A DNA stretch of 64,000 nt from an uncultured Oligoflexia bacterium. GTDB lineage: Bacteria > Bdellovibrionota > Bacteriovoracia > Bacteriovoracales > Bacteriovoracaceae. Shown here in pieces: positions 1 to 64,000 of this stretch (within the stretch, counting starts at the first letter, position 1; each line of letters starts with the position of its first letter). The stretch spans positions 124,001 through 188,000 of the forward strand of contig CAJXPQ010000001.1 in assembly GCA_913058265.1 (NCBI GenBank), read 5' to 3'. The translations under genes were made by a program, and so were the position numbers. The notes below the pieces were generated by a model. That model ran no database searches. It worked only from the letters and a program-made list of their open reading frames with translations, and was not told the DNA's origin.

Positions 1-672
1 ATTCAGCGCGCACACCACCAAATTTGGAGACCCGGTATAGCTCATGAGGTAAATAATCCTCTAACAGTTATTTCTGGAAGCTTAGGACTAATTAAAAAGA
101 GTCTAGGAACCCCGGAACTATGTTTGATAAAAATTGATAAAGTTCATAGTTCTGTCGAGCTAATAGAAAAAATCATTCAAAAATTAAAGAACTTTTCAAG
201 ATCAAGTAATGATCATGTGAGTGAGCCAGTTTATGTTAAAAAGCTAATCTCAGATTCTGTTGCCCTTGCTGAATTAAAGGCTAAAGAAACAGCAACAGTA
301 ATTTCCACTACAGGCGACTCTAATCCTCAAATTGCATGTAATGAAATTGAGATAGAACAAGTACTCCTAAATCTAATTAATAATGCCATAGATGCAACTA
401 AAGACCTGAAAGAAAGGTGGGTTGAGGTTTCCCTTCAAGAAACGGCCGATAAAGTTATCATCAAGATTACAGATGCCGGTGCCGGGACCCCCAAAGAAAT
501 ACAAGCTAGTATCTTCGATCCTTTTTACTCAACAAAACCAATTGGAAAAGGAACAGGGCTTGGTCTGTCGATAACAAAAGGTATTCTTAAGTCCCATGAT
601 GCTAGAATAGAAGTAGACTCGGATTCAAAAAATACATGTTTCATACTAACCTTTAAAAAATACAAATCTTAA
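1..672 (+). CDS. Sensor histidine kinase, C-terminal part (5' end outside window)
   Basis: The reading frame is open from base 1. It carries an H-box (AHEVNNPLTVI, near base 43), an N-box (EQVLLNLINNAIDAT, near 355), a G1-like box (DAGAGT), an F-box (FDPFYSTK) and a G2 box (GKGTGLGL), ending at a TAA at 670-672. This is the dimerisation plus HATPase_c core of a two-component kinase that autophosphorylates on the H-box His. The residues before the H-box read badly in this frame (HHQIWRP). In frame 2 the same bases read SAHTTKFGDPV and then hit a stop, which looks more like a kinase HisKA lead-in. A frameshift near bases 35-45 is therefore possible. Sensor input and partner regulator are not visible. 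Confidence 0.85.
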   Translation: MQRAHHQIWRPGIAHEVNNPLTVISGSLGLIKKSLGTPELCLIKIDKVHSSVELIEKIIQKLKNFSRSSNDHVSEPVYVKKLISDSVALAELKAKETATVISTTGDSNPQIACNEIEIEQVLLNLINNAIDATKDLKERWVEVSLQETADKVIIKITDAGAGTPKEIQASIFDPFYSTKPIGKGTGLGLSITKGILKSHDARIEVDSDSKNTCFILTFKKYKS

Positions 673-696
673 GAATATCGCCAGAATATCCCGCGA

Positions 697-1428
697 CTAC
701 TTACGAGTCTCACTTACATCACTGACTTCAAAGAAAAGCTGTCCAGCATCATAAATCATAGTGCTAAAACGATCTGACAAGTAAACACCCAGCATTGCAA
801 TCTTTCCCTTATTACCATTGAAAACTTTCTCACAACGTAGAAGTTTAATGCTGAGACCATAATTTGAAAAAAATTGATTCAGATCTGACAGAGCACTTGA
901 ATCATTTACAATACTAACAAATATTGAATTTATATGGAGCTTACTCTTATGCTTAGGATAATTGTCTTTGTATTCGGAGAGAATTTCATCCTCTAACCCC
1001 GTTTCAACAATAGTTTTATTCCATGCTCCGTCGTGATTAATCTGACTAAAGGATGGTGTCGTAATAGACTTAATATCTTCCGGTTTCCAGGTTTCAAAAA
1101 GAGTACCCAAAATTTGTCCATGAAACTTCTTTTGTTCATCAAAACTATATTTACAGACATTACGAGAAGAGTATCGAAGAGATAAATTTAGATTTTTAAA
1201 ACCTGTACTTCCAATTTTTTCAACATTCCACTCAATTTCACAGTCTTCAATATTTATTGAGTATCTTGTAAGTTTTCCGTCTTTTAAAACTTTTACTTTT
1301 CCCGTCATATCAATAGCATTTATAGCGCTTTGACTAAATTGCGATTGAGTATCATTTTGTACCCTGAATACTCCAAAAACAAACAGAAGAACTGCCAAGG
1401 TTAAAAGAATTGTTTTACTATTTTTCAT
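697..1428 (-). CDS. Hypothetical protein with N-terminal membrane anchor
   Basis: A 243-residue protein of no family I recognise. Residues 6-20 form a hydrophobic segment after MKNSK, so it is probably exported or anchored by an uncleaved signal. The rest is soluble-looking, with four Cys (CEIEW, NVCKY, LRCEK region), and ends in a polar tail. It stands alone, convergent with the histidine kinase and divergent from the DUF3617-like gene at 1568. Its spacing and clean frame support a real gene; its function is unknown. Confidence 0.6.
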   Translation of the reverse strand: MKNSKTILLTLAVLLFVFGVFRVQNDTQSQFSQSAINAIDMTGKVKVLKDGKLTRYSINIEDCEIEWNVEKIGSTGFKNLNLSLRYSSRNVCKYSFDEQKKFHGQILGTLFETWKPEDIKSITTPSFSQINHDGAWNKTIVETGLEDEILSEYKDNYPKHKSKLHINSIFVSIVNDSSALSDLNQFFSNYGLSIKLLRCEKVFNGNKGKIAMLGVYLSDRFSTMIYDAGQLFFEVSDVSETRK

Positions 1429-1567
1429 AAATCACTTACCAGTTAAGAGGGTTCTAGATTGATGTTTAATATACAGAAAGAAATACCTACTGGATACCAA
1501 TGAGCAATTGAATGCAATAATGAGGAATACATTCAATATTAATTCAACATAAGAAAGAAGGTTTATT

Positions 1568-2050
1568 GTGAAATTAATTCTAGCGACTTTAATGCTTACT
1601 ATTTGTGCAGTTCATGCTTCACCAGCGCTCCAAATGGAAGTTGGCTACTGGAAGTCTGAAGTTGATATGAGCTCCAATACTATGATGCAAGAAGCCATGA
1701 AGAGTCTAGCAAAAATGCCAAAGTCTATCAGAGACAAAGTCATCCAGAAAATGGGTGGAAGTGGTAATATTAAAAAGTTCTATAACTGTGTAACGACTAA
1801 AGACCTCAAGGACGGTGCGAAAAAGCTTATGAATACAAATAAGAGTCCTGACTGTAAAATGGTAGTCACAGAAATAAATAGCAAAGGTTATGATGCTGAA
1901 CATAGATGTAAAAATAATAAAATGAATTCAAAAACCGTATTTCGAATTATAAATGAAAAAAGTGCAAAGGCACATACGACCACGGCAATGTCTCCAGGTC
2001 CTATAAAAATCAAAATGTCTTGGGTTTCAAGTAATTGTCCAAAAACATAA
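1568..2050 (+). CDS. DUF3617-like exported protein
   Basis: 160 residues starting at GTG, with an AAGAAGG-type ribosome site about 6 nt upstream. Residues 1-17 look like a cleavable signal peptide (ending VHAS). The mature part has the layout of DUF3617 proteins: an early GYW/K segment, a Met-rich stretch around MPKSIRDKVIQKMG, then conserved Cys in YNCVTTKD, PDCK, HRCK and SNCP. Family members are small periplasmic proteins of unknown role. The four Cys could form two disulfides (inference). The gene ends just before a bidirectional terminator. Confidence 0.65.
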   Translation: MKLILATLMLTICAVHASPALQMEVGYWKSEVDMSSNTMMQEAMKSLAKMPKSIRDKVIQKMGGSGNIKKFYNCVTTKDLKDGAKKLMNTNKSPDCKMVVTEINSKGYDAEHRCKNNKMNSKTVFRIINEKSAKAHTTTAMSPGPIKIKMSWVSSNCPKT

Positions 2051-2082
2051 AAAGATTTGTAAAGTTTGAGAATAAAAAATTG

Positions 2083-2113
2083 AGGTGGATGAGTAGAATT
2101 ACATCCACCTTTA
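2083..2113. terminator. Bidirectional rho-independent terminator
   Basis: A 9-bp perfect inverted repeat (AGGTGGATG / CATCCACCT, arms 2083-2091 and 2102-2110) with a 10-nt loop sits between convergent genes. It is followed by TTT on the plus strand, and on the minus strand by CAATTTTTTATT. It can serve both the DUF3617-like gene and the LVIVD protein gene. Confidence 0.75.
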
Positions 2114-2122
2114 AACGTTACT

Positions 2123-3316
2123 CTATTTTAGAACAGGTTTAGTCAGATACAAAACACCATCAATTCCAGAGATTGCTACAGTACCTGATTTGAAATATGG
2201 AAATGTTGACCATACACCTTCAAAAACAGCACTATCTCTTTTTGGCATTGTATCTACAAAACCAACCTCAGTAAGTTTGCCAGAAGCGATATTACTAAGA
2301 TCAAATATACGAAGACCGGCGTTATAGTTCGCCTGATAGACATAATTTCCTTTCACGTACATATTGTGATCGATCGCCTTTGTCTTGTGCTCATGGATAG
2401 CAAAGTTCTTTGGGTTAGAAAGATCAGTAAAGTCCCAAATAAAAGTTCTCGTATTAGTTCCAAGTTTTTTTTCATCTAACTCGTCACCAAGAAGAAAGTA
2501 CTTATGATCTTCTGTAAGCCATCCCTGATGAGTATACTTAACACCATCATAGCTCGCCGCACTTATCTGATATGGCTTATTTTTATCGGTCACATTAACG
2601 ATATTAACGGTATCTTCATTCGACGAAATACAGATTTCTTGTCCAGTAAAGTTTGTATCAGGTCCATTATAAATGACACATTGGACATCATGAGTATAAG
2701 CTTCGCCGTGTTTAGTTGGGATCTCATAAACTCCACGTCCAACACAGTTTACAAATTTAGGCTTTAGAGGATCAACCAAATCCATTATATGAAGGCCACC
2801 GTCACAAGTTTTCGCCCCTACTGCATATGCATATCCGGAATCAACATTAATAAAGATATTATGTGCACTTCCAAAATCTTTATTTCTTGCATCGGCCTTA
2901 ACCTTTGCAACTTTTCCGCCCTTCATGCTTCTTAATCTATGCAGATCAAAAATTTGCAGGCCATGGCCCCATGCCTCACTCACAATATAAGCATAATGCT
3001 TGTAGATTTTAACATCTCTCCATGCAGAAGAGATTGTAGCAGTCTTTAAATCGGTCAGATGGATAGGGTTCTTAGGATCAGTCACATCAACAAAAGAAGT
3101 TTTAGAGTCGAGTCCCATTATGACATACTCTTTATTTGTTTCTGGGTCTGTCCATCCCCAGATATCATTTCCTTTCTTAGCAGAGACAGCACCTTGTTTA
3201 AGATCTAAAGCGCTTTCCAACTTGGCATTATCGGAAGTAGAAACATTAACATTCATCGTAGGACTAGCGAAGACGCTTGTGCATACAAAGCATAAAAGTA
3301 ATAATTTAATATTCAT
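2123..3316 (-). CDS. LVIVD-repeat / choice-of-anchor B family exported protein
   Basis: 397 residues from the ATG at 3316, chosen because a GGAG site lies 7 nt upstream and the protein then begins with a clean signal peptide (MNIKLLLLCFVCTSVFAS). A longer reading from 3382 would bury it. The mature protein repeats short beta-propeller units of the LVIVD kind: SFVDVTDPKNPIHL, LQIFDLHRL, LHIMDLVDPLKP, VNIVNVTDKNKP, LRIFDLSNI. It also carries the HD/HN-rich blocks typical of choice-of-anchor B proteins (GSAHNIFI, YTHDVQC, YTHQGWL, IDHNMYV). It is expected to be a periplasmic or secreted propeller. Its partner or ligand is unknown. Confidence 0.8.
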   Translation of the reverse strand: MNIKLLLLCFVCTSVFASPTMNVNVSTSDNAKLESALDLKQGAVSAKKGNDIWGWTDPETNKEYVIMGLDSKTSFVDVTDPKNPIHLTDLKTATISSAWRDVKIYKHYAYIVSEAWGHGLQIFDLHRLRSMKGGKVAKVKADARNKDFGSAHNIFINVDSGYAYAVGAKTCDGGLHIMDLVDPLKPKFVNCVGRGVYEIPTKHGEAYTHDVQCVIYNGPDTNFTGQEICISSNEDTVNIVNVTDKNKPYQISAASYDGVKYTHQGWLTEDHKYFLLGDELDEKKLGTNTRTFIWDFTDLSNPKNFAIHEHKTKAIDHNMYVKGNYVYQANYNAGLRIFDLSNIASGKLTEVGFVDTMPKRDSAVFEGVWSTFPYFKSGTVAISGIDGVLYLTKPVLK

Positions 3317-3423
3317 AAAAAAACTCCATTTCTTCTTATTATCCTTAGATAACTGTTTGATTGTAAACACATGTAAGATCATTTAAGAAGTTAAATTGAA
3401 ACAAAAATGCTAGGTTATTAGAC

Positions 3424-4365
3424 ATGATAAAAAATATAATTCTACTACTCATTCTAACGACTAATCTTTACGCGGGAACTTCTGATTTTCGGTCACATTT
3501 CTTTATTAATGGAAAGCCCGTGACGACTCATCATGTGATGGTTATGCCAGGTGCACCCATCCTGCTCGAGGTCTATTTCTCTAACCCAAGAACCGATGAA
3601 ATTTATAAAGACTTTAAGCTCATGCACGGTAAATATATGCACATGGTCGTGGCCAAGGATGACCTCTCAGAATTCAAGCATGTTCACCCCTATTTTGACC
3701 CAACAACAGGGAGGTTCGCTTTAACTTTAAATCTTCCCTATCAAGACCCAGATAATCAAGATGTCCGCTCAGCCTTAAAAACACCTGGTATGTTTATGGT
3801 TATGACAGATGTTATCGTAAAAGGCGTAGGCATGAGAATGGATCATATTATGCTTCATGGACATGGAAACTATACTGCACAATCGTTACAAGCAGACCTT
3901 GATGATAATGGTGCTATAACTAAATTATTCAAAAGAGAAACTGAAGAAACAGTACCTACATACAAAACATTATTTTCGAAGAGTCAGTTAGCTGGCTGTT
4001 CAGGAAGTATCGTTTCATTCGAAATAGAAGTTTTTAAACATGATGGTAATGGTAATTATTTTGAGATGATGAATTTTCAGCCATGGCTTGATGAGGCAGC
4101 ACACTCAGTGTGGCTGAGTGAGAACTATATGCGATCCATGGGAGCAAAAATGCCATTTGCCCATATGCATAGTCCTTTTATTCTTGAAGATGACGGAACA
4201 AGTAGTAGCCGGGTCTATGACCATATTTTGAGATTTAACTTTCATAACCAAGGCCAAATGAAGCCAGGTCTGCAAAAAATTTGGGTACAATTTAAAGACC
4301 AGGACAAGATAATGAAGCTACCGTTTATTTTTAATTATATCCCTCAAGAGATTTCTGGTTGCTAG
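3424..4365 (+). CDS. His/Met-rich exported protein, putative metal binding
   Basis: 313 residues with a signal peptide (residues 1-17, ending LYAG). His and Met are clustered: KLMHGKYMHMVV, SEFKHVHPYFD, RMDHIMLHGHGNY in the first half, and AHSVWLSENYMRSMG, PFAHMHSPF, YDHILRFNFHNQGQM in the second. The two halves therefore look like diverged copies of one MH...HxH domain. Similar MHxxVVxxDLxxFxHxHP segments occur in periplasmic proteins linked to copper and other metals (family knowledge). Metal binding here is inference. Two Cys (AGCSGS, near the middle; SGC at the C-terminus) could pair. It lies 19 nt upstream of the SNF2 helicase but is unlikely to be functionally linked to it. Confidence 0.6.
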   Translation: MIKNIILLLILTTNLYAGTSDFRSHFFINGKPVTTHHVMVMPGAPILLEVYFSNPRTDEIYKDFKLMHGKYMHMVVAKDDLSEFKHVHPYFDPTTGRFALTLNLPYQDPDNQDVRSALKTPGMFMVMTDVIVKGVGMRMDHIMLHGHGNYTAQSLQADLDDNGAITKLFKRETEETVPTYKTLFSKSQLAGCSGSIVSFEIEVFKHDGNGNYFEMMNFQPWLDEAAHSVWLSENYMRSMGAKMPFAHMHSPFILEDDGTSSSRVYDHILRFNFHNQGQMKPGLQKIWVQFKDQDKIMKLPFIFNYIPQEISGC

Positions 4366-4384
4366 GAATCATCAAGGTACATTC

Positions 4385-7300
4385 TTGAAGCGAAACCTCA
4401 ACAAGCTCACACCCAATATTGAATGGTCAGGAGAATACAACTCCAAACTTAAGGGTGAGCAATATTATCAACGTGGTAAAGTAAAGATCTGCTTTATAAG
4501 TGATGAGATCGCCTATGCGGAAACAAGAGGAATGGATAGCTATACAACGACACTGGAGTGGACACTATCCCAGGTTGATGAGCTAGAACTTGTTACTTCT
4601 TGTTCATGTCCTTCTTATAAAAATCATCATGAGCCCTGTAAGCATACTTGGGCATTACTTAGAGATATCGAAGATCCTGGTAATACTCATAGTATTTTTA
4701 TTAATACCATCAGAAATCACACCTTTGATGATGATATCTACTTAACGACACATTCAGACAGTGACAGCTTTGGCCACCTATCTCTAAGCAGCTATCAAAA
4801 CAGATTAGCCTTAAACTTAACAAAAGAGTCTGACGTTGAGAGTGAAGAAGAACCCTGGAAAAAAGAACTAAACTCACTACAAAAATATATTGAAGATGCG
4901 AATGAAGAAGAGACGTATTACAAAGATAATCAAAAAACTTCTCACACAAAAATCTGGTATGAATTAGAACCTTATAGTGGAATTCAAATATACTCGAACT
5001 ACAACTTTATGAACATAAGCTTCCACGAAACAACAATCCTCAAGGATGGTAAATTTGGAAAACTAAAGAAAAGAAGTTTTAATAATCACACAATAAATCA
5101 AGGCAAGTACCTAAAAGATGCAAAATACTTAAATCTACTTAAAGGTCACCTAGTATTTGACTATAGTAAATATGCCTCAGAGGCAGCAATCCCAAGCTCA
5201 ATGGGCAAACTAGTATTGAAAGAATTAATAGAATCTAATCGCCTCTTTACTCACTCTGCAGATAACGAAACAGGAACCAACATTAATCCCTTATCAATGG
5301 GCGATACCATTTTCTCCTTTTCTGCAAATATTACTAAAGATGATAGAAATTGGGTCTTAGGTGGAATATTTGAGAGTCAGAACATTAGACTAGATTCACA
5401 AGACGTTATACTTTCAACGGATCTCTCCTACCTTGTTCATAATAATACTATCTTCCCAACAGATCTTGGAAAACTAAGAACCCACTGTGAATACCTCGTA
5501 GGACACGGGAATATAGTCATTCCCCTTGAAAAGAAAGAAGATCTCAAAAGGGTTATCAAGAACACAATTGGACTTGAGCAAACATTATTAGATCACGAAT
5601 TTGGAATTGAGAAAAAAGAACTACGTGGCATCCCAAAGATTGAGATTGTTATTGATGACAGAAAAGAAGTTAAAATACTTGGGCAATTAAAATTCTTATA
5701 TGATGCTGAACTTCACACCCCTTTTAGTAAAAAGGATATCTACAACGACTCTAGCGTAAATGATCTTTTTTACTTAAAAGATAAAGCGTTTGAAAAAACT
5801 ATTATAAATTTCTTAGAAGATTCCCAGGAGATTTTTGCTATTGAGCATATTGATCACTTTACTTTTAATATTGATCTCGAAGGCTTGAATAACTTTGTAA
5901 CAAATGCAAATCAAATGGGCGTAGAGATTCGAACTCAAGGTTACAAAATCAAACATCACCACAGTGCTCAAAATACAATCAAGAGTAAAAATGATTGGTT
6001 TGAGCTTGATGGAAAAATTCATTTTGACAAAGATCAAGGCATCTCAATTCCAGAAATTATTGCAAAGAAATCTATCGATAGTAATTTTATTCTTCTAGGT
6101 GACGGGACTATAGGTGTAAAGCCTACAAATTGGTTAAACAAAATGAATAAATTAGCAGAACTTGGAGTCAAAGAAGAAAATCGCTTTAAATTTAATCGTG
6201 CACAATCAATCATCCTGGACCTCCTACTTGAAGAGACTGAAGTCTCCAGAGATAATAAATTCAAGGAAACTGTAAACTCATTACGATCATTTAAAGGTGT
6301 AGAAAATGTCAAAGTATCAAAGCGCTTCAAAGGAGAGCTTAGACACTATCAAAACTCCGGCCTAGATTGGTTAAACTTTCTTTATCAATTCCAAATCGGT
6401 GGTTGTCTGGCGGATGATATGGGACTTGGTAAAACGATCCAAGTATTAGCACACCTGCAAAAGATCAAATATAATAAAGACAAATCAAGTAAAGGGCAAC
6501 ATCTCATTGTTGTTCCTAAATCTTTAGTTTATAACTGGCAAGCAGAAGCAAAAAAGTTCACGCCAGATCTAAAGGTTCTCATATATGAAGGGACAAAAAG
6601 AATAAAGCTTGTGGAAGATTTTGATAAATACGATCTCATCATTATGACTTATGCTGTAATGAGAAAAGATATTCAAACATTAAAAGATTATCACTTTTCC
6701 TACTCAGTACTAGATGAAGCTCAGTACATAAAAAACACCACAACTCTAGTCGCGAAAGCCGCCTACCTTATTAATTCAAAATACAAGTTAGCACTTACAG
6801 GGACACCAATAGAAAATCACATTGGTGAACTATTTTCTATTTTCAGATACCTAATTCCCTCAATACTTCCGAAAGGATATGCAAGAGGAAAAATTACCAG
6901 TAGCGAAAACTCTATGAATGTAATCCTACGAGGACTAATGCCATTTATTCTTAGGAGAACCAAGGCGGAAGTGCTAACCGATCTTCCCGAGAAAGTTGAA
7001 TCCGTACTTTATTGTGAGTTCGAGAGCAAACAAGAGAAGATCTACAATGAAATGAAAAGCTACTATCAAAAAAATCTCACACAAAAAGTAAATGACGATA
7101 GTATCAAGAAATCAAAGATTCAGATCCTAGAGGCACTACTACGCATGAGACAAGTATCCTGCCACCCTGGACTCGTTAACAAGGAATACTTAGTACTAAG
7201 CTCCTCAAAAATAATCACCTTAATGGACAGTATTGAGCCTTTAATTGAAAGAGGTGAAAAGGTATTAATCTTCTCTCAATTTACAAGTTTTTTGAGTATT

Positions 7301-7708
7301 ATAAGGGAAGAGCTGAAATCAAGATCTATTGGATATGCCTATCTTGACGGGAAAACTAGTAAGCGTGAAAAAGTTGTAAATAGCTTTAAAGAAGATTCTT
7401 CCAAAAGTGTTTTCCTAATATCTCTCAAGGCCGGTGGTGTCGGCCTAAATTTAACCGAGGCCAGCTATTGCTTCCTAGTTGACCCTTGGTGGAATCCTGC
7501 CGTTGAGTCTCAGGCGATAGATAGAATTCACAGAATTGGGCAGGAGAAAAAGGTGTTTGCCTACAGACTGATTACAAAAGGAAGTATTGAGGAGAAAATC
7601 CTAAAGTTACAGCAAAGTAAAAGAGCGGTATCAGATAAGATTCTGGCCACAGATGAGAGCTTATTAAAACAAATGAGTACTCAGGACTTGCAATTTTTAT
7701 TTAGCTAA
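4385..7708 (+). CDS. SNF2-family helicase with N-terminal SWIM zinc finger
   Basis: 1107 residues starting at TTG, with AAGG about 8 nt upstream; the next in-frame Met would cut into the SWIM region. A SWIM finger (C73, C75, C85, H87 in CSCPSYKNHHEPCKH) is followed by a long, poorly conserved middle section. The SNF2 ATPase begins near residue 660: Walker A DDMGLGKTIQ near 677, DEAQ box near 777, and motif III LALTGTPIEN. The helicase C lobe includes LIFSQFTSFL, LISLKAGGVGLNL, VDPWWNPAVE and the motif VI QAIDRIHRIGQ. It is expected to be a DNA-dependent ATPase that remodels protein-DNA complexes. Bacterial SWIM-SNF2 proteins of this length are common, but their substrates are mostly unknown. 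Confidence 0.92.
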   Translation: MKRNLNKLTPNIEWSGEYNSKLKGEQYYQRGKVKICFISDEIAYAETRGMDSYTTTLEWTLSQVDELELVTSCSCPSYKNHHEPCKHTWALLRDIEDPGNTHSIFINTIRNHTFDDDIYLTTHSDSDSFGHLSLSSYQNRLALNLTKESDVESEEEPWKKELNSLQKYIEDANEEETYYKDNQKTSHTKIWYELEPYSGIQIYSNYNFMNISFHETTILKDGKFGKLKKRSFNNHTINQGKYLKDAKYLNLLKGHLVFDYSKYASEAAIPSSMGKLVLKELIESNRLFTHSADNETGTNINPLSMGDTIFSFSANITKDDRNWVLGGIFESQNIRLDSQDVILSTDLSYLVHNNTIFPTDLGKLRTHCEYLVGHGNIVIPLEKKEDLKRVIKNTIGLEQTLLDHEFGIEKKELRGIPKIEIVIDDRKEVKILGQLKFLYDAELHTPFSKKDIYNDSSVNDLFYLKDKAFEKTIINFLEDSQEIFAIEHIDHFTFNIDLEGLNNFVTNANQMGVEIRTQGYKIKHHHSAQNTIKSKNDWFELDGKIHFDKDQGISIPEIIAKKSIDSNFILLGDGTIGVKPTNWLNKMNKLAELGVKEENRFKFNRAQSIILDLLLEETEVSRDNKFKETVNSLRSFKGVENVKVSKRFKGELRHYQNSGLDWLNFLYQFQIGGCLADDMGLGKTIQVLAHLQKIKYNKDKSSKGQHLIVVPKSLVYNWQAEAKKFTPDLKVLIYEGTKRIKLVEDFDKYDLIIMTYAVMRKDIQTLKDYHFSYSVLDEAQYIKNTTTLVAKAAYLINSKYKLALTGTPIENHIGELFSIFRYLIPSILPKGYARGKITSSENSMNVILRGLMPFILRRTKAEVLTDLPEKVESVLYCEFESKQEKIYNEMKSYYQKNLTQKVNDDSIKKSKIQILEALLRMRQVSCHPGLVNKEYLVLSSSKIITLMDSIEPLIERGEKVLIFSQFTSFLSIIREELKSRSIGYAYLDGKTSKREKVVNSFKEDSSKSVFLISLKAGGVGLNLTEASYCFLVDPWWNPAVESQAIDRIHRIGQEKKVFAYRLITKGSIEEKILKLQQSKRAVSDKILATDESLLKQMSTQDLQFLFS

Positions 7709-7714
7709 GAAGTC

Positions 7715-9052
7715 TTATAACCTCTTTACTTCTAGCTCTTTAACTAATCGATCAAATGTCTTTTTAGCATCAAATTTAATTTCTAAAGATTTTAATCCTT
7801 GCAGACTCTTAAGGTCTTTGATTGGGATAGAATAAAGATTTTTAGATGTAAGCGTAATATTAGCATTATTCACAATAATTTTGGGTGGTTCAATAGTTTC
7901 TAAGTTTCCTATATTAAACCAATACATAAAATTCGTTAAGTTATCGATTTCAAACATAAAGGTTTTAGTAACAGATGGCCTATCTTTATAATTATATTGA
8001 ACATACATATCTAATTTCTTAGGAAAAAACATATAAAGGGGCTTATTGGATTTTGAAGAATCACTATTATACTTAATTCCTTCTTTCATCACGAGTATTT
8101 TTTTGTCGCTGAAAGACCAATTTGAAAAAACTGATCGATTCAAGGTATCACGTTTAGAACTGCTATAATCCATACCACAAATATAATGGCTACCAACGAT
8201 ACTTCCATAACTATACTCTGAAGGTAATTTAAAGAATTTTTCAATACTATTACAATGACCATCAAATCCATACGAAATACTATCGGTAGAGATATTAAAG
8301 AATGCGCGTAGATAAGTATTTCCATTATCATCAGTATAAACTTCTGGAGTTGTATCTAAAGAAAAACTTCCAAGAACCTTCAAAGCACTCAATATGATCT
8401 CAAGTTTTGGAAATCTCAATGTATATACTTTATCTGTTAACCGTTTGATTTCTAACTTCTTTGCCTTGGCCTTCATAGCTTGAAGATATATACTATCACC
8501 TACATCTGAATCATTAGATTTAGAATACTGTTGGTTTTTAGGTAATGAAGTGGTCATCCACTGACTAATATCTATATCAGCAATCGACTTGTAAGAGTGT
8601 TCGATTTTGATTTCACAAGAAACATTCTTTTGATCTATTGTTTGGACAGATTTTGGAGATAAAGAGCTTAGAAGAGAAATCCTTTGTTTCAAGTCATCAC
8701 AACTAAGACGCTTAGCCTTTATAAGGCCATTTGTCTCAGATGTGTATTCATCTAATGTTTCTCGATAGGTGTTAACAATATCGTCTCGGTAAGGAAAAAG
8801 TTTTGCCGCTAAGCTGATAAAGTGCAATGACTTAACGGTATTGCCAATTTTTTTTTGTGCCTTAGCAAGATGAGCAAGATCCATTGCTGCCTCATAAGAA
8901 GTCATCTCATATTCAGTAGACCTTTTATCCTTGATATTCTTAAGCTTCAATACATTCTCAGGGATATCAACTTTACTCTCCCAGCTGGAAAGGTCAGAAG
9001 CAAGACAAGTAAAAGATAAAAGACAAAATATTATTGAGATTAAATAATTCAC
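7715..9052 (-). CDS. Hypothetical exported protein
   Basis: 445 residues starting at GTG, overlapping the stop of the upstream lipoprotein gene by one base (TAGTG), so the two are translationally coupled. Residues 1-18 form a signal peptide (ending TCLAS). The first part (residues 45-120) is helical and could be TPR-like (YEAAMDLAHLAKAQKKIG). The later part is rich in Tyr/Ser and beta-type sequence (DSISYGFDGHC, SHYICGMDY). The C-terminal 50 residues contain a leucine-repeat-like run (KDLKSLQGLKSLEIKF). I do not recognise the family. The context suggests an envelope complex with the neighbouring lipoprotein. Confidence 0.6.
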   Translation of the reverse strand: MNYLISIIFCLLSFTCLASDLSSWESKVDIPENVLKLKNIKDKRSTEYEMTSYEAAMDLAHLAKAQKKIGNTVKSLHFISLAAKLFPYRDDIVNTYRETLDEYTSETNGLIKAKRLSCDDLKQRISLLSSLSPKSVQTIDQKNVSCEIKIEHSYKSIADIDISQWMTTSLPKNQQYSKSNDSDVGDSIYLQAMKAKAKKLEIKRLTDKVYTLRFPKLEIILSALKVLGSFSLDTTPEVYTDDNGNTYLRAFFNISTDSISYGFDGHCNSIEKFFKLPSEYSYGSIVGSHYICGMDYSSSKRDTLNRSVFSNWSFSDKKILVMKEGIKYNSDSSKSNKPLYMFFPKKLDMYVQYNYKDRPSVTKTFMFEIDNLTNFMYWFNIGNLETIEPPKIIVNNANITLTSKNLYSIPIKDLKSLQGLKSLEIKFDAKKTFDRLVKELEVKRL

Positions 9053-9813
9053 TAGTAACTCCTAAACGTATGTCTATTTTCGAGATCTTTTTTCAAACTA
9101 AATACTTTACCATCATTAAACTGAATCTCTGTATAGCCAGTATTACAAGTATTATTAGCTCCACATATAAATGTACCTCTTTCCTTACTTACGCCATAGC
9201 TTAGGAAAAGATCTTGTGGCATACCTCTCCAAACATGTCTTCTTGCTGCGAGGAACGGCAGGAGTCTTCCGCTCCTATAATCTTTGAGGGGGTCTGTCAG
9301 AAGCAGAAATACCGTCTTATTATCTGAAATAATAGAGACATTCACTTTGGTTATTTTCTTTTTAAATTTATTAAATAGTTCATTAGCTGACGAGCCTTTA
9401 ATGCCTTCAAGTGAACATTTTTTATCTCCACAAATAAAATCCACTTTAAAATTCATTTGGAAAATACTTGAATATCCATTTTCCCCTACAACGCTAAAAG
9501 ATTGTTCGACCTCTGGTCCAGTTTCCAAATAGGCCAATGTTGAACCGAAAGATTTATTGTCAGTGGCCGAATTAAAGACTTTAGTAATTCTCAGTTTTTC
9601 TCCATAGTAATAATTAGTATTACTAAAAGATGCGTAAAGAGTAGGCCATTTATTTTTATTACCAAATATTTTCTTTTTAATTTCTTTTAAAGCAAATTTA
9701 TATCTAAGCTGCTTATAATTATCCGAAATTTTGTAGTCAACATCTTGATAAGTAGATGATGCACAACTAATAATAAAAAAATAAACAGATACTAAAAGTA
9801 ATATTTTTTTCAT
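9052..9813 (-). CDS. Hypothetical lipoprotein
   Basis: 253 residues with a lipoprotein signal (MKKILLLVSVYFFIISC; lipobox IISC, Cys17). A GAGG ribosome site lies 6 nt before the ATG. The mature protein has two close Cys pairs (FICGDKKCS and FICGANNTCNTGY) and many beta-type stretches. No family was recognised. It is the first gene of a two-gene operon with the exported 445-residue protein, and the two probably act together in the envelope. Confidence 0.62.
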   Translation of the reverse strand: MKKILLLVSVYFFIISCASSTYQDVDYKISDNYKQLRYKFALKEIKKKIFGNKNKWPTLYASFSNTNYYYGEKLRITKVFNSATDNKSFGSTLAYLETGPEVEQSFSVVGENGYSSIFQMNFKVDFICGDKKCSLEGIKGSSANELFNKFKKKITKVNVSIISDNKTVFLLLTDPLKDYRSGRLLPFLAARRHVWRGMPQDLFLSYGVSKERGTFICGANNTCNTGYTEIQFNDGKVFSLKKDLENRHTFRSY

Positions 9814-9913
9814 TTAACCTCATAAATTTGTTTCTTATCTATATATAATAACAAAAATAGAGATTATTGAAATAGTGAATGTATTAACACATATTTCCGA
9901 GTAGTAAGGTGTA

Positions 9914-10381
9914 CTATCTTGGCAAAACACCTTTTGCCATAAAATGATATTCGAAGCTCTTTTTAGTCACTGCAGCGATTTCTTCTTTGCTCGCGCCAGC
10001 ATCTTCTAAATAATGCTTAGTATCTTTAATTGAGAGTTCCTTGCGTGAAATTTTTCCGTTTACCCAAACCTTCTTTCCTGCAAGAGAGAGTGGAACAAAA
10101 AATTTATAATCCTGAAACTTCACTCTAAATGATGATGATGCACTTTTAGTGCTCTTAAGTGTCATCCAGCAGCCTTTTGAGGCACATACCTTCTCAACTA
10201 CCGCCTCCATAACAAGATCTTTCCCCTTAAAGCTTGGAAAGTCTTTAACTATTGTATCGTAGGAAACAGCGCTTTTTGCATTAATCTCTTCCCCATAAAA
10301 GGGTTTCTCGCTAACAGTATTCTTTGCCATAGTGTTAAAGGAAACTAGTGTAAGTAATATTGCAATGATAGTGTAATTCAT
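9914..10381 (-). CDS. DUF4920 exported protein
   Basis: 155 residues with a signal peptide (ending NTMAK). It has the DUF4920 core: an early FYG/GEE motif, AVVEKVCASKGCWMTL with the CxxxGCWM signature, then FxDYKFFVPLSLAGK and VNGKI. GAGGAG precedes the start by 7 nt. DUF4920 proteins are small periplasmic OB-like proteins of unknown role, often beside metal or redox genes. Here the gene lies 48 nt downstream of the metal-efflux operon, on the same strand, and may be its last member (inference). Confidence 0.75.
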   Translation of the reverse strand: MNYTIIAILLTLVSFNTMAKNTVSEKPFYGEEINAKSAVSYDTIVKDFPSFKGKDLVMEAVVEKVCASKGCWMTLKSTKSASSSFRVKFQDYKFFVPLSLAGKKVWVNGKISRKELSIKDTKHYLEDAGASKEEIAAVTKKSFEYHFMAKGVLPR

Positions 10382-10429
10382 ATATTTAACTCCTCATTAT
10401 TTTAAATTAACTTCATAAGTATAGACTGT

Positions 10430-10894
10430 CTACTTCCTTTCGACTTGAACCTTGCCCACATAGTTTGCACCAGCATATAAAGCAGAAATAGTAATAATAA
10501 ATCGCCTTCCTTTAATCTTTGAAAAATCAACAGTGTAATTAGATTTACTAGTATTTGGCGCTAGCTTGTACGATTTCTTTTTTCTTGGATTGAGAGCTTC
10601 CATACTTTTAATTTTAACATCAGATGTTTTGATTGTAAGAAATGATTGATAACCATGAGTACTTAATTCTAAAACATAAATTGTTAATAAGTTATTCTTC
10701 AAAACAGCTTCATAGAAGACTTCTTTCTTGTTTGCTTTACCGTGATCATGTTTCGCAGAACCTGCATGTTGGTGTACGGCTTCCTTAACAACTCCGCCAT
10801 GTGGCGCAGCAGGAATGGAACCAGGTATATGATGATCTCCATGACCAAAACTATTCATACTTGTAAGAATTAGTCCTAAAATTAAAATTTTCAT
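10430..10894 (-). CDS. His-rich periplasmic protein of metal-efflux operon
   Basis: 154 residues with a signal peptide (ending SFG). The mature N-terminus is His-rich: HGDHH, APHGGVVKEAVHQHAGSAKHDHGK. It is followed by a roughly 90-residue beta-type domain. The PHGGxV block resembles the His-rich N-terminal heads of CzcB/CusB-type fusion proteins, but the protein is far too short for a fusion protein. The start overlaps the RND pump stop by 4 nt (ATGA), which indicates tight co-translation. A periplasmic metal chaperone or adaptor is the likely role (inference). Confidence 0.6.
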   Translation of the reverse strand: MKILILGLILTSMNSFGHGDHHIPGSIPAAPHGGVVKEAVHQHAGSAKHDHGKANKKEVFYEAVLKNNLLTIYVLELSTHGYQSFLTIKTSDVKIKSMEALNPRKKKSYKLAPNTSKSNYTVDFSKIKGRRFIITISALYAGANYVGKVQVERK

Positions 10895-13800
10895 AATGTA
10901 TCCTTTTGTTTTTCAATTTGTTTAATATGATGAAGAGTGGCCTTTTTACCAAACTTATAGAAAACTGCAGGCGTAACCCACATATCTAATAATGTGGAAC
11001 TAAAAAGTCCACCAACAATGACGACTGCCACGGGATAGAGGATTTCTTTACCAGGCTCACCGTGAGCTAATAATAAAGGAACCAATCCAAGTATAGCAGA
11101 GAGAGCTGTCATCAAGACAGGAACTAATCTTTCAAGTGTACCCCGCATAATCATCTCTTTAGAGAACTCTTCACCTTCATGAAGGATCAAATGTAGATAG
11201 TGAGAAATCATTAAAATACCATTTCTTGAAGCAATTCCACACAAGGCGACAAAAGCAACAATAGATGCAATTGAAATAGTATTATCTGTAATAAAGATGG
11301 CAAACACACTTCCAATAACCGCTAAGGGAATTCCCATCATAATCATCAAACTTAAGACTGTTGATTTAAAATGACTATAAAGGAGAAAGAAAACAGCAAG
11401 AAGTGAAAGAGTACCCAACAGAATCATAATACTCGACGCCTTTTGTTGACTTTCGAACTGTCCACCATAGGTAATATAATAACCCTCAGGAAACTTCACA
11501 GTCTTATTTATATTGCTTTTAATATCGGCAATAACTTTATCTAGTCCCCTATCTGAAACATTGGCCTGAACGACTATGCGCCTTTGCATATTCTCTCTAT
11601 TTATCATGTTTGGTCCTGTAGCCTCGTAGACATCAGCAACCTTGGCCAGCGTAACCTTTTCACCACTTGGCATAACCTTTACAATAATATTTTGAATTCT
11701 TTCAATATTTGACCTAGATTTATCTGACAGACGAGCAAAAACATTTGTCACTTTTTGTCCTTCGATGACTTGAGCCAGGTTTTCACCTTGCAATGCAACC
11801 TCCATCTGATCAGCAAGCTTTCCAATATTGATATTATATTTTTCAGCGTCTTCACGAATAAAGTAAGTTTTAATCTGAGGTATCTCAACCTGCTTTTCTA
11901 TTTGAGTATCAACGAGTCCATCAACAGTATTAATAGCACTGTATACAGAATTTGCTAAAATCTTAAGTTGATCCCTGTCAGGTCCAAAAATCTTAAGAGC
12001 AATTTCTGCGTTTACTCCAGAGAGCATATGATCAAGTCGATGTGAAATAGGTTGACCGAGATTTATATTTGCTCCAGGTAAAATAGCAAGTAACTTCGTT
12101 CTAATTTCCTGTAGAACGATATCTCTCTCTCTGCCCTTTCCAGGGTAAAAATCAACATCAAGCTCAGAGACATTTACACCTTCTGCATGTTCATCAAGTT
12201 CGGCCCTTCCAGTTCTTCGACTAACATGCTTTACCTCTTCAATAGCTTTAATTATATTCTCTGCTTTATGTCCTAACTCAGAAGAATATTCTAAAGATAC
12301 TCCAGGGGGTAGAGTAATTGAGACCATCGCAGTTCCCTCATTAAATTTAGGCAAAAACTCTTTACTCATTCCAGGTACTAAAAGTAATGATCCAATAAGA
12401 AGAACCAAGGACGGAATGATTACAGTATTAGGCTTCTCAATAACCTTTTGTACGATTGTTTTATCTAGTTTTTTTATCCAATGAACAAATTTAGTATCAT
12501 TCTCAGATTGAAGATTTTTTATTTTAGGGAGAAGAAAGGAGCATAGTACTGGTGTTAGAGTTAAGGAAACAAACATTGAAGCAAATAAAGAAACAATAAA
12601 TGAGAGACCTAAAGGGGTAAAAAAGCGTCCTCCAAGTCCCCCCATATAAAACAATGGGATAAAAGTAAGAACGACAATCATTGTAGCAAAAACAATAGAG
12701 CTTCTAACTTCCTTACTGGCACTGTAAACAACTTTAAGTATAGCATCAGGTGATGCTTTATGGTTATTCTCTTTTAATCTTCGATATACATTTTCAACGT
12801 CAACAATGGCATCATCAACCAAGAGACCAATAGCAATGGCAAGACCTCCAAGGGTCATGGTGTTAATTTCCATTCCATAATATTTAAAAACAATTGCAGT
12901 GATAGCAAATGAAACCGGGATAGCGGTAAGTGTAATAAATGTTGTCCTAAAATTCATAAGAAATAAGAACAAGATAATCGTGACTAAGATCGCACCATCT
13001 CGAAGTGCTTCCTTAACATTATTAACTGCATTATCTATGAAGATAGATTGTTTAAATAAATCTTTATTAACTATGATACCTTCTGGTAGTGTTTTTTCAA
13101 TATCAGATAAAGCGAGATCAATTTTTTTTGTAAGTTCAAGCGTAGATGTTCCAGGTTGCTTTTTTATACCGAGTATAACTCCATCCTTGCCATCAATACT
13201 TGCATCCCCTCGCATGACCTGCTTACCGACCTTGACCTCAGCAATATCGGAAACCTTAACCGCCTGTCCTTGAAAAACACCAACGATTGAGTTCTTAATA
13301 TCATCTATGCTTTCAACTCTCCCAAGATGCCTTATTAGAAATTCTTGCTTATTGATATTCACAAAGCCACCAGTCGTATTCTCACTAATATGTTGTAAAT
13401 TTTCTTGAACCTCTTCAATTGATAGGTTTTTTACACGAAGTTTTTCAGAGTCTAGCATGATATGAAATTGCTTTACACCTCCACCAATTGGAATAACTTG
13501 AGCTATGCCATTTATAGCTAGAAGCCTAGGCCTAATAGTCCAATCAGCTATAGTTCTTAGGTCTATTCCCTGTATTTCTTTATTGCTAGAACTTAGACCT
13601 ATCAACTGGATTTCACCCATTATAGATGAAATAGGCCCCATGATAGGCTTTACACCTTTTGGAAGTTCCTCTTGCACTAAAGATAGTTTTTCTGAGACGA
13701 GTTGACGATTGCGATAGATGTCAGTCCCCCAGTCAAACTCCATCCAAACTATCGATAGACCAACACCAGAGCTAGATCGAATCCTTCTAACTCCTGGGGT

Positions 13801-14025
13801 TCCATTTACTGCAACTTCAATAGGAAAAGTCACCAATGTTTCAACCTCTTCAGGTGCAAGCCCGTGAGACTCAGTCATTATAGTTACTGTTGGACGGTTA
13901 AGATTTGGAAATACATCGATTGGTAGTGTTGAGGCGACAAAAGCACCATAAATGGTAAGGGCAATACTACCAATAACGATTAGCCCCCTATTTCGTAATG
14001 AAAATTTTATAATTGAATCTAACAT
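10891..14025 (-). CDS. Heavy-metal efflux RND transporter, CzcA/CusA family
   Basis: 1044 residues, the usual length of an RND inner-membrane pump. It has the N-terminal helix (LRNRGLIVIGSIALTIYG), two large periplasmic loops and twelve predicted membrane helices in two halves. The TM4 proton-relay segment reads AIAIGLLVDDAIVDVEN (396-412, with D404, D405, E411). The second half has QPISHRLDHMLSGVNAEIALKIFG. The VDDAIVDVEN form differs from the classic Zn/Co/Cd DFG...DGA motif and from CusA's VDAAIVMIEN, so I do not assign the metal. It exports metal ions using the proton gradient and should need an outer membrane factor (next gene) and a fusion protein, which is absent from this locus. Confidence 0.92.
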   Translation of the reverse strand: MLDSIIKFSLRNRGLIVIGSIALTIYGAFVASTLPIDVFPNLNRPTVTIMTESHGLAPEEVETLVTFPIEVAVNGTPGVRRIRSSSGVGLSIVWMEFDWGTDIYRNRQLVSEKLSLVQEELPKGVKPIMGPISSIMGEIQLIGLSSSNKEIQGIDLRTIADWTIRPRLLAINGIAQVIPIGGGVKQFHIMLDSEKLRVKNLSIEEVQENLQHISENTTGGFVNINKQEFLIRHLGRVESIDDIKNSIVGVFQGQAVKVSDIAEVKVGKQVMRGDASIDGKDGVILGIKKQPGTSTLELTKKIDLALSDIEKTLPEGIIVNKDLFKQSIFIDNAVNNVKEALRDGAILVTIILFLFLMNFRTTFITLTAIPVSFAITAIVFKYYGMEINTMTLGGLAIAIGLLVDDAIVDVENVYRRLKENNHKASPDAILKVVYSASKEVRSSIVFATMIVVLTFIPLFYMGGLGGRFFTPLGLSFIVSLFASMFVSLTLTPVLCSFLLPKIKNLQSENDTKFVHWIKKLDKTIVQKVIEKPNTVIIPSLVLLIGSLLLVPGMSKEFLPKFNEGTAMVSITLPPGVSLEYSSELGHKAENIIKAIEEVKHVSRRTGRAELDEHAEGVNVSELDVDFYPGKGRERDIVLQEIRTKLLAILPGANINLGQPISHRLDHMLSGVNAEIALKIFGPDRDQLKILANSVYSAINTVDGLVDTQIEKQVEIPQIKTYFIREDAEKYNINIGKLADQMEVALQGENLAQVIEGQKVTNVFARLSDKSRSNIERIQNIIVKVMPSGEKVTLAKVADVYEATGPNMINRENMQRRIVVQANVSDRGLDKVIADIKSNINKTVKFPEGYYITYGGQFESQQKASSIMILLGTLSLLAVFFLLYSHFKSTVLSLMIMMGIPLAVIGSVFAIFITDNTISIASIVAFVALCGIASRNGILMISHYLHLILHEGEEFSKEMIMRGTLERLVPVLMTALSAILGLVPLLLAHGEPGKEILYPVAVVIVGGLFSSTLLDMWVTPAVFYKFGKKATLHHIKQIEKQKDTL

Positions 14026-14048
14026 ATTATATCCTGTATATTCTTAGT

Positions 14049-15326
14049 TTAGTGATGAGATATCTTCTTTAGTAACAGATGAGTTCCAAGAACTGACTCT
14101 AAAGATAATTTCTCTTTTATAAAATCCATCTTAAGTCCATAAACCTGATCGCTAATACTAGTTAACTCATCTCCTGCACTTGATAAGGCACCTGAATCTT
14201 TTACGCCCTTTCTATACTCTTTAAGTGTTTTTGTATAAAGCTCCTTAGCTATTTTAAGGTTATCCTCTTCATACTTAATTCTTGATTCGATTGCCTTAAG
14301 TTTCTGAAATTGTGTCCGAAGCATAGAGCTATTATCAAGAAAAGTTTGTTTTAGAAGATATTCATCTTTTAATTTACCTAAGTTGGCCTTATCAAGAGCA
14401 TACTTTGTTTTAAAGCCAGAGAAAATTTCCCAACGGGCCATAACTGCAATTGAAGTAGTGGTTTCATCTGAGTCGATACCTGTCTCTTGAGAATTAAGAT
14501 TACCGTGTTCAGCAATAAGATCTATAGAAGGATACCAACCAGAGTTAGCTATCTTTGAGTCATATTCAGATTTCTCAAGATGAAGCTCAGATCTCTTGAT
14601 CGATTCATTATTTTTATTAAAAATAACTAAAAGTTTTTCTAAAGATGTATCAATTTCAAAGTGTGGTAACTCTCCAGAAATAGAAGCCTGTTTATAACTC
14701 TCCAGACCAACAACCCTAAAGACATTCTCACGTGTTTCCTCTGATCTCAATTTGTAAAAATCACGTTTACTCTTGAGCTTTGATCTTCTAAGTTGAAATT
14801 CTAAAAGATCTGTTTTTGTCACAAGCCCAGAAGCTAATCGAATTTTAATTAGTTCAATATGCTTCTGATTTCTTATGATCGCCTGATTAATACTTTTAAT
14901 CTTTTTAGTTAAGTATAGATAAGAGAAATAAAGGTGCTCTACTTGAAGATGAAGCCTAAACTCAGACTCCTTGAGGTCACTCTCAGCAAGTTTTCTTTCA
15001 ACCTTAGTCATATCTAATTTATTTTGATCTCTAAAACCATTAAATAAATTATATTCTCCGTAAATTGATTTAAGGTTATCTGTTTCATCAAAATCGACAG
15101 CTGAACTGGTCGTTTTTTCAATACCTAATTTAAAACCTAATTTTGGATATAAGTCAGATGTAGTTTCAAGTTGCTCTTTATATGCCATTTCTGTATTTAT
15201 TCTCGCGGCATTCAACATATAATTATTCTTAAAGGCCGTTTTTTGTAAATCCTCTAGACTGATACTTTTAGAAAATAGAGGGCCAGTTATTAAAGCTAAA
15301 GCTAATATTAAAAATTGGTGTTTCAT
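14049..15326 (-). CDS. TolC-family outer membrane efflux protein
   Basis: 425 residues with a signal peptide (ending PLFSKS) and two OEP-type repeats rich in long amphipathic helices (LEDLQKTAFKNNYMLNAARINTEMAYKEQ; later KLKDEYLLKQTFLDNSSMLRTQFQKLKAIES). Glycine-poor coiled-coil segments and the YPKLGF / YPSIDL beta turns fit the outer-membrane channel of a tripartite pump (CzcC/CusC type). It lies 23 nt upstream of the RND pump in the same operon. Usually a fusion protein gene would sit between or beside these two. Confidence 0.85.
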   Translation of the reverse strand: MKHQFLILALALITGPLFSKSISLEDLQKTAFKNNYMLNAARINTEMAYKEQLETTSDLYPKLGFKLGIEKTTSSAVDFDETDNLKSIYGEYNLFNGFRDQNKLDMTKVERKLAESDLKESEFRLHLQVEHLYFSYLYLTKKIKSINQAIIRNQKHIELIKIRLASGLVTKTDLLEFQLRRSKLKSKRDFYKLRSEETRENVFRVVGLESYKQASISGELPHFEIDTSLEKLLVIFNKNNESIKRSELHLEKSEYDSKIANSGWYPSIDLIAEHGNLNSQETGIDSDETTTSIAVMARWEIFSGFKTKYALDKANLGKLKDEYLLKQTFLDNSSMLRTQFQKLKAIESRIKYEEDNLKIAKELYTKTLKEYRKGVKDSGALSSAGDELTSISDQVYGLKMDFIKEKLSLESVLGTHLLLKKISHH

Positions 15327-15393
15327 AATCCGTCCACAAAAGGCATCTCTTTATAGATGCTATTAAATTTAAGTAATCTATTTAATATAGGGT

Positions 15394-15750
15394 TTATGAA
15401 ATAGGAGGTCTAATAATTTTTGAGTGAAATTCCAGAACTGAAATCTGATTTATGCTTGGATAAGTTTTAAGGTTAAAGGAAATACTAGGCTCAAGTGAAC
15501 TCGTAGGAGAAAGAATTAATGCATTATGATTATGACCAGCATGACAATTCGTATGACATCCATCACCACAATGATCGTCACAATCATCTGAGCTGTGACT
15601 CTCTCCTTCATTATGCTCTTCGTGAGCAGAGTGATCACTGGAGAGCTCTACATTATCTGCTAGATGCATCTGCAAGCTATTATCTATACTTAGGCCATTT
15701 GAGTCCAGGATTATAGAAAACATTATTGAAAGAATTAAAAAAGATTTCAT
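15394..15750 (-). CDS. Small His/Cys-rich exported protein, CzcI/CopL-like
   Basis: 118 residues with an N-terminal hydrophobic segment (residues 3-16). The middle is packed with metal ligands: DHSAHEEHNEGESHSSDDC, then DDHCGDGCHTNCHAGHNHN. The C-terminus ends in RPPIS, like the RPP tails of CzcI/CopL-type small proteins placed at the head of metal-efflux operons (family resemblance from memory). It is the first gene of the locus, 67 nt before the TolC-like gene. A role as periplasmic metal buffer or sensor is inference. The ligand cluster would suit several first-row metals. Confidence 0.65.
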   Translation of the reverse strand: MKSFLILSIMFSIILDSNGLSIDNSLQMHLADNVELSSDHSAHEEHNEGESHSSDDCDDHCGDGCHTNCHAGHNHNALILSPTSSLEPSISFNLKTYPSINQISVLEFHSKIIRPPIS

Positions 15751-15823
15751 CTTTTAAACAATATCAAATTAAAACTTTCTTATCAATTAAGTTTTGTTAG
15801 TTTCTTGTCAATTTTGAAGGTTA

Positions 15824-16294
15824 CTAAGATTCTTTTATTTTTTTAATCGCATCATTAACTATTTGTGGGATCTCATCATGAAGATCGCCATCTCTAAAAG
15901 AAAGATCAGATTGATGACCGTTATCACGGATACCCTCAAAATAACTTTTTAATCGATGTACGGCCCCAAGCGACTTATGGGTAAAAAGAATAGTAAAAAG
16001 TATAGCAAGTAATGTGGACAAGATAGCAGCCACTATAATAGAGCTTATAATTAGCTCTCTTTGAAAGCCTACTGTCTCATAATAAAAGCTATTAACAGGT
16101 ATACTAGCAGTCCTCGCCATTTCATCCATAACCCAAAAAGATTTAACCACATGGTAATAAATGATACCTAAAGCTGTCCAAAGAGCGAGAATATTAAAAG
16201 TTATTAACGAACCTTGAATTCTTGGACTAATAAGATAGTTTTTAATTTTTCTTTTGTGAGTATATTTTGTTTCATTATCTGAGATAGATTCCAT
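15824..16294 (-). CDS. HAMP-like membrane protein
   Basis: 156 residues with two membrane helices (about 28-48 and 77-99) and a short periplasmic loop. A cytoplasmic tail SLGAVHRLKSYFEGIRDNG...SFRDGDLHDEIPQIVNDAI has the shape of a HAMP domain (Pro replaced by Ala in the first helix, DEI start of the second). Nothing follows the HAMP-like part, so it has no kinase or methyl-accepting domain. Such stand-alone HAMP proteins are frequent in delta-type genomes. AAGGGG precedes the ATG. Function unknown; a signalling accessory is possible. Confidence 0.6.
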   Translation of the reverse strand: MESISDNETKYTHKRKIKNYLISPRIQGSLITFNILALWTALGIIYYHVVKSFWVMDEMARTASIPVNSFYYETVGFQRELIISSIIVAAILSTLLAILFTILFTHKSLGAVHRLKSYFEGIRDNGHQSDLSFRDGDLHDEIPQIVNDAIKKIKES

Positions 16295-16346
16295 GTGATT
16301 CCCCTTGACTCATATTATCAAAGAAAAGAATGGAAATTACAACTGT

Positions 16347-16625
16347 TTAGAGAATATCCAATTTCTTAATGAGATCATCACTTGTGAGCTTAGCAGCTCT
16401 CTGGTCAGTTTCCACCCATTGAGTTTCGGTTTCTAGTTTTTTAATTTTTTCTTCTAGTACTTTAATCTTATCAACTCTATTTGCATCGATATCTTTATTA
16501 ATCGTAGCTAACTCCTTGTTATTTCTAGTAACTACCTTTTTATGGTTTTTTAAATGTTCAGTCAGAGTGTCTAAGCTTTTACTTAAACGATCTGAACTTG
16601 TTAATGAATCTACATATCTTGGCAT
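16347..16625 (-). CDS. Small coiled-coil protein, hypothetical
   Basis: 92 residues from the ATG at 16625, preferred over an upstream TTG at 16649 because GAGG lies 6 nt before it. The sequence is almost entirely charged heptad-type helix (LEEKIKKLETETQWVETDQRAAKL), with no signal peptide, so it is a cytoplasmic coiled coil. No family recognised. It lies 38 nt upstream of the EamA stop on the same strand but is probably independent. Confidence 0.5.
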   Translation of the reverse strand: MPRYVDSLTSSDRLSKSLDTLTEHLKNHKKVVTRNNKELATINKDIDANRVDKIKVLEEKIKKLETETQWVETDQRAAKLTSDDLIKKLDIL

Positions 16626-16662
16626 AATACCTCTTCGGTACCTGAGCAAAAAGCTTTAGCTT

Positions 16663-17544
16663 TTATTTTTTCTGTAATGTAAATATTAGTCCAATCATAA
16701 TAAGAACTCCACACATCAGCATGCGAACTGTGATGATTTCATCTAAAAAGAAGTACCCTATTAAGCCAGCGACAACTGGCTGTAAATAAATAAATATCGC
16801 AACATTACCTGATGGAGCTCTTTTAAGTGCCCAATTATTTAATAAATATGTGAGAAGTGTGGCGCCAATAATTGAGAATAATGCACATTGAATGAACAGT
16901 TCTGAGAATTCAAAACTACCCAATGAAGAAAATTTAGTAAAATTAAAGAGTGACATGACAAAGGATGAAATAAAAAACATCCATGTTGTTGACCACATAT
17001 TATCATACTTCATAAAGAATTTTTTTCCAAAACTCAAATACATTGCAAAACATAGAGCAGCACAAAAAACTAATATATCCCCAATAAATGTACTATTTCC
17101 AAGACTAAGCTGATTGATATCTCTCATCAAGATAACCCCCATAAATGCGAGGATGATCCCAATAAATTTATTGTAAGTAAGGGACTCTTGTTTACGAAGT
17201 ATGACAATAAGCAAAGTTAAAATGGGGATAAAAGTTATTATTATGGAGCTATTTATTGAGGATGTATATTGGAGTCCAACGAGAAATAACCCCTGCCCTA
17301 AGGCCATACTAAGAATAGAAAGAATAGAAACTTGACTGAGAAAAGACTTTGTAATGGGTGGATGTTTTCTTCTCATCACAAGTGTCATCGCAAGCATTCC
17401 GATCCCAGCAAAGAAAAATCTAAGATTTGACCACAAGACGGGGTCCATCTGCTGAACAATAACTTTACTAGCAGGAAAGTTCACTCCAAATAGAAGTTGT
17501 ATAAATATGAGAACAAAAACAACTGTCCCTGTCTTATTTAACAA
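16663..17544 (-). CDS. EamA/DMT-family transporter
   Basis: 293 residues when started at the TTG at 17544. I chose this start because a strong AAAGGA site lies exactly 6 nt upstream, whereas the ATG at 17589 would overlap the protease gene by 28 nt and add a non-hydrophobic leader. Ten predicted helices form two EamA repeats (FGVNFPASKVIV...RFFFAG and FVISSF...LKRAPSGNVAIFIYLQPVVAGLIGYFFLDE). The conserved ending LQPVxAxLxGxxFLxE is clear. It is a drug/metabolite-type inner membrane exporter with unknown substrate, placed directly downstream of the secreted protease. Confidence 0.85.
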   Translation of the reverse strand: MLNKTGTVVFVLIFIQLLFGVNFPASKVIVQQMDPVLWSNLRFFFAGIGMLAMTLVMRRKHPPITKSFLSQVSILSILSMALGQGLFLVGLQYTSSINSSIIITFIPILTLLIVILRKQESLTYNKFIGIILAFMGVILMRDINQLSLGNSTFIGDILVFCAALCFAMYLSFGKKFFMKYDNMWSTTWMFFISSFVMSLFNFTKFSSLGSFEFSELFIQCALFSIIGATLLTYLLNNWALKRAPSGNVAIFIYLQPVVAGLIGYFFLDEIITVRMLMCGVLIMIGLIFTLQKK

Positions 17545-17561
17545 ATGCAGTCCTTTGCAGT

Positions 17562-19508
17562 TTAATGACCTAGAATATTTATATACCATTCTGTTAAGGT
17601 CCCTGTATTACCTGACTTGCCATCGAAGGCTTTGAGTGTCCAGTTTCCTGCAGAGTTCTCACCATAGAAAGCATGAGTCGTTAAAACGACATTTAAATCT
17701 TCATCATCATCAAACAATAAACTATTATTAATATTTAAAATGACACTTCTGGTTCCGTCAGGTGAGATAAGTTCAAAGCCAACTTCTCCAGAAGCAGGGT
17801 GTTCTATTCTCACTTTAATCTGTACAGATTCAATTGTATGGTTTGCCGCAACTGTAAGCGTATCCGTCACACCTGCTCCGTTGAAATCAGGAATACTATT
17901 ACCAGATACACTTCTATATGTTCCACTATTTAGATTTGGATTAAGCTCAATCAACGCTGGTAAGTTAGCACCATAGGCGACGGCAGCTGCAACTGCAGCA
18001 TCAGCATCAACCATTCCAAAACCATAAAAGTTATTATACCAATAGTCTGCATCGTTTTTGACCCAACCTAATTCATAATCATGTCCTGCAAGATTTAATG
18101 AGCTACACCCAGACAAAACATTAGATGGGTGGTTCACACCAAAATAATTATTAGTATGTGTTGAGTTAACCCTTGTGGATGTTGAAGCTAATATATGTTT
18201 TACATCACGCATTTTAAGACTTGGGTTCGCTTCTAACATTAAAGCAATAACACCAGACACGTGTGGTGTAGCAGCACTTGTTGCGTTCATGGTAGACGTA
18301 TAATGGCATTCTTGATTTAAGCTATGTCCATACTCAAACGAATTATAGATGGTAGATTGAGCCTTAGATTTTCCTTTTAAACACGTTGGAAGATCCGTTG
18401 ATATAATTGCTGGCTGACTAATTCCGTACTCTCCGCCTGGAGCTGAAACCCATAGGTTTGATCCAGTATTAGAAAATGTTGATTTAACACCATCGGCATT
18501 GACCGACCCTACCACAATAATAAATGGTGATTCATTTTCATAAGGAAGGTTCGCATTATGAGGAGCACATAAACTACCTTGAGATAATAAATGCTCATTA
18601 CCAGCGGCCTTAACGAAAACCTTACTCAAAGTTTGAGTTGAATACCTTAAATGAGCAATGTAAGTAGAGTCCGATAAAGTATCGTAATATAATGTATCTC
18701 CATAAGAGTAATTAAAAATATCAAAGTCACCACTCGCCTGATGAACTAAAACTGAAGATGATTGAGGGGAATCAAGAAATTGAAATCCAGCGAACTTTGC
18801 CTCCGGAGCAACTCCAGTAAGACCAATATTATTCCACCCTTTTGCAGCAATAATACCAGTAACGGCTGTTCCGTGAAAGCTTGTTGCTACTGGTGAGCCT
18901 AGATATGGTGAATTTAATGAGTAATCTCTATGCTCGCCACTTAGACTATTTTGAAAAAGATCGTCATGGTTAATTTCGACACCAGAGTCACTTACGGCAA
19001 CTTTAATACCTGAGCCTTTAATACCGCGATTCCATGCTTCGAAAGCATTTATATCAACACCAACGACACCAGAGGAGTTAGCAAAAGACTTTTGTCCCGT
19101 ATTATTAAGCGCCCACATTTGAGTTCTTAAAGGGTCCCCATTTACCGCTAAATCAAATTGCTTATTAATTATGGATCCATTGCCAGTATTAATAGCTCGA
19201 ATAGTTATATCTTCAGTCAATCCACCTTCACTCGGATTACCTGTGAGCTCTCCGGTAGCAGCATTAACAAAAAGAAAACCTGGAGCATTTGCTAGAATAA
19301 ATGTATATCCAGAAGAAACATTTTCAGTAAATAGCACCTTACCATCTGCTGATAAATCTAAACCTTGAAAACCGTAAATATCAGCATCATATTCAACAGG
19401 AGCATTTGGATAATATGGACTCTCATTAGAGTACTCACGTGTAACTTCTGGCGGCGTAGGCCCACAAGCAGTTAAAACAAAAATGGTCAACATAGATAAT
19501 ATTCGCAA
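17562..19508 (-). CDS. Subtilisin-like (S8) lipoprotein protease with C-terminal P-domain
   Basis: 648 residues, TTG start with GGAG 6 nt upstream. Lipobox LTAC, Cys15. A short beta region (about 45-125, FVNAATGELTG... like an Ig/cadherin prodomain) precedes the S8 catalytic domain. The triad is D174 (VSDSG), H212 (FHGTAV) and S411 (ATSAATPHVSG), with oxyanion N304 (AAGNE). A proprotein-convertase P-domain follows (about 555-648, HPASGEVGFELISPDGT ... GNWTLKAFDGKSGNTGTL). It is probably anchored to the outer membrane and acts outside or in the periplasm. The residue before TSAA is Ala rather than the usual Gly (GTS). In a predatory bacterium such proteases are plausible prey-digesting enzymes (inference). 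Confidence 0.92.
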   Translation of the reverse strand: MRILSMLTIFVLTACGPTPPEVTREYSNESPYYPNAPVEYDADIYGFQGLDLSADGKVLFTENVSSGYTFILANAPGFLFVNAATGELTGNPSEGGLTEDITIRAINTGNGSIINKQFDLAVNGDPLRTQMWALNNTGQKSFANSSGVVGVDINAFEAWNRGIKGSGIKVAVSDSGVEINHDDLFQNSLSGEHRDYSLNSPYLGSPVATSFHGTAVTGIIAAKGWNNIGLTGVAPEAKFAGFQFLDSPQSSSVLVHQASGDFDIFNYSYGDTLYYDTLSDSTYIAHLRYSTQTLSKVFVKAAGNEHLLSQGSLCAPHNANLPYENESPFIIVVGSVNADGVKSTFSNTGSNLWVSAPGGEYGISQPAIISTDLPTCLKGKSKAQSTIYNSFEYGHSLNQECHYTSTMNATSAATPHVSGVIALMLEANPSLKMRDVKHILASTSTRVNSTHTNNYFGVNHPSNVLSGCSSLNLAGHDYELGWVKNDADYWYNNFYGFGMVDADAAVAAAVAYGANLPALIELNPNLNSGTYRSVSGNSIPDFNGAGVTDTLTVAANHTIESVQIKVRIEHPASGEVGFELISPDGTRSVILNINNSLLFDDDEDLNVVLTTHAFYGENSAGNWTLKAFDGKSGNTGTLTEWYINILGH

Positions 19509-19653
19509 AGTTCACTCCTACATAGTATTTTACGTCATATTCGGCCTAGAAATTGAGCTAATTCTGAAATTAATACTTTAGGGGTGCTTAATGCCCAAGC
19601 AATGACTAATATTTGAGGTAGATTAGTAAGGTAATGCACTGAAATGATGGCAG

Positions 19654-20373
19654 TTAGCGGTTTGTACGGACATACTCAAGAAGTTCAATTTCGACGAGTT
19701 CTACAAGCCCATTTACCTTCAGCTCTTCATAACTTGAAATGGTTTCCTGATAATCATCAAACTTGAAAAAAACTCGATCCAAATATTTATACTCATCAGT
19801 GATGACATAGGCCGCAGATATATTGATATTTACAAGTTCAGCATAATCGAAAAGTTTAACTTTAAGAACTCCTGTGAAAATAGCAAAAGATCCATTTTTT
19901 AAATTTTGAACAACTGGAGTTGATAAATTCGGAATACTATCTGACTTTACAATCACATAATTTAGCTTCCTTTCAACAATTTCATCAGTTCCGTTATAAT
20001 CTTTTTCTCGAATGGCAAATAAATTTTCAACCAGGCTAAAATCATAATCACCATTATTGAAACTCTGTTCCGAATTTATAATTAATTCTGATACAAATTT
20101 TGGATTCTTTTGAATATTTCGCTCTTGTCTTTTAAGAAATGGTGACTGACCAACGAGCTTAGGTCGAACGATTTGCTTCTCTCTATTTGCAGGTTTTCTG
20201 GTCTTTTCTCCTTTGTTGCTAATAGTAACATCCTTACCTTCTTCTTCAACTTCAACATTCGGCCTGTACTTTGAGAATTCATTTTGCTCAGGCAATGACC
20301 AATAATAGATTAACAAACCGACGATGCTAATAGATAGTAGAGATAAAAGAGTTGGCTTAATCTTGTTTTTCAC
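19654..20373 (-). CDS. Hypothetical single-pass membrane protein
   Basis: 239 residues, GTG start, with one N-terminal helix (residues 10-26, LLSLLSISIVGLLIYYW). A polar, basic linker (to about 85, with EKTRKPANREKQIVRPK) leads to a periplasmic domain of beta character (NISAAYVITDEYKYLDRVFFKFDDY). No family recognised. It stands alone between the protease and aconitase, transcribed away from acnB. A role in the envelope is all that can be inferred. Confidence 0.55.
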   Translation of the reverse strand: MKNKIKPTLLSLLSISIVGLLIYYWSLPEQNEFSKYRPNVEVEEEGKDVTISNKGEKTRKPANREKQIVRPKLVGQSPFLKRQERNIQKNPKFVSELIINSEQSFNNGDYDFSLVENLFAIREKDYNGTDEIVERKLNYVIVKSDSIPNLSTPVVQNLKNGSFAIFTGVLKVKLFDYAELVNINISAAYVITDEYKYLDRVFFKFDDYQETISSYEELKVNGLVELVEIELLEYVRTNR

Positions 20374-20477
20374 ATCTACTTATTCGTCGCATTATGTAAT
20401 TTAATTAAATCAGTAACTGCCAAGAGGCAAAAATAGTGAAATAGAGGGAATTTCACTTAGGCAAAATCGGAAATCAG

Positions 20478-20506
20478 TTTCTAAATCGTGTAATATTGTC
20501 TATAAT
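20478..20506 (+). promoter_or_regulatory. Candidate sigma-70 promoter of acnB
   Basis: A perfect TATAAT at 20501-20506 is preceded at 17 nt by TTTCTA, a poor -35 (3/6). It sits about 47 nt before the acnB ATG. The call rests mainly on the -10. Confidence 0.4.
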
Positions 20507-20552
20507 TTCAGCATATTAAATATTAAATTCCAGACTTAAAAGGATTAGCTCT

Positions 20553-23123
20553 ATGTCATTTTTTAAAGACTATGCAAAACATGTTGATGAAAGAAAAGCT
20601 GAGGGAATACCTCCTCTAGCACTTACCGCTGAGCAAGCGACACAAGTGGTTGCTCTTCTTAAAGATATACCTGCTGGAAAAGCTAATGAGCTCTTATTAA
20701 TATTAAGCGACAGAATTAATCCTGGGGTCGATCCTGCAGCTCAAGTTAAAGCTAACTTTCTAATTGGTATCACAAAAGGAACCGATTCATGTGACGTGAT
20801 ATCAAAAGAGCACGCTATTACTCTACTAGGCTCTATGATTGGTGGTTTTAATCTTCAAGGCTTAGTAGATTTAGTTGATGAGGGTGATGCAACACTTGCT
20901 CCTCTAGCTGCTACCGAATTAAAAAACTTAGTCCTTTCAGTAAATATTTTTGATAATATTAAGGCCCTTTCTGATAAAGGAAATAAATTTGCAGCTGAGA
21001 TTATTGAATCATGGTCTGAGGGAGAATGGTTTACCAATAAAGAACAAATTCCTGAGAGTATAAAATCCGTTATATATAAAGTTCCAGGTGAAACAAATAC
21101 AGATGATTTCTCTCCTGCTCAACATGCATTCACAAGAGCAGATATTCCTCTTCATGCCAATATCATGGGTGGTGTTTTATTTCCAGAAGGACCGAAAGTT
21201 ATTAGAGACTTAAAAGATAAATTTAAACTACCAATAACTTTTGTTGGAGACGTTGTTGGAACTGGATCTTCAAGAAAGTCTGCCTGTAACTCTCTTTTAT
21301 GGCATATCGGTGAAGACATTCCTTTTGTTCCAAATAAAAGACGCGGTGGAGTTATCTTAGGTCAAACGATCGCCCCTATCTTTTTTAACACAGCAGAGGA
21401 TTCAGGAGCACTGCCTATACAATGTGATGTTTCTAAGTTTGATACAGGAACTTTGATTGAGGTAAGACCTCTTGAAGGAAAAATCCTGGATGAAAATGGT
21501 TCTGTTTTAACGACTTACGATATTCAACCAGCAACGATTTTAGATGAATTTAGAGCTGGAGGGCGGGTTCCTTTAATCATTGGAAAAATGCTTACAGAAA
21601 GAGCAAGAACATTACTTGGAAAGTCTTCAATGGAAGAATTTGAAGTGTTTCTAAATGCTCATACAACTGAAGCACGGCCAAACCAAGGCTACACTCTAGC
21701 TCAAAAAATGGTTGGGCGTGCGTGTGGTATCAATGGAATTCTTCCGGGAACTTCTTGTGTACCTAAGATGACAACAGTTGGATCACAGGATACAACAGGG
21801 CCCATGACAAGAGACGAGATGACAGAATTAGCTTGTCTTAGATTTAACGCTGATTTTGTATTTCAATCTTTCTGTCATACAGCGGCCTATCCAAAACCAA
21901 GTGATATTATTACTCACGCAACCCTACCAGAGTATATTACTAAAAGAGGTGGTGTTTCACTCAGACCAGGAGATGGAGTTATTCATACATGGTTAAATAG
22001 AATGCTGATTCCAGATACAGTTGGAACAGGTGGTGACTCCCATACGCGTTTTCCAATGGGAATATCATTCCCAGCAGGTTCAGGTTTAGTTGCGTTTGCA
22101 GCTGCACTTGGAGTCATGCCATTAGATATGCCTGAATCAGTACTTGTTCGTTTTAAGGGTGAGCTTCAGCCAGGAGTAACTCTGAGAGACCTAGTCAATA
22201 TGATTCCACTTAAGGCAATTGAAATGGGTCTTATGACAGTAGAGAAGAAGAACAAGAAAAATGTATTTGCAGGTAAGATCTTAGAGATGGAAGGACTGCC
22301 AAACCTAAAGCTTGAGCAAGCATTTGAGTTAACGGATGCAGCAGCTGAAAGAAGTGCCGCAGGTACTTGTATTGACCTTGGTCGTGAAACAATTGAAGAG
22401 TACTTAAATTCCAATATTAAACTTATGGAATCGATGATTGAAAATGGCTTCGAAGATAAAGTCACAATCCAAAGAAGAATAGATTCTATAAAAGATTGGC
22501 TTAAGAATGGTGAGCTTCTACGGGCGGACAAAAACGCTGAGTATGCTCAGATTATTGAGATCGATCTAAATGAAATGACAACTCCTATTGTTGCCTGCCC
22601 TAATGATCCAGATGATGTAAAACTTATTACTGATCCTACAGTTGTTAATGATAAAATTGATGAAGTCTTTATTGGTTCATGTATGACAAATATTGGTCAC
22701 TTTAGAGCTGCCGCTGAAGTTCTTGAGGGTAAACCAAAGTCTGAAGCAAGACTTTGGATCTGTCCTCCATCAAAGATGGATATGGATCAGCTTATGAGAG
22801 AAGGTTATTACAAGAAGTTTGAGAAAGCTGGAGCAAGACTAGAAATGCCAGGTTGTTCACTTTGTATGGGTAACCAAGCAAGAGTTGAAGACGGCGCTAC
22901 AGTGTTCTCTACCTCAACAAGAAACTTTAATAACAGAATGGGTAAAGATGCCAAAGTATATTTAGGATCAGCTGAACTAGCTGCTGTCTGTACAACTCTT
23001 GGAAGAATTCCAACTCACGAAGAGTATCTAGCAATGGTGAACCCAGCAATAGAAGGCCGAGAAGAAGAGATTTATAAATATCTCAACTTTCACCAGATGG
23101 ACGGCTTTTCAATTGATGCTTAA
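20553..23123 (+). CDS. acnB: Aconitate hydratase B
   Basis: 856 residues, close to the length of E. coli AcnB, with AAAAGGA upstream of the ATG. It has the AcnB order of domains: N-terminal HEAT-like helices, the swivel domain (GDVVGTGSSRKSACNSLLWHIGED), then the catalytic core. The [4Fe-4S] ligands are C710 (IGSCMTN), C768 and C771 (PGCSLCMG). It converts citrate to isocitrate in the TCA cycle, and AcnB enzymes also act on 2-methyl-cis-aconitate. Apo-AcnB can bind mRNA in other bacteria. It is monocistronic, with a strong terminator downstream. Confidence 0.97.
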   Translation: MSFFKDYAKHVDERKAEGIPPLALTAEQATQVVALLKDIPAGKANELLLILSDRINPGVDPAAQVKANFLIGITKGTDSCDVISKEHAITLLGSMIGGFNLQGLVDLVDEGDATLAPLAATELKNLVLSVNIFDNIKALSDKGNKFAAEIIESWSEGEWFTNKEQIPESIKSVIYKVPGETNTDDFSPAQHAFTRADIPLHANIMGGVLFPEGPKVIRDLKDKFKLPITFVGDVVGTGSSRKSACNSLLWHIGEDIPFVPNKRRGGVILGQTIAPIFFNTAEDSGALPIQCDVSKFDTGTLIEVRPLEGKILDENGSVLTTYDIQPATILDEFRAGGRVPLIIGKMLTERARTLLGKSSMEEFEVFLNAHTTEARPNQGYTLAQKMVGRACGINGILPGTSCVPKMTTVGSQDTTGPMTRDEMTELACLRFNADFVFQSFCHTAAYPKPSDIITHATLPEYITKRGGVSLRPGDGVIHTWLNRMLIPDTVGTGGDSHTRFPMGISFPAGSGLVAFAAALGVMPLDMPESVLVRFKGELQPGVTLRDLVNMIPLKAIEMGLMTVEKKNKKNVFAGKILEMEGLPNLKLEQAFELTDAAAERSAAGTCIDLGRETIEEYLNSNIKLMESMIENGFEDKVTIQRRIDSIKDWLKNGELLRADKNAEYAQIIEIDLNEMTTPIVACPNDPDDVKLITDPTVVNDKIDEVFIGSCMTNIGHFRAAAEVLEGKPKSEARLWICPPSKMDMDQLMREGYYKKFEKAGARLEMPGCSLCMGNQARVEDGATVFSTSTRNFNNRMGKDAKVYLGSAELAAVCTTLGRIPTHEEYLAMVNPAIEGREEEIYKYLNFHQMDGFSIDA

Positions 23124-23206
23124 TTTTGAAGCGACGATATAGGCTTTTCATAAGTGATAAAGAAACAGTCGTTCTCAGTATAAATTCAAATACATTGCCT
23201 TAGCAG

Positions 23207-23247
23207 AAAAACCGCTCTCCGAAATTCTGGAGAGCGGTTTTTATTTT
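23207..23247. terminator. Bidirectional rho-independent terminator
   Basis: A 13-bp inverted repeat (AAACCGCTCTCC / GGAGAGCGGTTT, arms near 23208-23220 and 23229-23241) with an 8-nt loop is flanked by A and T runs. It lies between convergent acnB and the transglutaminase-like gene. It is the strongest terminator in the window. Confidence 0.9.
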
Positions 23248-23257
23248 TTTATAGGTT

Positions 23258-25150
23258 TTACTTTGCTCTTTCTATTAATACATTAAGTATATTAGACTGA
23301 GGTTGCGGCTTATTGATCTCCTTCTCACAAGATACAGCTCTTAGCTTACCTGTAGTCTGATCAACCATATTACACTTCTGTCCAGCATTGTATGAATACT
23401 TTTGGTATACCATTAAAGAGTGTGCTCCCTTAGCATTTGCAGCATAAGATGCAGGTGGAGCCGTTGTTTTGTCCTTCCACTCTTCAAGTCCAGTGTTATC
23501 GTCAAATAAACCAGTTTCTTTCCAATTCTTCGTTACGGCCCAAAAGAAGTCTGGTTGGTTATGATTACGCTTTTCTTTCTTACGAATCTTACTACCAGGT
23601 CTTTTAACTCTTTTAGGTTTACCAATTTTAACTGCACGCCATTGACCACCGACAACATCATAGTTCTCATCCAGTTCAAGGTCATACATCATTGTTTTAT
23701 CAACATCTTTATCATCTTTCTCAGATGTTTCATCTTCTCTTGAAGGAGTTAAGTAGTTCAGATAAATCATAGTTGTCTCTACACCTACAATATATTTCGC
23801 GTGCGGATGCCTCATTCTTTTAAATTGATCATTTCCATCAATCTCAACGATCTTGCTGTCAACACTACCTTCTGTTTCTCCTGTATTAGGATTGAAATAC
23901 TTCATTTCATAACTAGACATTGGGTGATTATCTACAGCTGGTCCAACTTTTCTCTCAACGATAAAGCTTCGACCTTGTTTACCAATAAGATTAACAATAC
24001 CTAAGTGCCATTTAGCTGGATGAACTCCAGAGCATCTAGCATCTCTTTTACCTGTTACAAAGTTTAGACCGTTGAATGGATCATCTTCACTATCGTATAA
24101 TCTTCCCCATTCATCTTCTTTGGCATCAGTATTACATCTTTTACCAGCAGATACTGTTCCACCTCTTTGGTAGTTTCCTTGCTCATCTGTTTCAAGGTTG
24201 TTTTGGATGAAAGAGTTAACCCAATACAAAGAAGTTAAACCTCTAATATCTGATGGGTAGAATTTTAAGTTTTTACCGTTTGGAAGTTTAAAGCTAATAG
24301 ATTTTGTTGGTCTTGGAACTATACCTGCAGCTGTTGACCAGCCATTACAAATACCTTCCCATCCGGCCATAAATGAACTTTGCTTTGCAAGAACATAATT
24401 ACCTTCTTGCTCCTGTGCCATCTCAACCGCTTCTGGAAATGCGTCTGCTACATTTTCATACTTACCCATTTTAACAAGCATTAAAGCGTTTTCAACAGAT
24501 AAGCTTCCTTGTAGTTCATAATCTTTTGCAAAGGCCTCATCAGCATTATTATACCATCCCCAACTAATATATTTATTGGCCAGTTCAAGCGCATTCTCAT
24601 CTACCAAGCGAAGATCAGTAATAAAGGCATTCATTTTCTTTGACCCCCAATCATTCATATAATCTGCAACTCTTCTAGTTAAATCAAAAGTTTTATCACC
24701 AAGTAATACATCGTATTTCTCTGTTGGAGATAATCTAGAAAGCTCTTTCTCTGTTAAATTATATATATCTTTGTGAACAGTACTTCTTCTTTTCTTTAAA
24801 TTTTTATAATTCGTTTTCCAAGCAATCCATCCGGCATCTAAAAAGTACCCAACAGAGTTGTTAGTATAGGGATCAGCAACAGTCCCCTTAGACAGTGGCC
24901 AATATGAAGCAGACCAAGGCTTAACTTTTGTAGCTGCCTTAGATAACTCTTCATTAACAATTTCATTAAAGTTTTTAACAAAGTTCTTATCTTCAGTTAC
25001 TGTTGCAACATCTGAATAGATCTCATCTACACTTTGAGGGACAAAAGGATAAACATCAGGGTACTCACTAAAGTCTTTTGCCGCCATCACTGACTGAAAA
25101 GATAAAGTCATTCCCAAGATAATTAATAAGTTCTTTTTAGTATTCTTCAC
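23258..25150 (-). CDS. Secreted transglutaminase-elicitor-like protein
   Basis: 630 residues, GTG start with GAGG upstream, and a signal peptide ending VMAA. The centre holds WEGICNGWSTAAGI (Cys268), later KWHLGIVNLIG (His382) and VGPAVDNHP (Asp407). This spacing matches a papain-like transglutaminase fold and resembles the TGase_elicitor family known from the Phytophthora GP42 elicitor and marine bacteria (family knowledge, assigned by motif memory). It would cross-link or modify protein Gln residues outside the cell. A helical N-terminal half (45-250) may be a prodomain. The C-terminus has a Cys pair (QKCN, VSCEK). It stands alone between two non-coding gaps. Confidence 0.65.
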   Translation of the reverse strand: MKNTKKNLLIILGMTLSFQSVMAAKDFSEYPDVYPFVPQSVDEIYSDVATVTEDKNFVKNFNEIVNEELSKAATKVKPWSASYWPLSKGTVADPYTNNSVGYFLDAGWIAWKTNYKNLKKRRSTVHKDIYNLTEKELSRLSPTEKYDVLLGDKTFDLTRRVADYMNDWGSKKMNAFITDLRLVDENALELANKYISWGWYNNADEAFAKDYELQGSLSVENALMLVKMGKYENVADAFPEAVEMAQEQEGNYVLAKQSSFMAGWEGICNGWSTAAGIVPRPTKSISFKLPNGKNLKFYPSDIRGLTSLYWVNSFIQNNLETDEQGNYQRGGTVSAGKRCNTDAKEDEWGRLYDSEDDPFNGLNFVTGKRDARCSGVHPAKWHLGIVNLIGKQGRSFIVERKVGPAVDNHPMSSYEMKYFNPNTGETEGSVDSKIVEIDGNDQFKRMRHPHAKYIVGVETTMIYLNYLTPSREDETSEKDDKDVDKTMMYDLELDENYDVVGGQWRAVKIGKPKRVKRPGSKIRKKEKRNHNQPDFFWAVTKNWKETGLFDDNTGLEEWKDKTTAPPASYAANAKGAHSLMVYQKYSYNAGQKCNMVDQTTGKLRAVSCEKEINKPQPQSNILNVLIERAK

Positions 25151-25266
25151 AACAAACTCCTCTGAAGTTCAATATTAAATAATCTTGCATATAATGCATA
25201 GCATTAAGATGGAATTCATTCGAGGAATACAAGCTAGATATGTAAAAAGTATAGAGATATTATGTA

Positions 25267-26619
25267 TTAATGAGAGCTTAGAGGCTTAAGTTTACCGTGA
25301 AGACCGAATTTTGGAATTAAGGTAATGTCCGATTGATGATCTAATTTTTGATCCGGGTTGAGTATGAAAGTGTGTTTTCTATATAATGAAGTTAAGACGA
25401 TTTTGCCAAACATTAAGGCAATACTCTCGCCGACACAAACTCGAGGCCCCAAGCTAAAAGGAAAGAAGGCAGTAAAATCATCTTGTGTTTTATCCGGATT
25501 CAAAAATCTTTCTGGTTTAAACTCCATAGGAGATGTCCAATACTTAGGATCAATATGCATAGAAAACTGCGAGACATATACAATTGAACCAGCTTTAACA
25601 TCAACACCTTCGATCGTATCGTCGGACACAACTTGTCTGCCTAGTCCTGCAACGATAGGGTATATCCTCATAGACTCCTGCATAATAGCATTTGTGAAGT
25701 GAAGTTTATCCAAATGATCTAATCCTAAAGGCTCATCTCCGAGAACTGATTCAATTTCAGATTGTAACTTCAAAACAATATCTGGATTCTGGGCCAACAA
25801 AGAGATGGTCCATGTAAGCATATTGGCCGTAGTCTCTGAGCCTGCAGCAAGAAAGGTAATCACCTGATGCTGTAACTCTTTTTGAGAAACTTCTTTTGAA
25901 TTTAATAGTAGAAGAGTTAAGGCATCATTACTAGTATGTCCGTTAGCTATCTGCACACGTCTTTTTTCAATAATCAAATCAGCTACTAAGGTGAGGCGCC
26001 TCTCAATATCTTTCATTTTCAAATTCGAAGGAAGTGGAAACCACCTTGGGGTTCGAAACGGTCTTCGCAAGAGCTGAGCTGAGAGTTTTGAATAAATAGG
26101 AACACAAAACTGAAGCTCATTTGCCTGGGAGGAATCCACATCCTCCCCTAAAAAAGTTTTCGTACTAATACTTAGAATCAGTTGATTCATTTCAAAATGA
26201 AAATCGAGTTCTTTATCTTCAAAAGATTGGATACTCTTTTGAGTAAAGTCAGTAATCCAAGGGAGAAGTGTCGAAAATGTTTTATAATGAAATGACTTAG
26301 ATACGTTTCTACGCTGAGCTGCCCATCTTTTTCCCTCAGTAAGAAGAATTCCCTCGCCCATGATAGGACCTAAAGCACTTCTTAAAAAATCTTTTGAAAA
26401 ATTTTTAACATTTTTTTTAAGAATATATTCGACCGCTTTTGGTGTGGTAAAGTAATACCATTGTTTACCCATTAGCTTGAACTTTATAACTGGGGAATGC
26501 TTATGCCCTAAATGTCTCAGGGTTCCCTGAAAATCACTTTTGATTGACTTTAGAAATTTTAAATATGAAAGACCTTTAATCTCCAATGAATCTCCAGCTA
26601 ATACTATTAACGAGGCCAT
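25267..26619 (-). CDS. Cytochrome P450
   Basis: 450 residues with all P450 hallmarks: I-helix AAGSETT (258-264), ExxR (E315-R318, ESMRIYP), the PERF motif (KPERFLNP) and the heme loop FSLGPRVCVGE with axial Cys395. The N-terminus has no membrane helix, so it is soluble, and the sequence is nearest to CYP102/CYP4-like classes in style (HIDPKYW, PFSLGPR). It would oxidise a hydrophobic substrate such as a fatty acid or lipid using electrons from a ferredoxin or flavoprotein. The start overlaps the preceding small gene by 44 nt. A TTG near 26585 is an alternative start. It is the last gene of the transketolase operon. Confidence 0.93.
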   Translation of the reverse strand: MASLIVLAGDSLEIKGLSYLKFLKSIKSDFQGTLRHLGHKHSPVIKFKLMGKQWYYFTTPKAVEYILKKNVKNFSKDFLRSALGPIMGEGILLTEGKRWAAQRRNVSKSFHYKTFSTLLPWITDFTQKSIQSFEDKELDFHFEMNQLILSISTKTFLGEDVDSSQANELQFCVPIYSKLSAQLLRRPFRTPRWFPLPSNLKMKDIERRLTLVADLIIEKRRVQIANGHTSNDALTLLLLNSKEVSQKELQHQVITFLAAGSETTANMLTWTISLLAQNPDIVLKLQSEIESVLGDEPLGLDHLDKLHFTNAIMQESMRIYPIVAGLGRQVVSDDTIEGVDVKAGSIVYVSQFSMHIDPKYWTSPMEFKPERFLNPDKTQDDFTAFFPFSLGPRVCVGESIALMFGKIVLTSLYRKHTFILNPDQKLDHQSDITLIPKFGLHGKLKPLSSH

Positions 26620-26917
26620 TTGGTCCCATACTATTAAAGTATTTACGTTTTGCCGAGTAAGTTTTGCCAGCTTTTAAGGTAGGCCAAGTTAGGAGTAATT
26701 CTTTTTTTGAGACCTTTCCACTCTTTAGATAAGAAAGGCATACAGTCTCTGCCGTAACTTGTGAAAGATGACCTGTTGATGAAATATATTTTACATCACT
26801 AATTGATACTGAGTCAGTATTCAGCTTATCAACTTTAAACTTATAGAGACATTCATCAAAATAAGAGGCATGCCCTAAATCAATAATTGCGAGAAAAAAT
26901 ATAAGGCCTAAACGCAT
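26576..26917 (-). CDS. Small exported hypothetical protein
   Basis: 113 residues with a signal peptide (ending GHAS). Two Cys follow (DECLYKF and ETVCLSYL), possibly a disulfide. The start overlaps the transketolase stop by one base (TAATG), and its 3' end overlaps the P450 start, so all three genes are read from one message. No family recognised. Confidence 0.55.
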   Translation of the reverse strand: MRLGLIFFLAIIDLGHASYFDECLYKFKVDKLNTDSVSISDVKYISSTGHLSQVTAETVCLSYLKSGKVSKKELLLTWPTLKAGKTYSAKRKYFNSMGPNGLVNSISWRFIGD

Positions 26918-28881
26918 TAGAAAAGTTCCATGATCGCTTTTTCATCAAGACCGGCCTTAGCGTACAAATGATCAGCTAAATATGCTGATTGACCAAATAC
27001 ACCTTTCACACCGAGAGAGGTAACTGTGAACTCATCTCCGTTCATCTTAAGAGCATGAACAAGTTGCGAGCCTAGACCACAAATCAGTTGATGATCTTCA
27101 ACTGTTACTAGTTTTCCACCATTATCTTTAAGAGCTTTTGCGATTAGATTGATATCTGGGTTATTTACATTAGAGCAGTTTATGACTGTAATATTCTTTC
27201 CATTTGCGGCCAATTGATCTGCTGCATTTAGTGCCTTAAATAAAGTAGGACCTGCAGATACGACGAGCCCATCTGTTCCAGATCTTAATACTTGTGCTTT
27301 ACCAAGTTCATACTTTAAACCGGAGACTATTTCTTTAGGGTAATTTTCACGTCCAACAAAGAAAATATGTGAGTCTGCAGTCTTTCCCGCTTCACGTTCA
27401 TTAGCAATTTTCTTGATCGCTTGATACATAAGAGCTTCAGATTCAGCAGAGTTTGAAACCACATGAACCTTTACATGTGGAATTGCACTTACAGCAGCAA
27501 GGTATGTTAATGACTGATGACTAGCACCGTCTGCTGCATCTTGAAAACCTGTATGAGAAAAAACAGCAATCATTGGGCTATTTGATAGTGAGCTCATAAT
27601 AAGTGGCAGATTACCTTTCGTTACTCCAAAGGCTGCAAATGTATCGACAATTGGAATAAACCCAGCTCGACTCATTCCTGCTGCATGACTGACCATGTTT
27701 GATTCAGCAATCCCAACATCAATGCTTGCTTCAGGAAAGGCTTTTTGAAAAGCATTCATCCCAGTTGAGCCTGAAAGATCACAAGAAACAGAAAAAACAG
27801 GAAGACCCTCTTCTCTGGCCTTCACTGCACCTCGAGCGAGACCGGCTTGTGCTTTTTCTGCAGGAATATTTGTACCAGCGGCTGATGCTGGCTTATTAGT
27901 TAAATCTGCTGCCCATGCCTTTAATTCGGCCGGGACTTCACCACTTAGTATTTCTGAAATAAATCCGTGAATGTCTTCTGAGTAAGCTTTCACAGGAAAA
28001 CCGTGACCTCCACTTGCTGCATCCTCAGTTGTCTTAACACCAAACCCCTTAATGGTCTTAAGCCACAAGAATACAGGCTTGCCAGACCTTGCTTTACTAA
28101 GCGCTGATTCAACCCCAGAGTAACAGGCTTGAAGATCATTACCATTTTCAACATATTCTACATCCCAACCAAGACTCTCCATAGAGTTAAAAGTAGAATT
28201 CATCTCAAATGAATCAGCATCGATTCTACCAGAGAGCTTTGTATTATTATCAGATATTATAAGTACGAATGGATTAATTTTTCCTTTCTTAGCAAGACCA
28301 GGAATCGCAGCGAATGACTCCTTCGCCTCTCCCTCCATACTTGCTCCATCACTCATGGCTACAATTGTAACTCTATCGTTACCAAGCAGCTTATCAGCAT
28401 GAGCAAGCCCTTGTGCCTGCGGAAGTGATGAACTAAGAGGTCCATTACTCAAAAGGACACCTTCGGGATATAAATGAGACTCTCCATGCCCCGTAAGCTT
28501 TGATTCAATTGATCTGAACCCTTTAAGAGTACTAAAGTCGAGATCACCAAAACCTAGATTTGCTCTTAGAGCATAAATTCCATTTTCAGCGTGCCCTATA
28601 TCATTTACGAAATTATATTTATCAAACCAATTTTTGTGTTCGAACATTTTTGCATGAACGGCACTCATACACTCAGCAATTGCTGCGGGGCCGCCCCAAT
28701 GACTTGCCGCACCACCATTTACCGCCGATAAATCCATTAACGCAACCAATGCTCTTGTTATGGCAGGGTCACCACAGCTAATATCCTTTCCATCACTCCC
28801 TTTAACAGTCTTTACATACAATGGTGAAGCTGTAGGAGCTGAATGAAGTAAGTTCTTTAAATTTAATGATTTAGCTGGCAT
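26917..28881 (-). CDS. tkt: Transketolase
   Basis: 654 residues, the full length for the family. The thiamine diphosphate fold starts near 95 (NDIGHAENGIYALRA) and contains the TPP/Mg motif SDGASMEGEAKESF...IISDNN (177-213). The pyrimidine domain has VGIAESNMVSHAAG and VDTFAAFG, and a C-terminal transketolase domain closes the protein. It transfers two-carbon ketol units between sugar phosphates in the pentose phosphate pathway. The Ser-Asp-Gly in place of the usual Gly-Asp-Gly and the short substrate loops make it a diverged member. First gene of a three-gene operon. Confidence 0.9.
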   Translation of the reverse strand: MPAKSLNLKNLLHSAPTASPLYVKTVKGSDGKDISCGDPAITRALVALMDLSAVNGGAASHWGGPAAIAECMSAVHAKMFEHKNWFDKYNFVNDIGHAENGIYALRANLGFGDLDFSTLKGFRSIESKLTGHGESHLYPEGVLLSNGPLSSSLPQAQGLAHADKLLGNDRVTIVAMSDGASMEGEAKESFAAIPGLAKKGKINPFVLIISDNNTKLSGRIDADSFEMNSTFNSMESLGWDVEYVENGNDLQACYSGVESALSKARSGKPVFLWLKTIKGFGVKTTEDAASGGHGFPVKAYSEDIHGFISEILSGEVPAELKAWAADLTNKPASAAGTNIPAEKAQAGLARGAVKAREEGLPVFSVSCDLSGSTGMNAFQKAFPEASIDVGIAESNMVSHAAGMSRAGFIPIVDTFAAFGVTKGNLPLIMSSLSNSPMIAVFSHTGFQDAADGASHQSLTYLAAVSAIPHVKVHVVSNSAESEALMYQAIKKIANEREAGKTADSHIFFVGRENYPKEIVSGLKYELGKAQVLRSGTDGLVVSAGPTLFKALNAADQLAANGKNITVINCSNVNNPDINLIAKALKDNGGKLVTVEDHQLICGLGSQLVHALKMNGDEFTVTSLGVKGVFGQSAYLADHLYAKAGLDEKAIMELF

Positions 28882-29001
28882 AAGAAGTCCCTTTTCTGTG
28901 ATCTATAATCAATCAATTAGAGTGTGAAATCCATAAAATTAAACAATATGAGAGTAGAGTTAGCAAGATATAACTGGATCTATTTATTTATAAGTTATGA
29001 C

Positions 29002-29030
29002 TTGCATTATTGGCTTCTTAATTGTATTTT
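29002..29030 (+). promoter_or_regulatory. Candidate promoter of rpmB
   Basis: TTGCAT (29002-29007), 17-nt spacer, TATTTT (29025-29030), about 54 nt before the start. The -35 context CTTGCATTAT also occurs before the M23 peptidase gene at 57972. Both boxes are imperfect. Confidence 0.35.
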
Positions 29031-29083
29031 ATCGCTCTGAATTTATTAATAAATTAAAAGACAAATAAAAAAGGATATAAGTA

Positions 29084-29314
29084 ATGGCACGTACATGTGA
29101 TTTGACTGGAAAAAGAAGACAAGTTGGAAACCTAGTTTCTCATTCAAACGTTAAAACTAAAACCACAAAACAAGTTAACCTACAAACTAAAAGAGTATAT
29201 GATCCAGAAACTGGAAAGACTATCAAACTAAGACTATCAGTTAAAGCTATTAGAACTCTTGATAAAATAGGATCACTTTCTAAATTTTTAAGAAAGTATG
29301 GACCTTCAGCTTAA
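29084..29314 (+). CDS. rpmB: 50S ribosomal protein bL28
   Basis: 76 residues, with the typical start MARTCDLTGKRRQVGN, the NVKTKTTKQVNLQ strand, and the ISVKAIRTLDK-type helix (LSVKAIRTLDKIGS). AAAAGGA lies 10 nt before the ATG. It is a single-gene unit closed by a terminator. Many genomes pair rpmB with rpmG; no rpmG is visible here. The zinc-ligand Cys set is reduced to one Cys, so this is the Zn-independent form (inference). Confidence 0.95.
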   Translation: MARTCDLTGKRRQVGNLVSHSNVKTKTTKQVNLQTKRVYDPETGKTIKLRLSVKAIRTLDKIGSLSKFLRKYGPSA

Positions 29315-29342
29315 TTAAAATTTAAATTAATAAGATATGTAC

Positions 29343-29374
29343 AAGCCTCTATTTTACATAGAGGCTTTTTTTTT
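29343..29374 (+). terminator. Rho-independent terminator of rpmB
   Basis: 9-bp stem AAGCCTCTA / TAGAGGCTT (29343-29351 and 29359-29367), 7-nt loop, followed by a run of eight T. Confidence 0.9.
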
Positions 29375-29412
29375 GCACCATAATTTCAGACATAAACCTT
29401 AATGTAGTATAT

Positions 29413-30030
29413 ATGAAATACATCTTAATTCTCGCACCCCTAACATTATCCCTAACAATATTTGCAAATGATAAGAAACAAATCATTCAAAGTGCACTAG
29501 CTAAACTCAAGGCCAGTGGTATTGAGCAATCCGCAGTTAATAAAGGAGTGATGTCACCATCAGTTACCATCAACGGAAAAAAGCTATCTGATCTCTATAA
29601 AGAGAAACCTGTCATCTTGAAGTTTTACAGAGGGAGCTGGTGTCCTTACTGCCAAAAGGAATTAGTCGCCTATAATAAATTTGCTAAAGAAATTGCAGCT
29701 AAAGGGTATCACTTAATATTTCTAACTCCTGACACAAAAAAAGAGATCAAGAAATTTGTTATGAAGAATGATATTGAATTTGAAATCTACCAAGATGTAA
29801 ATAATACAATAGCAAAGAAATTTGGACTAGCTTTCAAACTAGAAGCAGATCTACTTAAGGTGTATAAAGAATTCGGCATAGACCTAGAGAAGGCTCAAGA
29901 TAATAAGCTAAACGAATTACCACTTCCAGGTACATACATTATTCAAAAAGATGGAAAGATTAACTTTGCCTATATTGATGCTGATTATAAGAAACGAATT
30001 TATCCTAAAGAGCTTTTAAAAGAACTTTAA
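29413..30030 (+). CDS. Peroxiredoxin-like thioredoxin-fold exported protein
   Basis: 205 residues with a signal peptide (ending IFAN). It has a thioredoxin fold with active site FYRGSWCPYCQKEL (C77, C80), then FLTPDTKKEIKKF and FGLAFKLE, as in AhpC/TSA peroxiredoxin-like proteins. The WCPYC motif and the lack of a clear resolving Cys downstream suggest a reductase or atypical peroxiredoxin in the periplasm. The stop overlaps the stop of the converging gene by 4 nt (TTAA). Confidence 0.82.
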   Translation: MKYILILAPLTLSLTIFANDKKQIIQSALAKLKASGIEQSAVNKGVMSPSVTINGKKLSDLYKEKPVILKFYRGSWCPYCQKELVAYNKFAKEIAAKGYHLIFLTPDTKKEIKKFVMKNDIEFEIYQDVNNTIAKKFGLAFKLEADLLKVYKEFGIDLEKAQDNKLNELPLPGTYIIQKDGKINFAYIDADYKKRIYPKELLKEL

Positions 30031-30902
30031 TTTTTTAAAGATTCATTTATTCTTTTACCACTCGCGTAGATTGAATACATAGCTTCATCTATTGATGGAA
30101 AGCCTAAAATAGGAAGATAGGCCATATTCTCTAATTCACTTACTTCAAGTGGGTAGACAATAACGACATAAAAGAAAGATGTCTCTCCGACCATGAAGGA
30201 CTTGATGAAGGTGTGAAGTTCATCACCTTCTTCGTCATCTTTGGCATAAATTTCATCAGGCCCCTCTAGAGTCAATTCCAAATATTTATCATACTTTGTG
30301 TAGTCCTCAATATTTATATCATGCTCCGAACTATTTAACATAAGCTCAGATAAAATATGTGATTTCTTCCTCTCCATCGTCTCAATGACTTCGGGGGGAA
30401 TCTGATAGTTTTGAAAATCAGTCTTGTCCTCTTGTTCCATCATTGAGGCATCAAACTTTGCATCTCTTCTATAAAAATCTAAGACTTCATTATATTTTGT
30501 AGCTGTTCGGTAATAAACAAAAGAAGGGCCACCATCCACATAGGAACAAATTAATATGAAATGAATATCATCTTCTTCAGTTTTAGTTGAAATAATATGG
30601 GTATAAAAAGTCTGTCCGATATCATCAGTAGTTACCCAGACCTCATGAGGATTTGATAATGCCAATTGAAGATAATGATCATTACCAGTAATTTCAATAT
30701 AGTTTTCTTCTGATATTAAATTAAGAGAATTTCTTAAATTGAGCTCTTCCTTTTCAAGACTAAGCATATAAGGCCTATAAAAATCCATTATACATTTCTC
30801 CGAGCAAAAGCCTCGGTCTGAATTCTCTTCGGTGTAGTGAATTTCTTCGACATCTTCTATTTGGTTTCTACAACACTCACAAAAGAAGAGTTTATTAATC
30901 AT
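30027..30902 (-). CDS. Hypothetical protein with TRASH/MYM-like zinc finger
   Basis: 291 residues, no signal peptide, GGGAG before the ATG. The N-terminus has C8, C10, C11, then C33 and C37 (FFCECCRNQI ... GFCSEKC), a pattern close to TRASH or MYM zinc fingers. The rest is acidic, with two similar halves: ITGNDHYLQLALSNPHEVWVTTDD and TKYDKYLELTLEGPDEIYAKDDE are clearly related, each followed by a HTFIxS/HIIS strand and a FxYY strand. So it is a zinc finger plus a duplicated domain of the PBECR-like size. Function unknown. Confidence 0.6.
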   Translation of the reverse strand: MINKLFFCECCRNQIEDVEEIHYTEENSDRGFCSEKCIMDFYRPYMLSLEKEELNLRNSLNLISEENYIEITGNDHYLQLALSNPHEVWVTTDDIGQTFYTHIISTKTEEDDIHFILICSYVDGGPSFVYYRTATKYNEVLDFYRRDAKFDASMMEQEDKTDFQNYQIPPEVIETMERKKSHILSELMLNSSEHDINIEDYTKYDKYLELTLEGPDEIYAKDDEEGDELHTFIKSFMVGETSFFYVVIVYPLEVSELENMAYLPILGFPSIDEAMYSIYASGKRINESLKN

Positions 30903-31036
30903 GTACTATCTCCCTGTCTATTAAAGTATAGCACTAAATAAATTCAGAAAGGAAAATATCTCCGTCTTAAATTCGTTCAAGCAAAAAGGTACAATATAAC
31001 TAACAACCTTGAATGTGAGTGTAATGAGGAATTAAT

Positions 31037-31345
31037 ATGCAAGAAATACAAACAGGCCCAAAGCAAGATTACAAAAACTATCTAAAGCTAGCAGAAACAG
31101 GACACTTTCCTCTTTTTTTTCAAGACTGGTTAAGTGAATCATTTAATCAACCCCACAATCTCGCATTTAGAAAAGCAAATACTAATGTAAAACATGTGTT
31201 CAATCAGCTAGCAAGGCACAAAACACTTGAGAAAAAGAAGACTGCTCTGATTGGAATGGACAGGCTATCGCGAGAAGAATTTATACGTTCATTCTTCAAA
31301 GTTGTTGAGTATCAGATGATGAAGGATATTAAAAGTTTACAATAA
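31037..31345 (+). CDS. Small hypothetical protein
   Basis: 102 residues, GAGG 7 nt before the ATG, no signal peptide, and mostly helical and basic (FRKANTNVKHVFNQLARHKTLEKKK). No family recognised. One base separates its stop from the next ATG, so it heads a three-gene operon ending in the coiled-coil/Hsp20-like protein. Confidence 0.55.
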   Translation: MQEIQTGPKQDYKNYLKLAETGHFPLFFQDWLSESFNQPHNLAFRKANTNVKHVFNQLARHKTLEKKKTALIGMDRLSREEFIRSFFKVVEYQMMKDIKSLQ

Positions 31346-31346
31346 T

Positions 31347-31634
31347 ATGAAAAAGATAACTCTTCTCCTATTTCTTATTTCCTTTTCGGCCCAGGCTGAA
31401 TATAGAGTGTATCAATATGTTGTTAAGAACTTAGTTAAAACTGCAAATGATCAAGCGCCATCACATATACAAATATCATCGTTAGACCCTCAAGCATTTA
31501 TGGCCTATAATGGAGGTAGCAGACTTGTTGCCTTAGACCTGCTTAGAACATGGGTTTGCCCAGGGCATACGGGTAATAAACAAGCTTACTGTCCATCACC
31601 TTACGCTAAGCTAACGAAAGAGATGCTACCATGA
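31347..31634 (+). CDS. Small exported protein
   Basis: 95 residues with a clear signal peptide (MKKITLLLFLISFSAQAE). The mature part has a beta-rich region (YRVYQYVVKN, HIQISSLDPQAFMAYNGG) and a conserved-looking RTWVCPGHTGNKQAYCPSP block with two Cys. The YRVY...SSLDP...W.C.G.T...C layout is one I associate with small exported proteins of Bdellovibrio-type bacteria, though I cannot name a family. It overlaps the next gene by 4 nt (ATGA). Confidence 0.6.
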   Translation: MKKITLLLFLISFSAQAEYRVYQYVVKNLVKTANDQAPSHIQISSLDPQAFMAYNGGSRLVALDLLRTWVCPGHTGNKQAYCPSPYAKLTKEMLP

Positions 31635-32809
31635 GTGTATCAAATGAAATGAGCAAGACACGTATAATATCCAATAATCGTAAAGAGATAAAAAATCTTC
31701 GTGAAGAGCAACAGAATCACCTTGATAAAATGGAAAATCAGCATGACAAGTTCAAATCTCAAGTAAGGCTTAATAATGCTCAAGAATTAAGTTCAATTAG
31801 AAACGAACACGACAGAAGACTTGCGGATAAGATGCATAGTAATGAGAAAACTTTTGAAAAGCTTCAAGGCTCACTAGACCAAGTAAAGCAATTAACAGAA
31901 GCCGAAAAAGAGCAATTAACCATAGAGCTACAAAATAAGAAAGAATTTGATAAATCAAATTTTGAAATGCAAATGAAGGATAGAAAGTTACAGCAATCTC
32001 TTTCTATGACTGACATGGACCATGAAGCAAAGGTAGAGTTTGATCGCTTAAATACTGAGATTGAGGCAAAGAGAACAGAGCTAAATCAAATAAAAACATA
32101 TGAGCTCGCAAGAATTAAGCAAGAAGGTTTACACCAGAAAGAAATGGATAAAAATACATATGTAAAAGAGAGATCTCTCACCAAGGATAAATTCTATAAC
32201 GCTCTGGAGAACTTAAAAAGTCATCAACGAAACCAAATTGTAACAAAAGAGAGACAACATAAAAATACGCTTGATATTAGAGACAAGCAGTACTTAAGTG
32301 AATCTGAAAGTTTAAAAGAAGATTATATAAAGAAACAGAAAGATATAAATGACAAATTTCAAAATAAGTATGCCACAACTTTTGAGCAGAACAACAAACT
32401 CATGGGAAGACTTCTTGGAAAGAAAGAAAAATTAATTGACCAAGTAAAAGGGATGATCACAACAGAAGCAAAAAAAGAATTGGCAAAGAAAGACGATAGC
32501 TTCTACCAAATGACAGACCTAAAGCCTGTAGTAACAGAATCCCCTGAAAGAGATGCTTATATTTTAAAGGTTGAAGTTCCGGAACATGAAGTTAAACAAG
32601 TAAAATTGACAGCTTTTGACCGAGAAATTAGACTCTCTCTAGATAGAAATTTTGACCATAAACGAGTAGATGATGATGGTTCAAAGGACACGCTTAAAAG
32701 AACTGAATCCTATATGACGAAGCTAGGTGTAGATGACATTGTAAACTCTAAAAAGATCACCAAGTCATATGCTGACGGGCAGCTACAATTTAAGATTGAG
32801 AAAGCCTAA
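31631..32809 (+). CDS. Long coiled-coil protein with C-terminal Hsp20-like domain
   Basis: 392 residues, cytoplasmic. Residues about 10-260 are almost unbroken charged heptads. A basic linker (MGRLLGKKEKLIDQVKGM) leads to a roughly 95-residue end with alpha-crystallin character: YILKVEVPEHEVKQVKLTAF, then DREIRLSLDR, an ESYMTKLGVDDIV segment like the F-R-x-LP strand, and ITKSYADGQLQFKIEKA like the A-x-x-xNGVL end. Small heat-shock proteins are normally 140-180 residues with a short N-terminal arm. A 260-residue coiled coil in its place is unusual. The Hsp20 reading is inference from pattern; the coiled coil is obvious. Confidence 0.6.
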   Translation: MSVSNEMSKTRIISNNRKEIKNLREEQQNHLDKMENQHDKFKSQVRLNNAQELSSIRNEHDRRLADKMHSNEKTFEKLQGSLDQVKQLTEAEKEQLTIELQNKKEFDKSNFEMQMKDRKLQQSLSMTDMDHEAKVEFDRLNTEIEAKRTELNQIKTYELARIKQEGLHQKEMDKNTYVKERSLTKDKFYNALENLKSHQRNQIVTKERQHKNTLDIRDKQYLSESESLKEDYIKKQKDINDKFQNKYATTFEQNNKLMGRLLGKKEKLIDQVKGMITTEAKKELAKKDDSFYQMTDLKPVVTESPERDAYILKVEVPEHEVKQVKLTAFDREIRLSLDRNFDHKRVDDDGSKDTLKRTESYMTKLGVDDIVNSKKITKSYADGQLQFKIEKA

Positions 32810-33087
32810 AATTTAATATCAAATGAATCGTAAGTATATTCGGAAATTTCTTGAATAATCTCTTCAATCTCTCGAACCATACTCCTAGCACTGCCAGTAG
32901 ATGCAAACCTTCTTACATCCTTGAGCGCCTCAATATCTCCCTGAGCAAGTATCTCGACAGCACCATTCGGTTTATTGAAGACATATCCACGCACAAGAGT
33001 TTGGTTCTCCTCGATTTGCTCAATAATACTGTATCGATATCCAACACCTTGAACACTACCATGAATAATTAAAGTCATTTCAAGCAT
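32806..33087 (-). CDS. acyP: Acylphosphatase
   Basis: 93 residues, standard size. The signature GSVQGVGYR gives catalytic Arg18, and GYVFNKPNGAVEI gives catalytic Asn38; VEILAQGD and FDIKF complete the fold. It hydrolyses acyl phosphates such as acetyl phosphate or 1,3-bisphosphoglycerate in the cytoplasm. ATG at 33078 (M4) is an alternative start. The stop overlaps the stop of the converging coiled-coil gene by 4 nt (CTAA). Confidence 0.93.
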   Translation of the reverse strand: MLEMTLIIHGSVQGVGYRYSIIEQIEENQTLVRGYVFNKPNGAVEILAQGDIEALKDVRRFASTGSARSMVREIEEIIQEISEYTYDSFDIKF

Positions 33088-33139
33088 TATATTCTCTTAT
33101 TTTATTTGCTTTGAGTCTAATATTGGATAAAATCTTAAC

Positions 33140-34204
33140 ATGAACAGGCCCTATTTGGTAAATTTTTCTTCCATCATAAACGATAGACAACTAAACATCA
33201 GAATCTCCCTGACGAAGTCCGTCACACAACAATACGGTAAGGCCAACCCATCTGAAAAACCAATTGATAGTATTTCTCTTTTCAGTAAAGAAATATTTAG
33301 AGTTCGTATCATTGGATTGAACTCAAATAATGTGCAGATATTATCCCGTGAGTATGACTCAGACAATTACGGAAATTTCCAATTGAAACTATCTGCATTC
33401 GTTGGAGATCAAAGAATAGAGAGACTCAGTATATTTGAGACACTAACGATCCCAGGGGTAGAGTTCCATCTGGGTGGTTTTCTTCCATTAGTGATAAAGA
33501 TGCCTAAAAAGATTTTAATCACAGATTTTGATAAGACACTTGTAGATACTAAGTATCATACACCAAGAGAGATGTATCATTCCCTAAATAGGCCTCTAAA
33601 CTTCTTTCCAACTGTTGAGTCAAGCGTTGATAAAATTAAGGATTATATAGCTAAGGACTTTCAACCATTTGTACTCTCAGCTTCTCCTCACTTTTATGAA
33701 AATGCCATCAGAGACTGGCTTTATCAACATGAGATTTTTGCAAGTAATATATTCCTTAAAGACTATAGAGATTTCATCTCAATTTTTGAGGGACGTCTCA
33801 GCACTAAAGACTTAAAGATACATGGCTTCTATAAGTTAAATAAACTGATTGATATTTTATTAATGACTGGAATTCCTGATGAGTTAGTTTTATTCGGAGA
33901 TGGTTTTGAATCGGATCCCTTTATTTATTTAACTCTACAAGAACTACTAGATAAAAAGACTGATCCTTGGAAGCTTTGGAAATCTCTTAAAAACCATAGT
34001 TTTTTCAATTTAACCAATAAACAAGACTCTATATTTATCACAAAATTTTATCAATTAAATGAAATGGCAAAGAATAAAGATACCATGTATTTGAAAATCT
34101 TTATTAGGGCCGTAGAAGATAATCTAACTGAGCTTCAAGAGTATAAGTTTGATAAAAAGACTCTGTCCGACTACAATGCTTCGGTCAACTACTATTTAGG
34201 CTAA
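33140..34204 (+). CDS. App1-like (DUF2183) phosphatase
   Basis: 354 residues. An N-terminal beta domain (about 1-115) resembles the one found before App1 catalytic domains. The HAD-type catalytic domain follows: ITDFDKTLVDT (nucleophile D129, D131), VLSASPHFYENAI, NIFLKDYRDF, then LVLFGDGFESDPFIYLTL with the acidic pair of the last HAD motif. Yeast App1 is a phosphatidate phosphatase. Bacterial members share the domain, but their lipid substrate is unproven. No signal peptide, so it acts in the cytoplasm or at the inner membrane face. Confidence 0.8.
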   Translation: MNRPYLVNFSSIINDRQLNIRISLTKSVTQQYGKANPSEKPIDSISLFSKEIFRVRIIGLNSNNVQILSREYDSDNYGNFQLKLSAFVGDQRIERLSIFETLTIPGVEFHLGGFLPLVIKMPKKILITDFDKTLVDTKYHTPREMYHSLNRPLNFFPTVESSVDKIKDYIAKDFQPFVLSASPHFYENAIRDWLYQHEIFASNIFLKDYRDFISIFEGRLSTKDLKIHGFYKLNKLIDILLMTGIPDELVLFGDGFESDPFIYLTLQELLDKKTDPWKLWKSLKNHSFFNLTNKQDSIFITKFYQLNEMAKNKDTMYLKIFIRAVEDNLTELQEYKFDKKTLSDYNASVNYYLG

Positions 34205-34413
34205 CCCAATAACATTTGTGGTGCAAACAATAGAACATAGCCAACACTCATATATAGACCATACTTGTGTACCTTATGCCCTCTTTGACCCATAGACTTA
34301 CTAATTGGTAACTGGGCCAAATTAAACTTTATTACTTCCAAGTAAATACGAAAAACTGCTAAACATAAGCAAAGTAAAATAAACCCTTCTTCATTTAAAA
34401 ATGATTGTTTCAT
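34201..34413 (-). CDS. Small membrane protein
   Basis: 70 residues with two hydrophobic segments (about 10-25 and 50-68) joined by a basic loop (SMGQRGHKVHKYG). GAGGAG lies 5-8 nt before the ATG, which supports a real gene despite the size. It converges on the App1-like gene with a 4-nt stop overlap, and lies only 31 nt from the divergent C45 gene. No family recognised. Confidence 0.55.
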   Translation of the reverse strand: MKQSFLNEEGFILLCLCLAVFRIYLEVIKFNLAQLPISKSMGQRGHKVHKYGLYMSVGYVLLFAPQMLLG

Positions 34414-34444
34414 ATACTCTCCTCACCTATAATAGATTTATATT

Positions 34445-36043
34445 ATGGATAATCACCTTAACCACATTCACTTATTCGGAAATCCTAGTGAAAACTTTTA
34501 TGTTTTAGGTAAGAGGGACAAAACTTCCTTCCAAGAGGTTTACCATCAAATTTCAATGCTTTGTGCTCGTAATAATTATTTAGCAAAAATTATTAAAACA
34601 TCCACCGAGCTTAGTAGAAGATATAAGAATCAAAATCATAGCTCAAACTATATTGATGAACTCTCTTCATATGCTGAGGGCCTTGAAAAGCCTTTGGATG
34701 ATGTTCTTTTTGCGATGCTACTGCCAGAAGTTGTAGCATCATTTAACAAGTGGACCCCCAACCTTCTTAGTATCATCCCAGGATGCTCTTCACTATTTCA
34801 GAAAGACTCGCAGACCGGAGGTGTGATTCATACCAGGATTTTAGACTACGCTCTCAGTGGGCCTTTTGAAAAATATGAGCGAAGCGTACTTTATGATTTT
34901 AAAGATAAGTATAAAGTCTTCTCACTTTCTACTAGTGGACTCGCACTTCCAGCAATATCTGGCATGAATGAAAAAGGCTTAACCGTCGCGATTCACTACA
35001 AACATGGATCGACTTTTGATCTTGATGGACAATCTATTTTCTCTCTAGCATCCAATGTTCTATTTTATTGTGCCGATATCAGAGAAGCAATTAAATATCT
35101 TAAAAATCAGCAAAGTATCAGCTATTGGGGCCTATACTTAAGTGATGCCTCAGGTAATGTAGCGAGTGTCGACATTAGCGGGAATGAATTCTACCAACAG
35201 AAGTTTGATATCAATGATCATGATTATTTATACTTTAATAATAGACCTATTATTAAAAAGAATGAACATACTGATATTCAACCTTATGGGAATATGGATC
35301 AATGCCATATGAGAAGTGAGATTATAAGAATAAAACTTCAAGGTCAAAAAACCACAACAACTCTAGACTCATTAAAAAATTTATCAGGAGACTTTAAATA
35401 CAAAAGTAAAACGGCAAAAGACTGGAAACTTGCTCCCACAACTCCAAGTAGTATACAGGCATTTAGTTTTAACTATAAGGCGGATGAGATTATTGCTCTT
35501 CAAGGCGATGCTCCAAAATTCTTTAATAATGAATATCTAACATATACTTCTATTTTTTCAGAAACGACTCTTTCAAAGAAGAAATCTAAAGCAAAGCAGA
35601 ATAACTATATCAAGGGTTATAAATCTTTGGCCAAGACACAATCAGCTATTGACCTTGGGGACATAAGCCTTGCCTACCATGAAATCCAGATGGCGATAGA
35701 GTACTTCAAAGGCTATCCTGAATACTATATTTCGAAATTTTTCTTTTCCGTTTTAAAGTATATCTATGAATCAGATAAAAGAGATATGACTTACCTTTTT
35801 CATGAGTTCGAAAGTTATAACGGCAAGCTACCAGCATACTTACAAGACCAGAACTTTTTATTTATACTTAGATCTCAAATTATAATCGGACATAAAGTAA
35901 AGTCTGATATCGAAAAAATGAATAATCTAAAATTAAAACAGCTCTATGCTCATGAGTTAAAATTAAATGGACTTGGCATAAAAGGATTAAAGAATTTTAT
36001 TTTTCCAAGAATTGAAATACTAGATATTATCTACTCCTACTAA
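34445..36043 (+). CDS. C45-type Ntn hydrolase / acyltransferase-like protein
   Basis: 532 residues. The centre has the acyl-CoA:6-aminopenicillanate acyltransferase-like layout: a helical start, then IPGCSSLFQKD with candidate nucleophile Cys114, GGVIHTRILDY (R131, D134), GMNEKGLTVAIHY, and a later YLYFNNRPI region. In this family the Cys becomes the N-terminal nucleophile by self-cleavage, or the protein acts as an amide hydrolase. The C-terminal 160 residues are an extra helical, TPR-like part (SAIDLGDISLAYHEIQMAIEYF). No signal peptide, so it is cytoplasmic. Substrate unknown. Confidence 0.75.
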   Translation: MDNHLNHIHLFGNPSENFYVLGKRDKTSFQEVYHQISMLCARNNYLAKIIKTSTELSRRYKNQNHSSNYIDELSSYAEGLEKPLDDVLFAMLLPEVVASFNKWTPNLLSIIPGCSSLFQKDSQTGGVIHTRILDYALSGPFEKYERSVLYDFKDKYKVFSLSTSGLALPAISGMNEKGLTVAIHYKHGSTFDLDGQSIFSLASNVLFYCADIREAIKYLKNQQSISYWGLYLSDASGNVASVDISGNEFYQQKFDINDHDYLYFNNRPIIKKNEHTDIQPYGNMDQCHMRSEIIRIKLQGQKTTTTLDSLKNLSGDFKYKSKTAKDWKLAPTTPSSIQAFSFNYKADEIIALQGDAPKFFNNEYLTYTSIFSETTLSKKKSKAKQNNYIKGYKSLAKTQSAIDLGDISLAYHEIQMAIEYFKGYPEYYISKFFFSVLKYIYESDKRDMTYLFHEFESYNGKLPAYLQDQNFLFILRSQIIIGHKVKSDIEKMNNLKLKQLYAHELKLNGLGIKGLKNFIFPRIEILDIIYSY

Positions 36044-36909
36044 AAAAGATAAGAAAAAGAAATCCCAGCTTTAATCCCTGCCATCTGAACACTCTCCTCG
36101 ACACTTGCAATATCATTCTCAGGTAATTCAAAACCAGTTAGGTAAATATACTGATACGCTCCATCAAGATGTAAAGACCATTTATCGCCTAAGCTAAAAC
36201 GCATATCAGCACCAACCTGAGCACCTCCGCCGTAGCCAGAAATTGTAAATAAAGTCCTCGCCTCATATTCGAAATAAGGAACAAAGATTCCGCCAATAAC
36301 TAAACTTAGATCAAAAAAATCTGTCTGAATAAAACTTTTCATATAGTCGATTGAAATATCTGCATAAGTATAAACAACATCCACATCTCTAATCGCCTTA
36401 GAAGCAGTATAAAAATTAACAGAGGTTCGATACTCTTTAGGATCTTTTAAATTCCGGTAGTAACCTCTTAGACCTCCACCGATAAAAAGGGCATTATTAT
36501 CTTCAGTATCTTCCGCATTAGTGTCTACAAAATTTGATGAATGAGATGCACCCATAAAAGCGATTCGAGCAATGGAGTCGATTGCCGTCTCCTTCATCTT
36601 CATTCTTTCAGTAACACTCTGAAGTGCATTTAACTTATTATTTGACTCGATATCTTCAACTTTGACGTAAGCTACTTTCCCTTTCACAACTACTGGAAGC
36701 AGTCTCCCCTTATTTCGACGTACTTCACCGACACGAATTTTTGTCCCCTTGAAAATAAAACCAATTTCAGAACTCATTTGTAAGTCAGAGTAAATGACGG
36801 CCTTCTTTGAGACAATAGTCGCCCACCTGGCCGAGAAGGCAGATACGGAGAACAGAAGGCACATAATTGTGGCAAAATACCTAAAATTGAAATCTAAATA
36901 TTTTTTCAT
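36040..36909 (-). CDS. SH3b-domain protein with C-terminal outer-membrane-barrel-like region
   Basis: 289 residues from the ATG at 36909, preferred over a TTG at 36957; neither has a good ribosome site. The signal peptide ends SAFSA. A bacterial SH3-like segment follows (WATIVSKKAVIYSDLQMSSEIGFIFKGTKIRVGE...GKVAYVKVEDIE). Residues about 130-289 read as alternating beta strands (GGGLRGYYRN, VYTYADISIDY, LSLVIGGIFVPYFEY, GGAQVGADMRFSLG) ending in Phe (SYLF), as in outer-membrane barrels. It may tie peptidoglycan to the outer membrane (inference). Confidence 0.65.
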   Translation of the reverse strand: MKKYLDFNFRYFATIMCLLFSVSAFSARWATIVSKKAVIYSDLQMSSEIGFIFKGTKIRVGEVRRNKGRLLPVVVKGKVAYVKVEDIESNNKLNALQSVTERMKMKETAIDSIARIAFMGASHSSNFVDTNAEDTEDNNALFIGGGLRGYYRNLKDPKEYRTSVNFYTASKAIRDVDVVYTYADISIDYMKSFIQTDFFDLSLVIGGIFVPYFEYEARTLFTISGYGGGAQVGADMRFSLGDKWSLHLDGAYQYIYLTGFELPENDIASVEESVQMAGIKAGISFSYLF

Positions 36910-37087
36910 CACATTTATTATATCAAGTATCTGAAAAATAAATACCAAAAATATCAATTATTTAGGGACATTCCATAAGATTATGGCAAAAACTGACCTT
37001 TGTAAGCGGTTATAATTATAGAAAGTATTAAATATCCCGAACTAAACAGCCGATATTGAAACTAGGATGAATTTAAGGGAAAAAATT

Positions 37088-39259
37088 ATGAAAACTATCA
37101 CATTTAATTTTACTTTATTATTACTTCTATTATCTCTTGTAAGTTGTACTGAAGAGATCTCTGAAGAGATACAAAATAATGAGGTTAAAAAAGGTGAACT
37201 TACTGAAATTGAAAAATTTCAAGATAAGTCCATTCGACTTGTTCACAAAATGGATGCCGACCTATCTTATATTATGCATAAGAGTGGAAATGTAGAGCAA
37301 GCATGTGAACTTGATTCCCCTCTCCTTGGGTTTGATACTGATGATTATGATAAAACAGATAGTAGTTATAATGTAGATTGTATTCTTGATGTACAAGAGC
37401 TCGATCTCTATACTAAGGGTGCAAAATTTGAAGTTCAAGTTGATGAGTTTCTTTGCCAGTATGTAACGTACACACCTTTTAGATTCCTACAATATAGACC
37501 TGGAAATACAGATAAGAAGCAATATAATATTGCCTGTGACTCTATATGTGCCGCAGCTCAGCCTGACTTATGTGCTGATCTAGCTGCAAATCAGTTTAAA
37601 ACAATTGATACACTCAACAACGCCATTGGTACCATTTCAGATACAGATGACTTATTAGTAAAGGTAAATCCAATATTTAGTGATGCCATAGCTGTATCAC
37701 AACCTCTCTCTTGTGACTTTGATTACACCGATGTTGATAGCGACTTTGATGAGCCTAATTGTGATGAAGGTGGAGTGACAACATTTAATTATACTTTAAC
37801 CGGAAATGCAGAAGATGCAGTCCTTGGTGAAGCCTGTAATCTTGCAGGTGCTATTGATTCAGCTGGTATCTACAGAAACACTCAACTTACATGTGAGACT
37901 AGCTATACTTGGGATACAGGAAAGTGTATTACGGCAACCGCTGTTGAAGCACCAGGAGCGGCTACCGCATGTGCCACAGCTGGTTTTTTCTGGGTTGGAA
38001 CTGATGAGAATGTAGGAGACTGTGTTAGTGGTACAGAGGATACGACGATACAAGATGCTGTATCATGTGGAAGTGCCAGTGGATCATGGATTGGCTTTTG
38101 TTCTACTCCAATAATAGGAATTCCTAGTACATGTATTGCAGCTGGAGCAACTTGGTCAGGACCTTACTGTCAGTCTAATCCAGACGCTACAGATAGATTA
38201 GCTTGTATAGGCGGTGGCTCTCAGGATTCAACTTGTAACTCTCTAGTTGGAGATGTTCTTGATGTTACATCACATTCAAGTGAGTCTTTATGTACTGCAA
38301 CCGGTAGCTGGGAATTTCAAGCTTCATGTCTTGATTTAACCGGGGCTGACTCGATAGAGTTAGTCGAGACTGCTGAAACAGAGCTAGCTTGTGGCGGTAA
38401 AAATTCAGCATGTGTTGCAGGCCCTGGAGTAGATCTTTTAGATGACGAAAAATTTACAACAGAGAGATATGACAACACAGATACAAATGAATTTACAAAA
38501 GAATTTGAAGTTGAGGCACCTTTTGATAAGGATCTAAGATCTAATATGTATGTTGCCAACTTCTCTAGAATTTGTTCTGACACGTCGACAGACAAGTCAG
38601 CAGATGCATCATTTGATATAAGTACACTATTCAGTATAGATGGTTCAGAGGTTGAAGATCTATCTCCTTACACGGCCACCTCTGGGGTATTGCATGACTC
38701 CGATGGTGATGGAATTGATGATCAAAACTATAAAGCTTTTCACCCACTAAACGGGACTGGATACACAAGTAGACCGAGATTAACAACTTACCCGTACTAT
38801 TCAATCAAATGTCTTGATCAAGCAAGAGATGTGAAAGCACAAATTAGACTATTTATTCGTGAATGGGATAGAGGATTTGAAAATACAAATGCTTACCTAT
38901 CAAGGTTAAGTGATATTAATCAAAATACACTTACTGACCCTGCATTAATGGATGTGAGTGACACACTCGAGCAATCCGTAGGTAGTGCATGGAATGACTT
39001 CTATGACTGGGATGACTTGTTTAATGATGTTGATCAAAATAGTTTACTTGACGCTGATGGCGATGGTGATAATAGAGATAAAGTCTTCTTAAACAATCAA
39101 TGTAGTGCAGTTGAACTTGGTGAATGTTTTGACAGTACAATTCCTGCGACTGGTGTTGCACCAGTTCCAACAGGAGATCTGGATCAAGCGACTTGTGAAG
39201 CTACAGTTGGTCAATACTGGATTTCAAGTGATCTCGTCTTTCCAGGAAATAAATTATAA
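37088..39259 (+). CDS. Large Cys-rich lipoprotein with C-x(n)-G-x-W-x(n)-C repeats
   Basis: 723 residues from the ATG at 37088, chosen because AAGGGA lies 8 nt upstream; the ATG at 37067 lacks this. Lipobox LVSC. About 28 Cys are spread through an acidic protein. Several units have the form Cys, a few residues, Gly-x-Trp, a few residues, Cys (see repeat entry). Asp-rich calcium-type loops occur (DSDGDGIDDQ, DADGDGDNRD, DVDSDFDEPN). It is probably a surface-exposed, disulfide- and Ca-stabilised lipoprotein. I recognise no named family. Confidence 0.7.
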   Translation: MKTITFNFTLLLLLLSLVSCTEEISEEIQNNEVKKGELTEIEKFQDKSIRLVHKMDADLSYIMHKSGNVEQACELDSPLLGFDTDDYDKTDSSYNVDCILDVQELDLYTKGAKFEVQVDEFLCQYVTYTPFRFLQYRPGNTDKKQYNIACDSICAAAQPDLCADLAANQFKTIDTLNNAIGTISDTDDLLVKVNPIFSDAIAVSQPLSCDFDYTDVDSDFDEPNCDEGGVTTFNYTLTGNAEDAVLGEACNLAGAIDSAGIYRNTQLTCETSYTWDTGKCITATAVEAPGAATACATAGFFWVGTDENVGDCVSGTEDTTIQDAVSCGSASGSWIGFCSTPIIGIPSTCIAAGATWSGPYCQSNPDATDRLACIGGGSQDSTCNSLVGDVLDVTSHSSESLCTATGSWEFQASCLDLTGADSIELVETAETELACGGKNSACVAGPGVDLLDDEKFTTERYDNTDTNEFTKEFEVEAPFDKDLRSNMYVANFSRICSDTSTDKSADASFDISTLFSIDGSEVEDLSPYTATSGVLHDSDGDGIDDQNYKAFHPLNGTGYTSRPRLTTYPYYSIKCLDQARDVKAQIRLFIREWDRGFENTNAYLSRLSDINQNTLTDPALMDVSDTLEQSVGSAWNDFYDWDDLFNDVDQNSLLDADGDGDNRDKVFLNNQCSAVELGECFDSTIPATGVAPVPTGDLDQATCEATVGQYWISSDLVFPGNKL
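37892..38329 (+). repeat. Tandem Cys/Trp repeat units in lipoprotein
   Basis: Five short units in the Cys-rich lipoprotein share Cys, 3-6 residues, (Gly/Ser)-x-Trp, 4-10 residues, Cys: CETSYTWDTGKC, CATAGFFWVG...DC, CGSASGSWIGFC, CIAAGATWSGPYC, CTATGSWEFQASC. A sixth partial copy (CEATVGQYWIS) is at the C-terminus near 39194. The DNA copies are diverged, so the duplication is old. Confidence 0.7.
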
Positions 39260-39261
39260 AT

Positions 39262-39292
39262 AAAAAGGGAGCTATTAAGCTCCCCTTTTTTT
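39262..39292. terminator. Bidirectional rho-independent terminator
   Basis: Stem GGGAGCT / AGCTCCC (39267-39273 and 39278-39284), 4-nt loop, with A and T runs on both sides, between the convergent lipoprotein and POT transporter genes. The stem nearly matches the one behind rpsO. Confidence 0.9.
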
Positions 39293-39309
39293 ATAAAAAA
39301 TAAATTTAA

Positions 39310-40716
39310 TTAAGCTTTCAAACTTCCTTCCATATGATCTTGCATTTTATAGTTCTTAGCAATCCATACAAAGATGATTGCGAAAATGCCCATAATACCA
39401 GCAAAGAACATAAAGAAATTACCACCGTCAAAAACATTAATTTTTGCAATATAAGCAGTAATCATATTTCCAAAAAAAACAGTTAGAAGCCACATCGACA
39501 TAATTGTAGACTTCATAGCTCTAGGAGCTTGAGTATAGGCAAACTGAAGACCCGTTATTGAAACCATAACTTCTGCCATGGTAATGATTAAGAAAGGAAG
39601 AACTTGCCATAAAACAGAAATTTGCTCACCACCGTCTAAGATATATTGATAGATACCAACTAGAACAAAAGAGAAAGCTGTAACAAACATTCCTGCCCCC
39701 ATTCTCTTAAGTGGAGTCATTTCTGTCTTAAATATTTTTTCACATGCCGGATAAATTCCAAATGTAAAAATAGGAATTAATATCATAACCATGATCGGGT
39801 TTAATGCTGGAATTTGAGAAGGAAGCAATGTTGTTTGCCATCCAAAAATATTTACATCAAGGTTCATCTCTCTTGCCTGTAAAACCCATGAAGAGCCATG
39901 CTGATCAAAGAGTGCCCAAAAAATAGTTACAGCAATAAAAATTTTCCCAACATTAAACGCTGACTTAACCGCATCAACTGCGTCTTCAGGGTGATCTTTT
40001 CTTGCCCCATTAAGGAAGCCTTCTCCGCCTCCCATATTCCTAATCGCTGACATTAAAACTTTTCCTGTTCCGTGAGGGTTAGATCCTGTAGGTGGTACAT
40101 GAATATACTCATGACGTCCCATCCAAAAAATAATAGTCGCAAGGAACATTAGAATCCCAGGAATACCAAATGCAACACCTGGCCCATATGCTTGTAATGT
40201 CCACGGAGTTATCATTGTTGAAAAGAATGATCCAAAATTAATCATAAAGTAAAAAAGATCGAAAACTTTTTGAAGACTTGCTTTTTGTGAAGGTTTAAAC
40301 TGATCTCCAACATGTGCAGAAACGCAGGGCTTAATTCCACCAGAACCAAGGGCAATAAGACCTAACCCCCAGTAAAACCCTGTCTGAGAGTCTTCAAAAA
40401 CGGCTAAGAATCCATGACCAAGACAATAGACTAAAGAGAGGAGAATTATAGTCTTATACTTTCCCCAAAATCTATCTGAGATATAAGCACCTAGCACTGG
40501 AAAGAGATAACAAGCACCTGCAAAAAGGTGATAATCTGAAGTGGCAACATTCTTATCTAGCATTAAGTATTGAACGAGGAAAATGACAAGAATTGATCTC
40601 ATCCCGTAGTATGAGTACCTTTCACATGCTTCGTTCCAAACAATATACTTTATCTGGTTTGGGAACTTATCGGCAACTGCGTCTGCAGAAGTCCCGGGGC
40701 TTTGAGTATTGGCCAT
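39310..40716 (-). CDS. POT/PTR-family peptide:proton symporter
   Basis: 468 residues with about twelve to fourteen membrane helices. The N-terminal POT signature EACERYSYYGMRSIL matches ExxERFxYYG, and later GSGGIKPCVSAHVGDQF matches the second PTR2 signature. It imports di/tripeptides with protons through the inner membrane, a sensible route for a bacterium living on protein. It is the last gene of a tightly packed operon, 5 nt after the ferredoxin. Confidence 0.92.
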   Translation of the reverse strand: MANTQSPGTSADAVADKFPNQIKYIVWNEACERYSYYGMRSILVIFLVQYLMLDKNVATSDYHLFAGACYLFPVLGAYISDRFWGKYKTIILLSLVYCLGHGFLAVFEDSQTGFYWGLGLIALGSGGIKPCVSAHVGDQFKPSQKASLQKVFDLFYFMINFGSFFSTMITPWTLQAYGPGVAFGIPGILMFLATIIFWMGRHEYIHVPPTGSNPHGTGKVLMSAIRNMGGGEGFLNGARKDHPEDAVDAVKSAFNVGKIFIAVTIFWALFDQHGSSWVLQAREMNLDVNIFGWQTTLLPSQIPALNPIMVMILIPIFTFGIYPACEKIFKTEMTPLKRMGAGMFVTAFSFVLVGIYQYILDGGEQISVLWQVLPFLIITMAEVMVSITGLQFAYTQAPRAMKSTIMSMWLLTVFFGNMITAYIAKINVFDGGNFFMFFAGIMGIFAIIFVWIAKNYKMQDHMEGSLKA

Positions 40717-40721
40717 TTTAA

Positions 40722-41153
40722 CTACTCCTTAGTGGTGAATGCTTTAGGTCTCTTTTTTCCGCCCTGCTTGATGGGCTTATCTTTCATATTTTCTTTTCGA
40801 TCAGATAAAATTTGATGCTTCTCTTCTTTTGTTCTTCTCTTAGTTACAGCAGGCTTCTCTTCTGCTTTATGGATTCCAATATCAACTGTGATATCTCCTA
40901 AAACTTTTGTCTGACAAGAAAGCCTCTCGCTTGTTATATGGAAAACGTTTCCTAAAAGTTGCTTCTCTTCAAAAGATACTTCTGACAAGTTATCGCCACC
41001 CTCAAGAACAACAACGACACATGTTCCACAGCTAGCACAACCACCACAAGTAGATTTAATGGGGTGACCCGCCTTTATAAGCACATCTCTAAGGTTTGCT
41101 TCCGAATCAACTTTTATACTCGTATTTCCAGGAAGAACGGTTATTGTTGTCAT
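40722..41153 (-). CDS. 2Fe-2S ferredoxin with basic C-terminal tail
   Basis: 143 residues. The 2Fe-2S loop STCGGCASCGTC plus SERLSCQT gives ligands C36, C42, C45 and C80, with an extra C39, of the adrenodoxin-like type. Residues 96-143 form a lysine/arginine-rich tail (KRRTKEEKHQILSDRKE...KKRPKAF) absent from ordinary ferredoxins. It carries single electrons in the cytoplasm and could serve the P450 encoded 14 kb away (speculation). It starts one base after the stop of the upstream small gene. Confidence 0.88.
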   Translation of the reverse strand: MTTITVLPGNTSIKVDSEANLRDVLIKAGHPIKSTCGGCASCGTCVVVVLEGGDNLSEVSFEEKQLLGNVFHITSERLSCQTKVLGDITVDIGIHKAEEKPAVTKRRTKEEKHQILSDRKENMKDKPIKQGGKKRPKAFTTKE

Positions 41154-41154
41154 T

Positions 41155-41433
41155 TTATATCACCCTCTTTAATTGTTTCTCTAGACCCGCTATTATTTTT
41201 CCTTTAAATGCTTTTAGTAAAAAAGAAAGATCAACAGAGACCATGCAACAGGTTTCATCAAAGCGCATAGCGAGCTCAAATCCCTTACCTGTAGCTAAAA
41301 TTTCATCTTTATTATAAGTAAGATCCGCCTTAACTTGAAACTTTGCAAGCATCTCGGGTGTTATTGCTTGTTTAACAGCATTATAGGCTTCATCTTTTGT
41401 CGTGAGTTTATTGAAATCTACTTTTAAATCCAT
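41155..41433 (-). CDS. Small conserved-looking protein, PHA-granule-protein-like
   Basis: 92 residues. The order of elements (early helix with DEAYNAVKQAI, GxGFELAMRFDETCCMVSVDLSFLLKAFKGKIIAGLEKQLK) resembles the small polyhydroxyalkanoate-system/Activator-like proteins in size and strand-helix pattern. Identity is weak and I hold it loosely. It lies between dut and the ferredoxin, 5 nt after dut, in a five-gene run. Confidence 0.5.
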   Translation of the reverse strand: MDLKVDFNKLTTKDEAYNAVKQAITPEMLAKFQVKADLTYNKDEILATGKGFELAMRFDETCCMVSVDLSFLLKAFKGKIIAGLEKQLKRVI

Positions 41434-41438
41434 ATATC

Positions 41439-41897
41439 CTACTTCACCCCGGTAGATCCAAACCCACCAGTTCCTCTATCTGTATCAGTTAGCTCACCAA
41501 CAATCTCAAATGTTGCTTGAGTAATTGGCGCTAAAACCATCTGAGCAATCCTATCACCGTGATTGATTACTATATCTTCATCACCAAAATTTCCTAGGAT
41601 GATTTTTACTTCGCCCCTGTAATCAGCATCTATAGTTCCAGGTGAATTTACGACTAATAAATTTGTTTTTAATGATAGACCCGACCTTGGTCTTACCTGA
41701 ACCTCAAAGCCTGGGCTTATCTCAAAAGCAAGTCCAGTTGGAACCAAAACTCTTTGACCGGCTTTAATGATTAATTGATCTGCATTTTCAAGAGATGCTC
41801 TCAGATCTGCTCCAGCGGCATCTTTAGTTTCATATGCAGGTAATGGAAACTTAGTATCGAAATGATCCAATTTTTTAAGCTTGATAATGCTCATCAT
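41439..41897 (-). CDS. dut: dUTP diphosphatase
   Basis: 152 residues, trimeric-type dUTPase with all five motifs: [26 protein letters not shown] (catalytic D90), HGDRIAQMV and [10 protein letters not shown]. It hydrolyses dUTP to dUMP and PPi, supplying dTMP synthesis and keeping uracil out of DNA. The start overlaps the M16 peptidase stop by 4 nt. Complete C-terminal P-loop-like motif. Confidence 0.97.
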
Positions 41898-43168
41898 TTG
41901 TCCTTGCGCGTTATAGTCAATCTACTGTAATCATTAATATATAACTGTTTTGCTACACTTTGAACACTCTTAACATCAACCATGAATATCTTTTCTTGAA
42001 TCATATCAATATCGAGCTCATTCAATTGGTATATTTCATTGTCAGCAAGGTACTCAGCGCGCTCATCAATACTATCAAAGGCAAGATGCCAACTATCAAT
42101 AAGTCGTTCTTTGATTTGCTCTATGTCCGCCATATGCTCTAGAGAATTCGAGCACTCTTCTAACGTTTCAATAACGCCACGTTTAATCGCATCGACATTC
42201 TTCTTTTGGGTGTTGAAATACATTATATAGTTACCACAACTGCTAAATGAGTTAATAATAGAGCCAAGACCATATACTAGCGGAAGTTCTTCTCTAAATT
42301 TTTTAAATAATACAGAACTTAGACCTTCAAAAAGAATTTCATCAAGAATCACGTAAGCATAAAAGTTTTTGTAATTTAAGGCCGGCCCATTAAATGAGAA
42401 GTACTGAATAGTTGACTCAACCTTCCTATAATAAGTCTTATTTACATGCTTAAGCTTTGTTATTTTATCAAAGGCTTTTAATCTATATGGGTCTTTATCT
42501 TTTAATGAAGAATATCCCTGTAATTTATCAAAAAATATTTTTTCACCAGAAAATCCTTCATTTCCATGAACGATAGTTAATACCATCCGGTCTGGAGTAT
42601 AAAACTTTTTATAGTATTTAAGAATATCTTCTTTTTTATACTTCTGAACCTGAGAAATCCTGCCACCAATTCTATGACCTAATTTACGATTGAAGTTTTT
42701 TTCAAAAAGGTATTCAAGCCCCTCGGCCTCATGATCGTCCTTGTCTTCCTTAAGTTCTTGAATGATAACTTTCTTCTCTTTTCTAAATTGCTCATCTGTA
42801 AACTTTAGTTGCAAAAAGAATTCTAAAAAGACGGGAAGAAGTTTATCGAGTTTTGATGCGAGACAAGTCATTTCAAAACATACGTTTTCTTTATAGGTAT
42901 AAGCATTGACCTCAGCTCCTGCAAGCTCCAGCTGAGAGATAAGGTTAGAGACGTTATCCTTAAAAAGTAAATGTTCAATGAAGTGGCTTAGGCCCTCTTG
43001 TTCTTCATTCTCAAAGATGGCACCGGCAAGGTAATTTAGATTTACCTTTGCTCCCACGAACCCAACCGCCTTATGCTCTAAAAGGACAGCTCCATTACTA
43101 TAAAGGGACCTATAAATAGGTCCCTTATTAAAATCTGTAATTAATTCAGTTTTTAGAGTTTTAAGCAT
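41894..43168 (-). CDS. M16-family zinc peptidase (processing-protease-like)
   Basis: 424 residues, one M16 pair. The inverted zinc motif HFIEH (H62, E65, H66) is in [11 protein letters not shown], with a third ligand likely in the ELKEDKDD helix. The second half has the R/Y substrate-binding region ([25 protein letters not shown]). No signal peptide, so a cytoplasmic or processing-type peptidase. The pnp-M16-dut order is common in many bacteria. It follows pnp by 29 nt and is coupled to dut. Confidence 0.9.
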
Positions 43169-43197
43169 TGTCAGCTTGTGCCGCCTTTAACTAGTAC

Positions 43198-45309
43198 TTA
43201 TTTCTTAGCTATTGCTTTAACTGCTTTTGCTGAAAGTTTTACTTTTCCAAATCTATCAATTTCAAGAACCTTAACGTCAACAACATCGCCTTCAGCAACA
43301 TACTCGTTAACATCTTTAACTCTATCATCAGAAATTTCAGATACGTGAAGTAACCCTGAAACACCTTCGGCAATATCTACGAATGCACCATATTCTTTAA
43401 TTGAAACAACTTTCGCAGAGTAAACAGATCCAATCTCAGGTCCGTTAATTTGCATATCAATAAGCTTACATACAGTATCAAGAATCTCAGCGTTAGCTCC
43501 AAGAACTTTGACAAGACCTTCCTCTGTAATTTCAATAGCAACTTCATATTTCTCTTGGATCGCTTTGATGTTTTTACCACCTGGACCAATAAGAGCACCA
43601 ATTTTATCTGGCTTAATATTTGTTGTTTTAATTGTTGGAACACCATCTTTAAAGCTTGGTCTAGCTGTAGCAATTGTCTTCGCCATCTCACCAAGTATAT
43701 GCATACGAGCTTCTTTAGCTTGAGACATAGATTTTTCAAAGATCTCGTTAGTGATACCAGTAATTTTGATATCCATTTGAATAGCAGTAATACCATCTTC
43801 TGTACCAGCAACTTTAAAGTCCATATCACCTAAGTGATCTTCATCACCTAAGATATCCGTTAGGATTTGAAATTTATCACCATCTTTTATAAGACCCATT
43901 GCAATACCTGCAACTGGCTTTTGAAGAGGAATACCTGCATCCATTAGTGCCATTGAACCAGAACAAACAGATCCCATAGAACTTGAACCATTTGATTCTG
44001 TAACTTCACAAGTCACTCTTACAGTATATGGATAATCAACAGGCATCATTTTTCTAATAGCTCTTTCTGCTAAGTTACCATGTCCAACTTCACGTCTACC
44101 AACGCCTCTATATCCTCTTGCTTCACCTACAGAGTAAGGTGCAAAAGTGTAGTGAAGGTAGAAGCTATCAAAAGAAACACCGTAAATAGAGTCTTTCATT
44201 TGCTGGCCCTCTTTACCACCAATAGTAACTGTAGCAAGAACCTGAGTCTCACCACGTGTAAATAATGATGATCCGTGAGGAACTTTTAATACACTTGTTT
44301 CAGTTTCGATTCCTCTAACTTCAGTCACGCCACGATTTGCAATTCTTTTATTTTCATTAAGAATGTCATTTCTCATCATTTTATATAAAAGTTCATCAAC
44401 ACCTTTATAAGCTTCACCACCAGCACTTGCTGATTCGTCTAGACCAAAGGCTGCGTAGTCAGACTTAATAACGTCTGCAACTTTTGAATTTAGAGTTGAT
44501 ATAGCAAGAGATCTTTCCTGCTTATTAGTAATTTCTAAACATGCTCTTGCATCAGAAGAGAATTCTTCCATTTTCTTCATCATTGTTTCATTCGCTGAAG
44601 ATGAAACCCACTCTCTCTTAGGCTTACCAACTTCCGTTCTCATTTTATCTAAAACACCACAGAATTCTGCAATATTCTTATGACCAAATTGAAGTGCTTC
44701 AAGCATTTCAGCTTCTGAAACTTCACTTGCCTCACCCTCAACCATCATAATCGCTTCTTTACTTGCAGCAAGAACTAGTTCAATTGTTGAATTTTCCCAC
44801 TGATCACGACTTGGGTTAAGTGTTAACTCTCCATCAATTTTACCAACCTTACAAAATCCAATTGGACCCGCAAAAGGAATATCTGAAATTTCTAGAGCAG
44901 CAGAAGTACCGATACCTGCAAGTACTTGTGGGTCAACTTCTGGATCGTATGACATAACTTGTGCCATAACGATTGTTTCCGCCATATATCCTTCAGGAAA
45001 TAATGGTCTAAGAGGTCTATCAATCATTCTCATAAGAAGGATTTCATCGTTAGAAGGTCTCCCCTCTCTCTTCATGAATCCACCTAAAAACTTACCAACT
45101 GCAGTAAACTTCTCTTTGTAATCTACCATTAATGGAAAGAAATCTTGTCCATCTTTAACTGATCTTGCAGAACATACAGTTACTAAAACTTGAGTGTTAC
45201 CACAAGAAACCATAACAGCACCGTCAGCTTGTTTAGCGATACGTCCGGTCTCAATTGTTACTTCCCTACCACCATAGTTGAAAGTAAATTCTTTTTTGTT
45301 GTTAATCAT
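43198..45309 (-). CDS. pnp: Polyribonucleotide nucleotidyltransferase (PNPase)
   Basis: 703 residues, standard length. Two RNase PH domains (FNYGGREVTIETGRIAKQADGAV; then ETSVLKVPHGSSLFTRGETQVLATVTIG) flank a helical domain. Then come KH (IGALIGPGGKNIKAIQ) and S1 (GSVYSAKVVSIKEYGAFVDIAEGVSGLLHVSEI). It degrades RNA 3' to 5' by phosphorolysis. TTAAGGAGTTAAA precedes the ATG. A leader inverted repeat (45336-45388) may serve regulation. It sits behind rpsO, as in most bacteria. Confidence 0.98.
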   Translation of the reverse strand: MINNKKEFTFNYGGREVTIETGRIAKQADGAVMVSCGNTQVLVTVCSARSVKDGQDFFPLMVDYKEKFTAVGKFLGGFMKREGRPSNDEILLMRMIDRPLRPLFPEGYMAETIVMAQVMSYDPEVDPQVLAGIGTSAALEISDIPFAGPIGFCKVGKIDGELTLNPSRDQWENSTIELVLAASKEAIMMVEGEASEVSEAEMLEALQFGHKNIAEFCGVLDKMRTEVGKPKREWVSSSANETMMKKMEEFSSDARACLEITNKQERSLAISTLNSKVADVIKSDYAAFGLDESASAGGEAYKGVDELLYKMMRNDILNENKRIANRGVTEVRGIETETSVLKVPHGSSLFTRGETQVLATVTIGGKEGQQMKDSIYGVSFDSFYLHYTFAPYSVGEARGYRGVGRREVGHGNLAERAIRKMMPVDYPYTVRVTCEVTESNGSSSMGSVCSGSMALMDAGIPLQKPVAGIAMGLIKDGDKFQILTDILGDEDHLGDMDFKVAGTEDGITAIQMDIKITGITNEIFEKSMSQAKEARMHILGEMAKTIATARPSFKDGVPTIKTTNIKPDKIGALIGPGGKNIKAIQEKYEVAIEITEEGLVKVLGANAEILDTVCKLIDMQINGPEIGSVYSAKVVSIKEYGAFVDIAEGVSGLLHVSEISDDRVKDVNEYVAEGDVVDVKVLEIDRFGKVKLSAKAVKAIAKK

Positions 45310-45335
45310 TTTAACTCCTTAAGTAAATGATATTG

Positions 45336-45388
45336 GAGCCTGCAAGGTGGTTTAAAAGATAAATCGATTTGCAAAAATTTGCAGACCC
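45336..45388 (-). promoter_or_regulatory. Candidate stem-loop in pnp leader
   Basis: On the minus strand GGGTCTGCA (45388-45380) can pair with TGCAGGCTC (45344-45336) with G-U wobbles, closing a 35-nt loop, 27 nt upstream of the pnp ATG. E. coli pnp is autoregulated through a leader hairpin cut by RNase III; the same role here is inference. Confidence 0.3.
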
Positions 45389-45465
45389 ACTTATCCTCTA
45401 AAACACATTCTTACAAACTCCTAAATTATGTTGAAAATTCTAATCAATTTTCTATGCTTTTGAAA

Positions 45466-45495
45466 TAAAAAAGGGAGCATAAAGCTCCCTTTTTC
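45466..45495 (-). terminator. Rho-independent terminator after rpsO
   Basis: Stem AAAAAGGGAGC / GCTCCCTTTTT (45468-45478 and 45484-45494), 5-nt loop, symmetric A/T flanks. It lies between rpsO and pnp, so it may cause partial termination and separate rpsO from pnp. Confidence 0.88.
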
Positions 45496-45512
45496 TTTCA
45501 TTATTTTTTTGA

Positions 45513-45779
45513 TTACTTTCTTAAGCCTAATTCTTTAATAACCGCTTGGTAACGAGTATCTGAAGAACCACTTAAATACTTTAAAAGTCTTCTTCTCTTA
45601 CCAATCATTTTCATTAACCCTCTCTTAGAGTGTTGGTCATGCTTGTGATCAGCAAAGTGACCTGTAAGGTAAGTGATTTTTGCAGTTAAGATAGCTACTT
45701 GTACTTCTGTCTTACCAGAATTACCTTCAGCTCCACCAAATTTTGTAACAAGATCTGCTGTTTGTTGTTTAGTTAACAT
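45513..45779 (-). CDS. rpsO: 30S ribosomal protein uS15
   Basis: 88 residues, the usual length. Signature regions GGAEGNSGKTEVQVAILTAKITYLTGHFADHKHDQHSKRGL and the RRRLLKYL-type helix are all present. It binds the central domain of 16S rRNA. Upstream of pnp, with a terminator between the two. Confidence 0.97.
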   Translation of the reverse strand: MLTKQQTADLVTKFGGAEGNSGKTEVQVAILTAKITYLTGHFADHKHDQHSKRGLMKMIGKRRRLLKYLSGSSDTRYQAVIKELGLRK

Positions 45780-45858
45780 ATTAGTTTTCCTTCGATCAAA
45801 ACCAAGTAATAAAATTAGCTTTAAAACCTAGTATAAGATAATTAATTGTTGAATATTA

Positions 45859-46914
45859 TTAGCGAATATAATCAGACATGTAAACCTTTAATTTTTCAAG
45901 TAAACGGGCCTCAATCTGGCGAATTCTCTCCCGACTTACGCCGTAATCATCAGCAATACTCTGCAAAGAGGGTGGAACCTCGCTAAGTAACCGTTTTTTA
46001 AAGATAACCTTATCTCTCTCTTTAAGCTCAGACAAGAAATCATCTAAGTTTTCCTCAAGAATCTGGAGGCCCTGCTCATGAGCAATAGTATCCTCGATTC
46101 CTTCAGCTCCGCTTTCAATAAAGTCAGATAACAGGCCCGAGCTATTAGAGTTGCCAATAGGAGTATCAACGCTAACTTCCTGACCCTGAGAGCTAAGCCT
46201 TAAACTCATCTCTTTTACAGACTTCTCAGAAACACCAAGATTTTCAGAAATCAACTTTGCCTCAGGCTCAATTCCTTGGCTAATCAGGCGCTCTTTTTCA
46301 CGCATCAAGTTATAAAATAGTTTTTTTTGCTCTGCTGTAGTTCCAATCTTAATGAGTCTAAAGTTATCTAAAATAAATTTCAAAACATAAGATTTAATCC
46401 ACCAACTAGCATAATAAGATAGTTTAGTTCCCTTTTCAGGATTATATTTAGAGACGGCCTTCATCAAACCAATATTACCTTCCTGAATTAAGTCCATAAC
46501 GTTTTGGTAAGCTGATTTATACTCCATCGCAATTTTTACTACTAATCTCAGATTGGTCGCGACAAGCTTCTTTGCTATTTCAATATCACCCGTTTCATTC
46601 AATCGAGCCACAAGATCTTTTTCTTCTTCACGAGAAAGAAGCTTGTAGCGGCTAATTTCTTTAATATAAAGTTTTAAAGAGTCTGCGGATGTTGAACCCG
46701 GCTCAATAACTAGGTCTCGACTACCAATAACAGCAGGCAATAGTTCCGAGATAATATCTAACTCAGACTTATCCAGCTCAGTGTTATCGATTGTTGAGAT
46801 ATCAATAAAATCAGAGTTATCGCTAGACTCTTTTTGATCAAGATCAGTAACATCCTGAGCTTCAGTAGGCTCAGCATCTAGTATTTCAATATTAGTTATT
46901 TTTTTATTTTTCAC
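45859..46914 (-). CDS. rpoH: RpoH-like sigma-70 family factor with acidic N-terminal extension
   Basis: 351 residues, GTG start without a clear ribosome site. Residues 1-75 are an acidic, Asp/Glu/Ser-rich extension missing from E. coli RpoH (284 residues). Region 2 follows (TNLRLVVKIAMEYKS...DLIQEGNIGLMKAVSKYNPEKGTKLSYYASWWIKSYV). Next is the RpoH-box-like QKKLFYNL (196-203), close to the QRKLFFNLR of heat-shock sigma factors, then region 4 with the HTH LQSIADDYGVSRERIRQIEARLLEKLK. It directs RNA polymerase to heat-shock or related promoters. The RpoH box is the reason for the symbol. Confidence 0.8.
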   Translation of the reverse strand: MKNKKITNIEILDAEPTEAQDVTDLDQKESSDNSDFIDISTIDNTELDKSELDIISELLPAVIGSRDLVIEPGSTSADSLKLYIKEISRYKLLSREEEKDLVARLNETGDIEIAKKLVATNLRLVVKIAMEYKSAYQNVMDLIQEGNIGLMKAVSKYNPEKGTKLSYYASWWIKSYVLKFILDNFRLIKIGTTAEQKKLFYNLMREKERLISQGIEPEAKLISENLGVSEKSVKEMSLRLSSQGQEVSVDTPIGNSNSSGLLSDFIESGAEGIEDTIAHEQGLQILEENLDDFLSELKERDKVIFKKRLLSEVPPSLQSIADDYGVSRERIRQIEARLLEKLKVYMSDYIR

Positions 46915-46945
46915 GACTTGTTAATAACACAAAATATGGATTCAT

Positions 46946-48592
46946 TTAATTAAAAGTTAGGGCTTCTTGCTTTTTTTCAATGAAATTGTACTTTCGATGG
47001 ATATATTGCAGTGCAAAGGTCCCAAAATCAAATTCGACAGGAACAGTGATTGTTCCTGCTTTAAGTCGATTAAACTTTGACCCAGGAGATCGATCTAAAT
47101 TGATTAAAAGCTCATCAGCAATTATAGTAGAGATCTTATTATTCCAAATAGGGACTTTAAAAAACTTTGTTTTTGTTGAGAGTTGTCTACTTATGTTTTC
47201 GATAAACTTTGCCCTTAGAACCAATGACTCATCTTCTCTTCCGAGATTAAAAAGTTCAGTTGTTCTCTGTTTCAAGAAAGCTATATACTTTTGCGAGAAC
47301 TTCAAATCAAACTGTGCAGATATTTTATCAATATCATTAAGAACTTTATCTATTTCACCTAACGTCACAATAAACTTAGCTTCAAGCTTTGGATTATTCA
47401 CTAATTGTTGGGGAACAAGCTGTATCTCAAGAGGCTCCTCAAAATACTGTTCAAAGTATTGCTGTGAAAGTTTACTTTCAGACCATGAGTCCCAATGATT
47501 AACAATGTTCTCTTTGAAGATGGCCTTTACCTTGGAAACATTTTCAACTGCTAAAAGAGTCTCTGGAATACCACTAACTAAAGAGATAAAGTTAAGCGGC
47601 TCTAACTTACTCTCAAGAAAACCTTGATTATTAATCCATTTTTTTATTTTAGTATTAGTTGTTGATTCTTTATAAGTCTGCTTTGAAAAATGGTCGCAAT
47701 ATAATCCTTGTATATCATCTTTAATTTTATTACTACCTATTCTTCTTGGAAAAAGTGATAAGAAAACCTCTGGAGGTCTTCTTCTACAAATAGTATCTTC
47801 ACAAGCGACCTGGATTGATTCATTATTTTTGTACTTAATAAGTTGTTGGGTGTTACGATCAAACCCGACCTTCTGGCCGGTTAAGTTATTTAAAAGAATG
47901 CTCATAATATAAGGATTCTTTAAATATGAAGAGAGCATACGATAATCACTAGTGTTTCCACTCCATGAACAAAATGCATTAAAGTTTTTTACGGTGTAAT
48001 TAAAATGTTTTTTAACTGTCGCATATGACTCGTGGAGATCTTTTACACTCTTAGAGAAGAAACTACTCTTGCCTATACTTGGAAGAATAAAATTTTGTTT
48101 TTTATTCCACTCACTCATCAGGTTCTCTTCCACTAGTTTTACAGAATATACTGTCATATTTTTGGAGCATGAATTTTTCACTAAATTTTGTACCAAATTG
48201 CGATATTGATCATTGTTAAGTTCTAGTTTTTTAGCATAGGCCGCAATTGCCTTAACAGTAATATCAATTCCAATATATTGTAGTGTTGCGGCCACAGACT
48301 TTGCTGCATTTTGTTTGTTCAAGCTAGAGCTATATTGTAAGCGATCTGAATTTTGGCATGAGTTATCAAGTTCAATTCCTTGACGATATAGGGCTTGATA
48401 GTATTGAAGTTTTAAGTTCTCAGACTTATTTGAATCATCTGAGCTATAATTATAGCTAAGCATCCCTCTGAAAGGATCATACTGCTGTATGTTTTTTACA
48501 TCCCCAAAAATGAGCCCCTCAATGGGAACAAGCCCAAACGCTGATGGGCCAAAAAGTAGGAAACAAATGACTAGTTTAGTAAATATCTTCAT
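46946..48592 (-). CDS. Hypothetical exported protein
   Basis: 548 residues with a signal peptide (ending SAFGL). The N-terminal half is helical with paired Cys (NSCQNSDR, KNSCSKN) and a CEDTICRRRP segment. The C-terminal half is charged and helical. No family recognised. The small gap to the divergent TPR gene (39 nt) suggests shared control. The plus-strand 172-residue reading inside it is a shadow. Confidence 0.55.
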   Translation of the reverse strand: MKIFTKLVICFLLFGPSAFGLVPIEGLIFGDVKNIQQYDPFRGMLSYNYSSDDSNKSENLKLQYYQALYRQGIELDNSCQNSDRLQYSSSLNKQNAAKSVAATLQYIGIDITVKAIAAYAKKLELNNDQYRNLVQNLVKNSCSKNMTVYSVKLVEENLMSEWNKKQNFILPSIGKSSFFSKSVKDLHESYATVKKHFNYTVKNFNAFCSWSGNTSDYRMLSSYLKNPYIMSILLNNLTGQKVGFDRNTQQLIKYKNNESIQVACEDTICRRRPPEVFLSLFPRRIGSNKIKDDIQGLYCDHFSKQTYKESTTNTKIKKWINNQGFLESKLEPLNFISLVSGIPETLLAVENVSKVKAIFKENIVNHWDSWSESKLSQQYFEQYFEEPLEIQLVPQQLVNNPKLEAKFIVTLGEIDKVLNDIDKISAQFDLKFSQKYIAFLKQRTTELFNLGREDESLVLRAKFIENISRQLSTKTKFFKVPIWNNKISTIIADELLINLDRSPGSKFNRLKAGTITVPVEFDFGTFALQYIHRKYNFIEKKQEALTFN

Positions 48593-48631
48593 ATATCTAA
48601 GTTATCGTTATAAATAGGCGATAGGTTAATT

Positions 48632-50011
48632 ATGAAATTACTGTATGTTACTATTTACCTAGCTTTAAGCTCATCTCTAGCACTCTCAGCGCTTCAGAGA
48701 GGTAAGTACACCTATCCGACAGATGATAATGAATTAGCATATAATACTATATCGAGAAGCTCAGTTAAGATTTATAATCAGATATCTAAACTTCAAAAGA
48801 TTAAATTATTAATTCTAAACGGAGAAATAGATAAGGCCGAAATATTGTTAAATAATTCTGGTACCGAAGAGAATTTTAACAAGAAAATACAACTTAGATA
48901 TATGGCAATGATAAAATTTATCCAAGGTAACTATAAAGAGGTCATTACCGGTTTAAATGAACCTGAAATGTTAAATATAGATACCCTACCAAGTACATGT
49001 TTATTGAAGACACTCTCCTATGCAATACTAAATAAAACCAAACTTTTAAGTAAATTTTGGAAGGTCTGTAGAGAATCAAGCATCTCCTATTCGGATACAT
49101 CTCTCACTTGGATGCAAGTCATTGTTGATCTAAAAACTAGTAAGAATAGAAACTATGTTCAAGATCTCATGTCACAAGTCAATATAGATAATACTGACAA
49201 AGAATTTTTAAGAATATACCTAAAGCTTGCCTTGTACTTAAACTCAGAAGATAAAATCATTGAAAGATTTAAGTTCTTTGGTAAGCAGCCTCTAGAGGAT
49301 GAAATTACAAGAGAGCTGATAGGATTTAATTATTTTAGAAATGGACAACTTGTTAAAGCAGAGCAATTACTAAGAGGTATAAAGTCATCAAACGCTGAAA
49401 CATTTAGAGGAAATATTTATCTCTATCAAAAAAAATATAACTTGGCTTATGCTCAATACAAACTAGCTCTTCAGATGAAGGGTAACTCCCAAAATGCACT
49501 AGAAAGACTATTACCATTATCTTGGAAGTTAAAACAATGGAATGACAGTTTAAGTTATGTTCAAAAAATTGAAACAACATCAAATAATGAGACAGAAAAT
49601 AACACTCTATTAGCAGCAACATTGACAATGATGAAGAAGCATAAAACAGCAGAAAAAATCCTACAACGAATACGAATTCTTGCAAATAAAGGCGAACCCA
49701 TTGAGGTCTCACAGTTGCTTGCACTCAACCAGATGGAGCTCGCTAAGACTGAAGAGATAGAAGAGTATGTGTACGATAGTTGTGCAGGTCAGGATGGATT
49801 AAATTGTTGGTACTTAATTGCAAGTTCTACATGGAAATCTCTTACAGAAAACCTAACAAATGAAGTCCCAATCCATGCAAAAACAACAGATTTGATAGAC
49901 AAATATACATCAAAAGTCTTCGATGACCCCATTATTGAAGAAATCTTTGTCAGTCAAAAAAATATAGAGGAGATGGATAATTCTCTTATCAATCTTGTTC
50001 CAATAGAATAA
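48632..50011 (+). CDS. Exported TPR-repeat protein
   Basis: 459 residues with a signal peptide (ending LALSA). Several helix pairs have TPR spacing: KIKLLILNGEIDKAEILLNNSG, FRNGQLVKAEQLLRGI, YLYQKKYNLAYAQYKLALQMKG, ATLTMMKKHKTAEKILQRIR. Two C-terminal Cys (DSCAGQDGLNCWYL) may pair. TPRs build scaffolds in envelope complexes. Possibly functionally tied to the divergent exported protein. Confidence 0.7.
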   Translation: MKLLYVTIYLALSSSLALSALQRGKYTYPTDDNELAYNTISRSSVKIYNQISKLQKIKLLILNGEIDKAEILLNNSGTEENFNKKIQLRYMAMIKFIQGNYKEVITGLNEPEMLNIDTLPSTCLLKTLSYAILNKTKLLSKFWKVCRESSISYSDTSLTWMQVIVDLKTSKNRNYVQDLMSQVNIDNTDKEFLRIYLKLALYLNSEDKIIERFKFFGKQPLEDEITRELIGFNYFRNGQLVKAEQLLRGIKSSNAETFRGNIYLYQKKYNLAYAQYKLALQMKGNSQNALERLLPLSWKLKQWNDSLSYVQKIETTSNNETENNTLLAATLTMMKKHKTAEKILQRIRILANKGEPIEVSQLLALNQMELAKTEEIEEYVYDSCAGQDGLNCWYLIASSTWKSLTENLTNEVPIHAKTTDLIDKYTSKVFDDPIIEEIFVSQKNIEEMDNSLINLVPIE

Positions 50012-50020
50012 CCTTTATGG

Positions 50021-50944
50021 GTGAAAAATAAAAATAATTATCAATCCCTATTAGATCTCTCATTAGTTAGTGTTAATGGAGAGATACAAGCCTCAAAAGA
50101 TGCAAGAATTCCTATTTTTGACAGAGGTTTCCTATATGGTGACTCTATTTATGAAGTTGTCTACTCACGAGATGGGCAAGTAATATTTCTTGATGAACAT
50201 TTAGATCGGCTCTATGAATCGGCCTCTTTACTCAGGATGGACCTCTTTTTTACTCGAGAAGAACTTGTCAATGATATTCTCTTATTACTAAAAGCCTCAA
50301 CCTTAAAGGCGGCTTACTTAAGAATTGTTGTTACACGCGGTGAAACAGAAATCACACTGAACCCTGATTCTTCTTTCCATAATAATATCGTTCTTATCAC
50401 TAAGCCTAAGCCTATATACCCTCCAAAGTTTTATACCCATGGGATGCACCTGCAAATAACCAGTGTTGAGAGTAATCATATAAAATCAACCAATCCCAAT
50501 GCTAAGTCTGGTAATTATTTAAATAATGTTATGGCGATGGGAGAAGCTAAAATGCGTGGTGCAGACGATGCCATAATGCTAAATGGCAAAGGGCAAGTTA
50601 CTGAGGGACCTACATTTAATATCTGGATGGTTAAAGATAATACGCTTTACACTCCACCTGGTGACAGCGGTCTTCTAAAAGGGATAACAAGAGACAAACT
50701 CATTTATCTTTGTGGAGAAAACAATATAAGTCTAAAGATTGAGTGTTTTACTCCGGAATTTTTGTACACTGCGGATGAAGTTTTTATCACTTCTTCGACA
50801 CGTGGTATTATTCCTGTGTATCAAATTGATGATCAAGTATATGGTCAATCAATTGATGATTGGCCAGTCACTCTGAAGCTAAGTAGAATTTATGAAAAGT
50901 TAATTCTAAAACAGCTTGGGAATTCAAAGTATAAATATTTATGA
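50021..50944 (+). CDS. Class IV PLP aminotransferase (BCAT/DAAT type)
   Basis: 307 residues, fold-type IV. The N-terminus VSVNGEIQASKDARIPIFDRGFLYGDSIYEVVYS is typical. The PLP lysine is Lys162 in NPNAKSGNYLNNVMAM, with VTEGPTFNIW (Glu195) and ITSSTRGIIPV following. It could be a branched-chain, D-amino acid or 4-amino-4-deoxychorismate-type enzyme. The RxxxY-like region is closest to BCAT/DAAT and I do not choose. Start is GTG with no obvious ribosome site, but no other in-frame start precedes the core. It overlaps the next gene by 4 nt (ATGA). Confidence 0.85.
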   Translation: MKNKNNYQSLLDLSLVSVNGEIQASKDARIPIFDRGFLYGDSIYEVVYSRDGQVIFLDEHLDRLYESASLLRMDLFFTREELVNDILLLLKASTLKAAYLRIVVTRGETEITLNPDSSFHNNIVLITKPKPIYPPKFYTHGMHLQITSVESNHIKSTNPNAKSGNYLNNVMAMGEAKMRGADDAIMLNGKGQVTEGPTFNIWMVKDNTLYTPPGDSGLLKGITRDKLIYLCGENNISLKIECFTPEFLYTADEVFITSSTRGIIPVYQIDDQVYGQSIDDWPVTLKLSRIYEKLILKQLGNSKYKYL

Positions 50945-51492
50945 AATTTTTAATTTTAATCATTTTAAGTTTTAATGCAGAGGCCAACTATATGGTCTCC
51001 ACGGGAACCTTTGTACCCTACTTTGCCAAGGCCCAGACAAATACCAGTGGCAGCACCAAAACCTTTGAACTTAACCCTTATATTGGAATTGGGAAACAAA
51101 TAAACATGACTGGTAATAACTACTTTATGCCAGAACTTGGATATTCGTATTATCTTAATAACCCCAAAAATATGCGACGAGAAAGCATTTTCTTGCACTA
51201 TAATTTTAGCAGAGTATTTTCGCAACAGTTTATTGCCCGTTACGGCCTAACTAGTAATTGGTATCGAATTGTAGGTCTTGGGGGTTCAGAAAATCTTAAA
51301 AATGGAACGAGCTCTACAACATTTCCGTCGCCAGATGAAACAAGAACAAGTTATTACACTACTCTTAACTTTGGTGGTGAAGCCTTTGTAAGTTCTAAGA
51401 AGTATAGCTTGAGATTTGACCTAAATATTATGAGCTTTGCTGAGCTGGACAATAGAGCGTTTAACTATTTATTCACCTTAAATATCTATTAG
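50941..51492 (+). CDS. Hypothetical exported, outer-membrane-barrel-like protein
   Basis: 183 residues with a short signal peptide (ending FNAEA). The rest alternates polar and aromatic residues (YIGIGKQINM, YFMPELGYSYYL, ESIFLHYNFSRVF, YTTLNFGGEAFVS, SLRFDLNIMSF), ending NIY, as in small outer-membrane barrels. No named family. Coupled to the aminotransferase by overlap and followed 7 nt later by the matrixin gene. Confidence 0.6.
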   Translation: MKFLILIILSFNAEANYMVSTGTFVPYFAKAQTNTSGSTKTFELNPYIGIGKQINMTGNNYFMPELGYSYYLNNPKNMRRESIFLHYNFSRVFSQQFIARYGLTSNWYRIVGLGGSENLKNGTSSTTFPSPDETRTSYYTTLNFGGEAFVSSKKYSLRFDLNIMSFAELDNRAFNYLFTLNIY

Positions 51493-51499
51493 AGGATTT

Positions 51500-52288
51500 A
51501 TGTATTATTCAATTCTTTTATTTGTATTTGTGTTATTTGGGCAACAAGCTTTCGGTTTCTCATTAAATAATAATACAGGCAAAGGATTTTCATCAAACGA
51601 AATCGATGTATATATAGCTGACACAGATTGCTCTGGAGCTGGCTTTACCACAGAAAGATATAAGGCGTTGGTTAGTAGTGCTGTTAAGAGATTTTGGAAT
51701 AATGTCCCTACATCTGCATTATTTCTTGATGTAAAAGGCATACGCTCAGATATCGATATAGACGGTGATGACCATGATGCCGCACTAAACAAGGTTCCAA
51801 GAAATTCCATTCTTGCAGGCTGCAATGACTCTGCAGACCAGTTTAGTAATGCCTCTATATTAGGCTCAGCAAAAATGAAGTGTAGCGGTAGCACATGCTA
51901 TGCTGTACTCATTCTTAACGCCCATCCTAATAGCTCATTGCCTGATAAAGATGAGGGTGTAATTGAAGATATTATTGCTCACGAGCTAGGTCATGCTTTT
52001 GGACTCGGCCACTCTAAATTAAAGCCAAGCTTAATGTATTATAGTGTCTCAGGAAAGTTTCAAAAATGGCTGGGCCAAGATGATATTGACGGTGTCACCT
52101 ACCTCTACCCTCACGATTCTGAGGCAGATATTCTAGGCATGTCTCTATTAGGAAACTGTGGAAGTATTAATATGGATGATGACAATCAGCACGGCTTTTT
52201 TAAATCCATGCTGATTGGTTTAATACTTATTTTGTTACTTGGTTTCTTTAGAAAACTATTTATAAGGAATCTAAGAGGCAGTCTTTAG
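51500..52288 (+). CDS. Matrixin-type metalloprotease with C-terminal membrane anchor
   Basis: 262 residues with a signal peptide (ending AFGF). The zinc motif HELGHAFGLGH (H161, H165, H171) and Met-turn SLMYY (M179) identify a matrixin-like metzincin. Cys44, Cys108, Cys128 and Cys133 suggest disulfides; no cysteine-switch prodomain is seen. Residues 236-250 are a membrane helix followed by RKLFIRNLRG, so the enzyme is tethered in the inner membrane with the catalytic part in the periplasm. Its 3' end overlaps the converging spoVR gene by 18 nt. Confidence 0.85.
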   Translation: MYYSILLFVFVLFGQQAFGFSLNNNTGKGFSSNEIDVYIADTDCSGAGFTTERYKALVSSAVKRFWNNVPTSALFLDVKGIRSDIDIDGDDHDAALNKVPRNSILAGCNDSADQFSNASILGSAKMKCSGSTCYAVLILNAHPNSSLPDKDEGVIEDIIAHELGHAFGLGHSKLKPSLMYYSVSGKFQKWLGQDDIDGVTYLYPHDSEADILGMSLLGNCGSINMDDDNQHGFFKSMLIGLILILLLGFFRKLFIRNLRGSL

Positions 52289-53779
52289 CTCTTTGCCATC
52301 AAAAGTAAAAATCACTTCTTTATCTTCATAGGCAGTAGCCAAACTTACTGGCCTTTTCCAAATCGCAAAAAGATTTCTCATTGTCTGATCAGCAAATTGC
52401 ATATCAAGATCAACACCATAGTGTTTATGTCTAAGAAGTAGCTCTTTTCTATTCTTATAGTTTGCATCTTCAACCTCAATAACAGGCGAGCCAAAGTTGG
52501 CCAACTGAGTAAGAAGCTTTTGTTTTATAGCTTCAAAATCTCTTGTATCAACTTCCATTCTTTTTGAACGTGGATTAAACTTATAAGTAAAAAGTTTTTG
52601 TCGATTACAAAATTCTGGAGTTAGAAATTCATGAATAAAAGTAATATCATTATGAGATTTTCGTACTTCAAAGATTTTCTGTCTTCCTAGATTGGTCTTC
52701 TTATCCCAATTCTCTTTTTCATACAAATCTGTACATTCATTATACTCTTTTCCAAAACGCCCGGTGTTCCATCGAAATTCAATGTCACGGAATAGCTCTA
52801 TTCCAATTTTATAAGGGTTTATATTTTGCTTACTCATGGCCATAACGCCAGCATGAATAGAAGCGAAGTCTATAAATTCTGATGGCTCAAGTGCCTTTTG
52901 ATTGAGAATTGTTGAATGCCAATAGCTGGCCCAACCTTCATTCATAATTTTTGTAATTCTTTGAGGGAGAAAATAATAGGCTTCTTCTCTTAGACATGCG
53001 ATGACATCGGCTTGCCATGGCTCAAGAGGTGCATGATTGATTAGAAAGCGAAGAATGTCTTTCTCACCTTTCCCTACAAATTTCTCAGCACTAATATCCT
53101 CTTCTTCTGGTGGTAACTCTGGTGAGATCTCTTGACCTTTGTCATTAGTACGCATAAAAGATTTTAAAGCTTGAGACCTATCGTCTACAACATAATTTCC
53201 ATTCTCACTCTCTGATTTAAATTGCTCTTGCTTTTTATTTCGACTTTTGAGAATTTCATTTGTTTCAAATAGGTGATTCATATCAAGTAAGTTCTCTAAA
53301 GATAAAACTTTATCAATAAAGAGTTCAACTTTGGTTTGACCATGAGTTTCCATAAATCTACGGATTTTCGAGCCGTTGTTGGCCATTATATCCATCATAT
53401 TTCTATTAGTATTAGAAAACCATGTGTTATTTTTAAAGAAGTCATTATGACCATAAACATGCGCCATGACTAGCTTCTGATCTAGCCAATTATTAACTTC
53501 TAAAAGATAGGCATAACAAGGATCGGTGTTAATAACCATCTCATAAATTTTCTGAATACCGTAACGATATCCTTTTGAAAGTTGGTCATAATCCATACCA
53601 AACTTCCAATGAGGATACCTAATAGGAAATCCCCCTTGTGCCGCAAGGATATTTATCGTGTCATAATCACACATCTCAAATATTTGTGGAAAATAATCTA
53701 GGCCAAATTCATCAGCATAACCCTGAATCTCTTTTTGTAATTTAAGTAAATCACCTTCTATTGGTTTAGATCGAAGCAT
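52271..53779 (-). CDS. SpoVR-family protein (YcgB-like)
   Basis: 502 residues, the usual SpoVR length. It has the family blocks YFPQIFEMCDYDTINILAAQGGFPIRYPHWKFGMDYDQL (near the N-terminus), AHVYGHNDFFKNN, RKSHNDITFIHEFLTPEF and ANYKNRKELLLRH...GVDLD. First studied in Bacillus sporulation, but common in non-sporulating bacteria next to yeaH and prkA. Molecular activity is unknown. Here it is third in that operon, sharing one base with the DUF444 gene (53779). Confidence 0.92.
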   Translation of the reverse strand: MLRSKPIEGDLLKLQKEIQGYADEFGLDYFPQIFEMCDYDTINILAAQGGFPIRYPHWKFGMDYDQLSKGYRYGIQKIYEMVINTDPCYAYLLEVNNWLDQKLVMAHVYGHNDFFKNNTWFSNTNRNMMDIMANNGSKIRRFMETHGQTKVELFIDKVLSLENLLDMNHLFETNEILKSRNKKQEQFKSESENGNYVVDDRSQALKSFMRTNDKGQEISPELPPEEEDISAEKFVGKGEKDILRFLINHAPLEPWQADVIACLREEAYYFLPQRITKIMNEGWASYWHSTILNQKALEPSEFIDFASIHAGVMAMSKQNINPYKIGIELFRDIEFRWNTGRFGKEYNECTDLYEKENWDKKTNLGRQKIFEVRKSHNDITFIHEFLTPEFCNRQKLFTYKFNPRSKRMEVDTRDFEAIKQKLLTQLANFGSPVIEVEDANYKNRKELLLRHKHYGVDLDMQFADQTMRNLFAIWKRPVSLATAYEDKEVIFTFDGKELKTAS

Positions 53780-54894
53780 TAGTTACCCTTTCCTAAAAAT
53801 TCTTTAATTGAATCTAAAATGGCATCTTTATTTTTAATTTTACTCAGTATAACGTCATCACTACTCGTCCCATACTTAGCAGAGAGATCTTTATAGAACT
53901 GTCCTGAGCCATAACGACTTTCAACTTGTCCATAACAGAACATATTCGAATTTGGGATTAGAAAATCATCAAGTAATGATAAACAAACTTTTGTATCATC
54001 GGCAGACCAATTGTCTCCATCTGAAAAGTGGAAAGGATAAATATTCCACTCATTTGGATTGTAATCTGTCTCGATAATCTCTTTACACAATTTAAGCGCA
54101 GAGGAGATTAATGTTCCACCAGACTCCCGAGTTCTAAAGAAAACATCCTCTTCAACTTCTTTTGCGGTAGCATCATGGATAATGTACCTGATTTCTATAT
54201 CTTTATATTGGCTCTTTAACCAAAGATTAATCCAAAAAGATTCTGTTCGAACAATCTCTTTTTGCTCCTCGCCCATTGAGCCAGAAACATCCATCATATA
54301 AATAACAACCGCCGAATTTTCCATCTCAACTTTAGTATCTGCAGCTCTGAAGCGATAATCTTTACGAATAGGAACAACCCTAGGGTCTACTGGATCATAA
54401 ACCCCCATAGACATTTGTCTCTTAAGCGCTTCTTTATAAGTTCTTTTAAGATGTTTCAAAGAGTCGGGGCCAATAGTCCCGATGGAAGTGTATTTATCAA
54501 CCGTTGATTCCAGCTTAGCTTTACCCTTAGGTTCGATATTGGGTAGCTCAAGTTCGTCTCCAAGAATTTTAGCAAGTTCTGCTACATCCATCTCAACTTC
54601 TAACTCTTTCTTCCCTTCACCTTCACCGGCTTCACCTTCACCAGGCTCCCCCTCGCCAGGTTCTCCATCAATGGGGTCACCGGCTTCTCCATTTCCTTGT
54701 CCAGTTCCACCTTCTGACTTATCGCCAAACTTGAAACGTGGAATATCAATGCTAGGCATGGGTACTTTGAACTGATCATTCCCTTTAGGTATAATCTGTT
54801 GTCCTTGGGATATATACTTCCTTAGATTCTCACGAATCTTTCCTTTAACAATCTTACGAAATCTTGAGTGGTCTCTTTTAATAGGGTGATCCAC
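53779..54894 (-). CDS. YeaH/YhbH-family (DUF444) VWA-like protein
   Basis: 371 residues. N-terminal basic helix ([21 protein letters not shown]), a low-complexity acidic region, then a VWA-like domain with the metal-site motif DVSGSM (D202, S204, S206) and ISSALKL...FSDGDNW. YeaH and SpoVR-type proteins work with the PrkA kinase in stationary phase or nutrient stress in E. coli (family knowledge). Second gene of the prkA operon, 14 nt after prkA. Confidence 0.93.
54610..54666 (-). repeat. Gly-Glu-rich low-complexity tract in the DUF444 protein
   Basis: Residues 77-95 read as short repeats of GEPGEGE / GEAGEGE. The minus-strand DNA repeats about nine-base units, so slippage could change its length. 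A flexible acidic linker is the likely role. Confidence 0.6.
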
Positions 54895-54908
54895 ATGTCC
54901 TCCTTGGA

Positions 54909-56963
54909 CTAAGATTTAATTGAGTCACCTTTAGCAAAGATGCTTGATACATAATTTAATGTATCGGTGGCACAAATTTCACAATAGCCGAAGTTCTTCA
55001 TTAGTCTTGTTTTCACAACATCGATTTTTTCTTGTGTTTGCTTATCAACAACATTTGAAATTATTGTCGTAAGCTTAAAACTATCTTTTTGATCTTCAAA
55101 TAATTTTAACTCTAATGCTCTATGGAGACGCTCATTCATGCGATAATCAAATTTCTTATTCTCAATCGCAAGCCCACCAATAAAACTAATAATTTCTTGT
55201 CTGAAATCATCTTTAATAGCATCAGAAATATCAATTTTCTCTTCAATAGATCTCATAAAGCGTTCATCCGCTTCCTCAAGCTTACCAGAGTACTTGTTAC
55301 GAACTTTCTCTTTACGAGTGTAGGCCTTAACATTATCGATATAATTTGCACAAAGAGTTTCAACGGCAGTTTCATCTACGCTAATAGCTTTTTGTACATC
55401 ATTCTTTACAATGTCTTCATACTCTTGTCTTGCAACAGCAAGCATCTCTCTAAAAGTATCAAGCTGATCAGAAGAACTGATTAATCCGTGATGTTTTAGT
55501 CCTGACTCAAGCTCATTAAAGACCATGAATGGATTTAAACAACCAATATGAGAATTCTTAACAAGTGAATTTGAAATTTTATCTTGAATATATCTTGGCG
55601 ATATACCATCAAGGCCTTCTCTTACAGCTTCTTTTCTTAGTTCTTTAACATTGTCTTCATTATAACCTGGCAGAGTTTTACCATTAAATAGCTTTAGCTT
55701 TTGTAGTTTAGTTAGATCAGCTTTCTTAGGTTCCTCTAATCTCGTTAGAATTGCCCAAAGACTTGCCATCTCCAATGTGTGAGGGGCAACATGCATATGA
55801 GGTAAAGTCTCAGAGTTATAATCCTTTTGATAGATACGTACTTCTTGATCGAGACGTGTAATATACGGGACATCAATTTTAACTGTTCTATCTCGAAGTG
55901 CTTCCATAAATTCGTTAGACTGAAGCTTTCTAAATTCGGGCTCATTTGTATGGCCTAAAATAACTTCATCGATATCAGTTTGTGCAAATTTCTTTGGCTT
56001 GATTGACTGCTCCTGAGATGCACCTAGAAGATCATACAGGAATGCAACATCAAGTTTAAGCATCTCGATAAACTCAACAATTCCTCTATTGGCAATATTA
56101 AACTCTCCATCAAAGTTAAAGGCTCTTGGATCTGAATCAGAACCATAAAGTGCAATTTTCCTGTAGTTGATATCACCAGTTAATTCTGTTGAATCTTGAT
56201 TTTTTTCATCTTTTGGTTGAAATGTACCAATACCAATTCTATCTTTCTCAGAAAGTACGAGTCTTCTGACACGAATAAGTTTCATAACCTCATTCCAATC
56301 ACCATCATTTCTCTTCATGAATTCAGACAAGATGAAACGACAAGCTGGATTGACCTCTCCCTTGATTTTTAATTTATAAGGAGAATCGATTGTATTGTTT
56401 AATTCTTCTAAAAACTTTTTTCTTACTTCGGGTGGGATAAGTTTTAGAGGCTCTTCATGCATTGGACTAGCAAAAGTCTTTGCCCCACCTAATATATCAT
56501 TTTCATCATCACATATCCATTCATAAGTATAGAGAGCACCATCGTCTGTTTTTGAATAAAGCTCAATCCCCTTTTTAAGCAATCTTGAGATAGAGGATTT
56601 CGCAGAGCCAACTGGTCCATGAAGGAGTAGAACTCTTTTTTCGGTACCATATCCTCTGGCAGCTGATTTAAAAAAGTTAACTAGCTTCATTAAGTGAACA
56701 TCGATACCAAAGATAGCATCTTTACCGTTCTCCATTGGATCATCAAAAAAATGATATCTCGTAATCTCTTTCTTGTATTCTGTATAAGTCGAAGTACCAT
56801 AAGACATAATCATATCGTGCACTCTTTGAAATGCATTTCGACAGATTGCAGGGTTCTTAGTAACAAGATCAATATAATCTTGGAAACTTCCTTCCCAATG
56901 AAGATGTGAAAAGTCTTCTTTTGAGTAATTCTTTTCAATAAAATTTTTTATATCGATACTCAT
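54909..56963 (-). CDS. prkA: PrkA-family serine protein kinase (YeaG-like)
   Basis: 684 residues, standard for PrkA. The N-terminal AAA part has Walker A GPVGSAKS (116-123), and the conserved block [23 protein letters not shown] follows. The C-terminal part carries the PrkA kinase-like domain. GGAGG lies 5 nt before the ATG. In other bacteria YeaG/PrkA is a kinase, or an AAA ATPase with kinase activity, needed for survival in prolonged starvation. First gene of prkA-yeaH-spoVR, divergent from a PP2C phosphatase gene. Confidence 0.94.
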
Positions 56964-57130
56964 AATTCCTCCGGTGAAAAAAGAGACGCAATTAAGTGCG
57001 TAATATTAGCCACTTATATTTTACACCGAAAAGAGGAAGAATTTGCAATTATTTAGGCAAATTATGTATTTTTTTATCAGAGCCAAATTGTCACCTAATT
57101 CGCAAAATTAATAACTTAGTAAAATTTCTT

Positions 57131-57158
57131 TTGCTGAATTTTTAGATAAATGTATAAT
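57131..57158 (+). promoter_or_regulatory. Candidate promoter of the PP2C phosphatase gene
   Basis: TTGCTG (57131-57136), 16-nt spacer, TATAAT (57153-57158). The start codon follows 33 nt later, so the leader would be about 25 nt. Good -10, modest -35. Confidence 0.45.
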
Positions 57159-57190
57159 ATTAGAAGTTATCAATTTAGTGAGGTAAAAAG

Positions 57191-57937
57191 TTGGCAATTT
57201 TATCAGCAGGAATTACTGATATTGGGAGAAAACGTAAAACCAATCAAGACTCCATATGTCTAGTGAAGAACTATAATTTATTTGTGGTAGCTGATGGCAT
57301 GGGTGGCCACAATGGTGGAGATATTGCTTCTCAGATGTCAGTTAAGATCTTTCCCGACTTTGTAAAAAAACATTTTGGAAAAGCTGAGGTCCCCTCACTA
57401 TTATCCCAAGCTGTGCAATATATTAATAAATCTATTTTTGATCATGGACAAAAAACCGCTGAACTCAAAGGAATGGGAACTACCGTAAGTGCAATAATGT
57501 TTAATGAAGCTTTTGTTAATATTGCAAATGTTGGCGATTCGAGAATCTACATGATCAACAAATCAAAGCTCTATCAAATGTCTCGAGATCACTCCTTGGT
57601 ACAAGAAAAATTGAACTTAGGAATCTACGACAGAGATGGTGCCAGAAAAGATCCCCAAAAAAATGTGCTAATTAGAACTGTTGGTTTTGAGCCTAAAGTT
57701 GATGTTGATGTTTATAAGTATAAAGTCACGAAGAATGATATGTTTTTAATTTGTTCAGATGGACTCCATGGTAAGGTCGCCGACTCCGATATCATCAATA
57801 TAGTAACTAATAAAATACCGAGACCCCAAGATGCCACAGAACAAGACCTCGAAGAGACTGTGAAGCACCTCGTCAATCAGGCTAATGTCAACGGTGGCCA
57901 GGATAATATCTCGGTTATCCTAGTTCTTGCGAAATAA
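57191..57937 (+). CDS. PP2C-type serine/threonine phosphatase
   Basis: 248 residues, TTG start with GAGGT 6 nt upstream. The PPM signature is complete: D20 (RKTNQD), D35-G36 (VADGMGGH), GMGTTVSA, NVGDSRIY, RDHSLV, D190 (CSDGL) and D238 (GGQDNIS), so metal binding is intact. It dephosphorylates Ser/Thr-phosphoproteins in the cytoplasm. Its head-to-head position with the PrkA kinase operon makes that pathway a candidate target (inference). No membrane segment. Confidence 0.93.
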   Translation: MAILSAGITDIGRKRKTNQDSICLVKNYNLFVVADGMGGHNGGDIASQMSVKIFPDFVKKHFGKAEVPSLLSQAVQYINKSIFDHGQKTAELKGMGTTVSAIMFNEAFVNIANVGDSRIYMINKSKLYQMSRDHSLVQEKLNLGIYDRDGARKDPQKNVLIRTVGFEPKVDVDVYKYKVTKNDMFLICSDGLHGKVADSDIINIVTNKIPRPQDATEQDLEETVKHLVNQANVNGGQDNISVILVLAK

Positions 57938-57971
57938 GAAAAATTTATTTTAACTTAATGAAATTCAGTAT

Positions 57972-58000
57972 TTGCATTATCATTTTGGTCAAATTATAAT
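57972..58000 (+). promoter_or_regulatory. Candidate promoter of the M23 peptidase / secA operon
   Basis: TTGCAT (57972-57977), 17-nt spacer, perfect TATAAT (57995-58000), 47 nt before the TTG start. The best promoter match I found in the window. Confidence 0.5.
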
Positions 58001-58047
58001 AACCTCTACTTTATTAGTTCGTATTTTAATTCATGGAGTGAATTAAC

Positions 58048-59166
58048 TTGGATAAGCACTATACAGTCATGATTATTCCCGAGAAGGATAAAGGTGTAAA
58101 ATCCTTTAAGATACCTGGTGTACTCATGCGCTCCCTCGCCTTTGTCGTTGTTTTGATCTCCATCCTTTTTGGTATTCTCATCTATGACTACTGGAAGATA
58201 CTACAGCAGATCTCTGAGAACAAACATTTAAGCCTTGAGAATGTCCAACTAAGGCAACAAATACAATTATTCCAAATGAAAATGAAATCTCTTACGCAAG
58301 ATATTGAGAAGATTAGAATTATCGAAAATAAGCTTCGAATCATAACCGGCCTTGAAGACGTCACTAAATCAAGACCAATAATGCCGAGCACAAATGATAG
58401 CAAAGATTTGATGATGCATGATCACGGTAGCGATAAGGGTAAGATAAATATTAAAGAGGGAGAAGATCCATTAAAAGATAAATCTGTCATGCTTGATAAC
58501 CTTGATAACTTAAAATTTGAAAATATTGAAAAAGAACCAGAGTATCTGGTGCTAAAAGATTTATATGATGTAAAGATTGCTTCAAATTTTGGTCTTACTC
58601 AGAAATATAAAATTACTCAGAAGTTTTCAGACCTCATAAAAAAGAGTCTCGAACTATCCAATGAATATGCAAATTTTGACTACAAATATAAAAAAATTAG
58701 AACAGCAGCTTCAGATTTGGAAGTAAAACTTACTAAGCTTGATGGACACCTACTAGATAAAAAATCTGTCCTTAGATCAACACCAACAGTTTTACCAACA
58801 ACTGGCTGGATAACGAGTTATTTTGGTCACAGAATCTCCCCTACAGCAGGTGTAAGAAAAATGCATGAAGGACTTGATGTCGGTGCAAGCTTCGGTACTC
58901 CTATATTTGCACCGGCCGACGGAGTCATCACATACGCAGGTAAAAAAGCCGGCTTCGGACTATTTGTTCAGATAGATCATGGTTATGGAATTGAAACAAT
59001 ATATGCTCATTCACAAAAAATAGTCGCAAAGAATGGTCAAAAAGTTAGACGTGGCGACTTAATAGCAAAAGTAGGAAGTTCTGGATACTCAACAGGTCCT
59101 CACCTTCACTACGAAGTAAGGGTTAACGGAATTGCAGTTGATCCCATGTACTTTGTCTTAAATTAA
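58048..59166 (+). CDS. Membrane-anchored M23 (LytM-type) peptidase
   Basis: 372 residues, TTG start with GGAG upstream. One membrane helix (about 27-47), a coiled-coil region (48-240) and a LytM domain at the end. Zinc ligands are H273 and D277 (HEGLD) plus H354, with H352 as general base (HLH); all are present, so it should be active against peptidoglycan cross-bridges. The layout matches cell-wall hydrolases or their activators in division and in predation (family knowledge). It leads the run into secA. Confidence 0.93.
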
Positions 59167-59177
59167 TTGGAGTTAAA

Positions 59178-61736
59178 ATGATACAGAACGCATTAAAAAA
59201 AGTCTTTGGAACAAAACAAGATCGAGACGTAAAAGCCTTACAACCGCTTTTAAAAAAAATCAACGCCCTTGAGCCAGAGATGCAAAAATTATCTGATGAT
59301 GAACTAAAAGCACAAACGCCTAAGCTCAGAGAGATGCTGAACAATGGTGCCACAATCGAAGAGCTACTTCCTGAGGCATTCGCGACCGTACGAGAAGCCA
59401 GTGTTAGAGTTACGGGTATGAGGCAGTTTGATGTTCAAATGATTGGTGGAATTGTCCTCAGTGAAGGCAAGATCGCAGAGATGAAAACGGGTGAAGGTAA
59501 AACTTTAACCGCCACTATGCCCCTTTACCTTCATGGCCTATCTCAAAAAGGCGCTCACTTGGTTACTGTAAATGACTACTTAGCTTCAAGAGATGCAAAA
59601 GAGATGGGTGAACTCTTTAACTGGTTGGGATTATCTGTAGGGTGTATCGTTCACGATATGGACGATGATGAAAGACAAGATGCCTACAAAGCCGATATCA
59701 CTTATGGTACAAACAATGAATTTGCCTTTGACTACCTTAGAGATAATATGAAATTTGATCTTGAAGATTATGTTCAAAGACCACATAATTACTGTATTGT
59801 TGATGAGGTAGATTCAATTCTAATTGATGAAGCAAGAACACCTCTTTTAATTTCAGGTCCATCAGAAAATAATTCAGAACTCTACCAAGTAATCGATAAA
59901 CTAATCCCTGAACTTGACCCTGCAACAGACTATACCATTGAAGAAAAATCTCATACGGCGGTATTAACGGATGCAGGAATAGTAAAGATTCAAAAGCTTT
60001 TAAAGGTCGATAATCTTTTTGATATTGAAAATATGGATAAACTTCACCATGTTAATCAGGCCTTAAGAGCTCACACACTCTTTCACGCAGACAAAGAGTA
60101 TGTTGTTAAAGAAGGTAAAGTCATTATCGTTGATGAATTCACCGGAAGACTTAAAGAAGGAAGCCGCTGGTCGGATGGACTTCACCAGGCGATAGAGGCG
60201 AAAGAAGGTGTTGAAGTAAAGTCTGAAAACCAAACGCTTGCCTCAATTACATTTCAAAATTACTTTAAACTATATAATCGATTAGCTGGAATGACAGGTA
60301 CTGCAGACACCGAGGCCGAAGAATTTAGAAAAATTTATAACTTAGAAGTTGTAGTAGTCCCAACAAACCTCCCAATCGCAAGACTTGATCATGCTGATGT
60401 TATTTACGGAACTAAGCAAGGTAAATACAAGGCTGTAGCAGAACTGATTAAAGTTTGTCATGAAAAAAATCAACCAGTACTTGTTGGTACCATAACAATT
60501 GATGAGTCAGAAATAATATCTAACTATCTAAATGAATTCGGCGTCAAACATGAAGTCCTAAATGCAAAACAGCATCAGCGAGAAGCTGAAATTGTTGCGA
60601 ATGCAGGACAAGCTGGCTCAGTAACAATCGCAACAAATATGGCCGGACGTGGTACCGATATAAAGCTAAGTGAAAGAACAAAAGAAGCAGGTGGTCTCTA
60701 CATTCTTGGAACTGAAAGACATGAATCAAGAAGAATAGATAACCAACTAAGGGGTAGATCTGGAAGACAAGGTGATCCCGGTGCCTCAAAGTTCTTCTTA
60801 TCGCTTGAAGATGATTTAATGAGAATCTTTGGCTCAGACAAAGTCAAAGGTATTATGGAAAAGATGGGACTTAAAGAAGATGAACCTATCGAAGCTAAAA
60901 TCTTATCAAACCAAATTGCAAAAGCACAAAAAAGAGTTGAAGGTCATAACTTTGATATTCGTAAACATCTACTAGATTTTGATGATGTTATGAATGCCCA
61001 AAGAAAAGTTATTTATAAACTTCGAACGGAAATTCTAAGTGATGACGGTAACCGTGAACTAGTAAATGAGATGATTGATGAAGTCGCTGAAAATCTCACA
61101 GATTTTTATCGTCCTGATGCCAAAGCTCCATTAAATGAGTGGAACTGGGACGATATCGATCAAGGTTTTGCCAATATATTTGCGACTGATAAAAAATTAA
61201 CTCTCGTTGAATGTTCTGATAAACATAAATCAAATTTAGTTGAGTATATGACTGTTACTGCAAGTAATATTCTGGATGAAAAGTTTTCACAATATGATCC
61301 AGAACAAGTGACAATAACTCAAAGAGAAGTTTTACTTTCAACATTTGATCAACTTTGGAAAGATCACCTTCTAAATATGGACCAATTAAAAGAAGGTATA
61401 AACCTTAGATCATACGGTCAGAAAGATCCTCTTGTAGAATATAAACGAGAGGCTTTTCATATGTTTGAGAATATGAAGACTGAAATAAGACGTGCTGTTG
61501 TTGAAAGAATATTCTCAGTAAGGCTGTACACGCCTGAAGAGATTGAAAGCATCAAGAAACAACAACAAGCGATGCTAGAAGCGCAACTTGAAGCACATAA
61601 AAGATCACAACAGGCCAAAGCAAGAGCTGAAGAACAGAAATCACAACCTGTACAACGTAAGACAGTCAAAGTTGGACGCAATGATGCTTGTCCCTGTGGT
61701 TCTGGTAAAAAGTTCAAGCACTGTCACGGCGCTTAG
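59178..61736 (+). CDS. secA: Preprotein translocase ATPase SecA
   Basis: 852 residues, typical. Walker [23 protein letters not shown], the AGRGTDI motif and RxGRQGDPG are present. The C-terminus has the SEC-C zinc motif [13 protein letters not shown]. It drives export of signal-peptide proteins through SecYEG, which this window encodes in great number. GGAG lies 9 nt before the ATG. It follows the M23 gene by 11 nt and precedes an acidic gene by 8 nt. Confidence 0.98.
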
Positions 61737-61744
61737 GAGTTTAT

Positions 61745-63205
61745 TTGAGCAATGATAACGATGAGGACATTACTCGCATTGAAGATCTTCCCAATTTAAA
61801 TGGTATTGAGGATGACGAAGACTTTACTAGCTTAGACGATCTTGCTGATTCAATGAATCTGAATACAGATGAAGAGATCCCGGGTCTACCAAAGGATCTT
61901 GATGAACTTCAAGATGAAACCCCTCCGCTATTTGCTGCAAATGAGGACCCCCCACCAGAGTTTACCTCGCCTGAAAATGACTTTGAAACTCCAGACTTTG
62001 AAACTCCGGACTTCGAAATGCCAGACTTCTCAGAGGATGAAGGTGTATTCGATACTAATCTTAAGGATCAAGATGACGACCTTAATAGTAGGTTAACTTC
62101 ATTTGATACTGAAACTGAAATTAAAAATAATGACTTCAATAGCGAGTTCAATGATGAGTTTGAGGAATCAACAATAGATGAATCATATTTCCCGGAAGAA
62201 GACTCTGAGGAAACATTGATTTCAGCTAGCGCTGAAGTTCTATTTGAAGAAGAAGAGAAAGAAGAAGAGAAAGAGTTAAAACAATCAGTACCTGAAAGAA
62301 CTCCAATAGAAAGAGAATCCGAAGAAAAGCCTTGGAGTGGTACTCAAAACCTTGATGATGTCACTGAGTTCGGAGAAAAAAGTACATACTCTACTCTTGC
62401 ATCAGAGGGGAATCCTCCTTTTAGTGTCATCCTTAAAAACCCAAGATATAAAGAAGATGTTGAAGACATTATAACGATTTTAAAGGAAGTTGAAATCGTT
62501 TCAGAAAGTGACATTGAGCAAGTAACAAAATCACTAACTGATGGGCAGTATCTTGTTTCTCGAATTAGTGAATATTGTGCGATCATCCTTTGTCACAAAC
62601 TCAGACGTTTTGATGTTGAGATATTAATGGGCCTGACAGAGGAAATTAATCCACCTAAGAGCTATGACTCTGAAGATCGTGGACTACTCACCAAAGCAAG
62701 TATACTCAATAATAAGAAGCATCACTTTAATTTCAAAGCAGTTGAAAAAGAAAATATACTTGCAACGACTCTTCCTCAAATTGAAGGTCATATTATCAAA
62801 AAACATTTTGGTATTATTACCAGGTCTACTCAAATAAGTGCCAATGAGTTGAAACCTTCAGGAGCTGAGGATGAACTCATTGAGAAAATGCATGATGAGG
62901 ATAAGAAACTGATACAAAACTATCGCCTAAAAAGAGAAAATTACCTGGCATCTAACTCCCAACACCCGGGGGACAACTTTGTACATTTGCTAGACGAATC
63001 AACAAAAGGGTCACATTTAGAAGTCGACAATATCTACAAAAACCTTCTAGACAAGCTTAAAGACAATGCTATGAGCAATCGAGCTAATGGACTTGTCGGC
63101 GTTAATTTCATGGTTACACCTCTTCCTCTCCAAGACTTTCAAAGTCATGATACAATATATCAAATACAATGCTCGGGGAATATGGTTTGGATAGAGAAAA
63201 GATAG
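61745..63205 (+). CDS. Acidic protein with C-terminal YbjQ-like domain
   Basis: 486 residues, TTG start with GGAG 5 nt upstream at the secA stop. Residues 1-200 are very acidic and repetitive. A middle helical-beta domain follows (FSVILKNPRYKEDVEDIITILKEV...DGQYLVSRISEYCAIILCHKLRRFDVEIL). The C-terminus begins ATTLPQIEGHIIKKHFGIITRSTQIS and ends with A-x-x-xGANGLVGVNF-type residues (SNRANGLVGVNFMV), as in YbjQ/DUF74 domains. Activity unknown; cytoplasmic. The acidic half could bind a basic partner (inference). Confidence 0.65.
   Translation: MSNDNDEDITRIEDLPNLNGIEDDEDFTSLDDLADSMNLNTDEEIPGLPKDLDELQDETPPLFAANEDPPPEFTSPENDFETPDFETPDFEMPDFSEDEGVFDTNLKDQDDDLNSRLTSFDTETEIKNNDFNSEFNDEFEESTIDESYFPEEDSEETLISASAEVLFEEEEKEEEKELKQSVPERTPIERESEEKPWSGTQNLDDVTEFGEKSTYSTLASEGNPPFSVILKNPRYKEDVEDIITILKEVEIVSESDIEQVTKSLTDGQYLVSRISEYCAIILCHKLRRFDVEILMGLTEEINPPKSYDSEDRGLLTKASILNNKKHHFNFKAVEKENILATTLPQIEGHIIKKHFGIITRSTQISANELKPSGAEDELIEKMHDEDKKLIQNYRLKRENYLASNSQHPGDNFVHLLDESTKGSHLEVDNIYKNLLDKLKDNAMSNRANGLVGVNFMVTPLPLQDFQSHDTIYQIQCSGNMVWIEKR
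61979..62023 (+). repeat. Three tandem 15-bp units (DFETP-type)
   Basis: Three consecutive 5-residue units, Asp-Phe-Glu-(Thr/Met)-Pro, inside the acidic gene, with a fourth partial Asp-Phe. Codon-level similarity is high, so this is a recent slippage-type expansion. Confidence 0.75.
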
Positions 63206-64000
63206 ATGACATTTATGATACGATTATAATTGGTGGTGGTATTGTTGGTGCTGGCGTTTTTAGAGAGCACTCACTTCATGGACTAAAATCACTTCTACTT
63301 GATCAAGCTGACTTTAATTCCCAAACAAGCCAAGGCAGTTCAAAGATGCTACATGGTGGAATACGCTATCTTGAAAATATGGACTTTGCCCTTGTTTTTG
63401 AAGCCTTAAAAGAAAAAAATCTATGGCTTAAGCTCACACCTCATGTCAGTAAAGAAGTTCCCTTCTATTTACCTATTTATAAAGAAAGTAAGTGGCCACT
63501 TCCGTTTTTACGAATAGGCCTTTTTCTTTATGATCTCTTATCTCTTTTTAAGAATAGCTCACACAAAGTCTACAATAAGAAGAACACATTAAAGGCAATA
63601 CCAGGGCTGAAGTCAGACGGGCTTCGAGGGTCTGGTATGTATTTTGATGGAATAGTGGATGACAGTAAGTTAGGACTTGAATGTATTTACGATGCTTTAA
63701 ATAATCCTAATTGCCAGGCGCTAAACTATAAAAAAGTGATAAAACTAATTAAGAATAATGATCACTATGAGGTTACATATCAAGATGTTCTCTCAGGTGA
63801 AGAAGAAATTAAATTCTCAAAATCTGTAATCATGGCCACTGGACCTTTTACAGATCAAGTTATGAAAAAACTAAATATCCCTTGGGATAATCTGATACTC
63901 CCCTCAAAGGGAACCCATCTTTGGTTAAAAAAAGATGCACTTGCAATCAAAGACGCCATGGTACTTCAAACGGCAGATATGCGTATTATTTTTGTGATTC
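63187..64000 (+). CDS. glpD: Glycerol-3-phosphate dehydrogenase-like FAD enzyme, 5' part (continues past window)
   Basis: Read in the frame starting at the TTG at 63187 (GGGGA 7 nt upstream), overlapping the previous gene by 19 nt; an ATG at 63169 lacks a ribosome site. The FAD fold IIIGGGIVGAGVFREHSLHG is followed by DQADFNSQTSQGSSKMLHGGIRYLE, the classic GlpD/GlpO block, and later VIMATGPFTDQV. It oxidises sn-glycerol-3-phosphate to dihydroxyacetone phosphate with electrons to quinone (or O2 for GlpO). Only the first 271 codons or so are visible. Confidence 0.88.
   Translation, partial: MDREKIDDIYDTIIIGGGIVGAGVFREHSLHGLKSLLLDQADFNSQTSQGSSKMLHGGIRYLENMDFALVFEALKEKNLWLKLTPHVSKEVPFYLPIYKESKWPLPFLRIGLFLYDLLSLFKNSSHKVYNKKNTLKAIPGLKSDGLRGSGMYFDGIVDDSKLGLECIYDALNNPNCQALNYKKVIKLIKNNDHYEVTYQDVLSGEEEIKFSKSVIMATGPFTDQVMKKLNIPWDNLILPSKGTHLWLKKDALAIKDAMVLQTADMRIIFVI

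Follow-up and report, generated by a model that had tools for sequence, protein, structure and literature searches.

The lipoprotein gene and its neighbourhood

The window, a 64,000-nucleotide stretch of DNA from an uncultured Oligoflexia bacterium, contains on its forward strand an open reading frame (37067–39259), in which a gene coding for a protein of 723 residues (P0001) occupies positions 37088–39259. ATG 37088 looks a better start than ATG 37067, because an AAGGG motif is found 8 nt upstream of it. The signal peptide and the lipobox (LVS followed by C20; 37088–37147, forward strand) were read from the sequence, and the starts of the orthologues are similar; a lipoprotein of 723 residues beginning at 37088, as described in the initial annotation, is present, and it probably is an outer-membrane lipoprotein. 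Its composition includes 29 Cys and 9 Trp.

The protein consists of a core in two halves, both coded on the forward strand, with a loop between them. The first half (residues 48-238; 37229–37801) contains the conserved cysteines C73, C98, C123, C150, C209 and C225, and the second (residues 424-650; 38357–39037) includes C435, C442, C575 and the strand AQIRLFIREWD. The expandable loop (residues 245-423; 37820–38356, forward strand) lies between the consecutive strands 229-238 and 424-434, and holds 13 Cys and 5 Trp. A calcium-type loop, DSDGDGIDD (residues 537-545; 38696–38722, forward strand), and two weaker Asp loops at residues 609 and 647 do exist, but all belong to the core's second half and none to the Cys/Trp units, where they had originally been placed; the strict Asp-loop pattern is present in four of the ten syntenic orthologues described below.

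The divergent neighbour of the lipoprotein gene (36040–36957, reverse strand) gives a weak match to an outer-membrane beta-barrel family (OMP_myx_plus, E 0.019, 15 bits against a cut-off of 60). Such a barrel-like gene adjoins the lipoprotein gene in 10 other genomes, and the two products may work together. The same neighbourhood comprises a conserved gene (34445–36043, forward strand) for a C45/AAT-type autoproteolytic acyltransferase, which is above the Pfam cut-off for AAT and reaches 82 bits against 85 for the NCBIfam C45_proenzyme model; the product of a further gene (33140–34204, forward strand) scores exactly the Pfam cut-off (27.1 bits) for an APP1-type phosphatidate phosphatase domain. 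Elsewhere in the window, a 15-base tandem repeat of 3.3 copies (61979–62028) lies inside the open reading frame 61745–63205.

The core family

Matches to the lipoprotein were obtained in 36 of the 79 genomes searched, its own included. At ten loci that were fetched (L031-L039, without a gap, and L041) the gene lies between the barrel-like gene and a POT transporter, and these ten genes are considered syntenic orthologues because they share the same two neighbours; the orientation is that of the window in nine of them, while the L035 gene is inverted and about 2.3 kb away from the transporter. Alignment of the syntenic orthologues revealed two conserved halves, separated by a loop of widely differing length.

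A wider scan for the core confirmed 56 of 77 candidate stretches. The labels of 48 of these are Halobacteriovoraceae, Halobacteriovorax, Bacteriovoracaceae, Bacteriovorax, Bdellovibrio, Bdellovibrionales, Bdellovibrionaceae, Bdellovibrionota or Oligoflexia, and the remaining eight are metagenome bins carrying other labels; the lipoprotein family occurs in Bacteriovoracaceae and in other Bdellovibrionota. A first scan of genome contigs with the protein alone had returned 24 stretches, none of them confirmed, and the search for viral relatives of the core returned 27 pattern-matching stretches, again with none confirmed. The core profile matches 57 open reading frames, 53 of which were kept; 44 of these and the window protein form the alignment A3 (45 sequences), the other nine being partial, divergent or second copies.

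In A3, which was built around the window protein, the ten core cysteines are retained in 37 to 45 of the 45 sequences. The cysteines of the units align with a Cys in only 1 to 6 of them, with the exception of C402 (36 of 45), a column where the loops of other members also contain a Cys. The initial annotation, which saw the units as a rigid stalk or adhesin, had stated that cysteines not conserved among orthologues would speak against it, and this is the situation observed.

Two architectures are common in the family: short lipoproteins of about 370-730 residues, and long ones of about 1,160-1,850 residues, whose core is placed towards the C-terminus; a form of 884 residues is encoded at one locus (L045/L117). 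He_PIG domains (PF05345) pass the cut-off in two of the three long proteins scanned, the third reaching 19.2 bits against 24. In a tree of 66 core sequences, the window protein groups with L032 and L033 (SH-aLRT 89), and L034, which has no units, is the next nearest by path.

Comparison with known families gave no convincing relative. Pfam returned no family for the window protein at E up to 1, and seven families, with one member each and a best E of 0.032, for the other members of the alignment A1; the best NCBIfam values, 0.022 for the window protein and 0.0017 (omptin) for one of 16 members, were not taken as real, and the best PHROGs E for the window protein was 0.079. Sequence searches of the PDB found nothing for the core at E up to 10, and for the units only matches at E 1.1, 3.7 and 3.9.

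Number, phase and spacing of the Cys/Trp units

The initial annotation described five to six units of the form C-x(3-6)-[GS]-x-W-x(4-10)-C. Taken literally, this pattern matches the lipoprotein once, at C402, and is also found in 1004 of 20,000 shuffled sequences. A looser pattern, C-x(3-7)-W-x(2-14)-C, which was picked after the sequence had been seen, gives five matches (C269, C295, C327, C349 and C402) against 0.73 expected by shuffling; five matches were reached in 32 of 20,000 shuffles of the whole protein, and in 36 of 20,000 when the insert alone was shuffled. The array is real, with a regularity lower than first described.

The phase of the unit also has to be changed. The cysteine following the Trp had been assigned to the same unit as the one preceding it (C2..W..C1'), but single copies found elsewhere show the order C1..C2..W: they take the form C1-x(10,12,14)-C2-x4-G-x-W, and in most cases no Cys follows shortly after the Trp. 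In L032, L033 and L126 the last units terminate at the Trp, with no further Cys, and many units of the long homologues L106, L108, L121 and L126 approximate to C-[ST]-[DN]-x-x-[YF]-x-[TS]-[QKE]-x-x-C-E-x5-W, where the first Cys is 11 residues before the second.

Read in this phase, the loop contains, all on the forward strand, module 1 (C250-C269-W275, C1-C2 spacing 19; 37835–37912), module 2 (C280-C295-W302, spacing 15; 37925–37993), module 3 (C312-C327-W334, spacing 15; 38021–38089), module 4 (C338-C349-W356, spacing 11; 38099–38155), the degenerate module 5, which can be recognised in the sequence by its two cysteines and lacks the Trp (C361-C373, spacing 12; 38168–38224), and module 6 (C383-C402-W408, spacing 19; 38234–38311). 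A tail module (C680-C703-W711, spacing 23; 39125–39220, forward strand) follows the core; tail modules are present also in L032 and L033. The window protein thus has five complete units and one without Trp in the loop, and a further unit in the tail.

The spacings of the six Trp-bearing units (19, 15, 15, 11, 19 and 23) all leave a remainder of 3 on division by 4. The orthologues fit this rule less well, since their spacings are mostly 11, but also 13 twice (L032) and 16 once (L035); the regularity, noticed after the fact, may serve as a lead. Recent duplication of the units at the DNA level was considered and rejected, as the unit loop contains no tandem array; the direct repeats touching it amount to a single 12-nt repeat in two copies.

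Predicted structure

In the AlphaFold model of the full protein, the mean pLDDT of blocks in the core is 84-98 (residues 41-170), 85-90 (221-240), 73-96 (431-490) and 87-97 (571-600), while in the loop the confidence is below 50 for residues 245-335, 340-343 and 359-420. According to the model, both halves of the protein contribute beta strands to one core, probably a beta-sandwich, and strands 229-238 and 424-434 would probably pair as a hairpin with the loop at its tip. A separate model of module 4, together with the C2-W-C1' part of module 3 (pLDDT 66.5, pTM 0.40), predicts a helix-strand-helix-strand arrangement, in which each C2 is surrounded by a short helix and a strand runs from the Trp to the next C1.

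The structure search of the full model against solved chains gave no Z of 5 or more; a query of 723 residues can miss domain matches, so that a new fold is not thereby shown. The best Z was 4.8 (1t4w, rmsd 5.4, 143 residues aligned; RhoGDI 1ft0, rmsd 3.9, 120 aligned), and the best Foldseek E for the lipoprotein model was 1.5.

Gain and loss of units at loops

Units are present in three of the ten syntenic orthologues, with two to four in each: L032 has one loop unit and three tail units, L033 one and two, and L035 two. They occupy the same loop as in the window protein and, in L032 and L033, the tail. By reading, the other seven orthologues have none; stray C-x(3-6)-W stretches lacking a fitting C1 occur in L031, L036, L037 and L038, and in L036 they derive from core cysteines. 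Among deep relatives of the long type, L058, L060 and L062 carry units between the same two core landmarks as the window protein, and in L061 the units come after the first landmark, the second one not being detected by the regular expression. The pattern census gave a match in 25 of the 73 distinct open reading frames of the family, some of them by chance.

Insertions and deletions were compared in an alignment of seven long homologues (L046, L106, L108, L120, L121, L126 and L130), leaving out the first module site and the tails, which are too badly aligned. At one site, only L121 carries a module, of about 22 residues, and L108, L106, L126, L130 and L120 run on directly (L046 is poorly aligned there); a two-module insert is shared by L108 and L106 and absent from the other five; and at the third site a single module is shared by L106, L108, L121 and L126 and missing from L130, L120 and L046. 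These differences indicate that modules come and go as units within loops.

Occurrence of the module in Bacteria

In the genome of the bacterium itself, the unit profile finds five matches in the lipoprotein gene and one of 14 bits, at chance level, in a frame of 21 residues; the hypothesis of a genome-wide repeat was rejected on these grounds. The loose codon pattern gave 34 matches in this genome against 13 for the control, and two of the 34 were read. One is in a 44-residue frame; the other belongs to a frame of at least 866 residues with Ig-like repeats (L350), which runs off the end of contig 11. In these Ig-like repeats the C-x3-GTW stretch seems to be part of the Ig domain, and mimics the module.

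Among 368 genomes of the phylum Bdellovibrionota, two unit profiles found 16 at E up to 0.01, where chance would give about four, and 20 at E up to 0.003, where it would give about one; these counts are partly circular, as both profiles were built partly from the searched genomes and the counts include the own genome and the training genomes. The strict codon pattern for C[EQ]xxGGTW produced only a mild excess, with 15 sites in 15 of the 368 genomes against five control sites, and five of the 15 fall in frames shorter than 70 residues.

Outside the core family, single Cys/Trp modules were found in L157, L161 (the same as L335), L338, L339, L340 and L344, whose starts are of the G[FM]xLxE type, which we take to be a prepilin-like motif. 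Other lipoproteins outside the core family are also carriers, for example L159, which has two clear units and a looser third one. L158 and L160, each with one weak unit, and L156, a frame with stops, were not counted as carriers.

Occurrence of the module in phages

A search of viral contigs with the C[EQ]xAGGTW codon pattern returned at least 120 stretches, against 15 for the reversed peptide. The pattern leaves C1 free; a Cys is found 8-16 residues before C2 in 76 of 88 distinct contexts. A Cys 3-16 residues after the Trp occurs in 19 of the 88; both cysteines are present in 13 and neither in six. With the unit masked, the 117 viral carriers of the first scan fall into 31 clusters at a blastp threshold of 1e-4, and in 22 of these clusters, which blastp does not link, C1 lies 8-21 residues upstream. 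When all scans are pooled, 225 frames give 39 clusters, 32 of them with C1. Chance probably accounts for some of the carriers that have no C1, in frames that are short or GC-rich.

The carriers include virion proteins. A PHROGs comparison of 41 of the 47 prepared carriers names, among the best 25 of 65 families, the central tail fibre J, tail, minor tail, virion structural and baseplate wedge proteins (1-3 members each); single other classes are named too (an amidase family in three carriers, a head-tail adaptor and an acyltransferase). Ten carriers were compared with Pfam: for five there is no family, models of the phage tail, tail-tip, GpJ or Gp8 type are matched by L264, L213, L244 and L237, and L310 has a sub-threshold match to gp10-D3. 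In tblastn the consensus query matches three named phage records and no plasmid, among them Shewanella phage KASIA, in a tail protein, and Vibrio phage GR7B, where the matching gene follows one noted as gp25-like; the insert of the window protein itself matches no phage or plasmid at E up to 10. Two modules each were seen in the phage proteins L208, L233, L272, L274, L283, L300 and L307, the second being mostly near the C-terminus.

Scans with C1 fixed gave at least 120 stretches for a C1-C2 spacing of 11, six for 12, 22 for 13, three for 14 and 72 for 15. When every carrier cluster of the first set is counted a single time for each of its spacings, 23 spacings are odd and six even. The preference for 11 and 15 would fit a hairpin extended by two residues in each strand, or a loop lengthened by one turn. 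At 95 distinct phage sites the fourfold third positions come close to randomness (1.8-1.9 bits, the first two positions being fixed by the pattern), so that it is the protein sequence of the module that is conserved, rather than a DNA or RNA element.

The six Trp-bearing units of the window protein have C1, C2 and W in the same order as the phage modules, but three of their spacings exceed the phage norm (mostly 11, 13 and 15), and the residues preceding the Trp are SYT, GFF, SGS, GAT, TGS and GQY, compared with the GG-T-W core of the phages. A profile-profile comparison of 14 units from the window protein, L032, L033 and L035 with 20 phage units gave a probability of 97.4% (E 1.5e-11) over 18 columns; the module and its profiles are so short that common descent and convergence with the phage units are inseparable.

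We found no name for this Cys-Trp micro-module. Judged by titles and the first lines of abstracts, the AGGTW matches in the literature look like nucleotide codes or unrelated; the one match for cysteine-rich repeats in Bacteriovorax lipoproteins concerns, by the same material, lipocones. A made-up consensus of three copies had its best E at 0.011 in Pfam, with weak matches including gp10-D3 (0.38) and Gp8 (2.7), and at 0.0031 in PHROGs. Its NCBIfam match to HGG_STG (E 9.7e-8, 31.6 bits against 29) was taken as an effect of the query composition, and its best PDB match, the defensin eurocin (E 0.035), is too weak to use.

Possible role of the modules

Computation establishes the protein family, the position of the units in a loop, their gain and loss, their phase and their wide distribution. 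On balance, we lean towards the view that the modules, clamped by a disulfide and anchored by a Trp, decorate or lengthen exposed loops of surface proteins. The expandable loop between two consecutive core strands would have taken up a tandem row of modules of about 20-30 residues, of the form C1-x(10 or more)-C2-x(5-7)-W. C1 and C2 of each module may be joined by a disulfide, and the strand bearing the packed Trp may be preceded by a short helix around C2. Modules would be gained and lost as units at loops, with the fold of the host protein undisturbed; such compact, oxidation-locked modules could lengthen or cap exposed loops of extracellular assemblies, varying the contact surface towards prey, substrate or neighbouring proteins in the case of the window protein, and that of the tail-tip and baseplate in phages. 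Several points speak against this view: the loop is modelled with low confidence, one unit of the window protein has lost its Trp, nine of the 31 first-scan clusters show no C1, so that chance matches are likely among the carriers, and in the bacterium's own genome the unit profile finds no second protein above chance level. In addition, the assembly of phage proteins takes place in the reducing cytoplasm, and disulfides in them could form only at a late stage.

The initial interpretation is partly supported, in that small Cys-paired modules in an exported lipoprotein agree with the data; its full form, a chain of disulfide micro-knots making a rigid stalk or adhesin as the main function of the lipoprotein, appears unlikely. 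It can point to the tandem units, with 13 Cys in about 180 residues, to the exported nature of the lipoprotein, and to the long relatives with He_PIG Ig domains, as stalks often have. The array, however, is inserted into a single loop of the conserved core, missing from seven of the ten syntenic orthologues and differing in number in the other three, which does not agree with a conserved stalk; moreover, a cystine knot is formed by three interlocked disulfides, and is impossible here because each unit has two Cys. It is similarly improbable that a tolerant, disordered loop has gathered by drift a Cys-rich sequence which recurs by convergence and has no selected function: the low model confidence in the loop, the free variation in unit number and the unit without its Trp would be expected from drift, but the motif, its phase and the spacing it prefers are seen again and again in 22 to 32 carrier clusters between which blastp finds no link, and synonymous positions are free at the module sites. 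The least probable explanation is that in the lipoprotein and in the phage proteins the Cys pairs bind a metal or a cofactor and form no disulfides. In the cytoplasm, where phage tail and baseplate proteins assemble, a metal site would be the easier one to form; on the other hand, with two Cys per unit the listed phage units have no further conserved Cys or His, although some His are found between the cysteines, and exported lipoproteins face an oxidising space.

Beyond loop decoration by disulfide-clamped modules, a more far-reaching proposal can be advanced tentatively, with rather less than even confidence. A single micro-domain of about 20 residues, C1-x(10+4n)-C2-[E]-x-[A]-G-G-T-W, might be common to phage virion proteins, type IV prepilin-like proteins and surface lipoproteins, being inserted and deleted whole in exposed loops; its spacing would step by four (11 and 15, and 19 and 23 in the window protein), as an extensible hairpin keeps the disulfide in register. 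If the module is indeed one thing, many unannotated inserts in phage tail-tip and baseplate proteins, prepilin-like proteins and lipoproteins would share one explanation, and a single testable structure would stand for all carriers. That phage tail proteins and the lipoproteins of relatives of predators both contain it suggests a shared role at contact surfaces, and a self-folding insert of 20 residues that loops accept would, if confirmed, be a useful tool.

Comparison with known systems

The C-x3-G-x-W-x(n)-C stretch of the window units resembles the end of the Sushi/CCP domain, which has about 60 residues and four Cys; no Sushi match was obtained in the Pfam scans of the window protein or its relatives, and an identity with this domain was discarded. 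The Myxococcus cysteine-rich repeat of NCBIfam presumably represents short Cys-rich repeats of exported bacterial proteins with a different motif, and is absent from the NCBIfam matches of the window protein and of the family members.

The long He_PIG lipoproteins of Bdellovibrionota share with the window protein the core, located at their C-terminal end, and some of them carry the same modules in the same loop, in the tail or in the Ig region; unlike the window protein, they have a long N-terminal region. In phages, the tail-tip protein J (PHROG 31; Pfam FNIII-A_GpJ and Phage-tail_3), the gp8-like baseplate wedge (PF09215) and other virion proteins contain C1..C2..GG-x-W modules like the window units, inserted with the same phase and with overlapping spacings; the Gp8 match of L237 and the gp10-D3 match of L310 span the module, these models partly including it. 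The phage modules, which were found with the stricter C[EQ]xAGGTW pattern, differ in being mostly present in one copy and in host proteins that are unrelated to the lipoprotein.
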